Source of the DNA: a virus
Reading direction: 5' to 3' (one strand)
Length of the DNA: 50,182 nt
Virus record (IMG/VR): IMGVR_UViG_3300046318_000184
Span: 1 to 50,182 of that record
In this document: positions 1 to 50,182 of the stretch, piece after piece
Layout of the letters: every line of letters begins with the position of its first letter
How positions within the stretch are numbered: the stretch's first letter is position 1
Notes under the pieces: model-generated
What the model was told of the DNA's origin: nothing
Databases searched by the model: none
The model's input: only the letters and a program-made list of their open reading frames with translations
Position numbers and translations under genes: made by a program

Positions 1-153
1 TGCTTGCAGGTGGTGTCCAGTCATTTCTGACTCAGGTATCTCGTGGTCGCAATCTACAAACGATTCTTCAATGCGCTCTTCGTATTCGCCACAGCAGTCA
101 GCCTCCCCACAACCCCAGATGGTGTTGTCTTGCTTTATGTAGTAGATGGTCAT
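1..153 (-). CDS. Hypothetical protein, C-terminus cut by window edge
   Basis: A leftward reading frame begins at an ATG (151-153) and stays open for 51 codons to the window edge, so its C-terminus is missing. The start is MTIYYIKQDNTIWGCGEADC. It has three Cys near residues 15-21, a later Cys, and is rich in Glu and Asp. The start overlaps the stop of the preceding gene by four bases (ATGA), the usual arrangement in this leftward run. I do not recognise a family. Confidence 0.7.
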   Translation of the reverse strand, partial: MTIYYIKQDNTIWGCGEADCCGEYEERIEESFVDCDHEIPESEMTGHHLQA

Positions 154-344
154 TTGTTTGCCTCCTCAAGGCGCTGCTTTAGGTGACCCATAGCGTCTTC
201 ACAGTTACACGCCATCTCTTGGTCCCAAAGAGTGGCCACATAGGACCAAACCATTTTCTTGAAGATACGATTACGCCTTGACTGTTCTGCTGCTAGTTCT
301 TTACCTGCAATAAGATGCGCTAGTTTAGACTTCCAGTTACTCAC
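150..344 (-). CDS. Small hypothetical protein, 64 aa
   Basis: A basic N-terminal half (KSKLAHLIAGKELAAEQSRR) is followed by a predicted amphipathic helix. No transmembrane segment or catalytic motif is visible. It overlaps both neighbours by four bases (ATGA), so it is almost certainly translated as part of a leftward operon of small genes. The function is unknown. Confidence 0.7.
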   Translation of the reverse strand: MSNWKSKLAHLIAGKELAAEQSRRNRIFKKMVWSYVATLWDQEMACNCEDAMGHLKQRLEEANK

Positions 345-661
345 TTGTTCTCTCCCTCAAAGGCTTCTTTTACTGCAGGGTTTTTCAATTGTTCCTCAAG
401 GTATTCCTCAAAGTTAGTCTTGTTCTCTTCCTCTCTATCAAACTCAACCTTGTCCGAGAAAGCAATCTCATCAATCAAGTCATTTAGGTCGTTGACCGAC
501 ATTACTCCCTTAGGGACGTCGACCATTTCCTTTAGCTTTCGCTCTAAGATAGCCAGCGCGCGTTCGCGCTCAGCCTTAGTCGCGTAACATATAGGGCAAC
601 CCATATCATCAGCAGGGTCCCAGGTCCAGTCGTGGATTTCGCACTCAGCACTTAGCGCCAT
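341..661 (-). CDS. Hypothetical protein, 106 aa, one Cys pair
   Basis: The N-terminus holds a possible metal site (CEIHDW near residue 7 and CPIC near residues 22-25). The rest is strongly charged and helical, with a Glu-rich C-terminal part. It overlaps the upstream gene by one base and the downstream gene by four, so translation is probably coupled. I do not recognise a family. A small zinc-binding protein is possible, but the Cys/His set is minimal. Confidence 0.7.
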   Translation of the reverse strand: MALSAECEIHDWTWDPADDMGCPICYATKAERERALAILERKLKEMVDVPKGVMSVNDLNDLIDEIAFSDKVEFDREEENKTNFEEYLEEQLKNPAVKEAFEGENK

Positions 662-858
662 TAGAGCGACCTCAACTTCTTTAGGACGTTTGTGTAATAC
701 CCAACGTTCTGAGCGTGGACCCCTAGATCAAGCCCATCTAGGTTTGCGCGCAGGAATGGGTCTGCCAATACTGCCTTTGACTTTTCAATCTCTTTAGTCA
801 GGTACTGCTCTAGTTCCGCGAGCTTCTGCTCAGCAGTCTTCTTTTTCTTTGTTGCCAT
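661..858 (-). CDS. Small hypothetical helical protein, 65 aa
   Basis: It has a Lys-rich N-terminus (MATKKKKTAEQKLAELEQYL) followed by heptad-like helical sequence. The start lies 29 bases inside the end of the upstream nucleotidyltransferase gene, and the stop abuts the start of the next gene, consistent with operon packing. No known domain is visible. Confidence 0.65.
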   Translation of the reverse strand: MATKKKKTAEQKLAELEQYLTKEIEKSKAVLADPFLRANLDGLDLGVHAQNVGYYTNVLKKLRSL

Positions 859-1297
859 TCGTCACTCTTTCCTTGTAGTCTTTTAGAATCCAGCTTGAGC
901 TGTTCTTTTTGTCATTACCGCCGACTCCGAAGACGAATCGAAGTCTATTTGAATCTACCACCATCTCAGGGATGTTGTCAAGTGTCCTGTCTCCACCATT
1001 CGCGAAGAGAACCTCGTCTTCAGGATACATCTCAAGAACTTGATTAATCGCGTCTATTGCTGTACCATCCGAGTCGTCGAAAACAATAACGGCGTCTACG
1101 GACTTGAATTCTTCAATGATGGCCCCACGCTCATCTAGTGGCAAGAAAGGCTCACCTTTTTTGCGAACCAACCACGAGTCCGAGTTAACTCCCACAATAA
1201 GGACGTCGCCCAACTCACGCGCGGCTCGGATATAGGAAACGTGGCCGGAGTGCACAGGGTCGAACCCTCCGGTCACCAGAACAATCTTCTTACTCAT
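830..1297 (-). CDS. HldE/RfaE C-terminal-like nucleotidyltransferase
   Basis: The 155-residue protein belongs to the cytidylyltransferase superfamily, which transfers a nucleotidyl group from an NTP to a phosphorylated sugar or alcohol. Visible features are the Rossmann start IVLVTGGFDPVHSGH with the HxGH motif (His16 and His19), the LPLDERG segment, and the NGGD segment near residue 100. This order resembles the ADP-heptose synthase C-terminal domain (HldE/RfaE) more than TagD. The protein is a stand-alone domain with no kinase part. A second member of the superfamily is at 29,874. With the HAD phosphatase and glycosyltransferase it suggests a phage-encoded activated-sugar step. The substrate is inferred, not shown. 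Confidence 0.85.
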   Translation of the reverse strand: MSKKIVLVTGGFDPVHSGHVSYIRAARELGDVLIVGVNSDSWLVRKKGEPFLPLDERGAIIEEFKSVDAVIVFDDSDGTAIDAINQVLEMYPEDEVLFANGGDRTLDNIPEMVVDSNRLRFVFGVGGNDKKNSSSWILKDYKERVTNGNKEKEDC

Positions 1298-1370
1298 CTC
1301 GAGAATCCATTATAGCAATAATAATCATTCCAAGGACAATAATCCCTAACATCCATAGCCCTGCGTTCAA
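1290..1370 (-). CDS. Possible 26-aa membrane peptide (TTG start)
   Basis: This short frame starts at a TTG overlapping the stop of the 56-aa gene (CTTGAA) and ends just inside the nucleotidyltransferase gene. It encodes one hydrophobic run (MLGIIVLGMIIIAIM) followed by the charged end DSRDE, which looks like a single-pass membrane peptide. It exactly fills an otherwise empty gap in a tightly packed operon. An internal ATG seven codons in is an alternative start. The ribosome binding site is weak, so this is tentative. Confidence 0.35.
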   Translation of the reverse strand: MNAGLWMLGIIVLGMIIIAIMDSRDE

Positions 1371-1537
1371 GCTAGATTCAGCTCCTTCTTCACGAACTGC
1401 CAGAAGTCCTCCATGTCCTCGATGTAGATTTCATCGCTGACTTCCTGGACGTCGCCACTTCGCTTTTCACGGAAGTAGTGCATCGAGCACATCCCGCGAC
1501 CAAAAACCTTTTTCTCGCAACTGTCAATCTTGCACAT
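1367..1537 (-). CDS. Small zinc-motif protein, 56 aa
   Basis: The N-terminus has Cys2, Cys7, Cys17 and His20 in a C-x4-C-x9-C-x2-H arrangement, reading MCKIDSCEKKVFGRGMCSMH. This mini zinc-binding motif is seen at the start of many small phage HNH-type and DNA-binding proteins. The remaining 35 residues are acidic and helical, and there is no HNH core. Its start overlaps the stop of the upstream 104-aa gene (TAATG), so it is in the same operon. The role is unknown. Confidence 0.7.
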   Translation of the reverse strand: MCKIDSCEKKVFGRGMCSMHYFREKRSGDVQEVSDEIYIEDMEDFWQFVKKELNLA

Positions 1538-1851
1538 TATTTGTCTTCTCCTGTTATCTTCCTACGTAGTGCCAATAGCGCAAGGTCTCCGCGCATTGGG
1601 GGGTTTTTCGATAGTTCATCAATCATAGCCAGAATCTCTTCTGTTTCCGATAGTTTCTTTAGGGACGTCGACGAATCGGTCTCGAAGACCTCATCATTCG
1701 ACATTGAGCGACCACACTGGCACACATACTTGGCTCCACTCTGCGGACCCTTATAGAAGGTGTGGACGTGGTCGTCCAGAGGATACTCTTCAGTATCCTT
1801 AGCTTTCAGCGGATTGTACTTGCTGAATAGTTCGAAGAAATCTTTACTCAT
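1537..1851 (-). CDS. Hypothetical protein, 104 aa, first gene of leftward operon
   Basis: A short Cys/His segment is visible (HVHTFYKGPQSGAKYVCQCG, near residues 28-47), similar to a small zinc knuckle. The C-terminal half is helical. It is the first gene after a promoter at 1,860-1,887. The -10 hexamer ends only eight bases before the ATG and no clear Shine-Dalgarno is present, so the mRNA may be leaderless. The function is unknown. Confidence 0.7.
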   Translation of the reverse strand: MSKDFFELFSKYNPLKAKDTEEYPLDDHVHTFYKGPQSGAKYVCQCGRSMSNDEVFETDSSTSLKKLSETEEILAMIDELSKNPPMRGDLALLALRRKITGEDK

Positions 1852-1859
1852 ACCTATAT

Positions 1860-1887
1860 CTTATACCTGTATAAATAAAGATGTCAA
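1860..1887 (-). promoter_or_regulatory. Sigma70-type promoter for the left-end operon
   Basis: On the minus strand a perfect TTGACA (1,882-1,887) is followed after 16 bp by TATAAG (1,860-1,865). The ATG of the 104-aa gene is eight bases beyond the -10. Its position directly after a terminator supports the call. Confidence 0.7.
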
Positions 1888-2002
1888 ATCGGCACGAACG
1901 CGCGGATTTATGAATATACATATTATATTGACTTTTAACGAAGCTTCGTTCAAACTTCTACCGGACGTCGAAGTTTTATTATATAAAGTATCATATTGTA
2001 CA

Positions 2003-2034
2003 GAAAAGGCCCCCCGAAGGGAGCCTCTTTTGTG
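2003..2034. terminator. Rho-independent terminator between operons (bidirectional)
   Basis: A stem pairing AGGC-CCC with GGG-GCCT around a CGAA tetraloop (one internal mismatch) has a short T-run on either strand. It lies just after the groES stop in the leftward direction, so it probably ends that transcript. The rest of the 222-bp gap (1,852-2,073) is AT-rich and holds the promoter above and no gene. Confidence 0.7.
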
Positions 2035-2073
2035 TGTGCAAACTTAAACCTAAGTTTATACAACGCCTGTTAT

Positions 2074-2343
2074 TTAGCCTAATACAGCGAAGACATCTTC
2101 CTCTGCAAGGACCAGATATTCCTTAGATCCGAGGGTTAGGCTGGTGCCAGCGTACTTCGAGTAGATTACGGTGTCGCCTACAGCGATGTCCTCTACCTTA
2201 CTGCCGATGGCAATCACTTCACCCTGCTGAGGTTTTTCCTGCGCTACGTCCGGAATGATTAATCCAGAGGCAGTTGTCTGCTCTGCATCCTTCTGTAGAA
2301 TGGCAACTCGGTTGCCGATTGGCTTAATCTTGATCTGACTCAT
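2074..2343 (-). CDS. groES: GroES-type co-chaperonin (Cpn10)
   Basis: The 89-residue protein has the full Cpn10 layout: N-terminal strand IKPIGNRVAI, mobile loop EQTTASGLIIPD (about residues 21-32), then KPQQGEVIAIG, GDTVIYSKYAGT and the C-terminal YLVLAEEDVFAVLG. GroES caps the GroEL folding chamber. Phage versions (T4 gp31 is the classical example) remodel host GroEL for phage proteins. No groEL is in the window, so it would work with host chaperonin. It begins 20 bases inside the upstream gene and is followed by a terminator. No residue is obviously missing. Confidence 0.93.
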   Translation of the reverse strand: MSQIKIKPIGNRVAILQKDAEQTTASGLIIPDVAQEKPQQGEVIAIGSKVEDIAVGDTVIYSKYAGTSLTLGSKEYLVLAEEDVFAVLG

Positions 2344-2668
2344 TGAGTTCTTCTTTCTTATCTTTTAATTTCTGCTTGTATTCAGCAGCAAGGTTTTGTA
2401 CGGTCTGATTCTTGTAATGGACTGTCTTTACTCGGTCCAGCTTGAAGCTTCGCATCTGCTCAGCCCCTTTCTTTCCGCCCCATACATCTAACCACTCAGT
2501 TGTCGGAGTGACAATGTATTGGACAAATCTATAACGCCCACGCTCCCCGCGTATCTTGAGCTCGGTTCCCTTGCTGACGTTTCTCCCGTTGATTTGCATC
2601 TCCAGGATGTACTTCCAGTTGTCATTAGGGCGAGGTCCTTCTATACCCTTACTCTTTTTTCTACCCAC
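2324..2668 (-). CDS. Hypothetical basic protein, 114 aa
   Basis: This is a charged protein with the start MGRKKSKGIEGPRPNDNWKY and conserved-looking strand segments (ELKIRGERGRYRFVQYIV, WLDVWGG), followed by a Lys/Glu-rich helical tail. Proteins of this look recur in actinophage genomes without assigned function. It lies between the methyltransferase and groES, abutting the former by one base and overlapping the latter by 20. I cannot assign a role. Confidence 0.65.
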   Translation of the reverse strand: MGRKKSKGIEGPRPNDNWKYILEMQINGRNVSKGTELKIRGERGRYRFVQYIVTPTTEWLDVWGGKKGAEQMRSFKLDRVKTVHYKNQTVQNLAAEYKQKLKDKKEELNESDQD

Positions 2669-3222
2669 TATACCTCATTCCCCCAAACATCCCAACCTTC
2701 CATCGGGCGTCTGGCAAACATTTCCAGCTTTGTAGCGTCTGGGTATAGGCGCTCAATCCTGCGGTGAACCTCGTCTGGCTTCCGCGAATGCTCCATCTTA
2801 GCAGCAAGAATAGTATGAGGTACACCCTCATCTGAAATCGGTAGCGGTCTACCTTTAGGGATGTTTGAAGCAACTAGCACATACTCGGCTGTTGGCTTCA
2901 CCACACTTGGGCGAACACCCTGCGCCCCGATTGGAGTAACTCCGTCAGCCCTGGTCTTGACCCAGGTAAAAGCAACTCCGCGATAAGTTAGCCCCCAGTG
3001 TCGAAGAAGATCGATGGCAAAGTCCAAGCGAGGAGAGGTCACCCACATGAAAACTACTCCTGGCTTTTCCAAAATGCCCTTGATGTCCAATGCCATCAGA
3101 TCTTCGTCCGACATGGTTGGATAGAACTTCGCAGCTGCGCCCATCTTATCCTGGGCACCATAATAAGACCAAGGTGGATCCATAAGGATCACTTGGTACT
3201 TAGAGTCTGGAAGTTCTGTCAT
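2668..3222 (-). CDS. MT-A70 family adenine methyltransferase
   Basis: The 184-residue protein carries the MT-A70 catalytic motif DPPW (residues 15-18 in YQVILMDPPWSY) and the downstream family pattern VFMWVTSPRLDFAIDLL, FTWVKTR, PTAEYVLVAS and RKPDEVHRRIERL. The family methylates the N6 of adenine using S-adenosylmethionine. Phage members usually act on DNA and may protect the genome from host restriction. I chose the ATG at 3,222, two bases after the lipoprotein stop, rather than an earlier in-frame start inside that gene. No partner restriction enzyme is visible, so it is an orphan methyltransferase. Confidence 0.88.
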   Translation of the reverse strand: MTELPDSKYQVILMDPPWSYYGAQDKMGAAAKFYPTMSDEDLMALDIKGILEKPGVVFMWVTSPRLDFAIDLLRHWGLTYRGVAFTWVKTRADGVTPIGAQGVRPSVVKPTAEYVLVASNIPKGRPLPISDEGVPHTILAAKMEHSRKPDEVHRRIERLYPDATKLEMFARRPMEGWDVWGNEV

Positions 3223-3224
3223 GA

Positions 3225-3596
3225 TTACTTCTGGTGAATCATTAGGTCTAGGCCGTTGTCTGGGTGGTACGACCACTCAGCTTCAAAGCCATCCCAGTCG
3301 CCAGTCTGTTTACCATCGAGCGCACGAGTAGTCTCCACGCTGTTGATAATGAACTCAGGCATCTTGAGCGAAGGAGAGTTGACTACGCAGATAACATCGT
3401 CAATAGTAGCGCCCTCATACTCATCTTCACCCATCATGTCTAGGGACAGGGTTTTACCTTCATCACCAATCCGAACTCCAGCCGAGAGGTTACATTCTTC
3501 AGAAACCTTCTGAAGGGCTGTAGGACCCATGGAACATCCGGAAAGTGTTGCTGCCAATAGGCCAGCGATGCCAACAATGGCAAGTGTCTTTTTCAT
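3225..3596 (-). CDS. Secreted lipoprotein, 123 aa
   Basis: The N-terminus is a type II signal peptide: Lys2-Lys3, a hydrophobic core (LAIVGIAGLLAATL) and a lipobox LSGC with Cys21 as the lipidated residue. The mature part is acidic and resembles no enzyme; part of it reads IDDVICVVNSPSLKMPE. Phage lipoproteins displayed on the host membrane often mediate superinfection exclusion, and that is a reasonable but unproven role. It is the first gene after the RNA-block terminator, with its own extended -10 promoter, and is followed two bases later by the methyltransferase. Confidence 0.8.
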   Translation of the reverse strand: MKKTLAIVGIAGLLAATLSGCSMGPTALQKVSEECNLSAGVRIGDEGKTLSLDMMGEDEYEGATIDDVICVVNSPSLKMPEFIINSVETTRALDGKQTGDWDGFEAEWSYHPDNGLDLMIHQK

Positions 3597-3621
3597 ATGT
3601 CTTCTATCATTAAAGGGACAT

Positions 3622-3632
3622 GCTTATCATAG
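3622..3632 (-). promoter_or_regulatory. Extended -10 promoter for the lipoprotein gene
   Basis: On the minus strand TGC-TATGAT matches an extended -10 element about 25 bases before the lipoprotein ATG. No good -35 is present because the terminator T-tract occupies that place. Confidence 0.45.
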
Positions 3633-3637
3633 CACAC

Positions 3638-3668
3638 AAAAATAAAAACCCCGTCCGAAGACGAGGTC
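3638..3668 (-). terminator. Strong rho-independent terminator of the RNA block
   Basis: On the minus strand CCTCGTC pairs with GACGGGG (one G-T pair) around a TTCG tetraloop and is followed by the T-rich tract TTTTTATTTTT. It ends leftward transcription coming through the tmRNA and the region below it. Confidence 0.85.
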
Positions 3669-4110
3669 TTATCCCCAGGCATCGAGCCCACCGTCCGGAG
3701 GGCCATTACCCGTTCGACCGCCTAACGGTCTGGTAAGTTTAAGGTGTCGTTCGTGGAACATGGTTCGTCTCCCAAGAGATTCCCAACGACTCTATCCACC
3801 TAGACGGTCACCTGCATGGTCTCAGCCTGAACGCTTACCCAACTCAGATACTATCGATGCCGCCAAGGCTGGCTTCGGTGGTAGCAGCAGACACAGAAGT
3901 TGTTCAGACTTCTGCCTTACGTGGGTAGTCAGGACTCGCACCTGAAGCATTCTCAATATAACCCCGAAGGGACTGACTACTACCCTGCCAAGTAACTTAG
4001 AACTACTTGACTGCTTCGCCGCGATTCTAAGTCGCTTTGAGCATTAAACATCTAGCCTTTACAACTAGAGTAACCCACCGCATATGGGGGCCTCTGCACC
4101 GATAGTGATG
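3669..4110 (-). ncRNA. Probable large structured non-coding RNA, family unknown
   Basis: About 440 bases between the tmRNA and a strong terminator have no convincing reading frame but many complementary segments. Clear helices are ACTTAGAA/TTCTAAGT (3,995-4,002 with 4,025-4,032, 8 bp), GTAGTCAG/CTGACTAC (3,925-3,932 with 3,973-3,980, 8 bp), CAGAAGT/ACTTCTG (3,894-3,900 with 3,908-3,914, 7 bp), TCTAG/CTAGA (4,051-4,055 with 4,065-4,069), TCAGG/CCTGA around a 7-base TGCGAGT loop that resembles a tRNA T-arm (3,929-3,945), and GACCG/CGGTC (3,716-3,730). I could not fold complete tRNAs, and RNase P signature segments are absent. Ornate phage RNAs such as GOLLD or ROOL lie near phage tRNA-type genes, but I cannot confirm membership. 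The exact ends are uncertain. Confidence 0.55.
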
Positions 4111-4118
4111 ATGCATAG

Positions 4119-4458
4119 TGGAGATGCGGGGAATCGAACCCCGGTCCAATTATGGATCCATTGTTCTTCTACAAGCTTAGGCAGTTTATATTTCCAGGAC
4201 CGAACTGCCACATCCTGTGGTGCTGGGGTTTTACGTCCACAGCATCGACGTACTACAAGTTGTCCTATTTATTTAGAACCTGACTGCCCAGCTAGAACTA
4301 CTGCTTTGTCAGGGGCCTAACGGCGAATCCTAAGATTACGCAGCTAGAGCGAATGCAGAACGAGATTCAGCATTTATTTTGTTTAGCGGTTTTACGAGAC
4401 TCCGCTATCTCGGCTTGCTTCACCAACTTCAGAATAACTGTCGAAACCAGTCATCCCC
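4119..4458 (-). ncRNA. ssrA: Transfer-messenger RNA (tmRNA)
   Basis: The 5' end GGGGATG (4,452-4,458) pairs with CATCTCC (4,120-4,126) to form the acceptor stem. The T-arm CGGGG-TTCGATT-CCCCG lies just before it, and the 5' domain reads GACTGGTTTCGACAG, as in other tmRNAs. The resume codon is GCT after AATAAAT, and the encoded tag is AESRSAFALAA followed by TAA (4,336-4,371). Its ALAA end is the standard ClpXP degron. CCA is not encoded after the discriminator A. The one-piece form and length of about 340 nt are normal. tmRNA rescues stalled ribosomes and tags the incomplete protein. It is probably driven by -10 sequences just upstream, at the end of the HNH gene. Confidence 0.95.
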
Positions 4459-4472
4459 GTGAACACTATTTA

Positions 4473-4492
4473 ATTGTATCTAGATTGTATCA
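4473..4492 (-). promoter_or_regulatory. Candidate tmRNA promoter (tandem TACAAT)
   Basis: Two copies of GATACAAT occur on the minus strand, with TACAAT at 4,473-4,478 and 4,484-4,489. The upstream copy is preceded by TGA, matching an extended -10. They lie 14-31 bases before the mature tmRNA 5' end, so a short leader would be trimmed. No good -35 was found. Confidence 0.45.
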
Positions 4493-4875
4493 GACTTTTG
4501 CGAATCGCGCCAGCTAAAGACTCGCTCTTGTCTACAGACAAAGCAACGACAACCATACTCAATCTTCTCTAGAGTGCCACATGCAAGAAGGGCAGCTTCA
4601 CCATTCTTGCTGTTCTGTAGGGCGGTCTTATCTTCGTGACAGGACTCGCATAAGATCTGGCAATCCTTTAGTTCCTTCTTGCGAACATCTTCGCTACGCG
4701 ACCAGATGTCACGAGGATTAAAGGTTTTGTTGTCCTGGCTCTTGTGGTCAACTTCCAGGTTGCGGGTAGAGCCACACTTGACGCACTTACCGCCCTTAGA
4801 TTTAATCCACTCACGCTTGCGCTTGTTGACAAACTCTAGCTGGTATTCGCGTTTCTTTTTTCCTGTATAGCCCAT
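4480..4875 (-). CDS. HNH endonuclease-like protein
   Basis: The 131-residue protein has the HNH zinc framework: Cys31-x2-Cys34, the LEVDH segment (His44), and LCESCHED (Cys76, Cys79, His80). The N-terminus is Lys/Arg-rich, suited to DNA binding. The C-terminus carries a second Cys cluster, GCRCFVCRQERV. HNH proteins of this size in phages act as nicking or homing endonucleases or in DNA packaging; no terminase is nearby, so the former is likelier. It ends 22 bases before the tmRNA, and its 3' end probably contains the tmRNA promoter. Confidence 0.85.
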   Translation of the reverse strand: MGYTGKKKREYQLEFVNKRKREWIKSKGGKCVKCGSTRNLEVDHKSQDNKTFNPRDIWSRSEDVRKKELKDCQILCESCHEDKTALQNSKNGEAALLACGTLEKIEYGCRCFVCRQERVFSWRDSQKSDTI

Positions 4876-4884
4876 ACATCTATT

Positions 4885-5622
4885 TTACAGCAGATTGCGG
4901 ATTAGGACTAGAGTCTCCTCCGGGCTAAACACGTGCTGGAAATCTACACCAGTAGCAATTACAGGAAAATCGTTTCCACCTGGCTCAAGTCTATCTCCAA
5001 CAAACAAAACACTACTCGGGGAGATTCTAGTTCGCTTACAGAGCTCATACATTCCGTAGCCCTTATCGATACCAAGTCGAGTTATATCAATACTGGTAGA
5101 CCCACCAGACCGCACATCGAACTCAGGTAACATCGAGGCTACAGTCCTTCTCATGCTATCACGCTTAGATTTGTCTGGGTCCCAGGCTTCCTTCTCCTCG
5201 AGCGGAGCATCCTGACCTAATGCAGAGAATGTTATCTGAGCACCACGGTTGTCAATGACCTCACCGTATGCCTTATCCGGCCACACCCCAAGTAGTGCAG
5301 CAGATACATGCAACACACTAATAATTCTCTCAGCCTGAGCTGGAGTAAAATCTTCCGAGTAAATAGTACGCCAACGACCAAAGTGACGCTTAAGATAGCA
5401 AGCACCGCTTGTCGGCATCAAATGTAGATTTCTCAGGTTAGCACCTGCAGGAAGTTTACTCACTACCTGAGACATAATCTGCTGCTCGGTGCCACCGCTA
5501 ATGATACACACCTGTGTAATGTCTAGAAGACTCTTAAGAGCCTTAGCCATCTCGCACGAAATAGGACCCTTGCTAGGTGCAAGGGTCCCATCGAGATCGA
5601 AAGCAATGAGCTTAAGACCCAT
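4885..5622 (-). CDS. HAD-superfamily phosphatase (Cof / phosphomannomutase-like)
   Basis: All HAD motifs are present in order: I, FDLDGTL (nucleophile Asp9, acid Asp11); II, CIISGG near residue 40; III, the Lys in IDKGYGMYEL; IV, VFVGDRLEPGGND near residue 210. The cap resembles the type C2 (IIB) subgroup, which includes Cof phosphatases, sucrose/mannosyl phosphatases and eukaryotic-type phosphomannomutase. The protein therefore probably removes or moves phosphate on a hexose phosphate. The phage also has nucleotidyltransferases and glycosyltransferases, so sugar-nucleotide supply is a reasonable context. The start overlaps the preceding 43-aa gene stop (TAATG). Confidence 0.85.
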   Translation of the reverse strand: MGLKLIAFDLDGTLAPSKGPISCEMAKALKSLLDITQVCIISGGTEQQIMSQVVSKLPAGANLRNLHLMPTSGACYLKRHFGRWRTIYSEDFTPAQAERIISVLHVSAALLGVWPDKAYGEVIDNRGAQITFSALGQDAPLEEKEAWDPDKSKRDSMRRTVASMLPEFDVRSGGSTSIDITRLGIDKGYGMYELCKRTRISPSSVLFVGDRLEPGGNDFPVIATGVDFQHVFSPEETLVLIRNLL

Positions 5623-5753
5623 TAGTCGCGAGTGACCAATCGGCGCTTGATTGCGTCAAAAATCTTTGGACGCTTCTTGCTAGCCTTACCGTTCTTACGG
5701 TCAGAAACTTCCTTTGCAGCTGGCTTACCGCCGCCACCTTTACCTTTTGCCAT
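5622..5753 (-). CDS. Small basic protein, 43 aa
   Basis: The frame begins MAKGKGGGGKPAAKEVSDRK and is rich in Lys, Arg and Gly, ending IFDAIKRRLVTRD. A good ribosome binding site (AGGAG, 6 bases before ATG) is present, and the stop overlaps the start of the HAD gene. The charge suggests nucleic-acid or ribosome binding, but no family is recognised. It is the first gene of a leftward operon. Confidence 0.65.
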   Translation of the reverse strand: MAKGKGGGGKPAAKEVSDRKNGKASKKRPKIFDAIKRRLVTRD

Positions 5754-5782
5754 TTGGGCTCCTGTCTTTAGGTCTACATTCT

Positions 5783-5790
5783 AACACAAA
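5783..5790 (-). promoter_or_regulatory. Extended -10 promoter for the 43-aa/HAD operon
   Basis: On the minus strand TGT-TAGAAT lies about 30 bases before the ATG at 5,753, with no clear -35. It is divergent from the promoter at 5,808. Confidence 0.4.
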
Positions 5791-5807
5791 CATTAGCAAA
5801 AATTGGT

Positions 5808-5836
5808 TTGCAATTTATCATTACATACATTATTAT
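5808..5836 (+). promoter_or_regulatory. Sigma70-type promoter for the HTH gene
   Basis: TTGCAA (5,808-5,813), a 17-bp spacer and TATTAT (5,831-5,836) form a good promoter 24 bases before the ATG at 5,861. AAGGAG at 5,851-5,856 is a strong ribosome binding site. Confidence 0.65.
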
Positions 5837-5860
5837 GTAACTATCCAATAAAGGAGAAAC

Positions 5861-6337
5861 ATGAACGAAGAGATCTTCGAATCTTACGCGATACAGATGG
5901 AGCCACTGCTTCCACTAGCCAAAAAGGCTTACGGCTCTAGAACAACTAAGTCACCGCAGCACGACGCTTCCCGAGAATATACTCGACTACTCGTTGAGTT
6001 CTACGGCAAGGGTGGAAGCCTAATACAGATGGCAAAGCGTCTAGACGTGACCTACCCAGGTATTCGCAGAAGAATTTTGACTGATGAAATTCCAGCAGAG
6101 CCAAAAGGCAAGAACAGCAAGTCCGCACCGCATGAAGTAGTTGAGGCCGCAATACGAGTCAAGTTGGCCCACCTCGAAGACGGGTCAACCGCATACCACG
6201 ACCAGATACGCCACGAGTATGAGATCAACAAAATCTCCCTAGCTAAGCTAGCTAAAGAGCTCGGGCTTAGCTCAGCGAACCCGCTCTACTATGCAGTAAC
6301 TCGATCGAGAGTCAACAGTAGGCAAGACGCCCTATAA
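5861..6337 (+). CDS. Helix-turn-helix DNA-binding protein, 158 aa
   Basis: Two helix-turn-helix-like segments are visible: GGSLIQMAKRLDVTYPGIRRRI (about residues 51-72) and NKISLAKLAKELGLSSANPLYYAV (about 123-146). Both follow the pattern of a sigma-region-4 or resolvase-type HTH. The protein is basic overall. It is the only rightward gene in the left 12 kb, is transcribed alone from its own promoter and ends at a strong terminator. That isolated, divergent placement is typical of a phage regulator, but no target is known. Confidence 0.7.
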   Translation: MNEEIFESYAIQMEPLLPLAKKAYGSRTTKSPQHDASREYTRLLVEFYGKGGSLIQMAKRLDVTYPGIRRRILTDEIPAEPKGKNSKSAPHEVVEAAIRVKLAHLEDGSTAYHDQIRHEYEINKISLAKLAKELGLSSANPLYYAVTRSRVNSRQDAL

Positions 6338-6375
6338 AAAAAGAAAACCCCCTCGAAAGAGGGGGTATCTTTTTA
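6338..6375. terminator. Bidirectional terminator
   Basis: CCCCCTC (6,348-6,354) pairs perfectly with GAGGGGG (6,359-6,365) around a GAAA loop. It is flanked by an A-run on the left and TTTTT on the right, so it can stop both the rightward HTH gene and the leftward gene at 6,382. Confidence 0.85.
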
Positions 6376-6381
6376 CTCAGT

Positions 6382-6648
6382 TTAGAGTTCTGATGCAGCC
6401 TTGTTCTTGGCAACCTCTGCTTCAGCAGACGATGCAAAAGCAATGTTGATTTCGTCTTCGTCAAGAACACCGTCTACAACGTAGGCACGTGCTAGAGACT
6501 CAGCAACTTCCATGACACCGACGAATGCGGCAACAAGGGCTGACTGCCAGAGTTCGACTCCAGCGATTGAACCAGCGGCTAGAACACCGCTAACTTTTAG
6601 GATTACAAGAGCAATAGTTCTCTTGAAAATCTTTTTTGCAATTTCCAT
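6382..6648 (-). CDS. Small membrane protein, possible holin
   Basis: The 88-residue protein has a basic start (MEIAKKIFKRT), a hydrophobic stretch (IALVILKVSGVLAAGSIAGV) and a second (LWQSALVAAFVGVMEVA), giving one or two membrane helices, then an acidic and Ala-rich tail. The size and topology fit actinophage holins, but no endolysin is adjacent. The start is supported by GGGAGA upstream. It is followed by a terminator. Confidence 0.6.
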   Translation of the reverse strand: MEIAKKIFKRTIALVILKVSGVLAAGSIAGVELWQSALVAAFVGVMEVAESLARAYVVDGVLDEDEINIAFASSAEAEVAKNKAASEL

Positions 6649-6700
6649 TTGGATCTCCCAGGGGTAGGTTAATGAATAACCCTCTCCCAGGTCTAATCCA

Positions 6701-6706
6701 ATTATA
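6701..6706 (-). promoter_or_regulatory. TATAAT -10 element before the membrane-protein gene
   Basis: A perfect TATAAT on the minus strand lies about 52 bases before the ATG at 6,648, just after the WhiB stop codon. No convincing -35 is seen. Confidence 0.35.
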
Positions 6707-6713
6707 CATCAGA

Positions 6714-7040
6714 TTACGTAGTGCTACGCGACGGCATCCTCGGCTCGGTGCGGAGACCACGAAGGATCTTCGAGCGGTCCGTCTCAGTGGTGCCACCCCA
6801 GATACCCCTCAGCTCTGGACGCTTCATGGCATAGGCACGACACGCGTGCATATACTCGCATCCACCGCAGATCTTCTTGGCCTCGCGCTCATAAGGGTAA
6901 CGCTCACGAGCTTTAGTCATTGAACTCTCCGGAGCGTCCTCTGAGAAAAATGCTTCAGGGTTAGACTCTGTGCAAGGAGGTGGACCATACAGCTCGAAGT
7001 CCGGGTAGTCTTCTTCTGGCTGGAATGTAAAAATTGTCAT
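6714..7040 (-). CDS. whiB: WhiB-family iron-sulfur transcription factor
   Basis: The protein has the four conserved cysteines (Cys23, then Cys58-x2-Cys61-x5-Cys67) that bind a [4Fe-4S] cluster, followed by the GIWGGTT turn (79-85) and a basic C-terminal segment for DNA contact. WhiB proteins are confined to actinobacteria and their phages and act with the primary sigma factor. In phage TM4 a WhiB blocks host division and superinfection, so a similar role is possible. The N-terminal 20 residues are acidic and specific to this protein. A second WhiB is at 30,299. Confidence 0.93.
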   Translation of the reverse strand: MTIFTFQPEEDYPDFELYGPPPCTESNPEAFFSEDAPESSMTKARERYPYEREAKKICGGCEYMHACRAYAMKRPELRGIWGGTTETDRSKILRGLRTEPRMPSRSTT

Positions 7041-7061
7041 GCGTCTCTGTCTCTCTCGGTT

Positions 7062-7253
7062 TTATACGAACGGCTTGTTAGTGCTGAATCCGCCACCCTT
7101 AAAACTAATTGGTGGAGCATTGAACACTCTCTGAAGTTTACCAGAGCAACCCTCGCTAACGCAAGTCAGCTGCTTCTGATCCTCAGACATACCGCGTTCT
7201 TCACTGTATTTGTGCTCGCTATTTTCAGAGCATTTGTATTCGTAAGTAGGCAT
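7062..7253 (-). CDS. FmdB-like zinc-ribbon protein, 63 aa
   Basis: The start MPTYEYKC and the later CVSEGC, with the end GGGF, match the FmdB putative regulatory protein family, which forms a small zinc ribbon (Cys8 plus the Cys pair at about 31 and 36). The expected second Cys of the first knuckle is replaced here (ENSEHKYSE, with His), so metal binding may be altered. I chose the MPTYEY start rather than six codons upstream because it is the family start. A TATGAT -10 lies six bases before this ATG, suggesting a leaderless mRNA. Confidence 0.8.
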   Translation of the reverse strand: MPTYEYKCSENSEHKYSEERGMSEDQKQLTCVSEGCSGKLQRVFNAPPISFKGGGFSTNKPFV

Positions 7254-7259
7254 ACCATA

Positions 7260-7265
7260 ATCATA
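7260..7265 (-). promoter_or_regulatory. -10 element for FmdB-like and WhiB genes
   Basis: TATGAT on the minus strand is separated from the ATG at 7,253 by six bases. It directly follows the nrd terminator, where a new promoter is expected. No clear -35 is present. Confidence 0.4.
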
Positions 7266-7271
7266 CCGCAT

Positions 7272-7301
7272 AAAAGAAAACCCCTCCCGAAGGAGAGGTT
7301 C
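7272..7301 (-). terminator. Terminator of the nrd operon
   Basis: On the minus strand CCTCTCC pairs with GGAGGGG (one G-T pair) around a TTCG loop, followed by TTTTCTTTT. It closes the nrdHIEF transcript. Confidence 0.85.
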
Positions 7302-7305
7302 TCAT

Positions 7306-7352
7306 TTAGTTATTGGCACAGCAGGAGCAGTTACCGCATTCACAACTGGACA

Positions 7353-7353
<1 letters not shown>
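7306..7353 (-). CDS. Cys-rich 15-aa peptide following nrdF
   Basis: Immediately after nrdF, and overlapping its stop codon (TAATG), is a frame reading MSSCECGNCSCCANN, ending in TAA before the operon terminator. Five of 15 residues are Cys, in the pattern C-x-C-x2-C-x-C-C. The coupling and placement argue that it is translated. A role in metal delivery or redox chemistry for the di-metal NrdF or for NrdH is attractive but unproven. The short length makes chance occurrence possible. Confidence 0.5.
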
Positions 7354-10407
<3,054 letters not shown>

Positions 10408-10435
<28 letters not shown>

Positions 10436-10821
10436 AGCTGTTCCATCTTCCTTTTTACTTCTAGTACATCGTCAGGGGTTCCAAAGATTTCTACTCGATG
10501 CAGCACTGGAACTCCTGTTTTTGCTGAAACGATTTCTGCGGCTTTACAATAATGCTCGCCAAAGTTTGTGTTACCTAGCCCCACAACACCTTTGATGTGA
10601 GACCTGTTTTGTGGAACGTTTAGAAACTTAACGACTTGTCTAGGAACCGAATGAGATTCACTACCGCCACCGTATGTTGGCACAAATAGTACATAATCAA
10701 CGTCCACTAAAGTCGGCAACTCATCATCCCATCTAATAGGAATTCTAGTCGATGGGGTACCTAGTTTTTCAATAAACCGATGAGTATTACCAGAATAGTT
10801 GGAGAAATATACAATCTCCAT
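10408..10821 (-). CDS. nrdI: NrdI flavodoxin-like protein
   Basis: NrdI is the flavodoxin that generates the oxidant for assembling the manganese-tyrosyl cofactor in NrdF. The FMN phosphate loop ([11 protein letters not shown], from about residue 6), the PTYGGG loop near residue 50 and the [12 protein letters not shown] segment near 83-94 are characteristic. It is encoded between nrdH (six-base gap) and nrdE (28-base overlap). The 137-residue length is typical. Confidence 0.94.
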
Positions 10822-10827
10822 AATTAA

Positions 10828-11049
10828 CTATTCGGCTAGTGCTGAAATCTTGTCTGGACGGAACCCGCTCCAGTGAACGTCTCCCGAAATAACAACAGGA
10901 GCAGCCGCATAACCTAGCTCACGAACCATGTCCATAGCCTCAGAGTCTTGACTTAAGTCAACTACTTCAAATGGCGTTCCGTTCTTTGTAAGCATACGTT
11001 TGGTGCTATCGCATTGGACACAAGCTGGGAGAGTATAAACGGTTACCAT
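10828..11049 (-). CDS. nrdH: NrdH glutaredoxin-like redoxin
   Basis: The 73-residue thioredoxin-fold protein supplies electrons to NrdE. It has the CVQC active site (Cys10 and Cys13), the conserved cis-Pro segment (AAPVV) and the NrdH signature end WSGFRPDKI. It is the first gene of the nrdHIEF operon and thus sets its promoter position (see 11,066). Confidence 0.94.
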   Translation of the reverse strand: MVTVYTLPACVQCDSTKRMLTKNGTPFEVVDLSQDSEAMDMVRELGYAAAPVVISGDVHWSGFRPDKISALAE

Positions 11050-11065
11050 TGTAGATCTTTCTAAA

Positions 11066-11102
11066 TGAGGGAGGGGGTATTCTAGTATAAGTCAAAAATC
11101 AA
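11066..11102 (-). promoter_or_regulatory. Probable promoter of nrdHIEF
   Basis: On the minus strand the gap before nrdH holds TTGATTTTTGACTTATAC followed by TAGAAT, so a -10 of TAGAAT or TATACT is available with T-rich -35-like sequences. The spacing is not ideal for any single pair. No NrdR box was recognised. Confidence 0.35.
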
Positions 11103-11113
11103 AAATCGATTTT

Positions 11114-11344
11114 CTACTTAGATGATGATACCGCATCTACTATGTCTTTGCAAATCGGACAGACTTTTAGCTTCTGAGGATCGCGATGAGGCACAAAAAC
11201 CTTGCCACACAAGGCAACCACAGGGGTTCCCATGACATACCCCTCAGTAACTTTTGCAGCCTCCGCATAATGAGCCATAGGCTCGTCATCTTTTTCATCA
11301 ACATCTAGGTCGACATCTGGCTTCTCAAGCACGTCTACGGACAC
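11114..11344 (-). CDS. DUF3039-family zinc protein, 76 aa
   Basis: The core HYAEAAKVTEGYVMGTPVVALCGKVFVPHRDPQKLKVCPICK matches the actinobacterial DUF3039 pattern: an AGTPVxALCG-type strand then a CPxCK knuckle, probably binding zinc with the upstream Cys and His. The N-terminal 25 residues are highly acidic. It overlaps the stop of the upstream GH130-like gene by one base. The function of the family is unknown; in phages it occurs among regulatory and metabolic genes. Confidence 0.75.
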   Translation of the reverse strand: MSVDVLEKPDVDLDVDEKDDEPMAHYAEAAKVTEGYVMGTPVVALCGKVFVPHRDPQKLKVCPICKDIVDAVSSSK

Positions 11345-12291
11345 TAGATTTCCTTCAAACTTTCTAAAACTGCTTCCAGTTTAATTTTACCAAGATACGA
11401 GGCCACATCTTTATATCCATAGGATACCACAACATCGTCACCGCATACCACTAAACCAGCCGCAAACTCAATATCTACGTCTTGGAAAGTGAACAGATCA
11501 CCCAGGTGGGTCAACGTGCCATCACTACTGTACTTTGCAAATCTATGCAGGTACTTTCTAACAGAAAAATTTGTATAGCCGAATGTCCGCGGAATAAACT
11601 TGTATTCTTTTCTGACCTCGGCCTCGTGGACTATAGCCAGGTATGACCCATCAGATATCTCCCATAGACAACTACCCCCGCGTATATTGTTTCCGGCAGT
11701 ATTAGTAGGTTTTCTCGTCTCAATCTTGCCAATATCTTTTTTATATACAGATGTAGCACTATAGACAAAGTCAAACTTGGATGTTTTTTTGTATGGTGGC
11801 ATCCAGTTCTTTTCTACGGGCTGTAGATCGTCCGTGTGATATAGAGCTACCAACTTAGCGTCCCCGCCAGTGATTTTAAACGTGCCAATTCTTGGGATAT
11901 CATCCGTAACATAAGGCTCCCGCATAACAGACAGAAACTCCCACCCGCCATCTCTCCAATAGAGACGACCATCCTCAGGGCCACGTAAGAACTTAAATCC
12001 ACGGTTGTAGTCTAGTTCACGCAAGGATTCAGGAACTACCAACCAATCAGCATCTAGTTTGGCCATAAAAACTCGGTTCTTCACCCGAGTCCCTATAGTT
12101 GCAACTGTCCCACCAGTTTTAGGATCGAAGAAATAGTTGCTGGATCTGAATAAAACAACGTAGCCTTCCTCTGGTGAGTAGGCTATAGACGGATTGAAAG
12201 CAGACCAGCGCTTGTCGGATTCATCAACAAACCTGAGAATCCTCCAGGTCTCCCCTCCCATAGAGGAAAAAGTCGCTATTTCATTGGCCAT
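11344..12291 (-). CDS. GH130-like five-bladed beta-propeller protein (copy 1)
   Basis: The 315-residue protein resembles the GH130 / mannoside phosphorylase superfamily. It shows FNPSIAY (blade 1), GPEDGRL corresponding to the family's catalytic ExDxR-type segment, VEKNWMP, the RGGS turn, an HEAEVR segment, and DVDIEFAAGL in the last blade. It shares all these landmarks with the protein at 20,963. Members act on glycosidic bonds, either by phosphorolysis or hydrolysis, but the phage versions lie beside tail-fibre genes, and here the two copies flank the fibre cluster. No signal peptide is present. The substrate is unknown, and a transferase-like or binding role is possible. Confidence 0.7.
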   Translation of the reverse strand: MANEIATFSSMGGETWRILRFVDESDKRWSAFNPSIAYSPEEGYVVLFRSSNYFFDPKTGGTVATIGTRVKNRVFMAKLDADWLVVPESLRELDYNRGFKFLRGPEDGRLYWRDGGWEFLSVMREPYVTDDIPRIGTFKITGGDAKLVALYHTDDLQPVEKNWMPPYKKTSKFDFVYSATSVYKKDIGKIETRKPTNTAGNNIRGGSCLWEISDGSYLAIVHEAEVRKEYKFIPRTFGYTNFSVRKYLHRFAKYSSDGTLTHLGDLFTFQDVDIEFAAGLVVCGDDVVVSYGYKDVASYLGKIKLEAVLESLKEI

Positions 12292-12319
12292 AATACTAAT
12301 TTATCCTACTCTATAAAAG

Positions 12320-12347
12320 TTGATATGAAGTAATTGATGTAAAATAG
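12320..12347 (+). promoter_or_regulatory. Candidate promoter for the tail-fibre operon
   Basis: TTGATA (12,320-12,325) is followed by the AT-rich run TGTAAAATAGTAG, offering TAAAAT (14-bp spacing) or AATAGT (17-bp spacing) as -10. AAGGAC before the ATG at 12,378 serves as ribosome binding site. A divergent leftward promoter for the GH130-like gene must lie in the same 86-bp gap. Confidence 0.4.
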
Positions 12348-12377
12348 TAGAAGCGTTATCTCCCACTAAGGACGTCC

Positions 12378-12737
12378 ATGAGCTGCTCAATTTCCGGTGT
12401 TTACAACATATCCTGTGATCAAGGTGCAACATTCTCGCGCTCAATTACTTGGACAGACTCTGCTCGCAACCCCTACAACCTCACTGGATATACCGCCCGT
12501 ATGCACGTAAGGTCAAACGTAACCTCAAACACTACAGCCGTCACACTCACCACCGAGAACAGCAGAATAGCCCTAGGGGGAGCAGCGGGCACTGTAACTT
12601 TAACTATTGCCGCAGCAGACACAGCGAACCTAACTGCAGGTCTATATGTATATGACCTAGAACTTGTCTCTTCGGCCAACGTTGTAACCCGCCTCATTGA
12701 AGGTAACTTTAACGTTAAGGCTGAGGTGACTCGCTAG
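12378..12737 (+). CDS. Phage beta-sandwich structural protein (LtfC-like domain)
   Basis: The 119-residue protein reads as a compact beta domain: ISCDQGATFSRSITWTDS, NLTGYTARMHVRS, AAGTVTLTIAAADTANL, GLYVYDLELVSS and VTRLIEGNFNVKAEVTR. This order occurs in small tail-associated proteins annotated LtfC/p132/Gp6-like, at the start of tail-fibre or baseplate clusters. It is the first gene of the rightward fibre operon; its stop overlaps the GTG start of the next gene. It is probably a virion adaptor for fibre attachment. Confidence 0.7.
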   Translation: MSCSISGVYNISCDQGATFSRSITWTDSARNPYNLTGYTARMHVRSNVTSNTTAVTLTTENSRIALGGAAGTVTLTIAAADTANLTAGLYVYDLELVSSANVVTRLIEGNFNVKAEVTR

Positions 12738-13195
12738 TGGCTATAGAGTTCGAAGATACAAATAGAAAAGTAATAATCAACCAGCGTGACCAAAACAAGG
12801 TCATCGTTCAAGATAACATAAACAAGGTTGAAGTTGCCATCGGTGGCCCGCAAGGTGCGCCTGGAGTAGCCGGGCCCACGGGGCCGGCGGGAATCCAGGG
12901 TGAGGACGGCCGCTACTATGTTTCTGAAACAGCACCAGAGGACCCACAAATCGGTGACGCATGGTTTCGCTCATCTACTGCTCAAATGTATCTTCGTTAT
13001 GACGGTTTCTGGGTGGAAACATCCACTAGCTACACAGGGCCACGCGGAGAGTCTGGCGCACTGGGAGTGCAGAACTTAGACGGCGGCAGTGCTAGCAGTG
13101 TGTATATTCAAAATCAACTTATAGACGGTGGAAGTGCAGCAAGCATTTACACTCAAAACCAATTAATTAATGGTGGAACGGCAGGAACCTTCTAA
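12737..13195 (+). CDS. Short collagen-containing tail protein, 152 aa (GTG start)
   Basis: Translation starts at a GTG that overlaps the upstream stop (TAGTG). The N-terminal 35 residues form strands (MAIEFEDTNRKVIINQRDQN). A short Gly-X-Y block follows (about residues 37-55: GPQGAPGVAGPTGPAG), then a DGRYYVSETAPEDPQIGDAWF segment common in phage fibre proteins, and a C-terminal set of near repeats (DGGSASSVYIQNQLI, DGGSAASIYTQNQLI, NGGTAGTF). The C-terminal repeats suggest a small trimeric tip. Its stop overlaps the next ATG. Confidence 0.75.
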   Translation: MAIEFEDTNRKVIINQRDQNKVIVQDNINKVEVAIGGPQGAPGVAGPTGPAGIQGEDGRYYVSETAPEDPQIGDAWFRSSTAQMYLRYDGFWVETSTSYTGPRGESGALGVQNLDGGSASSVYIQNQLIDGGSAASIYTQNQLINGGTAGTF

Positions 13196-14979
13196 TGGCA
13201 CAGCAAATTCAACTAAGAAGCGACACAACCGGAGGCTGGGAGGACAATAATCCTATCCTTGCCCAAGGTGAACTTGGTTACGACATAACTACCAAAACTT
13301 TTAAAATTGGTGATGGCGAGAGCACGTGGTCTGAGCTGGATTATTTTTCCGGAAATGGACTAACCCTTCCCACTAGTATCAAGGACACCAACGGTGCTGA
13401 CCTGATTGTGTTCGAGAAGGGCTACACCGGCGTTGCCCGCATCGATGCTGTTCAAGACGACCTTGCACTTCGCTCGGCTCGCGACATTCTTCTATACGCT
13501 GGAGATGACGGCCCTGGAAAGGTCTACATTGGTTGGGGAGATGCAAACTACACTCCCGACGCTACCAATGAAGTTGCAACTATTGGTTATGTAGATGAAG
13601 CAACTGGGGCAAACGCAGTAAAGTACCGTGTTTGGGGATACCCAAGTGACAATGCAATTGCAATTATGCCAACTACTGACGGTGAGTCAATTGCACTAAA
13701 GTCTAGCGACGCCGCTGCTATTCGCTGGCATGTTCGTAATAATGGTGCAAGTGGTCAGTCTATAATTCCTACCTCAGCGGAAGTTACTGCTGGTGAGGGG
13801 AACTACCTGGTCGTATTTACTATTCCTGAGCAGGATTCAGTTCCTCCTGTAGGTCCATACTATTACCAAATTAACTGCCCAGATAATGACTTATATAACG
13901 CTGCACTATACGCTCAAGCAGCAACAACAACTACACTCACTTTTTATTATGATATAGACCCCGGAGAATTTAGTTCCGCTGGTGCCTCTATCTATCCACC
14001 CTCTGTGTACGCCCAGTTTGAGGTAAACGAAGATGGTGCGTATATCAAGATTGCTGACTGGACGAGTGGCCAGGGATCGTACTCCCAGACATGGCAGTTC
14101 ACAAAAGAAGGTGCTATCCACTTCCCCTACGGTTACTCCAACCAGCGAACTGGTAACGGAGATGTCCTACGTTTTGCTTCTTCAACTGATCAAGCAATCA
14201 TCACCGGACCAATTGCTACAGAGAGTGCACCTAACGCTGGTCGTCTAGTTGTTGCTGGACAGGACGGCTCTACCAATGGAGACTACGATGGAGAAGGTGG
14301 AGACATCTATCTCTGGGCTGGTCGAGGAGGCGGAACCAACGGAGACGGTGGAGACATCAAGATTGACGGTGGAAATGGCCTTGGCACTGCTCAGGGCGGT
14401 TACGTCAAGATTCGTGGTGGAAACGCTGACACTGGCAATGGCGGTTTTGTACAGATTGAAAGTGGATACTCTAACTCTTCTGGGCAGGGTGGAAATATCT
14501 CTATCAACGCTCAAGCAGGCGGTGCAGTCACTATCACTGGTAACGGTAACATTGACCTGTATTCAACTAACGGTGTCTATGTAAATGAAGATCTGGTTGC
14601 TACCCAGACATATGTCACCGCGGCGAAGAGCACTTTCCCAATGGTTCTCGCTACTGACAATGGAAGTTTGACTGGCGAGATTAACCACGTCGGTAAGCTC
14701 CTGTATGCAAACTTGGTCCAAGATACAGCATATTTTGCAATTCCAACTAATGCAACTGTTGCCATCCCTGTCGGCTCTGAAATCAAGTTTGCCACTAGCG
14801 GAGAAAGCATTTGGCAGATTTCTGCCGTAGATGGTGAGACAACAACTTTGGTAGGAGAAGGCAGCAACGGCTACACAGCAGTGAATTACAACTTCATTAT
14901 TCCTCCTAATGCAACGGCAACTCTTCTCAAGGTTGAAACAGACCGTTGGATTCTTTCTGGACTTCGTCTAACTGACTAA
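13195..14979 (+). CDS. Tail fibre protein with Mtd-like N-terminal domain
   Basis: The first 50 residues ([20 protein letters not shown], then [20 protein letters not shown]) match the N-terminal attachment domain of phage tail proteins related to major tropism determinant. A beta-rich middle follows. Residues of about 350-445 form a Gly-rich repeat block, with [45 protein letters not shown] and [12 protein letters not shown], which reads like rungs of a beta-helix with one turn per 17-22 residues. The C-terminal 150 residues form a globular domain ([23 protein letters not shown]). It is probably a receptor-binding fibre. The next gene starts 11 bases after its stop. Confidence 0.8.
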
Positions 14980-14990
14980 CTAAGGTAACA

Positions 14991-19787
<4,797 letters not shown>

Positions 19788-19790
19788 ACA

Positions 19791-20408
19791 ATGTCATTAA
19801 TACGTTCAGGTATTGCTGTCAACTTTACAGGTGGAGATTACAGCACCACTAATAAAGACGCAAACGGTTTCTGGCTTGACATCACTACTTACGCATCAAA
19901 TACTAGAGTAGAGACAAATGACACAGTTTTAGACGTCGGAACCCTAACACTACGCCATGCTTTTACAGGAACGCAGTTTACAAACTTCACACTCTACGTC
20001 TACCTTCGAGCAGAGTTTAGGCTTAACGGAGTACTTACCTATAAGTACCTATTTGGCGACTCCAACGGTGCTTCGGTTGGCTCAAAATCTATGACAGGTG
20101 GAAGCACAACACTAATCTCGGGTGCAAGCATCGTCGCTGTCACAATCCCACACAACGCTGATGGCTCTCGCCCAGATGTTGTAGTCAGAGGCTACTGCGA
20201 CTCAACGTCTACCGCAACCTACGTCCCGGCGTCAACTACTGCCAATACTGGCTCTATAGTGTTTGACGACCTGCCAGTAGCAAAAAGATACGACTCATCA
20301 GGGTACTATCAATACACCAATAGCCACCTAAGATATGACGGAACCCACTGGGTGAACACAGCAACCAGGTACCGCTATGACGGAACCCACTGGATAAATC
20401 TTAGTTAG
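19791..20408 (+). CDS. Tail protein, 205 aa, last gene of fibre operon (DUF859-like)
   Basis: The protein is beta-rich (SLIRSGIAVNFTGGDYSTTN, FTNFTLYVYLRAEFRLNG, SIVAVTIPHNADGSRPDV) and resembles siphovirus minor structural proteins of the DUF859 type. The C-terminus has two near-identical repeats, RYDGTHWVNTA and RYDGTHWINLS, likely small carbohydrate-binding-like hairpins. It starts four bases after the giant fibre stop. Its stop overlaps the end of the convergent TPR gene by eight bases, so no terminator separates the two. Confidence 0.7.
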   Translation: MSLIRSGIAVNFTGGDYSTTNKDANGFWLDITTYASNTRVETNDTVLDVGTLTLRHAFTGTQFTNFTLYVYLRAEFRLNGVLTYKYLFGDSNGASVGSKSMTGGSTTLISGASIVAVTIPHNADGSRPDVVVRGYCDSTSTATYVPASTTANTGSIVFDDLPVAKRYDSSGYYQYTNSHLRYDGTHWVNTATRYRYDGTHWINLS

Positions 20409-20976
20409 TGTCTAACCTATCTAGATTTTCTTTAGAAGCTTTTCTGTAGATTTCCGGACATCTCTCGTCAACGGCAAGCTTTCTCAAAGCGGCCAAACTC
20501 TCTGACTTACGACCGACCCACCATGCGGCAACTGCCTGCTGAAATACTGCTGAATACCAATCCACATAGCCAGTATCTGCTGGCAAATCAAAGAGCTGAC
20601 GATTGTTTCTATAGGCTAGCGAAGCATAGGTATAACTTTCTTGCCATTGGCTAGCACGCTCATAGAATACGGACAGTGCCCAGTAGGCCTCAGGTCTGTC
20701 AGGCAAGTAAGCAATAGCCTGAAGCAGACTATTACTTACAGTAAGTCCACGGCCAGTCTGCCGATCAATGCACTGAGCAACTTTAATCAAAGCGGAGTAA
20801 GTCAAATCAATGTGAGTCTCATATCCGTACTCAGCCGCACGTAGGTAGAAGCTGACAGCAGACGCAGTCTGACCTAATTTTTCATACTCAATAGCGAGAG
20901 CAAGATTCTTTTCAGGGTTATATGTATCTTTAGATAGATCAATGGTGAGAAGCTCTATAGTTTTATTTGGGTTCAT
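20401..20976 (-). CDS. TPR-repeat protein, 191 aa
   Basis: At least three tetratricopeptide-like helical pairs are visible: NLALAIEYEKLGQTASAVSFYLRAAEYG, PEAYWALSVFYERASQWQESYTYASLAY, and a degenerate last repeat (AVAAWWVGRKSESLAALRKLA). Similar TPR modules often form the C-terminal half of glycosyltransferases that act on protein or surface glycans. Here the domain stands alone after the GH130-like gene, whose stop it overlaps by 14 bases. I chose the ATG at 20,976 because AAGGA lies 11 bases upstream; an ATG four codons earlier has no spacing. It is probably a scaffold. Confidence 0.7.
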   Translation of the reverse strand: MNPNKTIELLTIDLSKDTYNPEKNLALAIEYEKLGQTASAVSFYLRAAEYGYETHIDLTYSALIKVAQCIDRQTGRGLTVSNSLLQAIAYLPDRPEAYWALSVFYERASQWQESYTYASLAYRNNRQLFDLPADTGYVDWYSAVFQQAVAAWWVGRKSESLAALRKLAVDERCPEIYRKASKENLDRLDTN

Positions 20977-21982
20977 AAGACAACGCATCCTTAACTAATT
21001 CGTCGACAAGCTTTGATGGCATACGAAGAATAAATGCCGCATTATCTTGAAAGCCAAAACTTACAAGTAGGTCTCCACCAAGCTCAGCCGCGCCAGTAAC
21101 AAACTCGATATCTCCACCAAGAAAAATCAATGGCTCTGTAGATACACCAATTAATTTGAACTCAGTATTCCAGACCACCAACCTGTGTCGATATAGGCCA
21201 TCTTTCTGTCCCAAATAGTTTCGAGACAGGTCTACTTCATGTGTAAACGCAATATAGTGGTCACCCCACCGCAACACATGCGAACCCCCACGCTGGTCCT
21301 TTTGCGGAACAAACGATTCAACCAAAGCAACTTGAGCACAACCAGCTGGCTCTTCTGGCCAAGTGCGAACAACCTCAGTCGGGCTAGTCCACTTCACAAA
21401 ATGGAAAGGCTTGTCAAGGATCGGCATCCAGTTCTTTTCGCAGTACGAATCATCTAACCCAGGTGCAGGAATACGTAGACGAGACACTTCTTTAATCGTC
21501 CAAGTCTCTTCGTCAATCTCAATCTCGCTTAGCTCCATACGCCCCTGACCATTAGTAGTGGTGTCACGGCGGACTCCAATCGAGTACCATTTGCCTTCCC
21601 ACTTAACTAGCCGGCAATCTTCTTCACCAGCAAATTCCCATAGCGGCGGAACATCTAGTTTAGAGGTGTCAATCAGCCCATAGCCAATCATTGACAAATC
21701 GCTATCCAGCTTACAGATGTAGTTGGTAGTGCGTAGGTTTTGATCAGCCTCTGGGTGCAGGTATGCAAGCGGTCCCCAGCGGCTAGGGAATCTCTGGTCA
21801 TTTTCAGAGTGGTAGAGGGTGTAGTTGACATGGCGTAGGTTTACGTAAATTCCGCCCTCATCGGTAACAAAGACCGAAGGGTTCATAAGTCCTGTCCCTG
21901 CAGTCAACCCCTGAGAAATAACAAGCGGGGCCAGCTTACCGCCTAAGTCAATAGATCGTTGTACAAGTGTCGTGTTCGTCAT
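20963..21982 (-). CDS. GH130-like five-bladed beta-propeller protein (copy 2)
   Basis: This 339-residue homologue of the 11,344 protein has MNPSVFV, GEEDCRL, CEKNWMP, RGGSHVL, HEVDLSR and GGDIEFVTGAAEL in the same order, which marks each blade of the GH130-type propeller. Like copy 1 it has no signal peptide. The start at 21,982 was chosen because a TAGAAT -10 lies only seven bases upstream; the earlier in-frame ATG would be upstream of the promoter. It is co-transcribed with the TPR gene. The substrate is unknown. Confidence 0.7.
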   Translation of the reverse strand: MTNTTLVQRSIDLGGKLAPLVISQGLTAGTGLMNPSVFVTDEGGIYVNLRHVNYTLYHSENDQRFPSRWGPLAYLHPEADQNLRTTNYICKLDSDLSMIGYGLIDTSKLDVPPLWEFAGEEDCRLVKWEGKWYSIGVRRDTTTNGQGRMELSEIEIDEETWTIKEVSRLRIPAPGLDDSYCEKNWMPILDKPFHFVKWTSPTEVVRTWPEEPAGCAQVALVESFVPQKDQRGGSHVLRWGDHYIAFTHEVDLSRNYLGQKDGLYRHRLVVWNTEFKLIGVSTEPLIFLGGDIEFVTGAAELGGDLLVSFGFQDNAAFILRMPSKLVDELVKDALSYEPK

Positions 21983-21989
21983 TAAACTA

Positions 21990-21995
21990 ATTCTA
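21990..21995 (-). promoter_or_regulatory. -10 element for the GH130-like/TPR genes (leaderless)
   Basis: TAGAAT on the minus strand is separated from the ATG at 21,982 by seven bases, so transcription should begin at or next to the start codon. The same 64-bp gap must also hold the divergent promoter for the gene at 22,047. Confidence 0.45.
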
Positions 21996-22046
21996 GCAGT
22001 TTTCAAAGCCAGTAGTGTAGACTTTAGTAAAAGTGATAGGAATATA

Positions 22047-22310
22047 ATGACAACTAATAATCAAAAACTTTACCGCGTTGACTGGAAGCAATCGACCGAC
22101 GTAGTCCCAGGGCAGTTCTTTGACGAATACTCGTACATCGCAGCTACGTCAGAGACAGAGGCAATCAAAGACCTATATGGGACTGACTTCAAAGTCAGAG
22201 AAGCTACCATCGAGGAAATGGAAGCATACGTACGCGGATACGAAGACGGCTATGACTCAGGAGTTCTAACGGAGAGAATCAGAGTTGCAGAAAATGCCGA
22301 AGAGGTTTAA
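22047..22310 (+). CDS. Hypothetical acidic protein, 87 aa
   Basis: The start at 22,047 is supported by AGGA seven bases upstream; a longer frame exists but overlaps the divergent gene. The sequence LYRVDWKQ...EYSYIAATSETEAIKDLYG reads as a small mixed fold, ending in an acidic helix. It lies three bases before the dNMP kinase gene, in the same rightward unit. I do not recognise a family. Confidence 0.65.
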   Translation: MTTNNQKLYRVDWKQSTDVVPGQFFDEYSYIAATSETEAIKDLYGTDFKVREATIEEMEAYVRGYEDGYDSGVLTERIRVAENAEEV

Positions 22311-22313
22311 TAG

Positions 22314-22856
22314 ATGATTATTGGACTAAGCGGCTACGCGCGCTCTGGTAAAGACACTATTGCTGATTATCTAGTCGAGCACCACGGATTCGTCAAACTA
22401 TCGTTTGCCACTCCAATGCGTGAAGCACTCTACAAACTAAACCCAGAGATTACTGACCTAAGTGGTCTTGTCTACGGGTTCAGACAGGCTGTAGACCTAT
22501 TCGGCTGGGAAGAGATGAAAACCTACTTTCCAGGATACCGAGGACTTATGCAGCGCATGGGGACCGAAGTTGGACGCAATATGTTTGGCGAGAACTTCTG
22601 GGTAGAACAGGCCCTAAAACAAGTAGAGCGTGGTCAAGATGTTGTATTTGCTGACACTAGATTCAAAAATGAGGCTCTAGCTATTGACGAGCTTTTTGGA
22701 GAGGTCTGGCGAATCGAACGTCCAGGCGTAAATGCTGCAAATGACCACATCTCTGAGCACGACTTAGATGACTACAAGTTTGACCACCGCATTATGAACT
22801 ACGGCCCTATCGAGGACCTCTATAAGACAGTAACAACTATTCTTACTGACCTATAA
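22314..22856 (+). CDS. Deoxynucleoside monophosphate kinase
   Basis: The 180-residue P-loop kinase has a Walker A motif GYARSGKDT (residues 7-15), the family segment ATPMREALY, RGLMQRMGTEVGRNMFG near residues 76-92 and VFADTRFKNEA near residues 117-127. This layout is that of the phage dNMP kinase group (T4 gp1-like), which phosphorylates dNMPs to dNDPs. It complements the NrdHIEF enzymes in supplying replication precursors. It is followed eight bases later by the recombinase gene. Confidence 0.85.
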   Translation: MIIGLSGYARSGKDTIADYLVEHHGFVKLSFATPMREALYKLNPEITDLSGLVYGFRQAVDLFGWEEMKTYFPGYRGLMQRMGTEVGRNMFGENFWVEQALKQVERGQDVVFADTRFKNEALAIDELFGEVWRIERPGVNAANDHISEHDLDDYKFDHRIMNYGPIEDLYKTVTTILTDL

Positions 22857-22863
22857 TTGATAA

Positions 22864-23517
22864 GTGGATATAGAACCTACTGACTTAGCAATACTTTACG
22901 CACGCGTATCTACCCAACTACAGGTTAGCGACGGCGTATCTCTTGACGTTCAAGAACGCCAACTTCAGCAGGCAGCTGAATTGGCCGGCTACACATCCAT
23001 CGAGCTTGTTCGAGAAGAAGGACGTTCTGGGAAGAACATTAGCGGACGCCCAGCACTTACTGATGCATTAAAGCGACTAGACGCTGGAGAAGCTAAGGCA
23101 CTCTTCGTTACCCGCATCGACCGCTTGGCCCGATCTACCCAAGACTTTCTTAGCGTTGTAGACCGAGCCAACAAGAATGGGTGGCGTCTTGTAATGTTAG
23201 ATCTAAACCTGGACACATCCAGCTACCAGGGCCGCTTTGTGGTAACCATTATGTCTGCCCTTGCGGAGATGGAGCGCGGAATTATTGCTGAACGTCAGAA
23301 AGATGTACACAAAGACAGACGAGCACGCGGTGTCGTCTGGGGAGTAGACATGGGGCCAAAGAATAAGACCCCAGAAGAAATCAAACAGCGTATTGCTGCT
23401 GAAAGATCTTCTGGGGCCTCATACCGCAAAATCGCGGAAGGTCTAAACCGAGATGAGATTCCTACTCAGAATGGTCGTCAGTGGCATCCGACAACTGTTC
23501 GTAACTTGCTGCTTTAG
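22864..23517 (+). CDS. Small serine recombinase (resolvase/invertase type, GTG start)
   Basis: The catalytic domain is complete: YARVSTQLQ with nucleophile Ser16, the VREEGRSGKNISGRPAL segment, LFVTRIDRLARS, and the E-helix MSALAEMERGIIAERQ. A short C-terminal DNA-binding part (GASYRKIAEGLNRDEIPTQNG) matches only the beginning of the large-recombinase domain. At 217 residues it is half the length of phage serine integrases and closer to resolvases or invertases. It is 3 kb from the repeat-rich fibre genes. Its 3' end overlaps the convergent glycosyltransferase gene by 56 bases. No flanking crossover sites were identified. Confidence 0.88.
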   Translation: MDIEPTDLAILYARVSTQLQVSDGVSLDVQERQLQQAAELAGYTSIELVREEGRSGKNISGRPALTDALKRLDAGEAKALFVTRIDRLARSTQDFLSVVDRANKNGWRLVMLDLNLDTSSYQGRFVVTIMSALAEMERGIIAERQKDVHKDRRARGVVWGVDMGPKNKTPEEIKQRIAAERSSGASYRKIAEGLNRDEIPTQNGRQWHPTTVRNLLL

Positions 23518-24253
23518 TCGCTAGTTCATGCTTTAGCTGCACATCCTGAGCAAATCTACCGCTGAACTGATAGTCACCAGCATGAACCACATTTACCCAA
23601 GGGGCAGCGTAAACCTTACCACCCATCTCACGCCACTTACGACAGAAGTGATAGTCCTCAGATAGTAGGATCCCATCCTCGGTAATGCTGGTAGCAAAAA
23701 ACTCAGTAACCATCCGATTAAAATCAAACTGACCGTCAGAGCCATTCAAAGCATACTTAGGGCACAAAGGTTCCATCTGCTCAAACACACTACGCTTGAT
23801 TAGCATTAAACCAGTAGCAACTTCCGTAACTTCGACTGGCTCATTTAGCTTGATGCTAGATGTACCAGGGAGAAGATTCATAGCAAAGAATCCAGAATGC
23901 TCGGCAAGATTCTCTTTGCCAGCTAGTGCAGCCGCACGAACACCGTCCCAGTTGATATTCTTCATTGGGTAGACACCGCCGATGATGTCAGACTTAGTGT
24001 CAATCATTGCCATAACGTCTGCAACGTTGAATCCCTCGTCGGCATCGATAAAGAATAAGTAGTCGGCATCGCTATCGAGGAACTCTTTTACTAGATTGTT
24101 TCTAGCTCTTGTAATCAAGCTCTCATTGTAAATTTTAGAAAACGAGATCTGGTAACCTCTCTGAGCAAGCTCAAAGGTGAGATTGATAACGCTATCCATG
24201 TAGATACCTTTACAGTTCCCACCATACATAGGGGTTGCAATGCGTATATGCAT
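23462..24253 (-). CDS. Glycosyltransferase, GT-A fold (family 2-like)
   Basis: The 263-residue protein has the nucleotide-sugar fold start MHIRIATPMYGG, the metal-binding FIDAD segment (Asp70 and Asp72), the acceptor region IIGGVYPMKN, EVTEVATGLMLIKRSVFE, and a LSEDYHFCRKW segment near the catalytic base. It transfers a sugar from an activated donor, and the nucleotidyltransferases in the window could supply such donors. No membrane segment is present. The ATG at 24,253 follows AGGA; longer in-frame starts run into the terminator. Its target (virion, DNA or host glycan) is unknown. Confidence 0.8.
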   Translation of the reverse strand: MHIRIATPMYGGNCKGIYMDSVINLTFELAQRGYQISFSKIYNESLITRARNNLVKEFLDSDADYLFFIDADEGFNVADVMAMIDTKSDIIGGVYPMKNINWDGVRAAALAGKENLAEHSGFFAMNLLPGTSSIKLNEPVEVTEVATGLMLIKRSVFEQMEPLCPKYALNGSDGQFDFNRMVTEFFATSITEDGILLSEDYHFCRKWREMGGKVYAAPWVNVVHAGDYQFSGRFAQDVQLKHELATKAASYEQLSDATDDHSE

Positions 24254-24262
24254 AAAAATCCT

Positions 24263-24302
24263 AACTAAAAAGAAGGGGCCGGGAAGGAGACAACCCGGCC
24301 CC
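24263..24302 (-). terminator. Terminator after the primase-helicase gene
   Basis: On the minus strand GGGGCCGGG pairs perfectly with CCCGGCCCC around a ten-base loop, followed by TTCTTTTT. It sits between the primase-helicase and the glycosyltransferase, so the latter needs its own promoter or readthrough. Confidence 0.85.
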
Positions 24303-24374
24303 ATGTGCCTCTCTCCCAAGGAGCACATTCACATTCTACTGCATCATCAGTAAAAAGTAATTAAATATTCAGTT

Positions 24375-27002
24375 TTAGTGTCCAGCGAGTCGGCTCGCCA
24401 TGTTCCAGTCGATTCCATTTGACTCAACCGCTCTCGGTGCCATTACATATTCCTTGAGTTCAGCACGAGAACCTTGACCCATAATAGTCAGACCACGGTC
24501 AGACAACTTACGGTGGAATGCAATCTGAGTCATAGGACGCTCACCACGCTCATCGGACCATACACGGTATACCGCATATACTTCCTTAACGCGAGTAGTC
24601 GAGCCCTCAACCTGCTTCATCTCTTCATTCAAGAACATACCAAGACGGTCTTCATTCTTGCGATACATATCAGCAGCCTCGGCCACAGCTGTACACCAAC
24701 CAAGAGGGTCACGGGCAGAAGAACCTAGGTACTTGATTGCACCTTCAACAGCCCAAGCAAGAACTGCAGGTAGACCACCCTCTGGGTCAAACAAGTACGC
24801 CTTTAGGTCTGGGTCAGAAGACTCAGGAACCTTGCTCCAAGGAATCGGACGAATACGACGCCACATAGCATCATCGGTAATCATAGGGCGGTGGTTAGTG
24901 GTAACCCACAACTTAGCCTGAGCCTTAAATGTGAATGGCTTCTCACCAGGAGAACGTGCCGAGATTTCAGACGAACCAGTCAACTTCTTAATAGAGTTTT
25001 CCTTGATACGCTCAGACTCTGGCAACTCATCCACCCAGACCATGCGCTTACCACGAAGTTCAGCCCAGTGGTAGAGGTCGGTGCTACTAGTAGCTCCACC
25101 ATTGTCAGCAAGAATGCTTGAGTCAAGTGGCCACGAGTACTGCTGGGTTCCCAGAGCTTTAACAATTGCTTCAACAAAGGTGTTCTTACCAGAACCCGGA
25201 GGACCGTAAACCAAGAACATTAGGTCCTGGTTATTTAGGCCAGTTAGCGTGTAACCAACCGCACGCTGAATCCAGTCCTGAAGTTCCTTGTCTCCGCCGG
25301 TAGCAAAATCCAAGAACTGCTCCCAGCGAACGTTACGCATTCCAGGAGTGTAAGCAACAGGAGTACGCTTCGTGATATGGAGGTCTGGACGTCCACGCAA
25401 AAGCTCACCAGTGCGTAGGTTAATAACACCGTTAGCCACACCGATAAGATACTCATCGCCATCCCACTCCTCAACAGGAACTACAACACGAGGGTCAGAG
25501 TTTGCGCTGTCGATTGCAGAGTTCAGGCGCGAGTTTGACTTAGCCTGGTTAGCCCACTTCAGGACCTCGTTCTTCTTATCCTGATCGTCATACTTAGCTA
25601 CCTCAGTAGCGATGATGGTAGGAATACGCTTGGCTACCTCACGCATACCGAGGTCTTCAGCATCTGGACGCCAGTAGCTGCCGTCCCAAATGAACCAACC
25701 GATACCGGGAGTGTAGCGAATAGAGGAACCAAACGAGTCCACGATTCGACGACCGTTACCAATGTCAGATAGCGAACGTCGACCAGGCGAACCACCCTCT
25801 TGCTCAGAGATGGCGTCAGGGTCTTTAGGAACGTCAACGTTACCACTACTAAATGCGTCAGCAATAGAGACTCCGCTGTGCGCGGCATCGGCCATAGCTG
25901 CACCGATAGTTCCGTACACAACCTCAGAGTGTCGATCATTGCCATCCGCATCCTTAACCTTAGGGGCCGGATTATGTGGGATAGACCTAGTTTCCTCCTG
26001 GTTACGCTTAGCCCAGTCCTGAGCACCAGGCCAGATTAGGTCACCAACAGGGTTGTTAGATACAAAGTCAATAGCACGACGAACGTGCATCAGTAGACCG
26101 CCCTGGCCTTCAAGCTCAAGTGGTGGGCGAACCTTTTCATGGTTGAAACGGATCATCAATGTCTCAACAGCAAGCTTTCCAGCCTCAGAGTCAACGCCCA
26201 TCTTGTTTGCGATTGCACAAGTTAGCTTATAAATGTCTACAGCACGGGAGCCTTCTTCAATACCTTCTTCAAGGAACTTGTTGATGTCAACACGTTCATC
26301 GCCAGAGTTTAGGTCCCCTAGCCAGCTCCAATCGCCTTGACCTAGGCTGGTGCCACTACGACCGCGACTGCTGCGCTTGCGGATAGCATTCAGAAGTTCT
26401 TCGGGGGCCTCAGCCATACGCATCTCCCATGGAGATTGTCCAGGTGCCCAGTCATATGTAACACCAGAACCGTGACGAGATGGAGACACCATAACGTAGC
26501 CGTTGTATTTAATGTCAATACCGTTTAGCCCATAAGACTTTAGATTGCCCATGAACTGCTCGCCATCTTCTACTCGGAAGTAGAGGTGACGCCCACGGTT
26601 CTGAGAACCCTGGTAGCTATACAGACCAGTCAAGGCTTCTACAGTTTTTGGAAGAGTTATCCCAAGCAACTCTTCAAACTTCTCGAACGACTCGATGCCG
26701 CCAGAGCGCGGGTCAATGTCGACTACGATAAATCCGGAACCTTGGCAGTAAACACCAATGTTGTTCTCCGGGTTACGGTCCCACCAGGATTCGATAGTTG
26801 CTACATCATCGGTAGCTCGGTTGTTCCAATCACCAATCTGAGGGTGCTTGCCAATGTCTTTCGGCTCGGCGTGCTGACCATTACAGGTACAGCGACCACC
26901 ATCCGTGATACCGAAACAAGGGAGGATTTTCCATCCCTGCTTGGCGTACCAAACAGACCCTTTTGCTAGTCGTTCAGCGTGCGTCGTTTTGGGAGATGAC
27001 AT
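24375..27002 (-). CDS. Primase-polymerase / D5-like helicase fusion, 875 aa
   Basis: The N-terminal 220 residues are a bifunctional primase-polymerase domain: GWKILPCFG, the small Cys/His cluster CTCNGQHAEPKDIGKHP, the catalytic VVDIDP (Asp95 and Asp97), RHLYFRVEDG and GYVMVSPSRHGSG. The C-terminal half is a superfamily 3 helicase with Walker A GPPGSGKNT (about residue 600), Walker B MVWVDELPES, and LWVTTNHRPMI with the arginine finger in WRRIRPIPW. This primes and unwinds phage DNA at the fork, and the architecture is common in phages and P4-type plasmids. It is transcribed leftward, away from the remaining replication genes, from a promoter at 27,037-27,064. Confidence 0.92.
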   Translation of the reverse strand: MSSPKTTHAERLAKGSVWYAKQGWKILPCFGITDGGRCTCNGQHAEPKDIGKHPQIGDWNNRATDDVATIESWWDRNPENNIGVYCQGSGFIVVDIDPRSGGIESFEKFEELLGITLPKTVEALTGLYSYQGSQNRGRHLYFRVEDGEQFMGNLKSYGLNGIDIKYNGYVMVSPSRHGSGVTYDWAPGQSPWEMRMAEAPEELLNAIRKRSSRGRSGTSLGQGDWSWLGDLNSGDERVDINKFLEEGIEEGSRAVDIYKLTCAIANKMGVDSEAGKLAVETLMIRFNHEKVRPPLELEGQGGLLMHVRRAIDFVSNNPVGDLIWPGAQDWAKRNQEETRSIPHNPAPKVKDADGNDRHSEVVYGTIGAAMADAAHSGVSIADAFSSGNVDVPKDPDAISEQEGGSPGRRSLSDIGNGRRIVDSFGSSIRYTPGIGWFIWDGSYWRPDAEDLGMREVAKRIPTIIATEVAKYDDQDKKNEVLKWANQAKSNSRLNSAIDSANSDPRVVVPVEEWDGDEYLIGVANGVINLRTGELLRGRPDLHITKRTPVAYTPGMRNVRWEQFLDFATGGDKELQDWIQRAVGYTLTGLNNQDLMFLVYGPPGSGKNTFVEAIVKALGTQQYSWPLDSSILADNGGATSSTDLYHWAELRGKRMVWVDELPESERIKENSIKKLTGSSEISARSPGEKPFTFKAQAKLWVTTNHRPMITDDAMWRRIRPIPWSKVPESSDPDLKAYLFDPEGGLPAVLAWAVEGAIKYLGSSARDPLGWCTAVAEAADMYRKNEDRLGMFLNEEMKQVEGSTTRVKEVYAVYRVWSDERGERPMTQIAFHRKLSDRGLTIMGQGSRAELKEYVMAPRAVESNGIDWNMASRLAGH

Positions 27003-27036
27003 ACGTATAAACCTTTCTGTAGTGTTATCAAAGACG

Positions 27037-27064
27037 ATAATACACCCTAGGCGCTAAAAATCAA
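27037..27064 (-). promoter_or_regulatory. Promoter of the primase-helicase gene
   Basis: TTGATT (27,059-27,064), a 16-bp spacer and TATTAT (27,037-27,042) on the minus strand, with AGAAAGG as ribosome binding site. The spacer contains one arm of a 9-bp inverted repeat. Confidence 0.65.
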
Positions 27065-27110
27065 AATTGAATACAGCATCTGAGTGTCTTGAAGTGTAGC
27101 ACGCCTAGGG
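27045..27110. promoter_or_regulatory. Inverted repeat, probable operator in the divergent promoter region
   Basis: CCCTAGGCG (27,045-27,053) is repeated in inverted form as CGCCTAGGG (27,102-27,110), a perfect 9-bp arm pair 48 bp apart. One arm lies in the spacer of the primase-helicase promoter. The other lies after TTGAAG (27,089-27,094), where the divergent rightward promoter could be. The rest of the 176-bp gap holds no gene. Confidence 0.6.
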
Positions 27111-27178
27111 CTAATCACTAAGTACAGGCTGTTGTACAATTATACATAGCCCGTGAAAAACCCATTGGATCCCCCACC

Positions 27179-27511
27179 ATGCCACTTGAAATTATTTTTA
27201 CAACAGCCGCTGTAATCACTGCCATCGGCGTTATCGTCGGTGGCATTGTTGCTGTCTACAGAATAGCACAGAACATTAGCAAATCTATCGGCCTAGACTC
27301 AAATGGTAAAACTATTTCAGAACGCCTTGAACGAGTCGAGCACCAACTCTGGGAAAACGGCGGAAGCTCCTTAGCAGATCGAGTCAATACAATTGAAGAG
27401 CACGCGATCAAAACATCTACAGAGTTAGAGATCATCAAAAACTTCTTAATCCCAGCTCACACTGCTACAGTACATCCAGTAAGAAAAACTAGATCAAAAA
27501 AAGCTAGTTAA
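27179..27511 (+). CDS. Membrane protein with coiled coil, holin-like
   Basis: The protein is 110 residues long. The N-terminus is a single membrane helix (IIFTTAAVITAIGVIVGGIV), followed by a cytoplasmic linker and a coiled coil with leucine-type heptads (ISERLERVEHQLWENG, LADRVNTIEEHAIKT), and a basic Lys/Arg tail. This layout resembles the small DUF2746-like proteins often called holins in actinophage, but no endolysin is adjacent. It is a separate transcriptional unit just after the divergent promoter region. Confidence 0.6.
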   Translation: MPLEIIFTTAAVITAIGVIVGGIVAVYRIAQNISKSIGLDSNGKTISERLERVEHQLWENGGSSLADRVNTIEEHAIKTSTELEIIKNFLIPAHTATVHPVRKTRSKKAS

Positions 27512-27513
27512 TT

Positions 27514-27543
27514 ATTAGCAAAACAGCGCTTTATGCGCTAGAA
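27514..27543 (+). promoter_or_regulatory. Promoter with embedded palindrome for the HTH/phosphoesterase operon
   Basis: TTAGCA (27,514-27,519), an 18-bp spacer and TAGAAT (27,538-27,543). The spacer contains the inverted repeat AGCGC-TTTAT-GCGCT (27,524-27,538), a likely operator. The leader then reads AAAGACACAAACGACGAA before the GAAGGAG ribosome binding site. Confidence 0.65.
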
Positions 27544-27582
27544 TGATTTAAAGACACAAACGACGAATGAAGGAGTTACAAC

Positions 27583-27849
27583 ATGTCGCTGTCCGACAAG
27601 CTCTTAAAAGCTACTCAAATGGCAAAAGTATCCCTATGTAAAGTTGGCATTCTACTGTCCACGGATGCACTTAATCCAAAGGACAGGGAACAGCTAGCAA
27701 CAATTTTAGCGGTCCCTATGGAAAACCCTAAACGAGTGCCAAACTCTATATTGGCAAAAGTCCTTCGAGAAGAAGGTCACGACATCTCAAACAGCGCAGT
27801 AGACCGCCACCGCCGCGGAGACTGCAGTTGCACCCGAAAGGTTATGTAA
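27583..27849 (+). CDS. Small HTH-type DNA-binding protein, 88 aa
   Basis: The C-terminal half, VPNSILAKVLREEGHDISNSAVDRHRRGDCSC, is a recurrent actinophage module: a helix-turn-helix preceded by a short N-terminal helix and ended by a Cys-x-Cys. It is the first gene of the replication operon and overlaps the next start by one base (TAATG). It is probably a regulator or replication accessory, but no target is known. Confidence 0.7.
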   Translation: MSLSDKLLKATQMAKVSLCKVGILLSTDALNPKDREQLATILAVPMENPKRVPNSILAKVLREEGHDISNSAVDRHRRGDCSCTRKVM

Positions 27850-29048
27850 TGGGTTTATCTGACAAACTAGAAGATTTAGCGAATCCAGGTAAATCTGGCT
27901 CCGACCTCAAAGCACTTAATACTCCAGAAAACTGGCGTTCAAAAATGGACGTCGATGATGTTTCTGGAGGTTTCATCGTTTCTCAACCCCGTCCAGCTGG
28001 AGAGCCTCAAGACGCTCGTCAAATTCTAGAGGACTTTGATCTCAACCCAGACGACTGGAACGTTACCTCTATCCGCCGCGGTAAGTGGCAGAAGTATGAC
28101 GGCGAGTATTTAGAATCGCTACGAGTTAACGTAGTGCCAAACCGAGTCGCATACGAAGACCGACTAGACGCCGAAAAACTGATTGATGAAATTAAGAAGT
28201 GGCGTCCAGAGCGCGGTATCAAGGTAGCCAACGGCACCGGATCTTTTGCCGCTGTCCCAGCTGACCAGCAGATTGGTAAGAAGGCCGGAGGCCAAGGCAC
28301 TCAGCAGTCAATCGACCGAATCCTAGGTCTAACCGACGCATCAGTACACAAGTTTAAGAGCTACCAGAAGATGGGGCTAAACCTAGGGTCAATCACCCTA
28401 GCACTTCCAGGAGACCACGTTGAAGGTAACGTGTCACAGAATGGGCGTCTACAAGGTCTAGCTGCATCAGACTTAGGCCTCACTGAGCAGGTACGTGTCG
28501 CACGTCGCCTACTTATGGCTCAGATCAAAGCTCTCGCTCCATTAGCCGAGCGTATGATTGTTCCGGTCATCAACGGGAACCACGACGAAGTAACGCGTCA
28601 GGTTGCTGCCGATCCCGCTGATGGCTGGAACGTAGAAATCGCTGCAGCAGTGCAAGATGCCTGCGCAGAGAATCCTGCGTTGCAACATGTCGAGTTCCGT
28701 TTCCCAGCATCAGGACACCAGACACTTGTGGTAAATATCGAAGGTACTCACCTGGGGCTGTTCCACGGCCACCAGGCAAACCAGAACAACGTCCTAAAAT
28801 ATCTATCGGGCCAGGCTGCAGGTCAGACCGCACTTGGTAACGCTGACGTTTGGATCTCAGGCCACTTCCACAACTTCCGCACAATGGATATTGGTGACCG
28901 CCTGTGGCTACAATGCCCTACAACTGATCCAGGGTCAGAGTGGTTCCGTGACCGTGCAGGTCTAGAGTCAAAGCCAGGACTTCTAACAATGGTTCTAGGT
29001 GGGGGCTTCGATCCACGAGAGTTCATTAGCGTTCTACCTGTAAAGTAG
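27849..29048 (+). CDS. Calcineurin-like metallophosphoesterase
   Basis: The 399-residue protein has the dinuclear-metal motifs of this superfamily in order: GDHVEGNV (first metal site), NGNHDE (Asn-His pair), LFHGH and SGHFHNF near the C-terminus. The Mre11/SbcD-like nucleases and related phage phosphoesterases share this order. The first 150 residues form a family-specific N-terminal domain, so the usual DxH motif could be degenerate or lie there. I chose the ATG at 27,849, coupled to the HTH gene stop. A role in phage DNA processing is likely but unproven. Confidence 0.82.
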   Translation: MGLSDKLEDLANPGKSGSDLKALNTPENWRSKMDVDDVSGGFIVSQPRPAGEPQDARQILEDFDLNPDDWNVTSIRRGKWQKYDGEYLESLRVNVVPNRVAYEDRLDAEKLIDEIKKWRPERGIKVANGTGSFAAVPADQQIGKKAGGQGTQQSIDRILGLTDASVHKFKSYQKMGLNLGSITLALPGDHVEGNVSQNGRLQGLAASDLGLTEQVRVARRLLMAQIKALAPLAERMIVPVINGNHDEVTRQVAADPADGWNVEIAAAVQDACAENPALQHVEFRFPASGHQTLVVNIEGTHLGLFHGHQANQNNVLKYLSGQAAGQTALGNADVWISGHFHNFRTMDIGDRLWLQCPTTDPGSEWFRDRAGLESKPGLLTMVLGGGFDPREFISVLPVK

Positions 29049-29049
29049 C

Positions 29050-29874
29050 ATGAAGAAAACTAGCAAAATGTATATCCCAATCTGGGATCACGTCCTCAAG
29101 AACGGAATAAGCATCGATAACCAGCTCACTAAGGCTGGGATTGAGTTTCTCATCTGGGACCTGAACCCAGTTCCTCAAAACCGAACCCACTGGGTGCCGG
29201 CAGAGAAGGTTTGGTACTACGGACACTTCTACAACTCGCTAGAAGACTTCGCTAAGACCGACCACGGCATATTCATTTTCAATGCTGGAGATGCTTATAG
29301 TGACCAGCACGCTGAGTTTGTTCGACTACTAGAAGATCAGATGACTGCAGATGAAGATATCTGGGTTATGTCCCCTAGGATGGTTAACGATAATAGCGAG
29401 GGGATGTTTTCCCTAATCCAGATGTCTAAGACCCATGAGAATATGGGACTATCTACTTTTATAAATGGGATATATGTAGCCATGAATAGAGAGGCAGCAC
29501 TAGATATCCTCGACTACTATAGATGGCTACTAGCAAATGGCTATATGGATTTTTCTAAGATGGTCACTGGCCACTGTTTAGATAAAGTTTGCGGCGCATG
29601 GGCAATCTATAACAATAAAAAGGTATATCGTAAGTGGGACTTCTTCATGCGCACTGAGATTAGCACCTCGTACGCACTAGATACAGCTGGCAGCGACTGC
29701 CGAAATATCAAGGACAGATTTGAAGAATACTTAGCGTATTTAGGGAAAGACCCTAAGCCGCTAAAAGCAATTCTGGATGCAATCGAAGATAAGTCTATTC
29801 GACACTCTCGAACCGAATACCCGATTGAAAATATATATTTCAACCTAAAAAACATTGAGGACCTCGACTACTAA
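29050..29874 (+). CDS. Hypothetical protein, possible GT-A-type transferase, 274 aa
   Basis: The sequence has features resembling GT-A transferases (IFIFNAGDAYSDQ near residues 74-86, then WVMSPRMVNDNSEG and FINGIYVAMNREAALDIL), but I see no unambiguous DxD motif. It is placed between the metallophosphoesterase and the TagD-like gene, whose start overlaps its stop (TAATG). A transferase using the product of the neighbouring nucleotidyltransferase is a reasonable hypothesis only. Confidence 0.55.
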   Translation: MKKTSKMYIPIWDHVLKNGISIDNQLTKAGIEFLIWDLNPVPQNRTHWVPAEKVWYYGHFYNSLEDFAKTDHGIFIFNAGDAYSDQHAEFVRLLEDQMTADEDIWVMSPRMVNDNSEGMFSLIQMSKTHENMGLSTFINGIYVAMNREAALDILDYYRWLLANGYMDFSKMVTGHCLDKVCGAWAIYNNKKVYRKWDFFMRTEISTSYALDTAGSDCRNIKDRFEEYLAYLGKDPKPLKAILDAIEDKSIRHSRTEYPIENIYFNLKNIEDLDY

Positions 29875-30302
29875 TGAGTAAACCAGTCGTCTATACAGGA
29901 GGAACATTTGACCTCCCCCACCCAGGGCACTACCGACTCCTAGAGCGAGCTGCAGACTTCGGTGAGGTCGTGGTGGCCATAAATACAGACGAGTTTATCT
30001 ATAGCTACAAAGGCAAATACCCAGTTCTGACCTACAACGAACGGGAAGAAATTCTAATGGCCTGCAAGTGGGTAGATCGCGTAATCCCAAACTTTGGCGG
30101 AGAAGATTCAACTATTTCGATTGAGATGGTTAAGCCGGACTACATCATTATCGGGTCCGATTGGGCACGCAGAGATTACTACAAACAAATGGGATTTACC
30201 CAGGACTGGCTAGATGAGCGCGGAATAGGTCTTATCTATGTTCCATACACAAAAGGCATAAGCAGTACAGACATCAAAAAGCGAATGAAGAATTTAGACT
30301 AA
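29874..30302 (+). CDS. TagD-like cytidylyltransferase (glycerol-3-phosphate type)
   Basis: The 142-residue protein has the superfamily HxGH motif (TFDLPHPGH, His16 and His19), the EREEILMACKWVDRVIP segment, and the end PYTKGISSTDIKKRMK, which matches the TagD/GCT signature (ISST) that closes the active site. TagD makes CDP-glycerol for wall teichoic acid; related enzymes activate other alcohols or sugars. It is distinct from the HldE-like enzyme at 830. Its stop overlaps the stop of the convergent WhiB gene by four bases. Confidence 0.88.
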   Translation: MSKPVVYTGGTFDLPHPGHYRLLERAADFGEVVVAINTDEFIYSYKGKYPVLTYNEREEILMACKWVDRVIPNFGGEDSTISIEMVKPDYIIIGSDWARRDYYKQMGFTQDWLDERGIGLIYVPYTKGISSTDIKKRMKNLD

Positions 30303-30841
30303 AAAAGTCTACCATCCAAGTCATCGTCTAGCTGCGCCGCCTCTGCAGCCGCAATAGCTTCCAGTTCCTTACGAAGCTTCTTCTCCGCAATCACAGATTT
30401 ATAGGCATTTACAGCATTAGCACTTGTACGACTTCTCCAAGTAAATCCGCAGTCGGTACAGCTAACAAGCCTAACCGTGGTCCAACGACCACCATCGGGA
30501 TTATCGGCAATAACAGGTTCAAGCTTCTTAGCAGTAGCTCCACAGAAAAGACACTGAGGGTACCGGTCCCTACGGATCTCAGCCCCGTCAGCATTTACAG
30601 AAAGAGTGCGACGAATCTCATGCTCATCTTTGCCTCCCCAGATTCCCCAGATTTGACTATTCTCTAGTGCCCATTTGATGCAATCCTTGCGGACAGGGCA
30701 GAGGGCGCAGATGCTACGAGCAACTGCTTTTTCTTTAGGGTCCTCGGAAAAGAAAAACTCAATCTTTTCCATATTTTTACTTTTAGCGCACTCTGCATCA
30801 GACTGCCACTCCATGTCCTTGCTAGGAACCCATTCAACCAT
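30299..30841 (-). CDS. WhiB-family protein with C-terminal zinc ribbon
   Basis: The WhiB cluster cysteines are Cys18, Cys45, Cys48 and Cys54, followed by the turn GIWGGKDEHE (66-75). Unlike typical WhiBs of 80-120 residues, this one continues with a four-Cys ribbon (CLFC at 97-100 and CTDC at 128-131) and a Lys/Glu helical tail, for 180 residues in total. The ribbon could contact DNA or RNA polymerase. The start ATG overlaps the stop of the upstream 113-aa gene. It is the second WhiB in the window. Confidence 0.88.
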   Translation of the reverse strand: MVEWVPSKDMEWQSDAECAKSKNMEKIEFFFSEDPKEKAVARSICALCPVRKDCIKWALENSQIWGIWGGKDEHEIRRTLSVNADGAEIRRDRYPQCLFCGATAKKLEPVIADNPDGGRWTTVRLVSCTDCGFTWRSRTSANAVNAYKSVIAEKKLRKELEAIAAAEAAQLDDDLDGRLF

Positions 30842-31175
30842 CAAGCTCTACCCACGTAATTTCTAGTATGTCGTCAACGATGTCGCCAGAATCAGTTTCT
30901 CCAAACTCATCACAAACCGTGAGAAAGATCTCACCATCAATGTACCCACCATAACCGTGAGTAACCAATCCAGCATCTGCCAGCTGATAGCCCTCACCAA
31001 GAGATATAGCTATACCATCCCTCTGCAGCGAAGACGCTAGAGCACGCTTAACAACGTCAATTTCAACGTCAACATGCTCAAATGTGTAGAACATGATTGA
31101 AGAAGGTCTGAAGGGGACAAACCCTTCTCCAGACCATTCCACCCATAGGCCCTCGCCTACTCTAGAATCCTTCAA
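30834..31175 (-). CDS. Hypothetical protein, 113 aa (TTG start)
   Basis: Translation starts at a TTG preceded by CAGGAG, a strong ribosome binding site. The sequence is a mixed alpha/beta fold with an acidic end (DIVDDILEITWVELDG), without recognisable motifs. Its stop overlaps the WhiB start. A TAGAAT -10 at 31,198-31,203 (minus) lies about 23 bases upstream, so it is the first gene of a two-gene leftward unit. Confidence 0.65.
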   Translation of the reverse strand: MKDSRVGEGLWVEWSGEGFVPFRPSSIMFYTFEHVDVEIDVVKRALASSLQRDGIAISLGEGYQLADAGLVTHGYGGYIDGEIFLTVCDEFGETDSGDIVDDILEITWVELDG

Positions 31176-31197
31176 TTCACACTCCTGATATACCTCT

Positions 31198-31203
31198 ATT
31201 CTA
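31198..31203 (-). promoter_or_regulatory. -10 element for the 113-aa/WhiB unit
   Basis: TAGAAT on the minus strand, preceded by TTG and about 23 bases from the TTG start codon. A TTGTAA lies 19 bp upstream as a possible -35. Confidence 0.4.
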
Positions 31204-31277
31204 CAAGTTTAGCTGTTTATAATTACAATAAAACAGGTCCGTAAAATTAAAATATAGGAGATTATAGGGGGTGGATT

Positions 31278-31310
31278 TTCGTAGTAAAATTGCCTTATAC
31301 GAACTACGAA
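31278..31310 (+). promoter_or_regulatory. Inverted repeat around a rightward promoter
   Basis: TTCGTAG (31,278-31,284) and CTACGAA (31,304-31,310) are perfect 7-bp arms flanking an AT-rich 19-bp centre that includes TAAAAT and TTATAC, either of which could serve as a -10. It precedes the gene at 31,323 and is a likely operator. Confidence 0.45.
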
Positions 31311-31322
31311 TAGGAATCAAAG

Positions 31323-31490
31323 ATGCCAGACAACAGTGAACTTTACAACAACGTTTTAGCAGTTACCCGTGACCAGCTAAGCAAGTCTATGGGACTAAAT
31401 GCAGAGCTAGAAGCAATGCTCATGGCTGAGCGCAAGAAGGTTGCTGAACTAGAAAAGCAGCTTGAAGAGTCTAAAAAAGAAAAGAAGTAG
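31323..31490 (+). CDS. Small coiled-coil protein, 55 aa
   Basis: The frame begins MPDNSELYNNVLAVTRDQLS and ends in a Lys/Glu coiled coil (ERKKVAELEKQLEESKKEKK). AGGAA lies ahead of the ATG at a usable distance. It is followed by the next gene two bases after its stop. The size and helical content suggest a small oligomerisation or accessory protein. Confidence 0.6.
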   Translation: MPDNSELYNNVLAVTRDQLSKSMGLNAELEAMLMAERKKVAELEKQLEESKKEKK

Positions 31491-31492
31491 TC

Positions 31493-31963
31493 ATGTACGA
31501 AGTTAAAGATGGTGCCAGAACCTTACAGTTCAATGGCACCCTTCTAGGTAAATCTACTTCATGGCGCAGAGGCTCGACTCGATGGATTGAGTTTGAGCTT
31601 TACAAAACTGAAAGTGGCTCATATATCCTATCTAGGATTGGAGTCTCTACAGTATTCCACGGAGCCGCATGCTCACTTGTGAAGCGATACGGACTTAGCG
31701 AAGCACACTACTCCTCGCTAAGGAACGACGCTATCCCTTGTGAGGAATGCGGTCCAACCGAAGAAGCAGATCTGATCTTCCCAGAGAAGCACCGCTACTG
31801 GGCACAGGTCTCGGATGAGCCGGAAGCAGTTTTAGATGCTCTATACAAGTTTGATGATGGCGGCGCACGCTACCTCACCAATGTCGCTCAGCGGCTACTA
31901 GAGGCTGCTGCAGACAAAGATAAATCGATTGACTCCATCTACAGAGTTGAAGTTATTCCATAG
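31493..31963 (+). CDS. Hypothetical protein, 156 aa
   Basis: The sequence YILSRIGVSTVFHGAACSLVKRYGL, followed by CEECGP, occurs in many actinophage and actinobacterial mobile-element proteins of unknown role. The two Cys of CEEC could bind metal with the upstream Cys and His. It begins two bases after the 55-aa gene, so the two are co-translated. No function is assigned. Confidence 0.65.
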   Translation: MYEVKDGARTLQFNGTLLGKSTSWRRGSTRWIEFELYKTESGSYILSRIGVSTVFHGAACSLVKRYGLSEAHYSSLRNDAIPCEECGPTEEADLIFPEKHRYWAQVSDEPEAVLDALYKFDDGGARYLTNVAQRLLEAAADKDKSIDSIYRVEVIP

Positions 31964-31981
31964 TCATGATAAGGTGTGCTT

Positions 31982-32239
31982 ATGAATGAAGAAACCCCTC
32001 TACCAGATAACACACCTCCGGCTAATTTTCCAACAATCACTAATCTAGAGATGGCCGCAACAGACCTTCACGAGATGTTCCTATCCCTGCTTTGGGCTGG
32101 CTTCACCGAGAAACAGGCCTTACATATCGTAGGTATGTCAGTTGCTGGCGGTATGCTGTCACCATATATCTCAAACAGCCGTGAAAACAAGGACTATGTA
32201 GATAACATGGATCTTGACGACGACGAAGACAACTTTTAA
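31982..32239 (+). CDS. Hypothetical protein, 85 aa
   Basis: The ATG at 31,982 is preceded by AAGG eight bases upstream and is preferred over an in-frame GTG two codons earlier. The middle has a helical hairpin (LEMAATDLHEMFLSLLWAGF, EKQALHIVGMSVAGGML) and the end is strongly acidic (DNMDLDDDEDNF). It lies just before the DNA polymerase promoter. The function is unknown. Confidence 0.6.
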   Translation: MNEETPLPDNTPPANFPTITNLEMAATDLHEMFLSLLWAGFTEKQALHIVGMSVAGGMLSPYISNSRENKDYVDNMDLDDDEDNF

Positions 32240-32245
32240 ATAGTA

Positions 32246-32274
32246 TTGATTTAGCACACTAGGTGTGTTACCAT
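32246..32274 (+). promoter_or_regulatory. Promoter of the DNA polymerase operon with embedded palindrome
   Basis: TTGATT (32,246-32,251), a 17-bp spacer and TACCAT (32,269-32,274). The spacer contains CACAC-TAG-GTGTG and the string TAGCACACTAGG, similar to the CCTAGG motif of the primase-helicase promoter. The leader continues AAAGACAAACGACAAAAGGA. Confidence 0.6.
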
Positions 32275-32303
32275 TACAAAGACAAACGACAAAAGGATTA
32301 GAT

Positions 32304-34121
32304 ATGACATCCGGCTTATCTGACGTAAAACTAAATCTAGTTAATAGCGTCAAAACCGCTGAAGAGTTTATTAGCTGGTTAGGCGAACGCCGCCCATTCA
32401 ATGCGATCGCTATCGATACCGAAACAGGAGAGCTGCCAGGCAACCCGCGTGACCACGCACTATCGCCTTGGCACGGACGCTTACGTCTCGTTCAGGTTGG
32501 AGATGGACAGACCGGCTGGTCAATTCCCTGGGATGAGTGGAACGGTGTATTCTATGAAGCAATGAGCAAGTTTGATGGCCTCATCGTTTGCCACAACATA
32601 GCCTTCGAAGCACGCTGGTTTGATGTACAGTCCCGCTGGGATATGCCCTGGCACCGTGCGCACGACACCATGATTATGGCTCAGCTCATTGACCCACTGG
32701 GTTCAGGTGCACTGAAGCGTCTTACCGCAAGGTATGTTGATGCTCAGGCTGCCCAGCTCCAGTCAGTACTAGATCAGGAGCTAGCTAAAAATGGTTGGAC
32801 CTGGGGAACCGTGCCGGTAAACTTCGAACCTTACTGGGCCTATGGTGCTCTTGACACCGTCCTAACTATGCGCCTATTCGAGCAGTTCTGGGAGAAGTGT
32901 GGACCAGGTCAGCCATACTCTCAAGCGTATGAGCTCGAGATGGCCGCCCGCAAGATTGTCACCCGTATGGAGATCAATGGGGCTAGACTCGACCTAGACT
33001 ACTCTCAGAAGAAGTATGACGAGTTAGTAAACTACACCGAACAGGTCAAGGAGTGGGGCAAGTCTCACTACGGCATGTCCATCACCAGTAACATCCAGCT
33101 AGTCAAAATCTTTGAAAGCCTCGGAGCCGAAATCACAGAGTTCACTCCATCGGGCCAGAAGTCTGCCTCCGCTGATCAGCTAAAACTATTCCTGCAGGAT
33201 GGTAACGCAGAGATCAAGCAACTAGCCGACGTCGTTCTCAAGCAGAGAAAAGCGGACAAGCTGGCTAACACCTACTTCAAGAACTTCATCAATGACAACG
33301 TGAACGGCTTTGTCCACCCATCAGTCAAGACAATGGGTGCCCGCACGGGACGTATGTCGATTCAAAACCCTGCACTGCAGACTCTTCCAAAGGGAGACGA
33401 CACAGTACGTCGCGCGTTCTTGCCTAAGGATGATGACCACGTAATTATCACCTCGGACCTCGACCAGGTTGAGTTCCGTATGTTCGCGTCCCTATCTAAG
33501 GACCCAAACCTAATCAACCTGTTCAACCTCGCAGACGCTACCGGCTCTGACCCATTCACCGAAATCGGCCGTGAGATCTACCAAGACCCAACAATGCAAA
33601 AGTCAGACAAGCGTCGTGGACTTATCAAGGGTGTAGTCTATGGTCGTCTCTATGGAGCAGGTGTAGAGAAGCAGGCTGTTACCGCAGGTGTGGCTAAAGA
33701 CCAGATGCAAGCCGTATCGGATGCTTTCGACCTACGATTCCCAGGCATGACCCTGTTCCAGAAGCAGGTTGAAGACGTAGGTATGCGTCGACTTCGTGCA
33801 GAGGGTCAGGGTTATGTAAATACCTGGACCGGACGCCGCCTACCTTGTGACGAAGACCGCGTCTACACTCTAGTAAACTACCTAATCCAAGGAGGTGCCG
33901 CAGAAGTGTTTAAGTCAAACCTAATCAAACTAGATAAGGCAGATCTAACTGAACTACTTATTGTGCCCGTACATGACGAAATCGTACTAAACGCGCCTCG
34001 CGAAGATGCCGCCGAAATCCAGCAGATTGTACGCGAATGTATGACCACCCGAGAAGGCTGGTCAGTACCACTAACCGCTGACGTTGACGGACCTCTAGAG
34101 AACTGGGGAGCAAAATACTAA
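32304..34121 (+). CDS. polA: Family A DNA polymerase (DNA polymerase I)
   Basis: The 605-residue protein has the proofreading exonuclease motifs AIDTETGE (Asp38 and Glu40), CHNIAFEARWF and HDTMIMAQL, then the polymerase motifs A (SDLDQVEFRMFA), B (KRRGLIKGVVYGRLYGAG) and C (VPVHDEIVL). No 5'-nuclease domain is present, as is usual for phage replicative polymerases such as T7 gp5. The start at 32,304 follows AAAGGA; longer in-frame starts fall within the promoter. It is the phage replicase, in an operon with the RuvC-like nuclease. Confidence 0.95.
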   Translation: MTSGLSDVKLNLVNSVKTAEEFISWLGERRPFNAIAIDTETGELPGNPRDHALSPWHGRLRLVQVGDGQTGWSIPWDEWNGVFYEAMSKFDGLIVCHNIAFEARWFDVQSRWDMPWHRAHDTMIMAQLIDPLGSGALKRLTARYVDAQAAQLQSVLDQELAKNGWTWGTVPVNFEPYWAYGALDTVLTMRLFEQFWEKCGPGQPYSQAYELEMAARKIVTRMEINGARLDLDYSQKKYDELVNYTEQVKEWGKSHYGMSITSNIQLVKIFESLGAEITEFTPSGQKSASADQLKLFLQDGNAEIKQLADVVLKQRKADKLANTYFKNFINDNVNGFVHPSVKTMGARTGRMSIQNPALQTLPKGDDTVRRAFLPKDDDHVIITSDLDQVEFRMFASLSKDPNLINLFNLADATGSDPFTEIGREIYQDPTMQKSDKRRGLIKGVVYGRLYGAGVEKQAVTAGVAKDQMQAVSDAFDLRFPGMTLFQKQVEDVGMRRLRAEGQGYVNTWTGRRLPCDEDRVYTLVNYLIQGGAAEVFKSNLIKLDKADLTELLIVPVHDEIVLNAPREDAAEIQQIVRECMTTREGWSVPLTADVDGPLENWGAKY

Positions 34122-34585
34122 TGCGACACATTTTAGCAGTAGACCCAGGAAAGGCCACTGGCATGTGCTACTTCACATGGGACGGCACCGAAGACCCGAT
34201 CATGCTTTGGTCGGGAGAGTATCAGCAGCACGAGTACGCCCAACCGATTCGAGACGCTTTCCGCTTCTCACAATCGCAGGGTGCGAAACTCGAGGTCGTC
34301 TGTGAGAGATTCACTATTAACGCTCAGACCGTGCGCAACTCCCAGGCTCCGTTCTCGCTAGAGCAGATTGGAATCCTAAAGCAGATTATGATGGACCATG
34401 GCAGACAGCCAGATGACATCTACTTCCAATCTCCAGCAGACGCAAAAGCAATGTTCACCAATGAAAAGATTAAAACCCTCGAGTATTGGCACCGCGGAGG
34501 CGAGGGACACGCACTTGACAGCATCCGACATGGCCTGCTAAGATTGGTCAAAAGCGGTTGGAAACCGTTAAAACTTCTAAAATAA
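34121..34585 (+). CDS. RuvC-like Holliday-junction nuclease
   Basis: The 154-residue protein has the RNase H-fold acid residues expected of RuvC: AVDPGKATG (Asp8), VVCERF (Glu near residue 62) and the C-terminal GHALDSIRH pair. RuvC proteins cut four-way junctions and branched DNA formed in replication and recombination. Phage versions also debranch DNA before packaging. Its start overlaps the polymerase stop (TAATG). Confidence 0.83.
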   Translation: MRHILAVDPGKATGMCYFTWDGTEDPIMLWSGEYQQHEYAQPIRDAFRFSQSQGAKLEVVCERFTINAQTVRNSQAPFSLEQIGILKQIMMDHGRQPDDIYFQSPADAKAMFTNEKIKTLEYWHRGGEGHALDSIRHGLLRLVKSGWKPLKLLK

Positions 34586-34664
34586 TTGAGATACTATAGC
34601 TTTTTGCTAATAATATTTCCTAAAATGTGATAGTATCTATTTAGAGACGAAAGGAAACAACAAC
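34586..34664 (+). promoter_or_regulatory. Promoter region of the helicase-recombination operon
   Basis: The 79-bp AT-rich gap contains an extended -10 (TGA-TAGTAT) followed by a leader with AAAGGA before the ATG. A TTGAGA upstream may serve a second, weaker promoter. No gene is seen. Confidence 0.5.
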
Positions 34665-36476
34665 ATGGCAGTAGGAGTAGAGCTGGACGAAACCGGCAAA
34701 TACATCCTCATTAACGCTGACTGGCGTTATAAAGAACTTTGCAAAAGCCTACCTGGCTCGTCTTATGACGGAAAATCCCAGATGTGGAGAGTTCCAACAT
34801 CTTGGACCTCTTGCTTAGCGCTACGCTCAACGTTCAAAGAAGACCTAGTTCTAGGCGACTCCCTGACCGCATGGGCCACCGCAGAACGCACTAACCGAGT
34901 AGATCCAAGTAACGCTCTGCGCGATCTAGAGATTTTACCAGACGGAGAAGGTGACGAGGACTTGTTCCCACACCAGCGAGCTGGCGTCAAATACCTAGCA
35001 ACCGCACGTCGTGCACTGCTAGCTGACGAACCAGGTCTAGGTAAGACTGCCCAGGCTATCCGAGCACTCAAAAAGCTGCAAGAAGACTCTCAGGACGCAT
35101 TCCCTGCCCTGATCGTATGCCCTAACACTTTGAAGAAGAACTGGAAGCGCGAGTTCGAGAAGTGGTGGCCAGGAGTTACCGTTCAGGTAATCAAGGGCAC
35201 CGCAACTCAGCGTCGCAAGCAGTTCGAAGAAGAGGCTGACGTCTACGTAATCAACTGGGAATCCCTACGCTCACACTCTCGACTAGCGTCTTATGGCTCT
35301 ATTGCACTAGCACGATGCTCAGCTTGTGGTGGACTAGACGACCGTGTAACCGAGACTCGCTGTGAAGTTCACCAGCGTGAGCTTAACCGCATCGATTTCA
35401 AGGCTGTTGTGGCTGACGAGATGCACCGCTCAAAGGACCCTAAATCTAAGCAGAGCCGCGCGCTTTGGGCGGCTACTGGAGACGCAGACGTTCGATTTGC
35501 GTTGACCGGAACCCCTGTAGCAAATGACGTACTTGACATGTGGGCAATTTTGCACTGGCTATCGCCAGAAGAGTGGCCTAGCAAGACCAAGTGGATCGAC
35601 CGCATGGTAAACACTATGCTTAATGCTTTTGGTGGCATGATGGTTTTAGGACTAAAGCCACATATGGAAGCAGAGTTCCACGCTACTGTGAACCCACGTA
35701 TGCGCCGCATGCTAAAGTCACGCGTACTTCCTTGGCTACCTGAGATGATGTTCGAACGTCGTGACGTCGAGATGTCAGCAAAGCAGGCAAAAGCCTACAA
35801 AGACATGCGCGACAACATGATTGCAGAACTTGAGGGTGGCGGTGGAGCTGTAGTAGCACCAAGCGTTCTAACCCAGACAACCCGTCTACACCAGTTTGCC
35901 AGCTCGTTCGCTGAGATTACCGTAGATGAAACTACTGGAGAAGAGGTTGTGCTATTAGCAGAGCCATCGTGTAAGGTAGATGCTCTAATGGATGATATCA
36001 AGAGCGGCGACTTTGGAGACGACTCAGTGGCAGTAGCCGCTGTGTCCCGTCAGCTAATCGAACTTCTTAGTACACGTTTGACTAAGGAAGGAATCGCTCA
36101 CGGCTTAATCACCGGTGCTCAGAACGAGGACCAGCGTCAGAAGGCCATTGACGACTTCCAGTCAGGTAAGACTAAGTGGATTCTGTTTACTGTCCAAGCT
36201 GGTGGTGTTGGTGTTACCCTCACTACCGGACGTCGACTAGTAATGCTCCAGCGTCCGTGGTCGCTAGTTGACCACAAACAAGCTCTAGACCGTATTCACC
36301 GAATCGGCTCTGAGATCCACGACTCCGTGATTATCATGGACTACGTGACCGAAGGCACCATCGAAGAACGAGTTCTTCAGGTGCTAGAAACAAAGGCAGA
36401 TAACTTCGAGCAGATTGTCAAAGATAAAGATAAGCTACTCGAGTTGCTAAAAGACGATAAGGCTGGTAAGCTCTAA
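34665..36476 (+). CDS. SNF2/superfamily 2 helicase
   Basis: The 603-residue protein has an N-terminal HARP-like segment (YKELCKSLPGSSYDGKSQMW), then motifs I (DEPGLGKT, residues 121-128), II (ADEMH), III (LTGTP) and, in the C-terminal domain, VQAGGVGVTLT and QALDRIHRIGS (motifs V-VI). A Cys cluster (CSACGG, then CEVH) is inserted before motif II and may bind zinc. SNF2-type translocases of this kind are common in phage replication clusters and remodel forks or protein-DNA complexes. It starts an operon of recombination genes. Confidence 0.92.
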   Translation: MAVGVELDETGKYILINADWRYKELCKSLPGSSYDGKSQMWRVPTSWTSCLALRSTFKEDLVLGDSLTAWATAERTNRVDPSNALRDLEILPDGEGDEDLFPHQRAGVKYLATARRALLADEPGLGKTAQAIRALKKLQEDSQDAFPALIVCPNTLKKNWKREFEKWWPGVTVQVIKGTATQRRKQFEEEADVYVINWESLRSHSRLASYGSIALARCSACGGLDDRVTETRCEVHQRELNRIDFKAVVADEMHRSKDPKSKQSRALWAATGDADVRFALTGTPVANDVLDMWAILHWLSPEEWPSKTKWIDRMVNTMLNAFGGMMVLGLKPHMEAEFHATVNPRMRRMLKSRVLPWLPEMMFERRDVEMSAKQAKAYKDMRDNMIAELEGGGGAVVAPSVLTQTTRLHQFASSFAEITVDETTGEEVVLLAEPSCKVDALMDDIKSGDFGDDSVAVAAVSRQLIELLSTRLTKEGIAHGLITGAQNEDQRQKAIDDFQSGKTKWILFTVQAGGVGVTLTTGRRLVMLQRPWSLVDHKQALDRIHRIGSEIHDSVIIMDYVTEGTIEERVLQVLETKADNFEQIVKDKDKLLELLKDDKAGKL

Positions 36477-36478
36477 AT

Positions 36479-37444
36479 ATGAACGACGAAACGACACCAG
36501 AAGTAAAAACACCTTACACACTTTCCAACTCGGAAATCCAGGTGTTCAAGGATTGCCGACGCAAGTGGTGGCTTAACTACTACCGACGTCTACAGCCAAA
36601 GCAGACCCAGTTTACTGGAGCACTTGCACTTGGCTCCCGTATCCACGAGGCCCTAGACCGCTACTACTCGTCTGATGGCGAGATCGGTTTGCTAGAGGCT
36701 CACGCTACGCTGGTAGCCGAAGATATGGCTAAGCTAGTTGCCGACTACCGAGACACCACAGACCTAGAGTCTGAGGCAGAGCTAGGCCGCATCATGCTTG
36801 AAGGCTACCTAGAGTGGATGGATGAAGAAGGTATTGACTCTAACCTAGAGAAGATCTCCAATGAGGAAATCATTACCATGCCACTATTCGATGGCGAAGT
36901 TATTCTTCAGGGTAAGCTCGATATGCGAGTCCGCCGCAAGAACGATGGCGTCCGCATGTTCCGTGACTTTAAGACTGTTGGTGGTTCGTTCGCGGACTTC
37001 GCTAACCAGGCTCAGATGAACGAGCAGATCCTCACCTACATGCTTCTGGAGTCTGCACAGAACAAGGAGCCAGGCGAGCGTTCCGAGGGTGGTATCTTTA
37101 CCATGCTTAAAAAGGTAAAGCGTACAGCTAACGCACGCCCTCCATTCTACGAACAAATTGAAGTTCGTCACAATATTTTCACAATGCGCTCGTTTTGGCA
37201 GCGTATTCATGGTACTATTAGTGATCTGATGAACGTCAAGAAATCTCTTGATGCAGGATCAGACCCAAACTTTGTGGCTTACCCAAGCCCAAGCAAAGAC
37301 TGCAAATGGAAGTGTCAGTTCTACACTATCTGTCCGATGATTGACGACGGTAGTGCAGCTGAGGCGGCTATTGAGCAGCTGTATGAGGTATCCGACCCAT
37401 ACGGTTACTACGGTAAAGACGAAGAGAAGAAAGGAACAGAGTAA
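36479..37444 (+). CDS. PD-(D/E)XK exonuclease, Cas4/RecB-like
   Basis: The 321-residue protein has LSNSEIQVFKDCRRKWWLNY near the N-terminus, the catalytic GKLDMRVR-x-FRDFKT core (Asp and Lys), and a C-terminal Cys cluster (CKWKCQFYTIC) that with the N-terminal Cys could bind [4Fe-4S], as in Cas4 and AddB. It is not next to any CRISPR array. In phages it acts in recombination or DNA end processing. It starts two bases after the helicase stop. Confidence 0.88.
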   Translation: MNDETTPEVKTPYTLSNSEIQVFKDCRRKWWLNYYRRLQPKQTQFTGALALGSRIHEALDRYYSSDGEIGLLEAHATLVAEDMAKLVADYRDTTDLESEAELGRIMLEGYLEWMDEEGIDSNLEKISNEEIITMPLFDGEVILQGKLDMRVRRKNDGVRMFRDFKTVGGSFADFANQAQMNEQILTYMLLESAQNKEPGERSEGGIFTMLKKVKRTANARPPFYEQIEVRHNIFTMRSFWQRIHGTISDLMNVKKSLDAGSDPNFVAYPSPSKDCKWKCQFYTICPMIDDGSAAEAAIEQLYEVSDPYGYYGKDEEKKGTE

Positions 37445-37446
37445 GC

Positions 37447-38220
37447 ATGTCAGATGTACAGCGTTCTCTAACCCTTATGGTCTATGGCGAGTCTAAGGTT
37501 GGTAAATCAACCTTTGCTGTCACAGCTCCATATCCCCGACTAATGCTAGACGTGGAAGGCGGCCACCGCTTCCTCCCAATCAACGTCCGGTATTGGGACC
37601 CAATGCGCGAGGAGCCACCAGTGGCCGATGGTACATGGGACACAGTAGTTGTGCAGGTTCGCGACTACGATGTTGTTCTGAAGGCATTCCAGTGGCTTCA
37701 GAGCGGCAAGCACCAGTTCAAGTCACTTATCATTGACTCCATCTCGGAGCTTCAGGTTAAGTGCATGGACAACATCGCTGGCACAGAGCAGATGAAGATG
37801 CAGCAGTGGGGCGAACTACTTCGCCACATGGGTGCGCTTTTACGCGACCTACGCGACCTAACGATGCATCCAACTCAGCCTCTTGAGGCAGTTGTGCTCA
37901 CCGCTATGGCTAAGCGTGGTCAGGATGACCTCATGCACCCTTACCTACAGGGTCAGCTTGCAGTTCAGGCTCCGTACTTCTATGACGTACTTGGATACAT
38001 CTCTAACGAGATGATTCCAAACCCAGACCCAACTCAACTGCCTTACCGTGCACGTCGTATGTATGTGGAGCGTACCGACAAGGTAGAAGCAGGCGAGCGT
38101 GTTCAAGGTCGACTTGGTTCGATCGTTGAGCAGGAAAATCTTGGTGTAGAGCGCATGCTCGACATCATCTTCGGTGAAAAGACCGAAACCAAAAAGAAGT
38201 CTACCCAGGCTTCGGCATAA
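37447..38220 (+). CDS. RecA-like ATPase (Sak4-type recombinase)
   Basis: The 257-residue protein has Walker A GESKVGKST (residues about 14-22) and Walker B LIIDSISEL, with the RecA-fold order and length of the Sak4 group. Sak4 anneals or exchanges DNA strands together with a single-strand-binding protein, and the SSB-like gene is next downstream. It starts two bases after the nuclease stop. Larger RecA features are missing, as usual for Sak4. Confidence 0.85.
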   Translation: MSDVQRSLTLMVYGESKVGKSTFAVTAPYPRLMLDVEGGHRFLPINVRYWDPMREEPPVADGTWDTVVVQVRDYDVVLKAFQWLQSGKHQFKSLIIDSISELQVKCMDNIAGTEQMKMQQWGELLRHMGALLRDLRDLTMHPTQPLEAVVLTAMAKRGQDDLMHPYLQGQLAVQAPYFYDVLGYISNEMIPNPDPTQLPYRARRMYVERTDKVEAGERVQGRLGSIVEQENLGVERMLDIIFGEKTETKKKSTQASA

Positions 38221-38251
38221 CCCCCTCTAGAATAGGAAAATAAGAAACATT

Positions 38252-38839
38252 ATGAGTTCTCTTAACTGGGCCGATTTAGTAAAAGACGCCGGCGAGGCCA
38301 CCGGCAATTTCGAACCACTGCCAGATGGTGACTACGACCTAAAGGTTGTAGAAGCACCAGCAGGTACCACAAGCACGGGTAAAACCATGTTTAAGCTGAA
38401 GGCACAGGTCGTTAGCGGCCCATACGCCAACCGCTTCATCTGGGACAACATCACCATCTCCCCTGAGAACAAGAATGCCCTAGGTATCTTCTTCTCGAAG
38501 ATGGCTGCACTTGGAATCCCACGTGAGTTCTTCACAAACAACAACCCTTCAAATGCGCAGATTGAGGCAAGCCTTCAGGGCCGTACGTTCCGCGCACAGA
38601 TCGGTTCTGAGCTCTACCAGGGCGCAAAGAAGAACAAGATCAGCCGCTACTACAGCGGTACCGGTGCTACCCCTACTGCACCAGCAACGCCATATGAGAT
38701 GCCAGCTCCGGCTGCTGTAGCTCCGGCTCCGGCTCCGGCTCCGGCTCCTGCCCCTGCGCCAGCTCCTGTAGCTGCTGCTCCGGCTCCAGCCCCTGCCCCG
38801 GCTCCGGCCCCTGCAGCACCAGCTGACGCTCCGTTCTAA
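38252..38839 (+). CDS. SSB-like single-strand DNA-binding protein with Ala-Pro tail
   Basis: The N-terminal 135 residues form a beta-rich domain (YDLKVVEAPAGTTSTGKTMF, NRFIWDNITISPENKNAL) like the DUF669-type phage single-strand DNA binders. Then comes an Ala-Pro linker of about 50 residues and the end ADAPF. This end resembles the acidic SSB tip (DDIPF in E. coli), which recruits repair and replication proteins. It follows the Sak4-like gene by 31 bases and probably acts with it. The DNA of the linker is a GCTCCG-type repeat and could expand or contract. Confidence 0.82.
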   Translation: MSSLNWADLVKDAGEATGNFEPLPDGDYDLKVVEAPAGTTSTGKTMFKLKAQVVSGPYANRFIWDNITISPENKNALGIFFSKMAALGIPREFFTNNNPSNAQIEASLQGRTFRAQIGSELYQGAKKNKISRYYSGTGATPTAPATPYEMPAPAAVAPAPAPAPAPAPAPAPVAAAPAPAPAPAPAPAAPADAPF

Positions 38840-38859
38840 CCCGAGACCGGAAGCAAATA

Positions 38860-38890
38860 GGGGGCATCGTGAAAACGGTGCCCCCTTACT
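38860..38890 (+). terminator. Terminator after the SSB-like gene
   Basis: GGGGGCATCGT pairs with ACGGTGCCCCC (one C-C mismatch) around GAAA. The downstream T-run is short, so termination may be partial. Confidence 0.6.
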
Positions 38891-38903
38891 CAAGGAAGAA
38901 AAT

Positions 38904-39926
38904 ATGGCAAAGATCTATTTAACAGGCATGACAGCCTCTCAGGCTTCACAGAGTGCCAATATCCGCAACTTTGCATTTGCTGGAGCACTACACAAAGCCC
39001 TAACTACCGCAGGGCACGACGTAACTTGGGAAGACCCAAGTCTAGACGTCACTAAAGACTTTTTTGACCAGTACGACTCCGTATTGGTGGGCGTAGGCCC
39101 AATCACCAGCCTATCGGCCAACCGAGTCTACGGTGCCCTGAGCATCGTAGGACTGCTTTGGGGGTCAGACAAGCTTAGGCTTTTTGTTGACGCACCGGGT
39201 ATGGCTCAGATGTGCGCCAGCCTAAAATCTGTAGACAAAACACCGACTGCCTTGATGAAGGAGTTTTACTCCTACAGAAAGGGGTACAAAGAGGTAGTTT
39301 CAAATGTTGCGCTATCAGCACGAATCGCTACAGCAGTAAACAACCTGGCCACCAAAGAGTGGCCTCAGACAGTCTACCCAGGGCTCCCATGGAAGACAGA
39401 CGAGCAAGCTAAAGAAAAGATTTCAGTGGACGTCCCTAAGTTTAACGGAGTCTCTTTAGACGCGCATCTGGTTTCCGAGGATACCGCCTACGGTGAGAGA
39501 TTCAATAAGTGGGTAGTGGATTCGTTTGCTACTAGAGAGACTAAAAAACTAGTCGAGACTCTTCGCTACCAGACGGACCCGATGAAATGGAACAAAGGGG
39601 AGACCGATGACCAGGTGTATGGCCAGATGCTTCAGTCTGCTGGAGCAATCATAACTACCCACAAAAACGACGGAAGCTGGTGGAGCTATAGATATGCTCA
39701 GGCTTTGAACGCAGGGCTCCCAATCTACACGTCCTGGAAAGAGACGACAAGGATAGGGGAGCCCTGGTCCCACCTGGCGCATACTATCGAAGACTTTACT
39801 GACATACAGAAGGCAGACCTATCTGCCAGACAGAAGTCAGAGTATCTAAAGAACATCCCGAATAAACAAGAATCTATCAAATACCTAGAGAGCCTACTTA
39901 ACATCTCTCAGGTGGAAGGAAAATAA
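38904..39926 (+). CDS. Hypothetical protein, possible GT-B-type transferase, 340 aa
   Basis: The N-terminal half reads as a Rossmann domain (AKIYLTGMTASQASQSANIR, DQYDSVLVGVGPITSLSANR, LRLFVDAPGMAQMC). The C-terminal half has a second segment (WSYRYAQALNAGLPIYTSWK) resembling the donor-binding end of GT-B glycosyltransferases. I see no strict signature. AAGGAAG precedes the ATG. Transfer of a sugar to DNA or a virion protein is possible, but this is an inference from fold and context. Confidence 0.5.
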   Translation: MAKIYLTGMTASQASQSANIRNFAFAGALHKALTTAGHDVTWEDPSLDVTKDFFDQYDSVLVGVGPITSLSANRVYGALSIVGLLWGSDKLRLFVDAPGMAQMCASLKSVDKTPTALMKEFYSYRKGYKEVVSNVALSARIATAVNNLATKEWPQTVYPGLPWKTDEQAKEKISVDVPKFNGVSLDAHLVSEDTAYGERFNKWVVDSFATRETKKLVETLRYQTDPMKWNKGETDDQVYGQMLQSAGAIITTHKNDGSWWSYRYAQALNAGLPIYTSWKETTRIGEPWSHLAHTIEDFTDIQKADLSARQKSEYLKNIPNKQESIKYLESLLNISQVEGK

Positions 39927-40348
39927 TGCGTAAAATCAACTACGAATGGGTCAAGGAGCAGTTTGCAGATGCAAAGATCCGAATCGGCACAGGTAAAGCC
40001 GTTCTAAAGATGCTCAAGACCTGGGAAGAAATCGAGATGGACTCTAAGCAATCAAAAGAGGTCTTAGACATTCTGGCAAAGGTGGGACTAGGACACTCGC
40101 TTGTGGAAGTAAACAAAGACGAAGTCTGGGTGCCAGCCCAACGAGGTCAGATAAATGTTGGAGATGTTGTCCGAGTGGCACACGATGCATTTGACATGAC
40201 AGAAGTAGGCCATATGCACAATGGACGAAAAGGCATCGTAGTTGCTATCAGGTCTGGAGACGTTATTTTCAAGTCCACTGATGAAAAAGAGCCGAAGCTT
40301 GATGGAACTCACTATAGCCCAGAGAAGCTAGAAAAGAGGATTCGCTAG
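39926..40348 (+). CDS. Hypothetical protein with KOW-like segment, 140 aa
   Basis: The N-terminal half is helical (NYEWVKEQFADAKIRIGTGK...LKMLKTWEEIE). The C-terminal part contains a small beta unit (INVGDVVRVA, then NGRKGIVVAIRSGDVIFKS) similar to a KOW/SH3-like domain that binds nucleic acid or protein. Its start overlaps the preceding stop (TAATG). The function is unknown. Confidence 0.6.
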   Translation: MRKINYEWVKEQFADAKIRIGTGKAVLKMLKTWEEIEMDSKQSKEVLDILAKVGLGHSLVEVNKDEVWVPAQRGQINVGDVVRVAHDAFDMTEVGHMHNGRKGIVVAIRSGDVIFKSTDEKEPKLDGTHYSPEKLEKRIR

Positions 40349-40563
40349 TGACACGCGTCAAACTAGACATCAGAGTCTTTGGGGACACCCACTCAGAAGT
40401 TCTTAGAAAGATAAAGAACTCTCTGATGAACTACTTAGAGATCGATGAAAGCTTCATTGGAGATATTTCGGATTACGTCGATATGGAGATAGAGATCTCA
40501 AATGCTGACCTTGAGGACGGGTATGACTACAAGGCTACAGCGTACTGTAAACTAAAGAAGTAG
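40348..40563 (+). CDS. Hypothetical protein, 71 aa (GTG start)
   Basis: A GTG start overlaps the previous stop (TAGTG). The sequence KLDIRVFGDTHSEVLRKIKN alternates beta and alpha elements, like a small ferredoxin-fold protein. It is the last rightward gene; its stop is one base from the stop of the convergent leftward gene at 40,565, with no terminator between them. Confidence 0.6.
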   Translation: MTRVKLDIRVFGDTHSEVLRKIKNSLMNYLEIDESFIGDISDYVDMEIEISNADLEDGYDYKATAYCKLKK

Positions 40564-40564
40564 A

Positions 40565-40687
40565 CTAGTAAGGTCTATTCTGAATAAAGGCTATAGCCTC
40601 TTCCCTAGTAGGGAACTTAGCTATAGTCTTTTTCGTTTGCACGTTCACTATAAGGTATTCTCCGCGCAGTTCTACTATTTTTAGCAC
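40565..40687 (-). CDS. Tiny protein, 40 aa (GTG start)
   Basis: The frame reads MLKIVELRGEYLIVNVQTKK followed by TIAKFPTREEAIAFIQNRPY, a compact beta-beta-alpha arrangement. The GTG start overlaps the stop of the 48-aa gene (TAGTG). It is the last gene of the leftward tail operon. I cannot assign a function. Confidence 0.6.
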   Translation of the reverse strand: MLKIVELRGEYLIVNVQTKKTIAKFPTREEAIAFIQNRPY

Positions 40688-40833
40688 TATTCTTGACTGC
40701 CTTCTAAACTTTTTAAATAGTTTTTATAGTGAGTATTCTTTGGATCCTGAGGTATCCACCAAACCTGTCCAGAAGAGTCGGTACCTTTAAGGATCTGATC
40801 TCCTGTATCTAATGTTATAAATTCATATGTCAT
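40687..40833 (-). CDS. Small tail-operon protein, 48 aa
   Basis: It reads MTYEFITLDTGDQILKGTDS then WWIPQDPKNTHYKNYLKSLE. Short proteins with this WWIP-x-DP-x-N-x-x-Y pattern are frequent next to phage tail-fibre genes, with unknown function. It starts eight bases after the 1,142-aa tail gene and overlaps the next start. Confidence 0.65.
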   Translation of the reverse strand: MTYEFITLDTGDQILKGTDSSGQVWWIPQDPKNTHYKNYLKSLEGSQE

Positions 40834-40841
40834 ATTTTCCC

Positions 40842-43800
40842 CTAAAGTTCCGCATCGAACTCTAAATAGTTAGTACTAGAAACTGGGAATCTAACAAATG
40901 CCGCATTGCCAGTTGTGGTTGCAGACGTAGTAAATCTAAACTCCATCATTTCCTTCGACACTACAGTAGTCTGAGGCAGCACGTTAGATGTCGTCCTTGC
41001 ACTTCCAGCAGAGTAGACAGCAAGAGCAGAGTCGCTACTAGATGCCCCTGACGGAACGGTCCTCATGGGGACAGGGAAGTTAATCTGACCAAAGGCCAAG
41101 GTAGTGCTGTAGTATGCTGCCATACAAACTGGCTGAAGATCGGCACCGCCTGAAAGCCTATAATAGTATCGCTGACATTCAGCAAGATCTCCACGTGCAG
41201 TACCACCAGCTAAACTAAAAGGAGTGGCCACAGTGCCAACTTCTAGCTTAACCTGAGAGATGTATTGGTCTACAACAGATCCAATAGATCCAATATCATT
41301 ACTAGTCCCTATAACTATTTTAAGAGTTTTTGCAGTTGCCGGAATAAATCCAGTATAAGATATAGAAATAAAACCAGCGGTAGTATATGGCACAGCCGTC
41401 CCCGACCCAAGCGACGTAAAAGTACCAGTGTTAGGGTTCTCGTCTTCTACAGTAGAGTACAAAATCTCTGCATACATAGATAGATAAGTAGATGCAGCAA
41501 CTTTAGCCGTTAGCGTCGCATAATTACCAGCAAATCTTAGTGTTTCTGAGGTCTCGATGGCCTGGTAAGTAGAGATATACCCATCACCTGCAGACACTTT
41601 AAGTGAGAAACTAGATCCGACAGGAACTATACTATTCTCCCTAAAAACACCCATCGTAACTGTTGACGATTGACTTTTAACCCACCAACGATCCGATGTC
41701 ATTCGAGAAGTATTAGCTGCCATGCTAAACGTAGTTCCTCGCTGCCACACATCAAAATTTCCATTAATAATGGCATTTTTACCAGTCGAGCCTGTCAAAC
41801 CTTGTACACCCTGTATACCTTGCAAACCTGTTGTACCCTGTATACCTTGCGTACCTGTCAACCCTTGAGCACCAGTCGTACCCTGCAAGCCAGTCGTACC
41901 TTGTGCTCCTGTGAACCCCTGAATGCCTGATATGCCCTGAAGACTTTCAGAGGTGAGATACGTAGATGAATCTAGCGAGCCATCTGCTTTAAGGAACTCA
42001 CTAGATGTTCCACCGTCTACAACAATAGGCTTACTGAATGTTACAGCAGTCGTGTTGGCTTGTACAGCAGTAGTGTAGGTCTCATTGAGCATAGTACCGT
42101 CACTAACCGATAATATAATATCAGTAGAAGACATCTCAATGTAAGGAACTGAAGACAGACCATTGCCTGGCAATCCTACTATAAGAATTTCAGACTTTCC
42201 ACCTGAGGCCTCACCATCCACGGAGTGAGACTCATTTCTAGCGGATTTAAGGCGTATTTGAGTACCATCATTTCCGGCAGAGCCTTCAACAGACGAGCTG
42301 TGGAGTCTCTCAAGAATATCCGCACCAGCATATGCTTCGGTTTTAAAGAAGGTCTGATCATCACCAAGCAAATAGTCCGATGCAACTGAGAAGTAGGTAT
42401 CGCCGCCGCCCTTTTCGCTTCTGTAGACTCCAGGGCTCAGGCGTGTATATGTTAGAGGTGTGGTATTGGCAGACAGAGGAGAGTAGTCAATATCACTAAA
42501 GGCAGAGAAGGATGCAATGTGAGGTTCTACATACAGCGTCTTGATAGAGTGAGAGTCAAAACTTAAATAGTCAACTTGATTAAGATTGAATGTTCCTGTA
42601 GTTAAATCTAAATCAATCCAGTTAGTGGATGTTTCTACAGATGCATATACAGGAGATTCAACTATGTAAACAAAATCAGAGTTATCTGCTGGCCACCAAC
42701 CATGTACAGCAGACAGCGTATTATTACCAAAAAAGAAACGCTCAACAGTAGAGAGGTAGATTGAGTCAATCATGAATCCAATTGGCTCTAAATCAGAGTT
42801 AGCAACTTTCTCTGTCTTTACATACGAAGACCATGTATATGTAGTTTGACCATACAATACCGCAGGGAAATAAACATAGAAGTCACTACCAGACGTATAC
42901 CCGTCAGGATCTAGTGATGAGTACGAGTTAATCAGTTTAGTTGAACTAAGCCTTGGAATTGGCAGCTCCCGTATATACGGTCTATTTGAGTACAGCCAGG
43001 ACTCACCACCAGCCAAGTCCCACTCTGCTTGACATTCATCAGTAAGAACATCGTAAAGGTATACCGACTGATTATTGCTAAATACAAACTTAATTTCAGA
43101 AAGATCATATGTTCTGAGATAACTGGATGGATACCCATTATCATTGGCATCTGTCATTGTAAACCCAAAATATAGGGTTTTATCTGAAACACCTAGTCGA
43201 AAATGGTTAACAGCATTAAAATCAATAGTACCAATTAAAAACTCATCTGAGATATCTACGTCTCCCCATAGTACGGCTCCCATGGCTGCTAAAGCGCCAC
43301 TAGATAGCTCATAGGCATCATTTGTAGGGCCACCAGCAGCAACAACAACATTCCCACCTAAACCAGATGCTAAGCTTGATGCAGGAAATGTCCAGGCCGC
43401 TTCAGAGGTTGCTGGAGTCGGGGTAGACCCAACTAAGGATAGGTACTCGAAGGAGGGGTTCTTAATAAGGTTAACCTCATAAGGCGAGTTAAACTGGACA
43501 CCCTGGTTAGAGAAGTATCCGTAGTCAAAGCCAACCTTGCCATAGTCCCTGAGATATAGACCAGCAACGTCCGTGTAGTAAACCTGGATAGTTCCGGCAA
43601 CATCAGTTAGAGCAACGTCAGACGCTCCGTCTTCGTTATACGAGCCAACTAAGTAGCTCACGGTGTCATACGATACCTCTGAAACAGTTGCCGGAGCAGC
43701 GGTAGTGCTTTCTAGGGCGGCCCATGTTACATCTTCAAACTGTACAACAACAGGGTCACCAACTGAAAAAGTATGACCCGGGATCGTGAGAGTGACTTTA

Positions 43801-44270
43801 TTAGAGTCAAGCTTAAAGGCAATAAAGTTAGTTTCAATATCCTCATAAGATTTGAAAAGGGATACGTAAGTTCCGCTAATAGCATCAACATCTGTGGCCC
43901 CATGGTCAAAGCTCTCTAAGTAGGTTCCATATAAAGTGGTAGTACCAAACGTACGCTCAACTAACGGATTAGAGATGTTCCAATAACCAATGGTTCCCGA
44001 GTAAGCATTGATATCTCCACGGACATATACGTTGCCGAACTCAGCGTTTCCCGCCCCGTCGATGCGCCAACCGCCCGCACCCGGGTTATAGTTAATGCTT
44101 TGAATAGCTTTATCTAGGATCTGAACTTCTTCAGCTAATGCCCCAGAATCAATAGCACCAGCCGAAATGGATGTGCTGTAATTTCTTAGTCTAGCTTCAC
44201 CAAGCTCCTGAGAAATAGAACTTAAATAGCCAGATAGGCTTTTAGTTCTAGCAATACGTCTACTTGCCAA
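40842..44270 (-). CDS. Minor tail protein with collagen block, 1,142 aa
   Basis: The N-terminus has an adaptor segment (GGWRIDGAGNAEFGNVYVRG, about residues 65-85) common in distal siphovirus tail proteins. The middle is beta-rich and Ser/Thr-rich. Near residues 780-840 a collagen-like block ([19 protein letters not shown]) mirrors the giant fibre. The C-terminal domain begins KNAIINGNFDVWQRGTTFSM, a galactose-binding-like module often found on fibre tips. It overlaps the upstream gene by 11 bases. It is probably a host-contact protein at the tail tip. Confidence 0.8.
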   Translation of the reverse strand: MASRRIARTKSLSGYLSSISQELGEARLRNYSTSISAGAIDSGALAEEVQILDKAIQSINYNPGAGGWRIDGAGNAEFGNVYVRGDINAYSGTIGYWNISNPLVERTFGTTTLYGTYLESFDHGATDVDAISGTYVSLFKSYEDIETNFIAFKLDSNKVTLTIPGHTFSVGDPVVVQFEDVTWAALESTTAAPATVSEVSYDTVSYLVGSYNEDGASDVALTDVAGTIQVYYTDVAGLYLRDYGKVGFDYGYFSNQGVQFNSPYEVNLIKNPSFEYLSLVGSTPTPATSEAAWTFPASSLASGLGGNVVVAAGGPTNDAYELSSGALAAMGAVLWGDVDISDEFLIGTIDFNAVNHFRLGVSDKTLYFGFTMTDANDNGYPSSYLRTYDLSEIKFVFSNNQSVYLYDVLTDECQAEWDLAGGESWLYSNRPYIRELPIPRLSSTKLINSYSSLDPDGYTSGSDFYVYFPAVLYGQTTYTWSSYVKTEKVANSDLEPIGFMIDSIYLSTVERFFFGNNTLSAVHGWWPADNSDFVYIVESPVYASVETSTNWIDLDLTTGTFNLNQVDYLSFDSHSIKTLYVEPHIASFSAFSDIDYSPLSANTTPLTYTRLSPGVYRSEKGGGDTYFSVASDYLLGDDQTFFKTEAYAGADILERLHSSSVEGSAGNDGTQIRLKSARNESHSVDGEASGGKSEILIVGLPGNGLSSVPYIEMSSTDIILSVSDGTMLNETYTTAVQANTTAVTFSKPIVVDGGTSSEFLKADGSLDSSTYLTSESLQGISGIQGFTGAQGTTGLQGTTGAQGLTGTQGIQGTTGLQGIQGVQGLTGSTGKNAIINGNFDVWQRGTTFSMAANTSRMTSDRWWVKSQSSTVTMGVFRENSIVPVGSSFSLKVSAGDGYISTYQAIETSETLRFAGNYATLTAKVAASTYLSMYAEILYSTVEDENPNTGTFTSLGSGTAVPYTTAGFISISYTGFIPATAKTLKIVIGTSNDIGSIGSVVDQYISQVKLEVGTVATPFSLAGGTARGDLAECQRYYYRLSGGADLQPVCMAAYYSTTLAFGQINFPVPMRTVPSGASSSDSALAVYSAGSARTTSNVLPQTTVVSKEMMEFRFTTSATTTGNAAFVRFPVSSTNYLEFDAEL

Positions 44271-47200
44271 CTTTATCGATCTCCCATTCGGTAACCAGGG
44301 TTAGATCGATCATTTCAGGGAACGCAGGGCTGTTTGGCACAGTCACTTTAATACCATCAATCTTTCTTACAAGAACATCTTTTCGAGGCTCCAGAGTGCT
44401 GTCCATTCTCTGCTGAACGAACTTATCGCGAATAACAACTGAACACCAGTCGCCCGGGTCAAATGTGCCGATCTCTGGATTCAAAGAACCATTTACTGTA
44501 ATTATAATATCACCTGAAGGTGGCTTAGTTTCTCGCAAGAAACGCTCAGACGTTAGTTGAAGGTCAGCTTCAGCATCATAGTTACCCCAGTTGTCGACAT
44601 TGATAGCATTCACACCTTTAACAGGCCACTCAGCTTTCTCGACTTTATCAATAAGCGGCCAGTTATCGTTCAAGAGATCAGTCGAGGCCGATGCCGAGTA
44701 TCTAGACCCACCACCACTACCAGTGTCATCATTATTTCCAGCAACAAATACGCGGGTAGCTGAGTTGGTAGTGTTCTCAGATAGGCTAACATTCTGAATA
44801 TTTCCAGGGTACTCGAAAACAATCCGGTCAGCACCAAACGCTGAAGGAGGCGCATAAGTGCCGGAAGACAGCGCCTTGCCAGGAAGGCTATCTAAGTAAG
44901 TCTGTAGACTTTCAGGGGTCCTAGGTATAAGAGTAAAAGTACGTTTAAACTGCTTTTTGTCTCCAGACCCACTAACCAAAGCGCAGTCGATTCGGTAGTC
45001 AAAACCATTCTTGTTGCTTGTATAACGCTCCAAGTGTTCAAATACAGTAATTAGATCGCTGCCTCTAACAGTATCATTAGGATATTGCTTAGAGCTATAG
45101 TTATTGTCTGAGTAGTCCATACCACCCATGTCGGCATTAGCTGGAAACTCTCCATAAGTCCTAGTTAATGCAACTGGAGTTTTCTCAATCTGAGGAGCCA
45201 GAACTACAAATCCTTCAACAGAGACAGAAGACACGTTTCCAGTTTCAAACCCGGCCAAAGAAGTGTATGTAAAGGTGTCAGTAGTAGCTGATGTGATTTT
45301 AACTGCCTGGTTATTATTCTTAAACTTACTGTAGTTTTTAATAAAAGTGATTACATAGTCACCCGCAGTAAAACCGTGATCGGCAGAAGTCATAGTTACA
45401 ACATTTGAGGTACTAGATACGCTGGTGACATTCTGAGTACGTCCAATGTTTGTGTAGTCTATGTAGGCATAGTGAACGTTAGCAGTCACACCTACAGTAG
45501 ATGATGCCTTACCAGATAACCCGGTGGATGATGTATTTGCAGTTTTTGGTAGAGAATATTTAAACGCATTTGTCGTAACGTTGGTGATGGCGTATGTGCC
45601 ATTATACGTTGCATTTATTTTAGAAACGTTTACATTTTGACCGACGGCAAATCCATGAGAGGTTGCTGTTAAGGTAGCAACATTATTAACCACGTTTGCA
45701 GCAGTCACTGTAACCACACCAACGTCACTCCCGACGCTTGCGTAGGAGTATGTATTGTCAGTTGTGCTAGTTATTTGAATAACATTTCCGCTATTTTGGA
45801 ATGAGTTATAGGTAGATTGGGTTGGATCTATTTCAATGGTGATATTGTCACCAGGCACAAAGTCGTGGTCCGTAGAATAAATAGTTGCTAGGTTTGCATC
45901 CCTATTTAGTCTTTCAATAGGGACTGATAGCGTAGGGATATACCCGACGCTAGTCTTCACCCTAGTGAAGTTTCCAGTTACAGATTTTGTACCCGCATTG
46001 GCACTAGGTAGGTTATCAGTGTTAGATGGTAGGCTGTATGAGATCTGGTCGGCATCTACCCAGGCAGCGGTTACGGTGTGGGTGCCGTCGTACAATTTAC
46101 CCTTAATGTCGACTTTAATCTTATCGCCAACAGTACAGTTATGCTTTCCAGCTGTAGTTAAGGTAACTACTCTACCTTTTTTTGTGTACTTAACATGGGT
46201 GACTTCAATCGTATCGTCAGGCTCTCTAGTAGCCCCCCACTCAGGCATCTCATAAGTAAACCAGCTTGCACCGAATACTGCAACTTTACCAGCAGTACTA
46301 GAGGTTTTAGAGACGTTTGCTCTTTTCTTACCAAGTTTGTATTGAACCCAGGATACCCCGGATTCTGCACCTTCTAGATCATAAACGTCAGTTACTTTTG
46401 TTTTTATATTTAGTGTAGACAGGGTAGAGGTAAATCCAGTAACCTCAATTAGGTCACCTACCTTGATCCCATGCTCCCTATTTAGCCACAAAGTAACAAC
46501 AAGATCGCTAGTGACACTGTAGTGGGTAGTAGTTAGAGCATCTACAGAAGTAACTGAATCAGAGGTGTCTAGCTCTAAAATGTTGTGGTACCCGTCATAG
46601 ACTGAACTAGTCCAGTCAATACGGTCAACTCCACGTACTCGAACCAAGTCACCGACACCAAAGGTGTGCGTGCCGTCTGTGTTTAGTTTTAGACGCTTAA
46701 CTGGGGTAGCCAACACAGCTTTGTGTTTAGTGGGGCTAGCCATAGTGACAGATTTTCCAGCACTGGTTTTTATATTGTGCTTAGATGCAGAGTAACTATC
46801 TTGTCTATATTTAAAGACAGTAGATGTTGCAGAGAGAATACTAACTGGAATATCGTCATTATTTAGTGTTTTGTAGTTATTAATGTCAGCAAACGTGACC
46901 TTAACTTTGTCAGCTTTTTTAAACCCATGTGGAGATGTTGTAGTAACCCAAACGTCGCCAGCAATACGCTTCACAGATTTGATATTCTTTTTACCAGTAG
47001 AGGTGATCTCCCTAGAATACACTCGGTAGTTCTGGGCATCAATAGACCCATAAGCAACATTGTCTATAGTTATTTTGCCCGTAGCCGATGTCTTAGATGT
47101 GTTCGACCCAACATTCTCATAGGAAATATACCCTTCAGTAACATCAGTGATCACCACAACTGATCCGCCATTGTTGAAACTGGAGTCGCTAGAGGTGATA

Positions 47201-48228
47201 ATTACTTCCTGGTCTACAACAAATGGTACATACTGCCCCTGAGATGTATCTATGTAGACAGTAGCAATATCGCTCAAACGCTCAACATGCGTAATGTTTA
47301 AAACAGGGATGTTGTATTTAAACTCATACGGAGTGGATACCTCAGAGACAGTTTGTTTGCCACATAGTGACCTATCAATGTTATAGATGTCTATGCGCTG
47401 ACCAACTACCATGCCGTGCGTGTCACTAGTAGTGATAGTGACAATATTATTGGCAGCCCCGCGGTGGGTGATGGTGTGAGGTTCTCTAATACCTGGAGCA
47501 ATAATCTCATTGGCAAACGTTGTGTCAGAGAAATCCCTAAAGACGTCATTTAACATCTCTCGTACATAGTCATAGGTATCAATCTTCACCGAGACGGACA
47601 CATTCTGGTATGCAGCTGTTGCTGCAGGAAGTTTTGGAATATTTACATAGAACTCACTCTGAGTAGGGTCTTCGTAAGTAGAGATTGGATAGTACCCTGT
47701 ATATTTAACTAAGTTGGATTCAGTGAAAGAAAGATAGACTTTGGTGGCCTCGCCCTTGTCATCTACGGCTTTAAGAGGAATCTTAATTTTATTCTTCGTT
47801 AGCGTAACTTTTGCAGGACCGCTTTTAGTAGTCTTAAGGACTTCGCAGTCAAACTTATAAGAGTAGGTCTTCCAGATGACACGCTTCTGTAGATAGCTTG
47901 TGAACTCCATAGCTGAGATAGATAGAGCGCGCTCTACTAAGTCATAGGTGCGGCCCCAAATAATTCCACCCCAAACACACACGCCATTACGAGTAACGTA
48001 AAGGGCTACCTTACCCGGCATAGTGCTATTGTATAGGTCAAGATTTTCTGTCTGATCAGTTATACTGATAGATCCCTCGAATGAGCCAGGATCCTTGATC
48101 CTACGCTCATAAGCAACATCCTCAAAAGGGATCTGAGCTAGCACCTCATTGGTGACAATGTTTACGGTATAGTAAGCGTAGACCGGTGCGGTCTCAGGGG
48201 TGGTACTTGCATAAATTGCGTCTGGCAT
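44260..48228 (-). CDS. Large minor tail protein with repeated beta domains, 1,322 aa
   Basis: The N-terminal 130 residues (IPFEDVAYERRIKDPGSFEG, LYVTRNGVCVWGGIIWGR) and the C-terminal 300 residues (DIIITVNGSLNPEIGTFDPG, WEIDKVGK) match the siphovirus minor tail protein family related to Gp37 of ReqiPepy6. Between about residues 240 and 1,000 there are roughly nine copies of a 60-75-residue beta domain with the pattern HG-x3-GD-x-V-x-V. It probably forms the tail-tip hub, like Tal proteins. It follows the Dit-like gene by 29 bases and is the second gene of the visible tail operon. Confidence 0.83.
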   Translation of the reverse strand: MPDAIYASTTPETAPVYAYYTVNIVTNEVLAQIPFEDVAYERRIKDPGSFEGSISITDQTENLDLYNSTMPGKVALYVTRNGVCVWGGIIWGRTYDLVERALSISAMEFTSYLQKRVIWKTYSYKFDCEVLKTTKSGPAKVTLTKNKIKIPLKAVDDKGEATKVYLSFTESNLVKYTGYYPISTYEDPTQSEFYVNIPKLPAATAAYQNVSVSVKIDTYDYVREMLNDVFRDFSDTTFANEIIAPGIREPHTITHRGAANNIVTITTSDTHGMVVGQRIDIYNIDRSLCGKQTVSEVSTPYEFKYNIPVLNITHVERLSDIATVYIDTSQGQYVPFVVDQEVIITSSDSSFNNGGSVVVITDVTEGYISYENVGSNTSKTSATGKITIDNVAYGSIDAQNYRVYSREITSTGKKNIKSVKRIAGDVWVTTTSPHGFKKADKVKVTFADINNYKTLNNDDIPVSILSATSTVFKYRQDSYSASKHNIKTSAGKSVTMASPTKHKAVLATPVKRLKLNTDGTHTFGVGDLVRVRGVDRIDWTSSVYDGYHNILELDTSDSVTSVDALTTTHYSVTSDLVVTLWLNREHGIKVGDLIEVTGFTSTLSTLNIKTKVTDVYDLEGAESGVSWVQYKLGKKRANVSKTSSTAGKVAVFGASWFTYEMPEWGATREPDDTIEVTHVKYTKKGRVVTLTTAGKHNCTVGDKIKVDIKGKLYDGTHTVTAAWVDADQISYSLPSNTDNLPSANAGTKSVTGNFTRVKTSVGYIPTLSVPIERLNRDANLATIYSTDHDFVPGDNITIEIDPTQSTYNSFQNSGNVIQITSTTDNTYSYASVGSDVGVVTVTAANVVNNVATLTATSHGFAVGQNVNVSKINATYNGTYAITNVTTNAFKYSLPKTANTSSTGLSGKASSTVGVTANVHYAYIDYTNIGRTQNVTSVSSTSNVVTMTSADHGFTAGDYVITFIKNYSKFKNNNQAVKITSATTDTFTYTSLAGFETGNVSSVSVEGFVVLAPQIEKTPVALTRTYGEFPANADMGGMDYSDNNYSSKQYPNDTVRGSDLITVFEHLERYTSNKNGFDYRIDCALVSGSGDKKQFKRTFTLIPRTPESLQTYLDSLPGKALSSGTYAPPSAFGADRIVFEYPGNIQNVSLSENTTNSATRVFVAGNNDDTGSGGGSRYSASASTDLLNDNWPLIDKVEKAEWPVKGVNAINVDNWGNYDAEADLQLTSERFLRETKPPSGDIIITVNGSLNPEIGTFDPGDWCSVVIRDKFVQQRMDSTLEPRKDVLVRKIDGIKVTVPNSPAFPEMIDLTLVTEWEIDKVGK

Positions 48229-49935
48229 CTTACCTCGTAGTCGTCGTTACTACTATTTTACCCGATCCAGCCAGACTTGTATTTTATGGTCATGCTAGCT
48301 GGAGTGACGCTTGCGTTACTCTTCTCTAGGCGGAGCACATTGTCTCCAGGCTGCAACTTAATCCAATCAACGCCGGCATCGATAGTTGACCGCGCAGAGT
48401 CTGGCAGCCCTCGGTAGAGGACAGTGGTGTTGTACATATCGATCTGAAGAGTATCTGCGTTTTTTAGGGTTACAGATCCGGCATCACTAGCACTAGAGAT
48501 ATCTAGAGAGACTAGCCCTTCATACTTAACTGCAGTATTAGAACTTACTTTAGCGTAGGTAATAGACGTACCGCTAGCAGAGGCAATCGTATAGGTTCCG
48601 TCAAAAGGTGCTCCCAGATTAGAAACATAAATGCTACCAGTGGAGAAGTTGTGATTGACATCGGTAGTTAAGGTAACTACGTTAGAGGTGAGCACAGCGG
48701 TAAGAACATTTACTCCTGCATCAGCAAAGCTAATAGTAGTGGAGCTAGTAGCCGTAATAGTTTTGTCGCCATTCAACTGGTAGTGCGGGTCCGATGTGCC
48801 AGAGCCCATACCGGCAACTGTAACTATATCGCCAACTAAAAAATTGTGAGCAACATCTGTAGTTAGGGTAGAGATTCCAGATACCCGAACCTTAGTAGTA
48901 ACGTTGGCTGCAGTAGTGTTTGGACGTAAATCCTTTACAATTTTTAGAGTCTTGCCAGTTGTTATATTTTTGATGTAAGCTGGGGCAGTCATAGGACCAG
49001 TCAAGGAGAATACCGGAGCGGTATTCGTGTTACCAGCATTAGTGATAGTCGTGTTTGATAATGACCCACCAACAGTAGATATAGCTACGTTGCTAGTAGA
49101 GTAGCCATCCGTAGCGTTATCGTTCCAGCTATACTTTACCGGATCACCAGCCCTAAGCTGTACAGTAAAGTTGATACGACCTCTAGCATTTATAGACTCA
49201 ACGGTAGGCTGACCCACAATGCGAACATAGGCAGACATAAGCGGATCTTCATTGACTTTTAGCCAACCACCAGTGTATACCAAGTCAAGTGCTTCCATAA
49301 GGCGCTTGCGGGCCGCTGGAGCGTACGAAGGTTTAGGGGGAAGTATTGAACCTTCAAGAGTGATCTCGCGCGGTAGCCAGCGTCCTCGCACGTCGTAGGC
49401 ACCGTCGTCAAGGCCTCGGGGGATGTTGGGAACTTCAGGGGCTGGTAGAGACCACCAACCCTTAATGTCAGTACAAATCCACACAACCTTGTTCTCATCA
49501 ATGGTATTCAATACCAAACCATTAATGCTAATATCGCCTTCAAGCTTCAGACCGGTGATATAAGGTTTAGTCTCTAGATCTCCAGGAAAGATGTCGGTTA
49601 GGGCCGTGTTTACAATGTCAGTTTCCTGAGCCTGAGGCAGACCGTCAGAAATTTGGGTAGCTTCGGTGGAGTTCTCAATCTTGAGGGAGTCGACTAAGAA
49701 CTTTTTACCTGTGGCCCCAGAAGCAACCTGATAGATAGAGATAGAAACATATGCATCGCCAGCAACAGAGGCCTTGGTGGCAGAGAGTCGTACCCAGCCA
49801 CTTGCATCTGAGATGGTGGACGTAGAGCTGATTACGTTTGTTGTGGCTACATTTGAAGAGTTGTAGTAGGTAATCTTTGCTACAAAACCACCAGAAGTTT
49901 CTCCGGTAGGAACTTTAACATAGCCAGACACTGTG
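44590..49935 (-). repeat. Family of HG-x3-GD beta-domain repeats across two tail genes
   Basis: About nine copies in the 1,322-aa protein and at least two in the Dit-like protein share the order: strand, THGF-type turn, GD-x-V strand, short N-G or Y-N-G turn, TVT-x-V strand and T-x-x-Y end. The copies differ at the DNA level, so the repeat is old. It is an Ig-like or KOW-like extension of the tail tip. Confidence 0.65.
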
Positions 49936-50182
49936 TAGGTATTGCCAGCTGATACAGGAACTAGACCGGAAATTACTCCAGAGATTGTCGCACCGCTCCT
50001 AGTGACTTCTAGCGATGACCCGCTAATAAAATAGTCAGAGGATGTTGAAGCCAGAGCAGTTTGAGCCTGAACTGACCCGCCGTGGGAGATGCTAGCCAGA
50101 TTAGCATGAGTAACAGCATATGAGAATGATGTTGTAGATACAACATTCGATACTACAAAGTTACCATTGTAGACTGGAAGAC
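48258..50182 (-). CDS. Distal tail protein (Dit-like), N-terminus cut by window edge
   Basis: The frame is open to the right edge of the window, so the true start lies beyond it; an in-frame GTG at 49,931 is internal. Its middle (KPYITGLKLEGDISINGLVL, then GRWLPREITLEGSILPPKPS and FTVQLRAGDPVKYSW) is the Dit fold that joins the tail tube to the tip. At least two copies of the HG-type beta repeat (TTDVAHNFLVGDIVTVAGMG, TTDVNHNFSTGSIYVSNLG) are inserted after it, and part of another is at the edge (HANLASISHGGS). The gene precedes the hub protein, the usual Dit-Tal order. Confidence 0.78.
   Translation of the reverse strand, partial: LPVYNGNFVVSNVVSTTSFSYAVTHANLASISHGGSVQAQTALASTSSDYFISGSSLEVTRSGATISGVISGLVPVSAGNTYTVSGYVKVPTGETSGGFVAKITYYNSSNVATTNVISSTSTISDASGWVRLSATKASVAGDAYVSISIYQVASGATGKKFLVDSLKIENSTEATQISDGLPQAQETDIVNTALTDIFPGDLETKPYITGLKLEGDISINGLVLNTIDENKVVWICTDIKGWWSLPAPEVPNIPRGLDDGAYDVRGRWLPREITLEGSILPPKPSYAPAARKRLMEALDLVYTGGWLKVNEDPLMSAYVRIVGQPTVESINARGRINFTVQLRAGDPVKYSWNDNATDGYSTSNVAISTVGGSLSNTTITNAGNTNTAPVFSLTGPMTAPAYIKNITTGKTLKIVKDLRPNTTAANVTTKVRVSGISTLTTDVAHNFLVGDIVTVAGMGSGTSDPHYQLNGDKTITATSSTTISFADAGVNVLTAVLTSNVVTLTTDVNHNFSTGSIYVSNLGAPFDGTYTIASASGTSITYAKVSSNTAVKYEGLVSLDISSASDAGSVTLKNADTLQIDMYNTTVLYRGLPDSARSTIDAGVDWIKLQPGDNVLRLEKSNASVTPASMTIKYKSGWIG

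Follow-up and report, generated by a model that had tools for sequence, protein, structure and literature searches.

A phage tmRNA gene is followed by structured and probably exchangeable RNA modules

The window analysed here is a 50,182-nucleotide stretch of viral DNA (IMG/VR record IMGVR_UViG_3300046318_000184), in which the minus strand of positions 3669-4117 is non-coding and structured, lies directly 3' of a phage tmRNA gene and has a terminator at its end. The features of the locus are as follows.

4116-4458, minus strand: phage tmRNA, tag AESRSAFALAA, called by ARAGORN and by Rfam model RF00023 (150.1 bits)
3986-4117, minus strand: body of module beta, with hairpins P1 (4095-4115), P2 (4072-4092) and P3 (4051-4069) and a variable 3' hairpin region; homologue at L067:2184-2303
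3922-3985, minus strand: 3' part of module beta, a tRNA-like structure found by T-arm/acceptor motif scan; homologue at L067:2304-2367
3745-3920, minus strand: module alpha, 176 nt, with four double compensatory pairs; homologue at about L067:1755-1930
3739-4115, minus strand: 377-bp block missing from the three nearest relatives, whose tmRNA is joined directly to e5
3673-3734, minus strand: element e5, a two-hairpin structure directly ahead of the terminator, kept in L002/L003/L005 and L061/L062
3645-3670, minus strand: intrinsic terminator, with an 11-bp stem and a T-tract

A first-pass annotation had read about 440 bases of this region as one large structured RNA of unknown family, free of any convincing reading frame, and on the latter point it is borne out. 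Across six frames the longest open stretch reaches at most 91 codons, and the sole ORF common to the region and its homologue is antisense (3760-3945), with four synonymous against 15 non-synonymous codon changes, a substitution pattern that led us to reject a protein-coding reading. The terminator that had been noted after the region was found at 3670-3645. Ordinary tRNA genes, which could have accounted for the region, were not called there by ARAGORN at default stringency, with or without introns; an intron-bearing tRNA was likewise rejected, and no cloverleaf with an anticodon arm emerged from ARAGORN or RF00005, the weak calls obtained at relaxed, low-threshold settings disagreeing between settings. 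A consensus scan upstream of the tmRNA returned no sigma-70-type promoter. Links to Streptomyces phages suggest the Actinobacteria as host group.

The nearest relatives of the window are three IMG/VR contigs (L002, L003 and L005, plus overlaps) whose neighbouring proteins are 85-96% identical; these have the tmRNA and all sequence from 3738 on in common with the window, and are without exactly 3739-4115. Their tmRNA itself (at about 2332-2672 in L002, with L003 and L005 alike) keeps the tag frame, but ARAGORN does not call it, and its T-arm is aberrant (GGGGCTCTCGGATGCCCC). In L061 and L062, which are more distant relatives, the slot is filled by about 270 nt of unrelated sequence that contains a promoter-like TTGACA-17-TAGGCT and is followed by e5 and a terminator. 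Between tmRNA and e5, alpha and beta are thus replaced in these two contigs by another RNA, about 220 nt long, which folds extensively and to which the promoter-like sequence belongs. Because relatives either lack the 377-bp block or carry an unrelated insert, the slot behind the tmRNA is, as judged from these alignments, a hot spot of exchange, with e5 staying beside the terminator while the gene behind it changes. Throughout the three lineages e5 always stands ahead of a terminator, and among its three sequences two pairs show double compensation and another pair takes three standard types. The position of e5 and the terminator just upstream of a lipoprotein gene (3225-3596), in the window as in L002, would fit a cis-acting leader or riboswitch, possibly including alpha, that controls this gene; yet L061 and L062 keep e5 and the terminator ahead of a different gene, whose start reads like a recombinase, and in L067 a tRNA comes after alpha and no gene lies directly behind beta, so that we regard such a leader as improbable.

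The folding energy of the region is moderately better than that of shuffled sequences (z of -2.26 on the minus strand and -1.80 on the plus strand), which required a comparison with relatives; alpha alone folds no better than shuffles (z of -0.31). Single-sequence folding is thus weak evidence here, and it is the covariation in sequence alignments that shows structure. Of the well-formed helices reported by the first-pass annotation, the inverted repeats are present, including exact 8-bp pairs at 3995-4002/4025-4032, 3925-3932/3973-3980 and 3678-3685/3854-3861, but some helices picked by eye, the last of these pairs among them, span different modules and are probably due to chance.

A pattern built from the T-arm of the window retrieved two contigs of 57 and 28 kb, L067 and L068, which are identical over the 5.8 kb that they share in these loci, such that alpha and beta are each known from two distinct sequences only. 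In L067, beta (2184-2367) lies directly behind a 78-nt tmRNA-type RNA without an mRNA part, itself a full-length match to the tmRNA model (RF00023, 61.4 bits), whereas alpha (about 1755-1930) sits between a weak tRNA-Glu-like element and a tRNA-Thr and is separated from them by one to three bases. Since the two modules lie apart in L067, and in an order that is the reverse of that in the window, they are independent units. Their borders fall at tRNA-like 3' ends in both phages (CCACTATGCA ahead of beta and CACGTAAG ahead of alpha). Beyond the modules and the tmRNA 3' end, the loci compared, of 11 and 8 kb, show no DNA similarity to the window, with identities of 28-47% for the best proteins; for this reason alpha and beta either move between phages on their own or are held by strong selection. 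When 50,697 named phage records were queried with the region, with the array of L067 and with the tRNA-like part of beta, neither module turned up. A T-arm pattern match in a further contig, L069, lies near neither a tRNA nor a tmRNA and shows no similarity beyond the pattern, and was put down to chance.

This arrangement also bears on the proposal that the region is one large ornate RNA and a divergent member of GOLLD or ROOL. Its position beside phage tmRNA and tRNA genes is the one in which those RNAs occur (PMC12286853), but GOLLD and ROOL are one long transcript, with many GOLLD RNAs exceeding 800 nt, whereas here a tail of about 440-450 nt comprises at least three modules, two of which are separable and re-ordered in L067. 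Neither covariance model matched at gathering score or at permissive E-values up to 5-10; RNase P RNA and group I intron models, which had been named as further candidates, gave no match in the region, and the manA model RF01745 gave none in the window. Of the original description, what stands is a structured region beside a tmRNA whose modules alpha, beta and e5 had no match in a search of 4227 Rfam families; that the region is a divergent GOLLD or ROOL is highly improbable.

Alpha, which begins two bases beyond the end of beta, is 89% identical to its L067 homologue over 182 bases. Covariation in homologues had been proposed as a check on structure, and it was found in alpha, in e5 and, for one pair, in hairpin P3 of beta. 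Nineteen of the 176 positions of alpha differ, and eight of the 19 fall in four pairs that changed on both sides and still pair; random placement of the substitutions on the window-derived structure gave a mean of 0.35 double compensations, with four or more in 2 of 20,000 trials, and on the L067 structure four were reached in 4 of 20,000. The fold comprises a covarying hairpin (3893-3915) and a long-range helix joining 3877-3884 to 3792-3800. A GGTAAG/CTTACC pairing around alpha was dropped, its 3' half being missing in L067. Two sets of possible additional homologues were dismissed as chance, namely a 22-bit match of the alpha model in Streptomyces phage LuckySocke, which runs across annotated genes 145/146, and six contig matches to a 19-base alpha pattern that share just 19-22 bases with the region.

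Beta spans 3922-4117, starting right behind the tmRNA 3' end. Besides the compensated pair in P3, P1-P3 show compatible single changes; the 8-bp pair 4025-4032/3995-4002 belongs to the variable 3' hairpin region. The middle of the module is not alignable between the window and L067, and RNAalifold pairs there (alignment columns 85-117) were discounted because the alignment is unreliable. The 3' part, 64 nt long and 97% identical between the otherwise dissimilar phages, has a 7-bp acceptor (GGGTAGT/ACTACCC), one long arm and a T-arm (3929-3946) with the loop UGCGAGU (TGCGAGT in DNA), and is without an anticodon arm. A T-arm-like hairpin noted earlier at this site, apart from any complete tRNA, is real, and no tRNA is called by ARAGORN, but the hairpin forms part of a complete tRNA-like structure. 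This structure is not a tRNA-like domain (TLD) of the tmRNA type, since neither the D-loop sequence of tmRNA nor the G3-U70 pair is present in it.

Arrays parallel to that of the window, made up of tmRNA, tRNA-like and structured elements, occur in 16 further contigs that were found through a conserved motif and in most of which a tmRNA lies beside it. Downstream of the tmRNA in L004, L019 and L040-L055 (for example L019:5318-5940), structured elements A, B, C, D and E appear in an order shuffled among contigs, with true tRNAs interspersed. Element C is pseudoknot-like and contains GGTCTRCCCGTCCTAGGCAACGGAA; B is a cloverleaf of 83 nt and D one of 64-72 nt with four helices, 98.9% of cells paired and three double-changed pairs. 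B, D and the 3' part of beta have in common the T-loop UGCRANY, with G in place of the tRNA U55, and we accordingly defined a putative class by a 6-7 bp acceptor stacked on a T-arm, a 7-nt UGCRANY loop and a CCA-like end. A scan for acceptor plus T-arm returned 16 distinct G55 cases, beta's structure among those with the motif, and none in three shuffles; with other bases at position 55 it returned no case for A, one odd case for C and 15 for the normal U. A covariance model of D matches B, with E from 0.0002 to 0.03, and also finds a copy in Streptomyces phage BRock, with E of about 0.009. Since the same model does not match beta's tRNA-like part at E up to 10, the proposed kinship of beta with the G55 class is a matter of the acceptor/T-arm motif alone. 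A tRNA-like structure with T-loop TGCAAAT lies at L077:2585-2681 of BRock, a cultured phage, where it is unannotated on this strand.

One account of these structures is that they are decayed tRNA genes, functionless remains, as the missing anticodon and the fast turnover of the slot among relatives might suggest. Decay does not predict the compensatory changes in alpha and e5, the 97% identity of beta's tRNA-like part across dissimilar phages or the same T-loop variant in 16 distinct structures, and we consider it very improbable.

The tmRNA-type RNA ahead of beta in L067 also has counterparts. TLD-only tmRNA-like RNAs, each about 78 nt long, are found at L067:2105-2182, at L076:2501-2579 (LuckySocke), at L077:2501-2585 (BRock) and in L083, L084 and L085; they carry G3-U70 and a conserved internal GCCGYAYRCGG hairpin, and in Streptomyces phage tRNA arrays they are unannotated, with a called ORF overlapping in GiJojo. 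Mycobacteriophage DS6A is known to have a TLD-only tmRNA, and a molecule similar to it is a strong inhibitor of tmRNA, perhaps through titration of SmpB (PMC4131195); by analogy, the RNAs listed here may inhibit trans-translation.

These observations give weight to an alternative in which the anticodon-less structures act as decoys that occupy host SmpB, EF-Tu, CCA enzyme or tRNA-cutting defence nucleases, with the tRNA-like end of beta as the effector. In its favour, the G55 T-loop and T-stem are invariant across nine D sequences, the tmRNA that adjoins beta is full in one phage and TLD-only in the other, and TLD-only tmRNAs recur in L067, Streptomyces phages and DS6A; against it, beta's own structure is not a TLD. 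We judge this decoy function unlikely, although it is the main rival and is compatible with the explanation that we prefer. A broader version, in which phages of this group have an undescribed class of small RNAs centred on G55 tRNA-like structures without an anticodon, trade them in cassettes bordered by tRNA-like 3' ends and use them as decoys for the host tRNA or ribosome-rescue machinery beside full or TLD-only tmRNAs, is a tentative and likewise unlikely proposal.

The explanation that we prefer, and think probable, is that the 3' tail of the tmRNA unit carries two exchangeable structured RNA genes, beta and alpha, which are cut from a precursor and act in trans, and behind them e5 as a structured pre-terminator element. 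We regard the structure of alpha and e5, the homology, the modular rearrangement, the orientation and the terminator as demonstrated. From these, a single precursor would begin upstream of the tmRNA, end at the terminator and be cut by tRNA-processing enzymes at the ends of tmRNA, tRNA and tRNA-like structures, with RNase P acting at 5' sides and RNase Z or exonucleases at 3' ends. Beta and alpha would thereby be released as stable, trans-acting small RNAs. Given the missing anticodon and the G at position 55, where tRNAs have U, the tRNA-like end would stand outside translation and decoding, and would serve instead for processing and 3'-end protection.

Phage tRNA/tmRNA islands are usually annotated for tRNAs alone, and here the seemingly empty bases between these genes appear to contain RNA genes that are conserved and mobile, among them a recurring tRNA mimic overlooked by tRNA finders. 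Should they be expressed, these would provide a defined, testable set of phage RNAs for studying the roles of tRNA islands beyond codon supply, and the accompanying TLD-only tmRNAs make interference with ribosome rescue directly testable.

Several known systems resemble parts of this locus. GOLLD and ROOL, structured phage RNAs of unknown function that are often near tRNA islands (PMC12286853), are alike in lying by tmRNA and tRNA genes, and differ in length, in model match and in not being separate modules. The manA RNA, described as a leader of genes (PMC2864571), is alike as a structured phage RNA, with one copy in the related array L043, and is different in structure. That copy (L043:10150-10330, minus strand; RF01745, 67 bits) lies in a tmRNA/tRNA array and is followed by a terminator-like hairpin and a tRNA-Asn with no protein gene, at odds with the leader description. 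The DS6A TLD-only tmRNA shares with beta the character of a phage tRNA mimic without an anticodon, and L067 places such an RNA directly ahead of beta, but beta's tRNA-like part has another T-loop besides lacking the TLD hallmarks. The T-loop sequence of the staphylococcal tRNA-Gly used for peptidoglycan is GUGC, the UGC of which equals the UGC seen here. This isoacceptor is a tRNA form kept out of translation (PMC4810233); it has an anticodon and is charged, making the analogy a functional one only. Structured phage RNAs near tRNA islands are thus already a known kind, and alpha, beta and e5 appear new relative to the families searched; no description of these elements was found in the mainly open-access literature that was covered. 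The T4 tRNA cluster encodes the stable RNAs C and D, small non-tRNA RNAs of unknown function, which we liken by description to the window modules in that both are co-encoded with phage tRNA-type genes; unlike RNAs C and D, the window modules adjoin a tmRNA and appear to be exchanged between phages.
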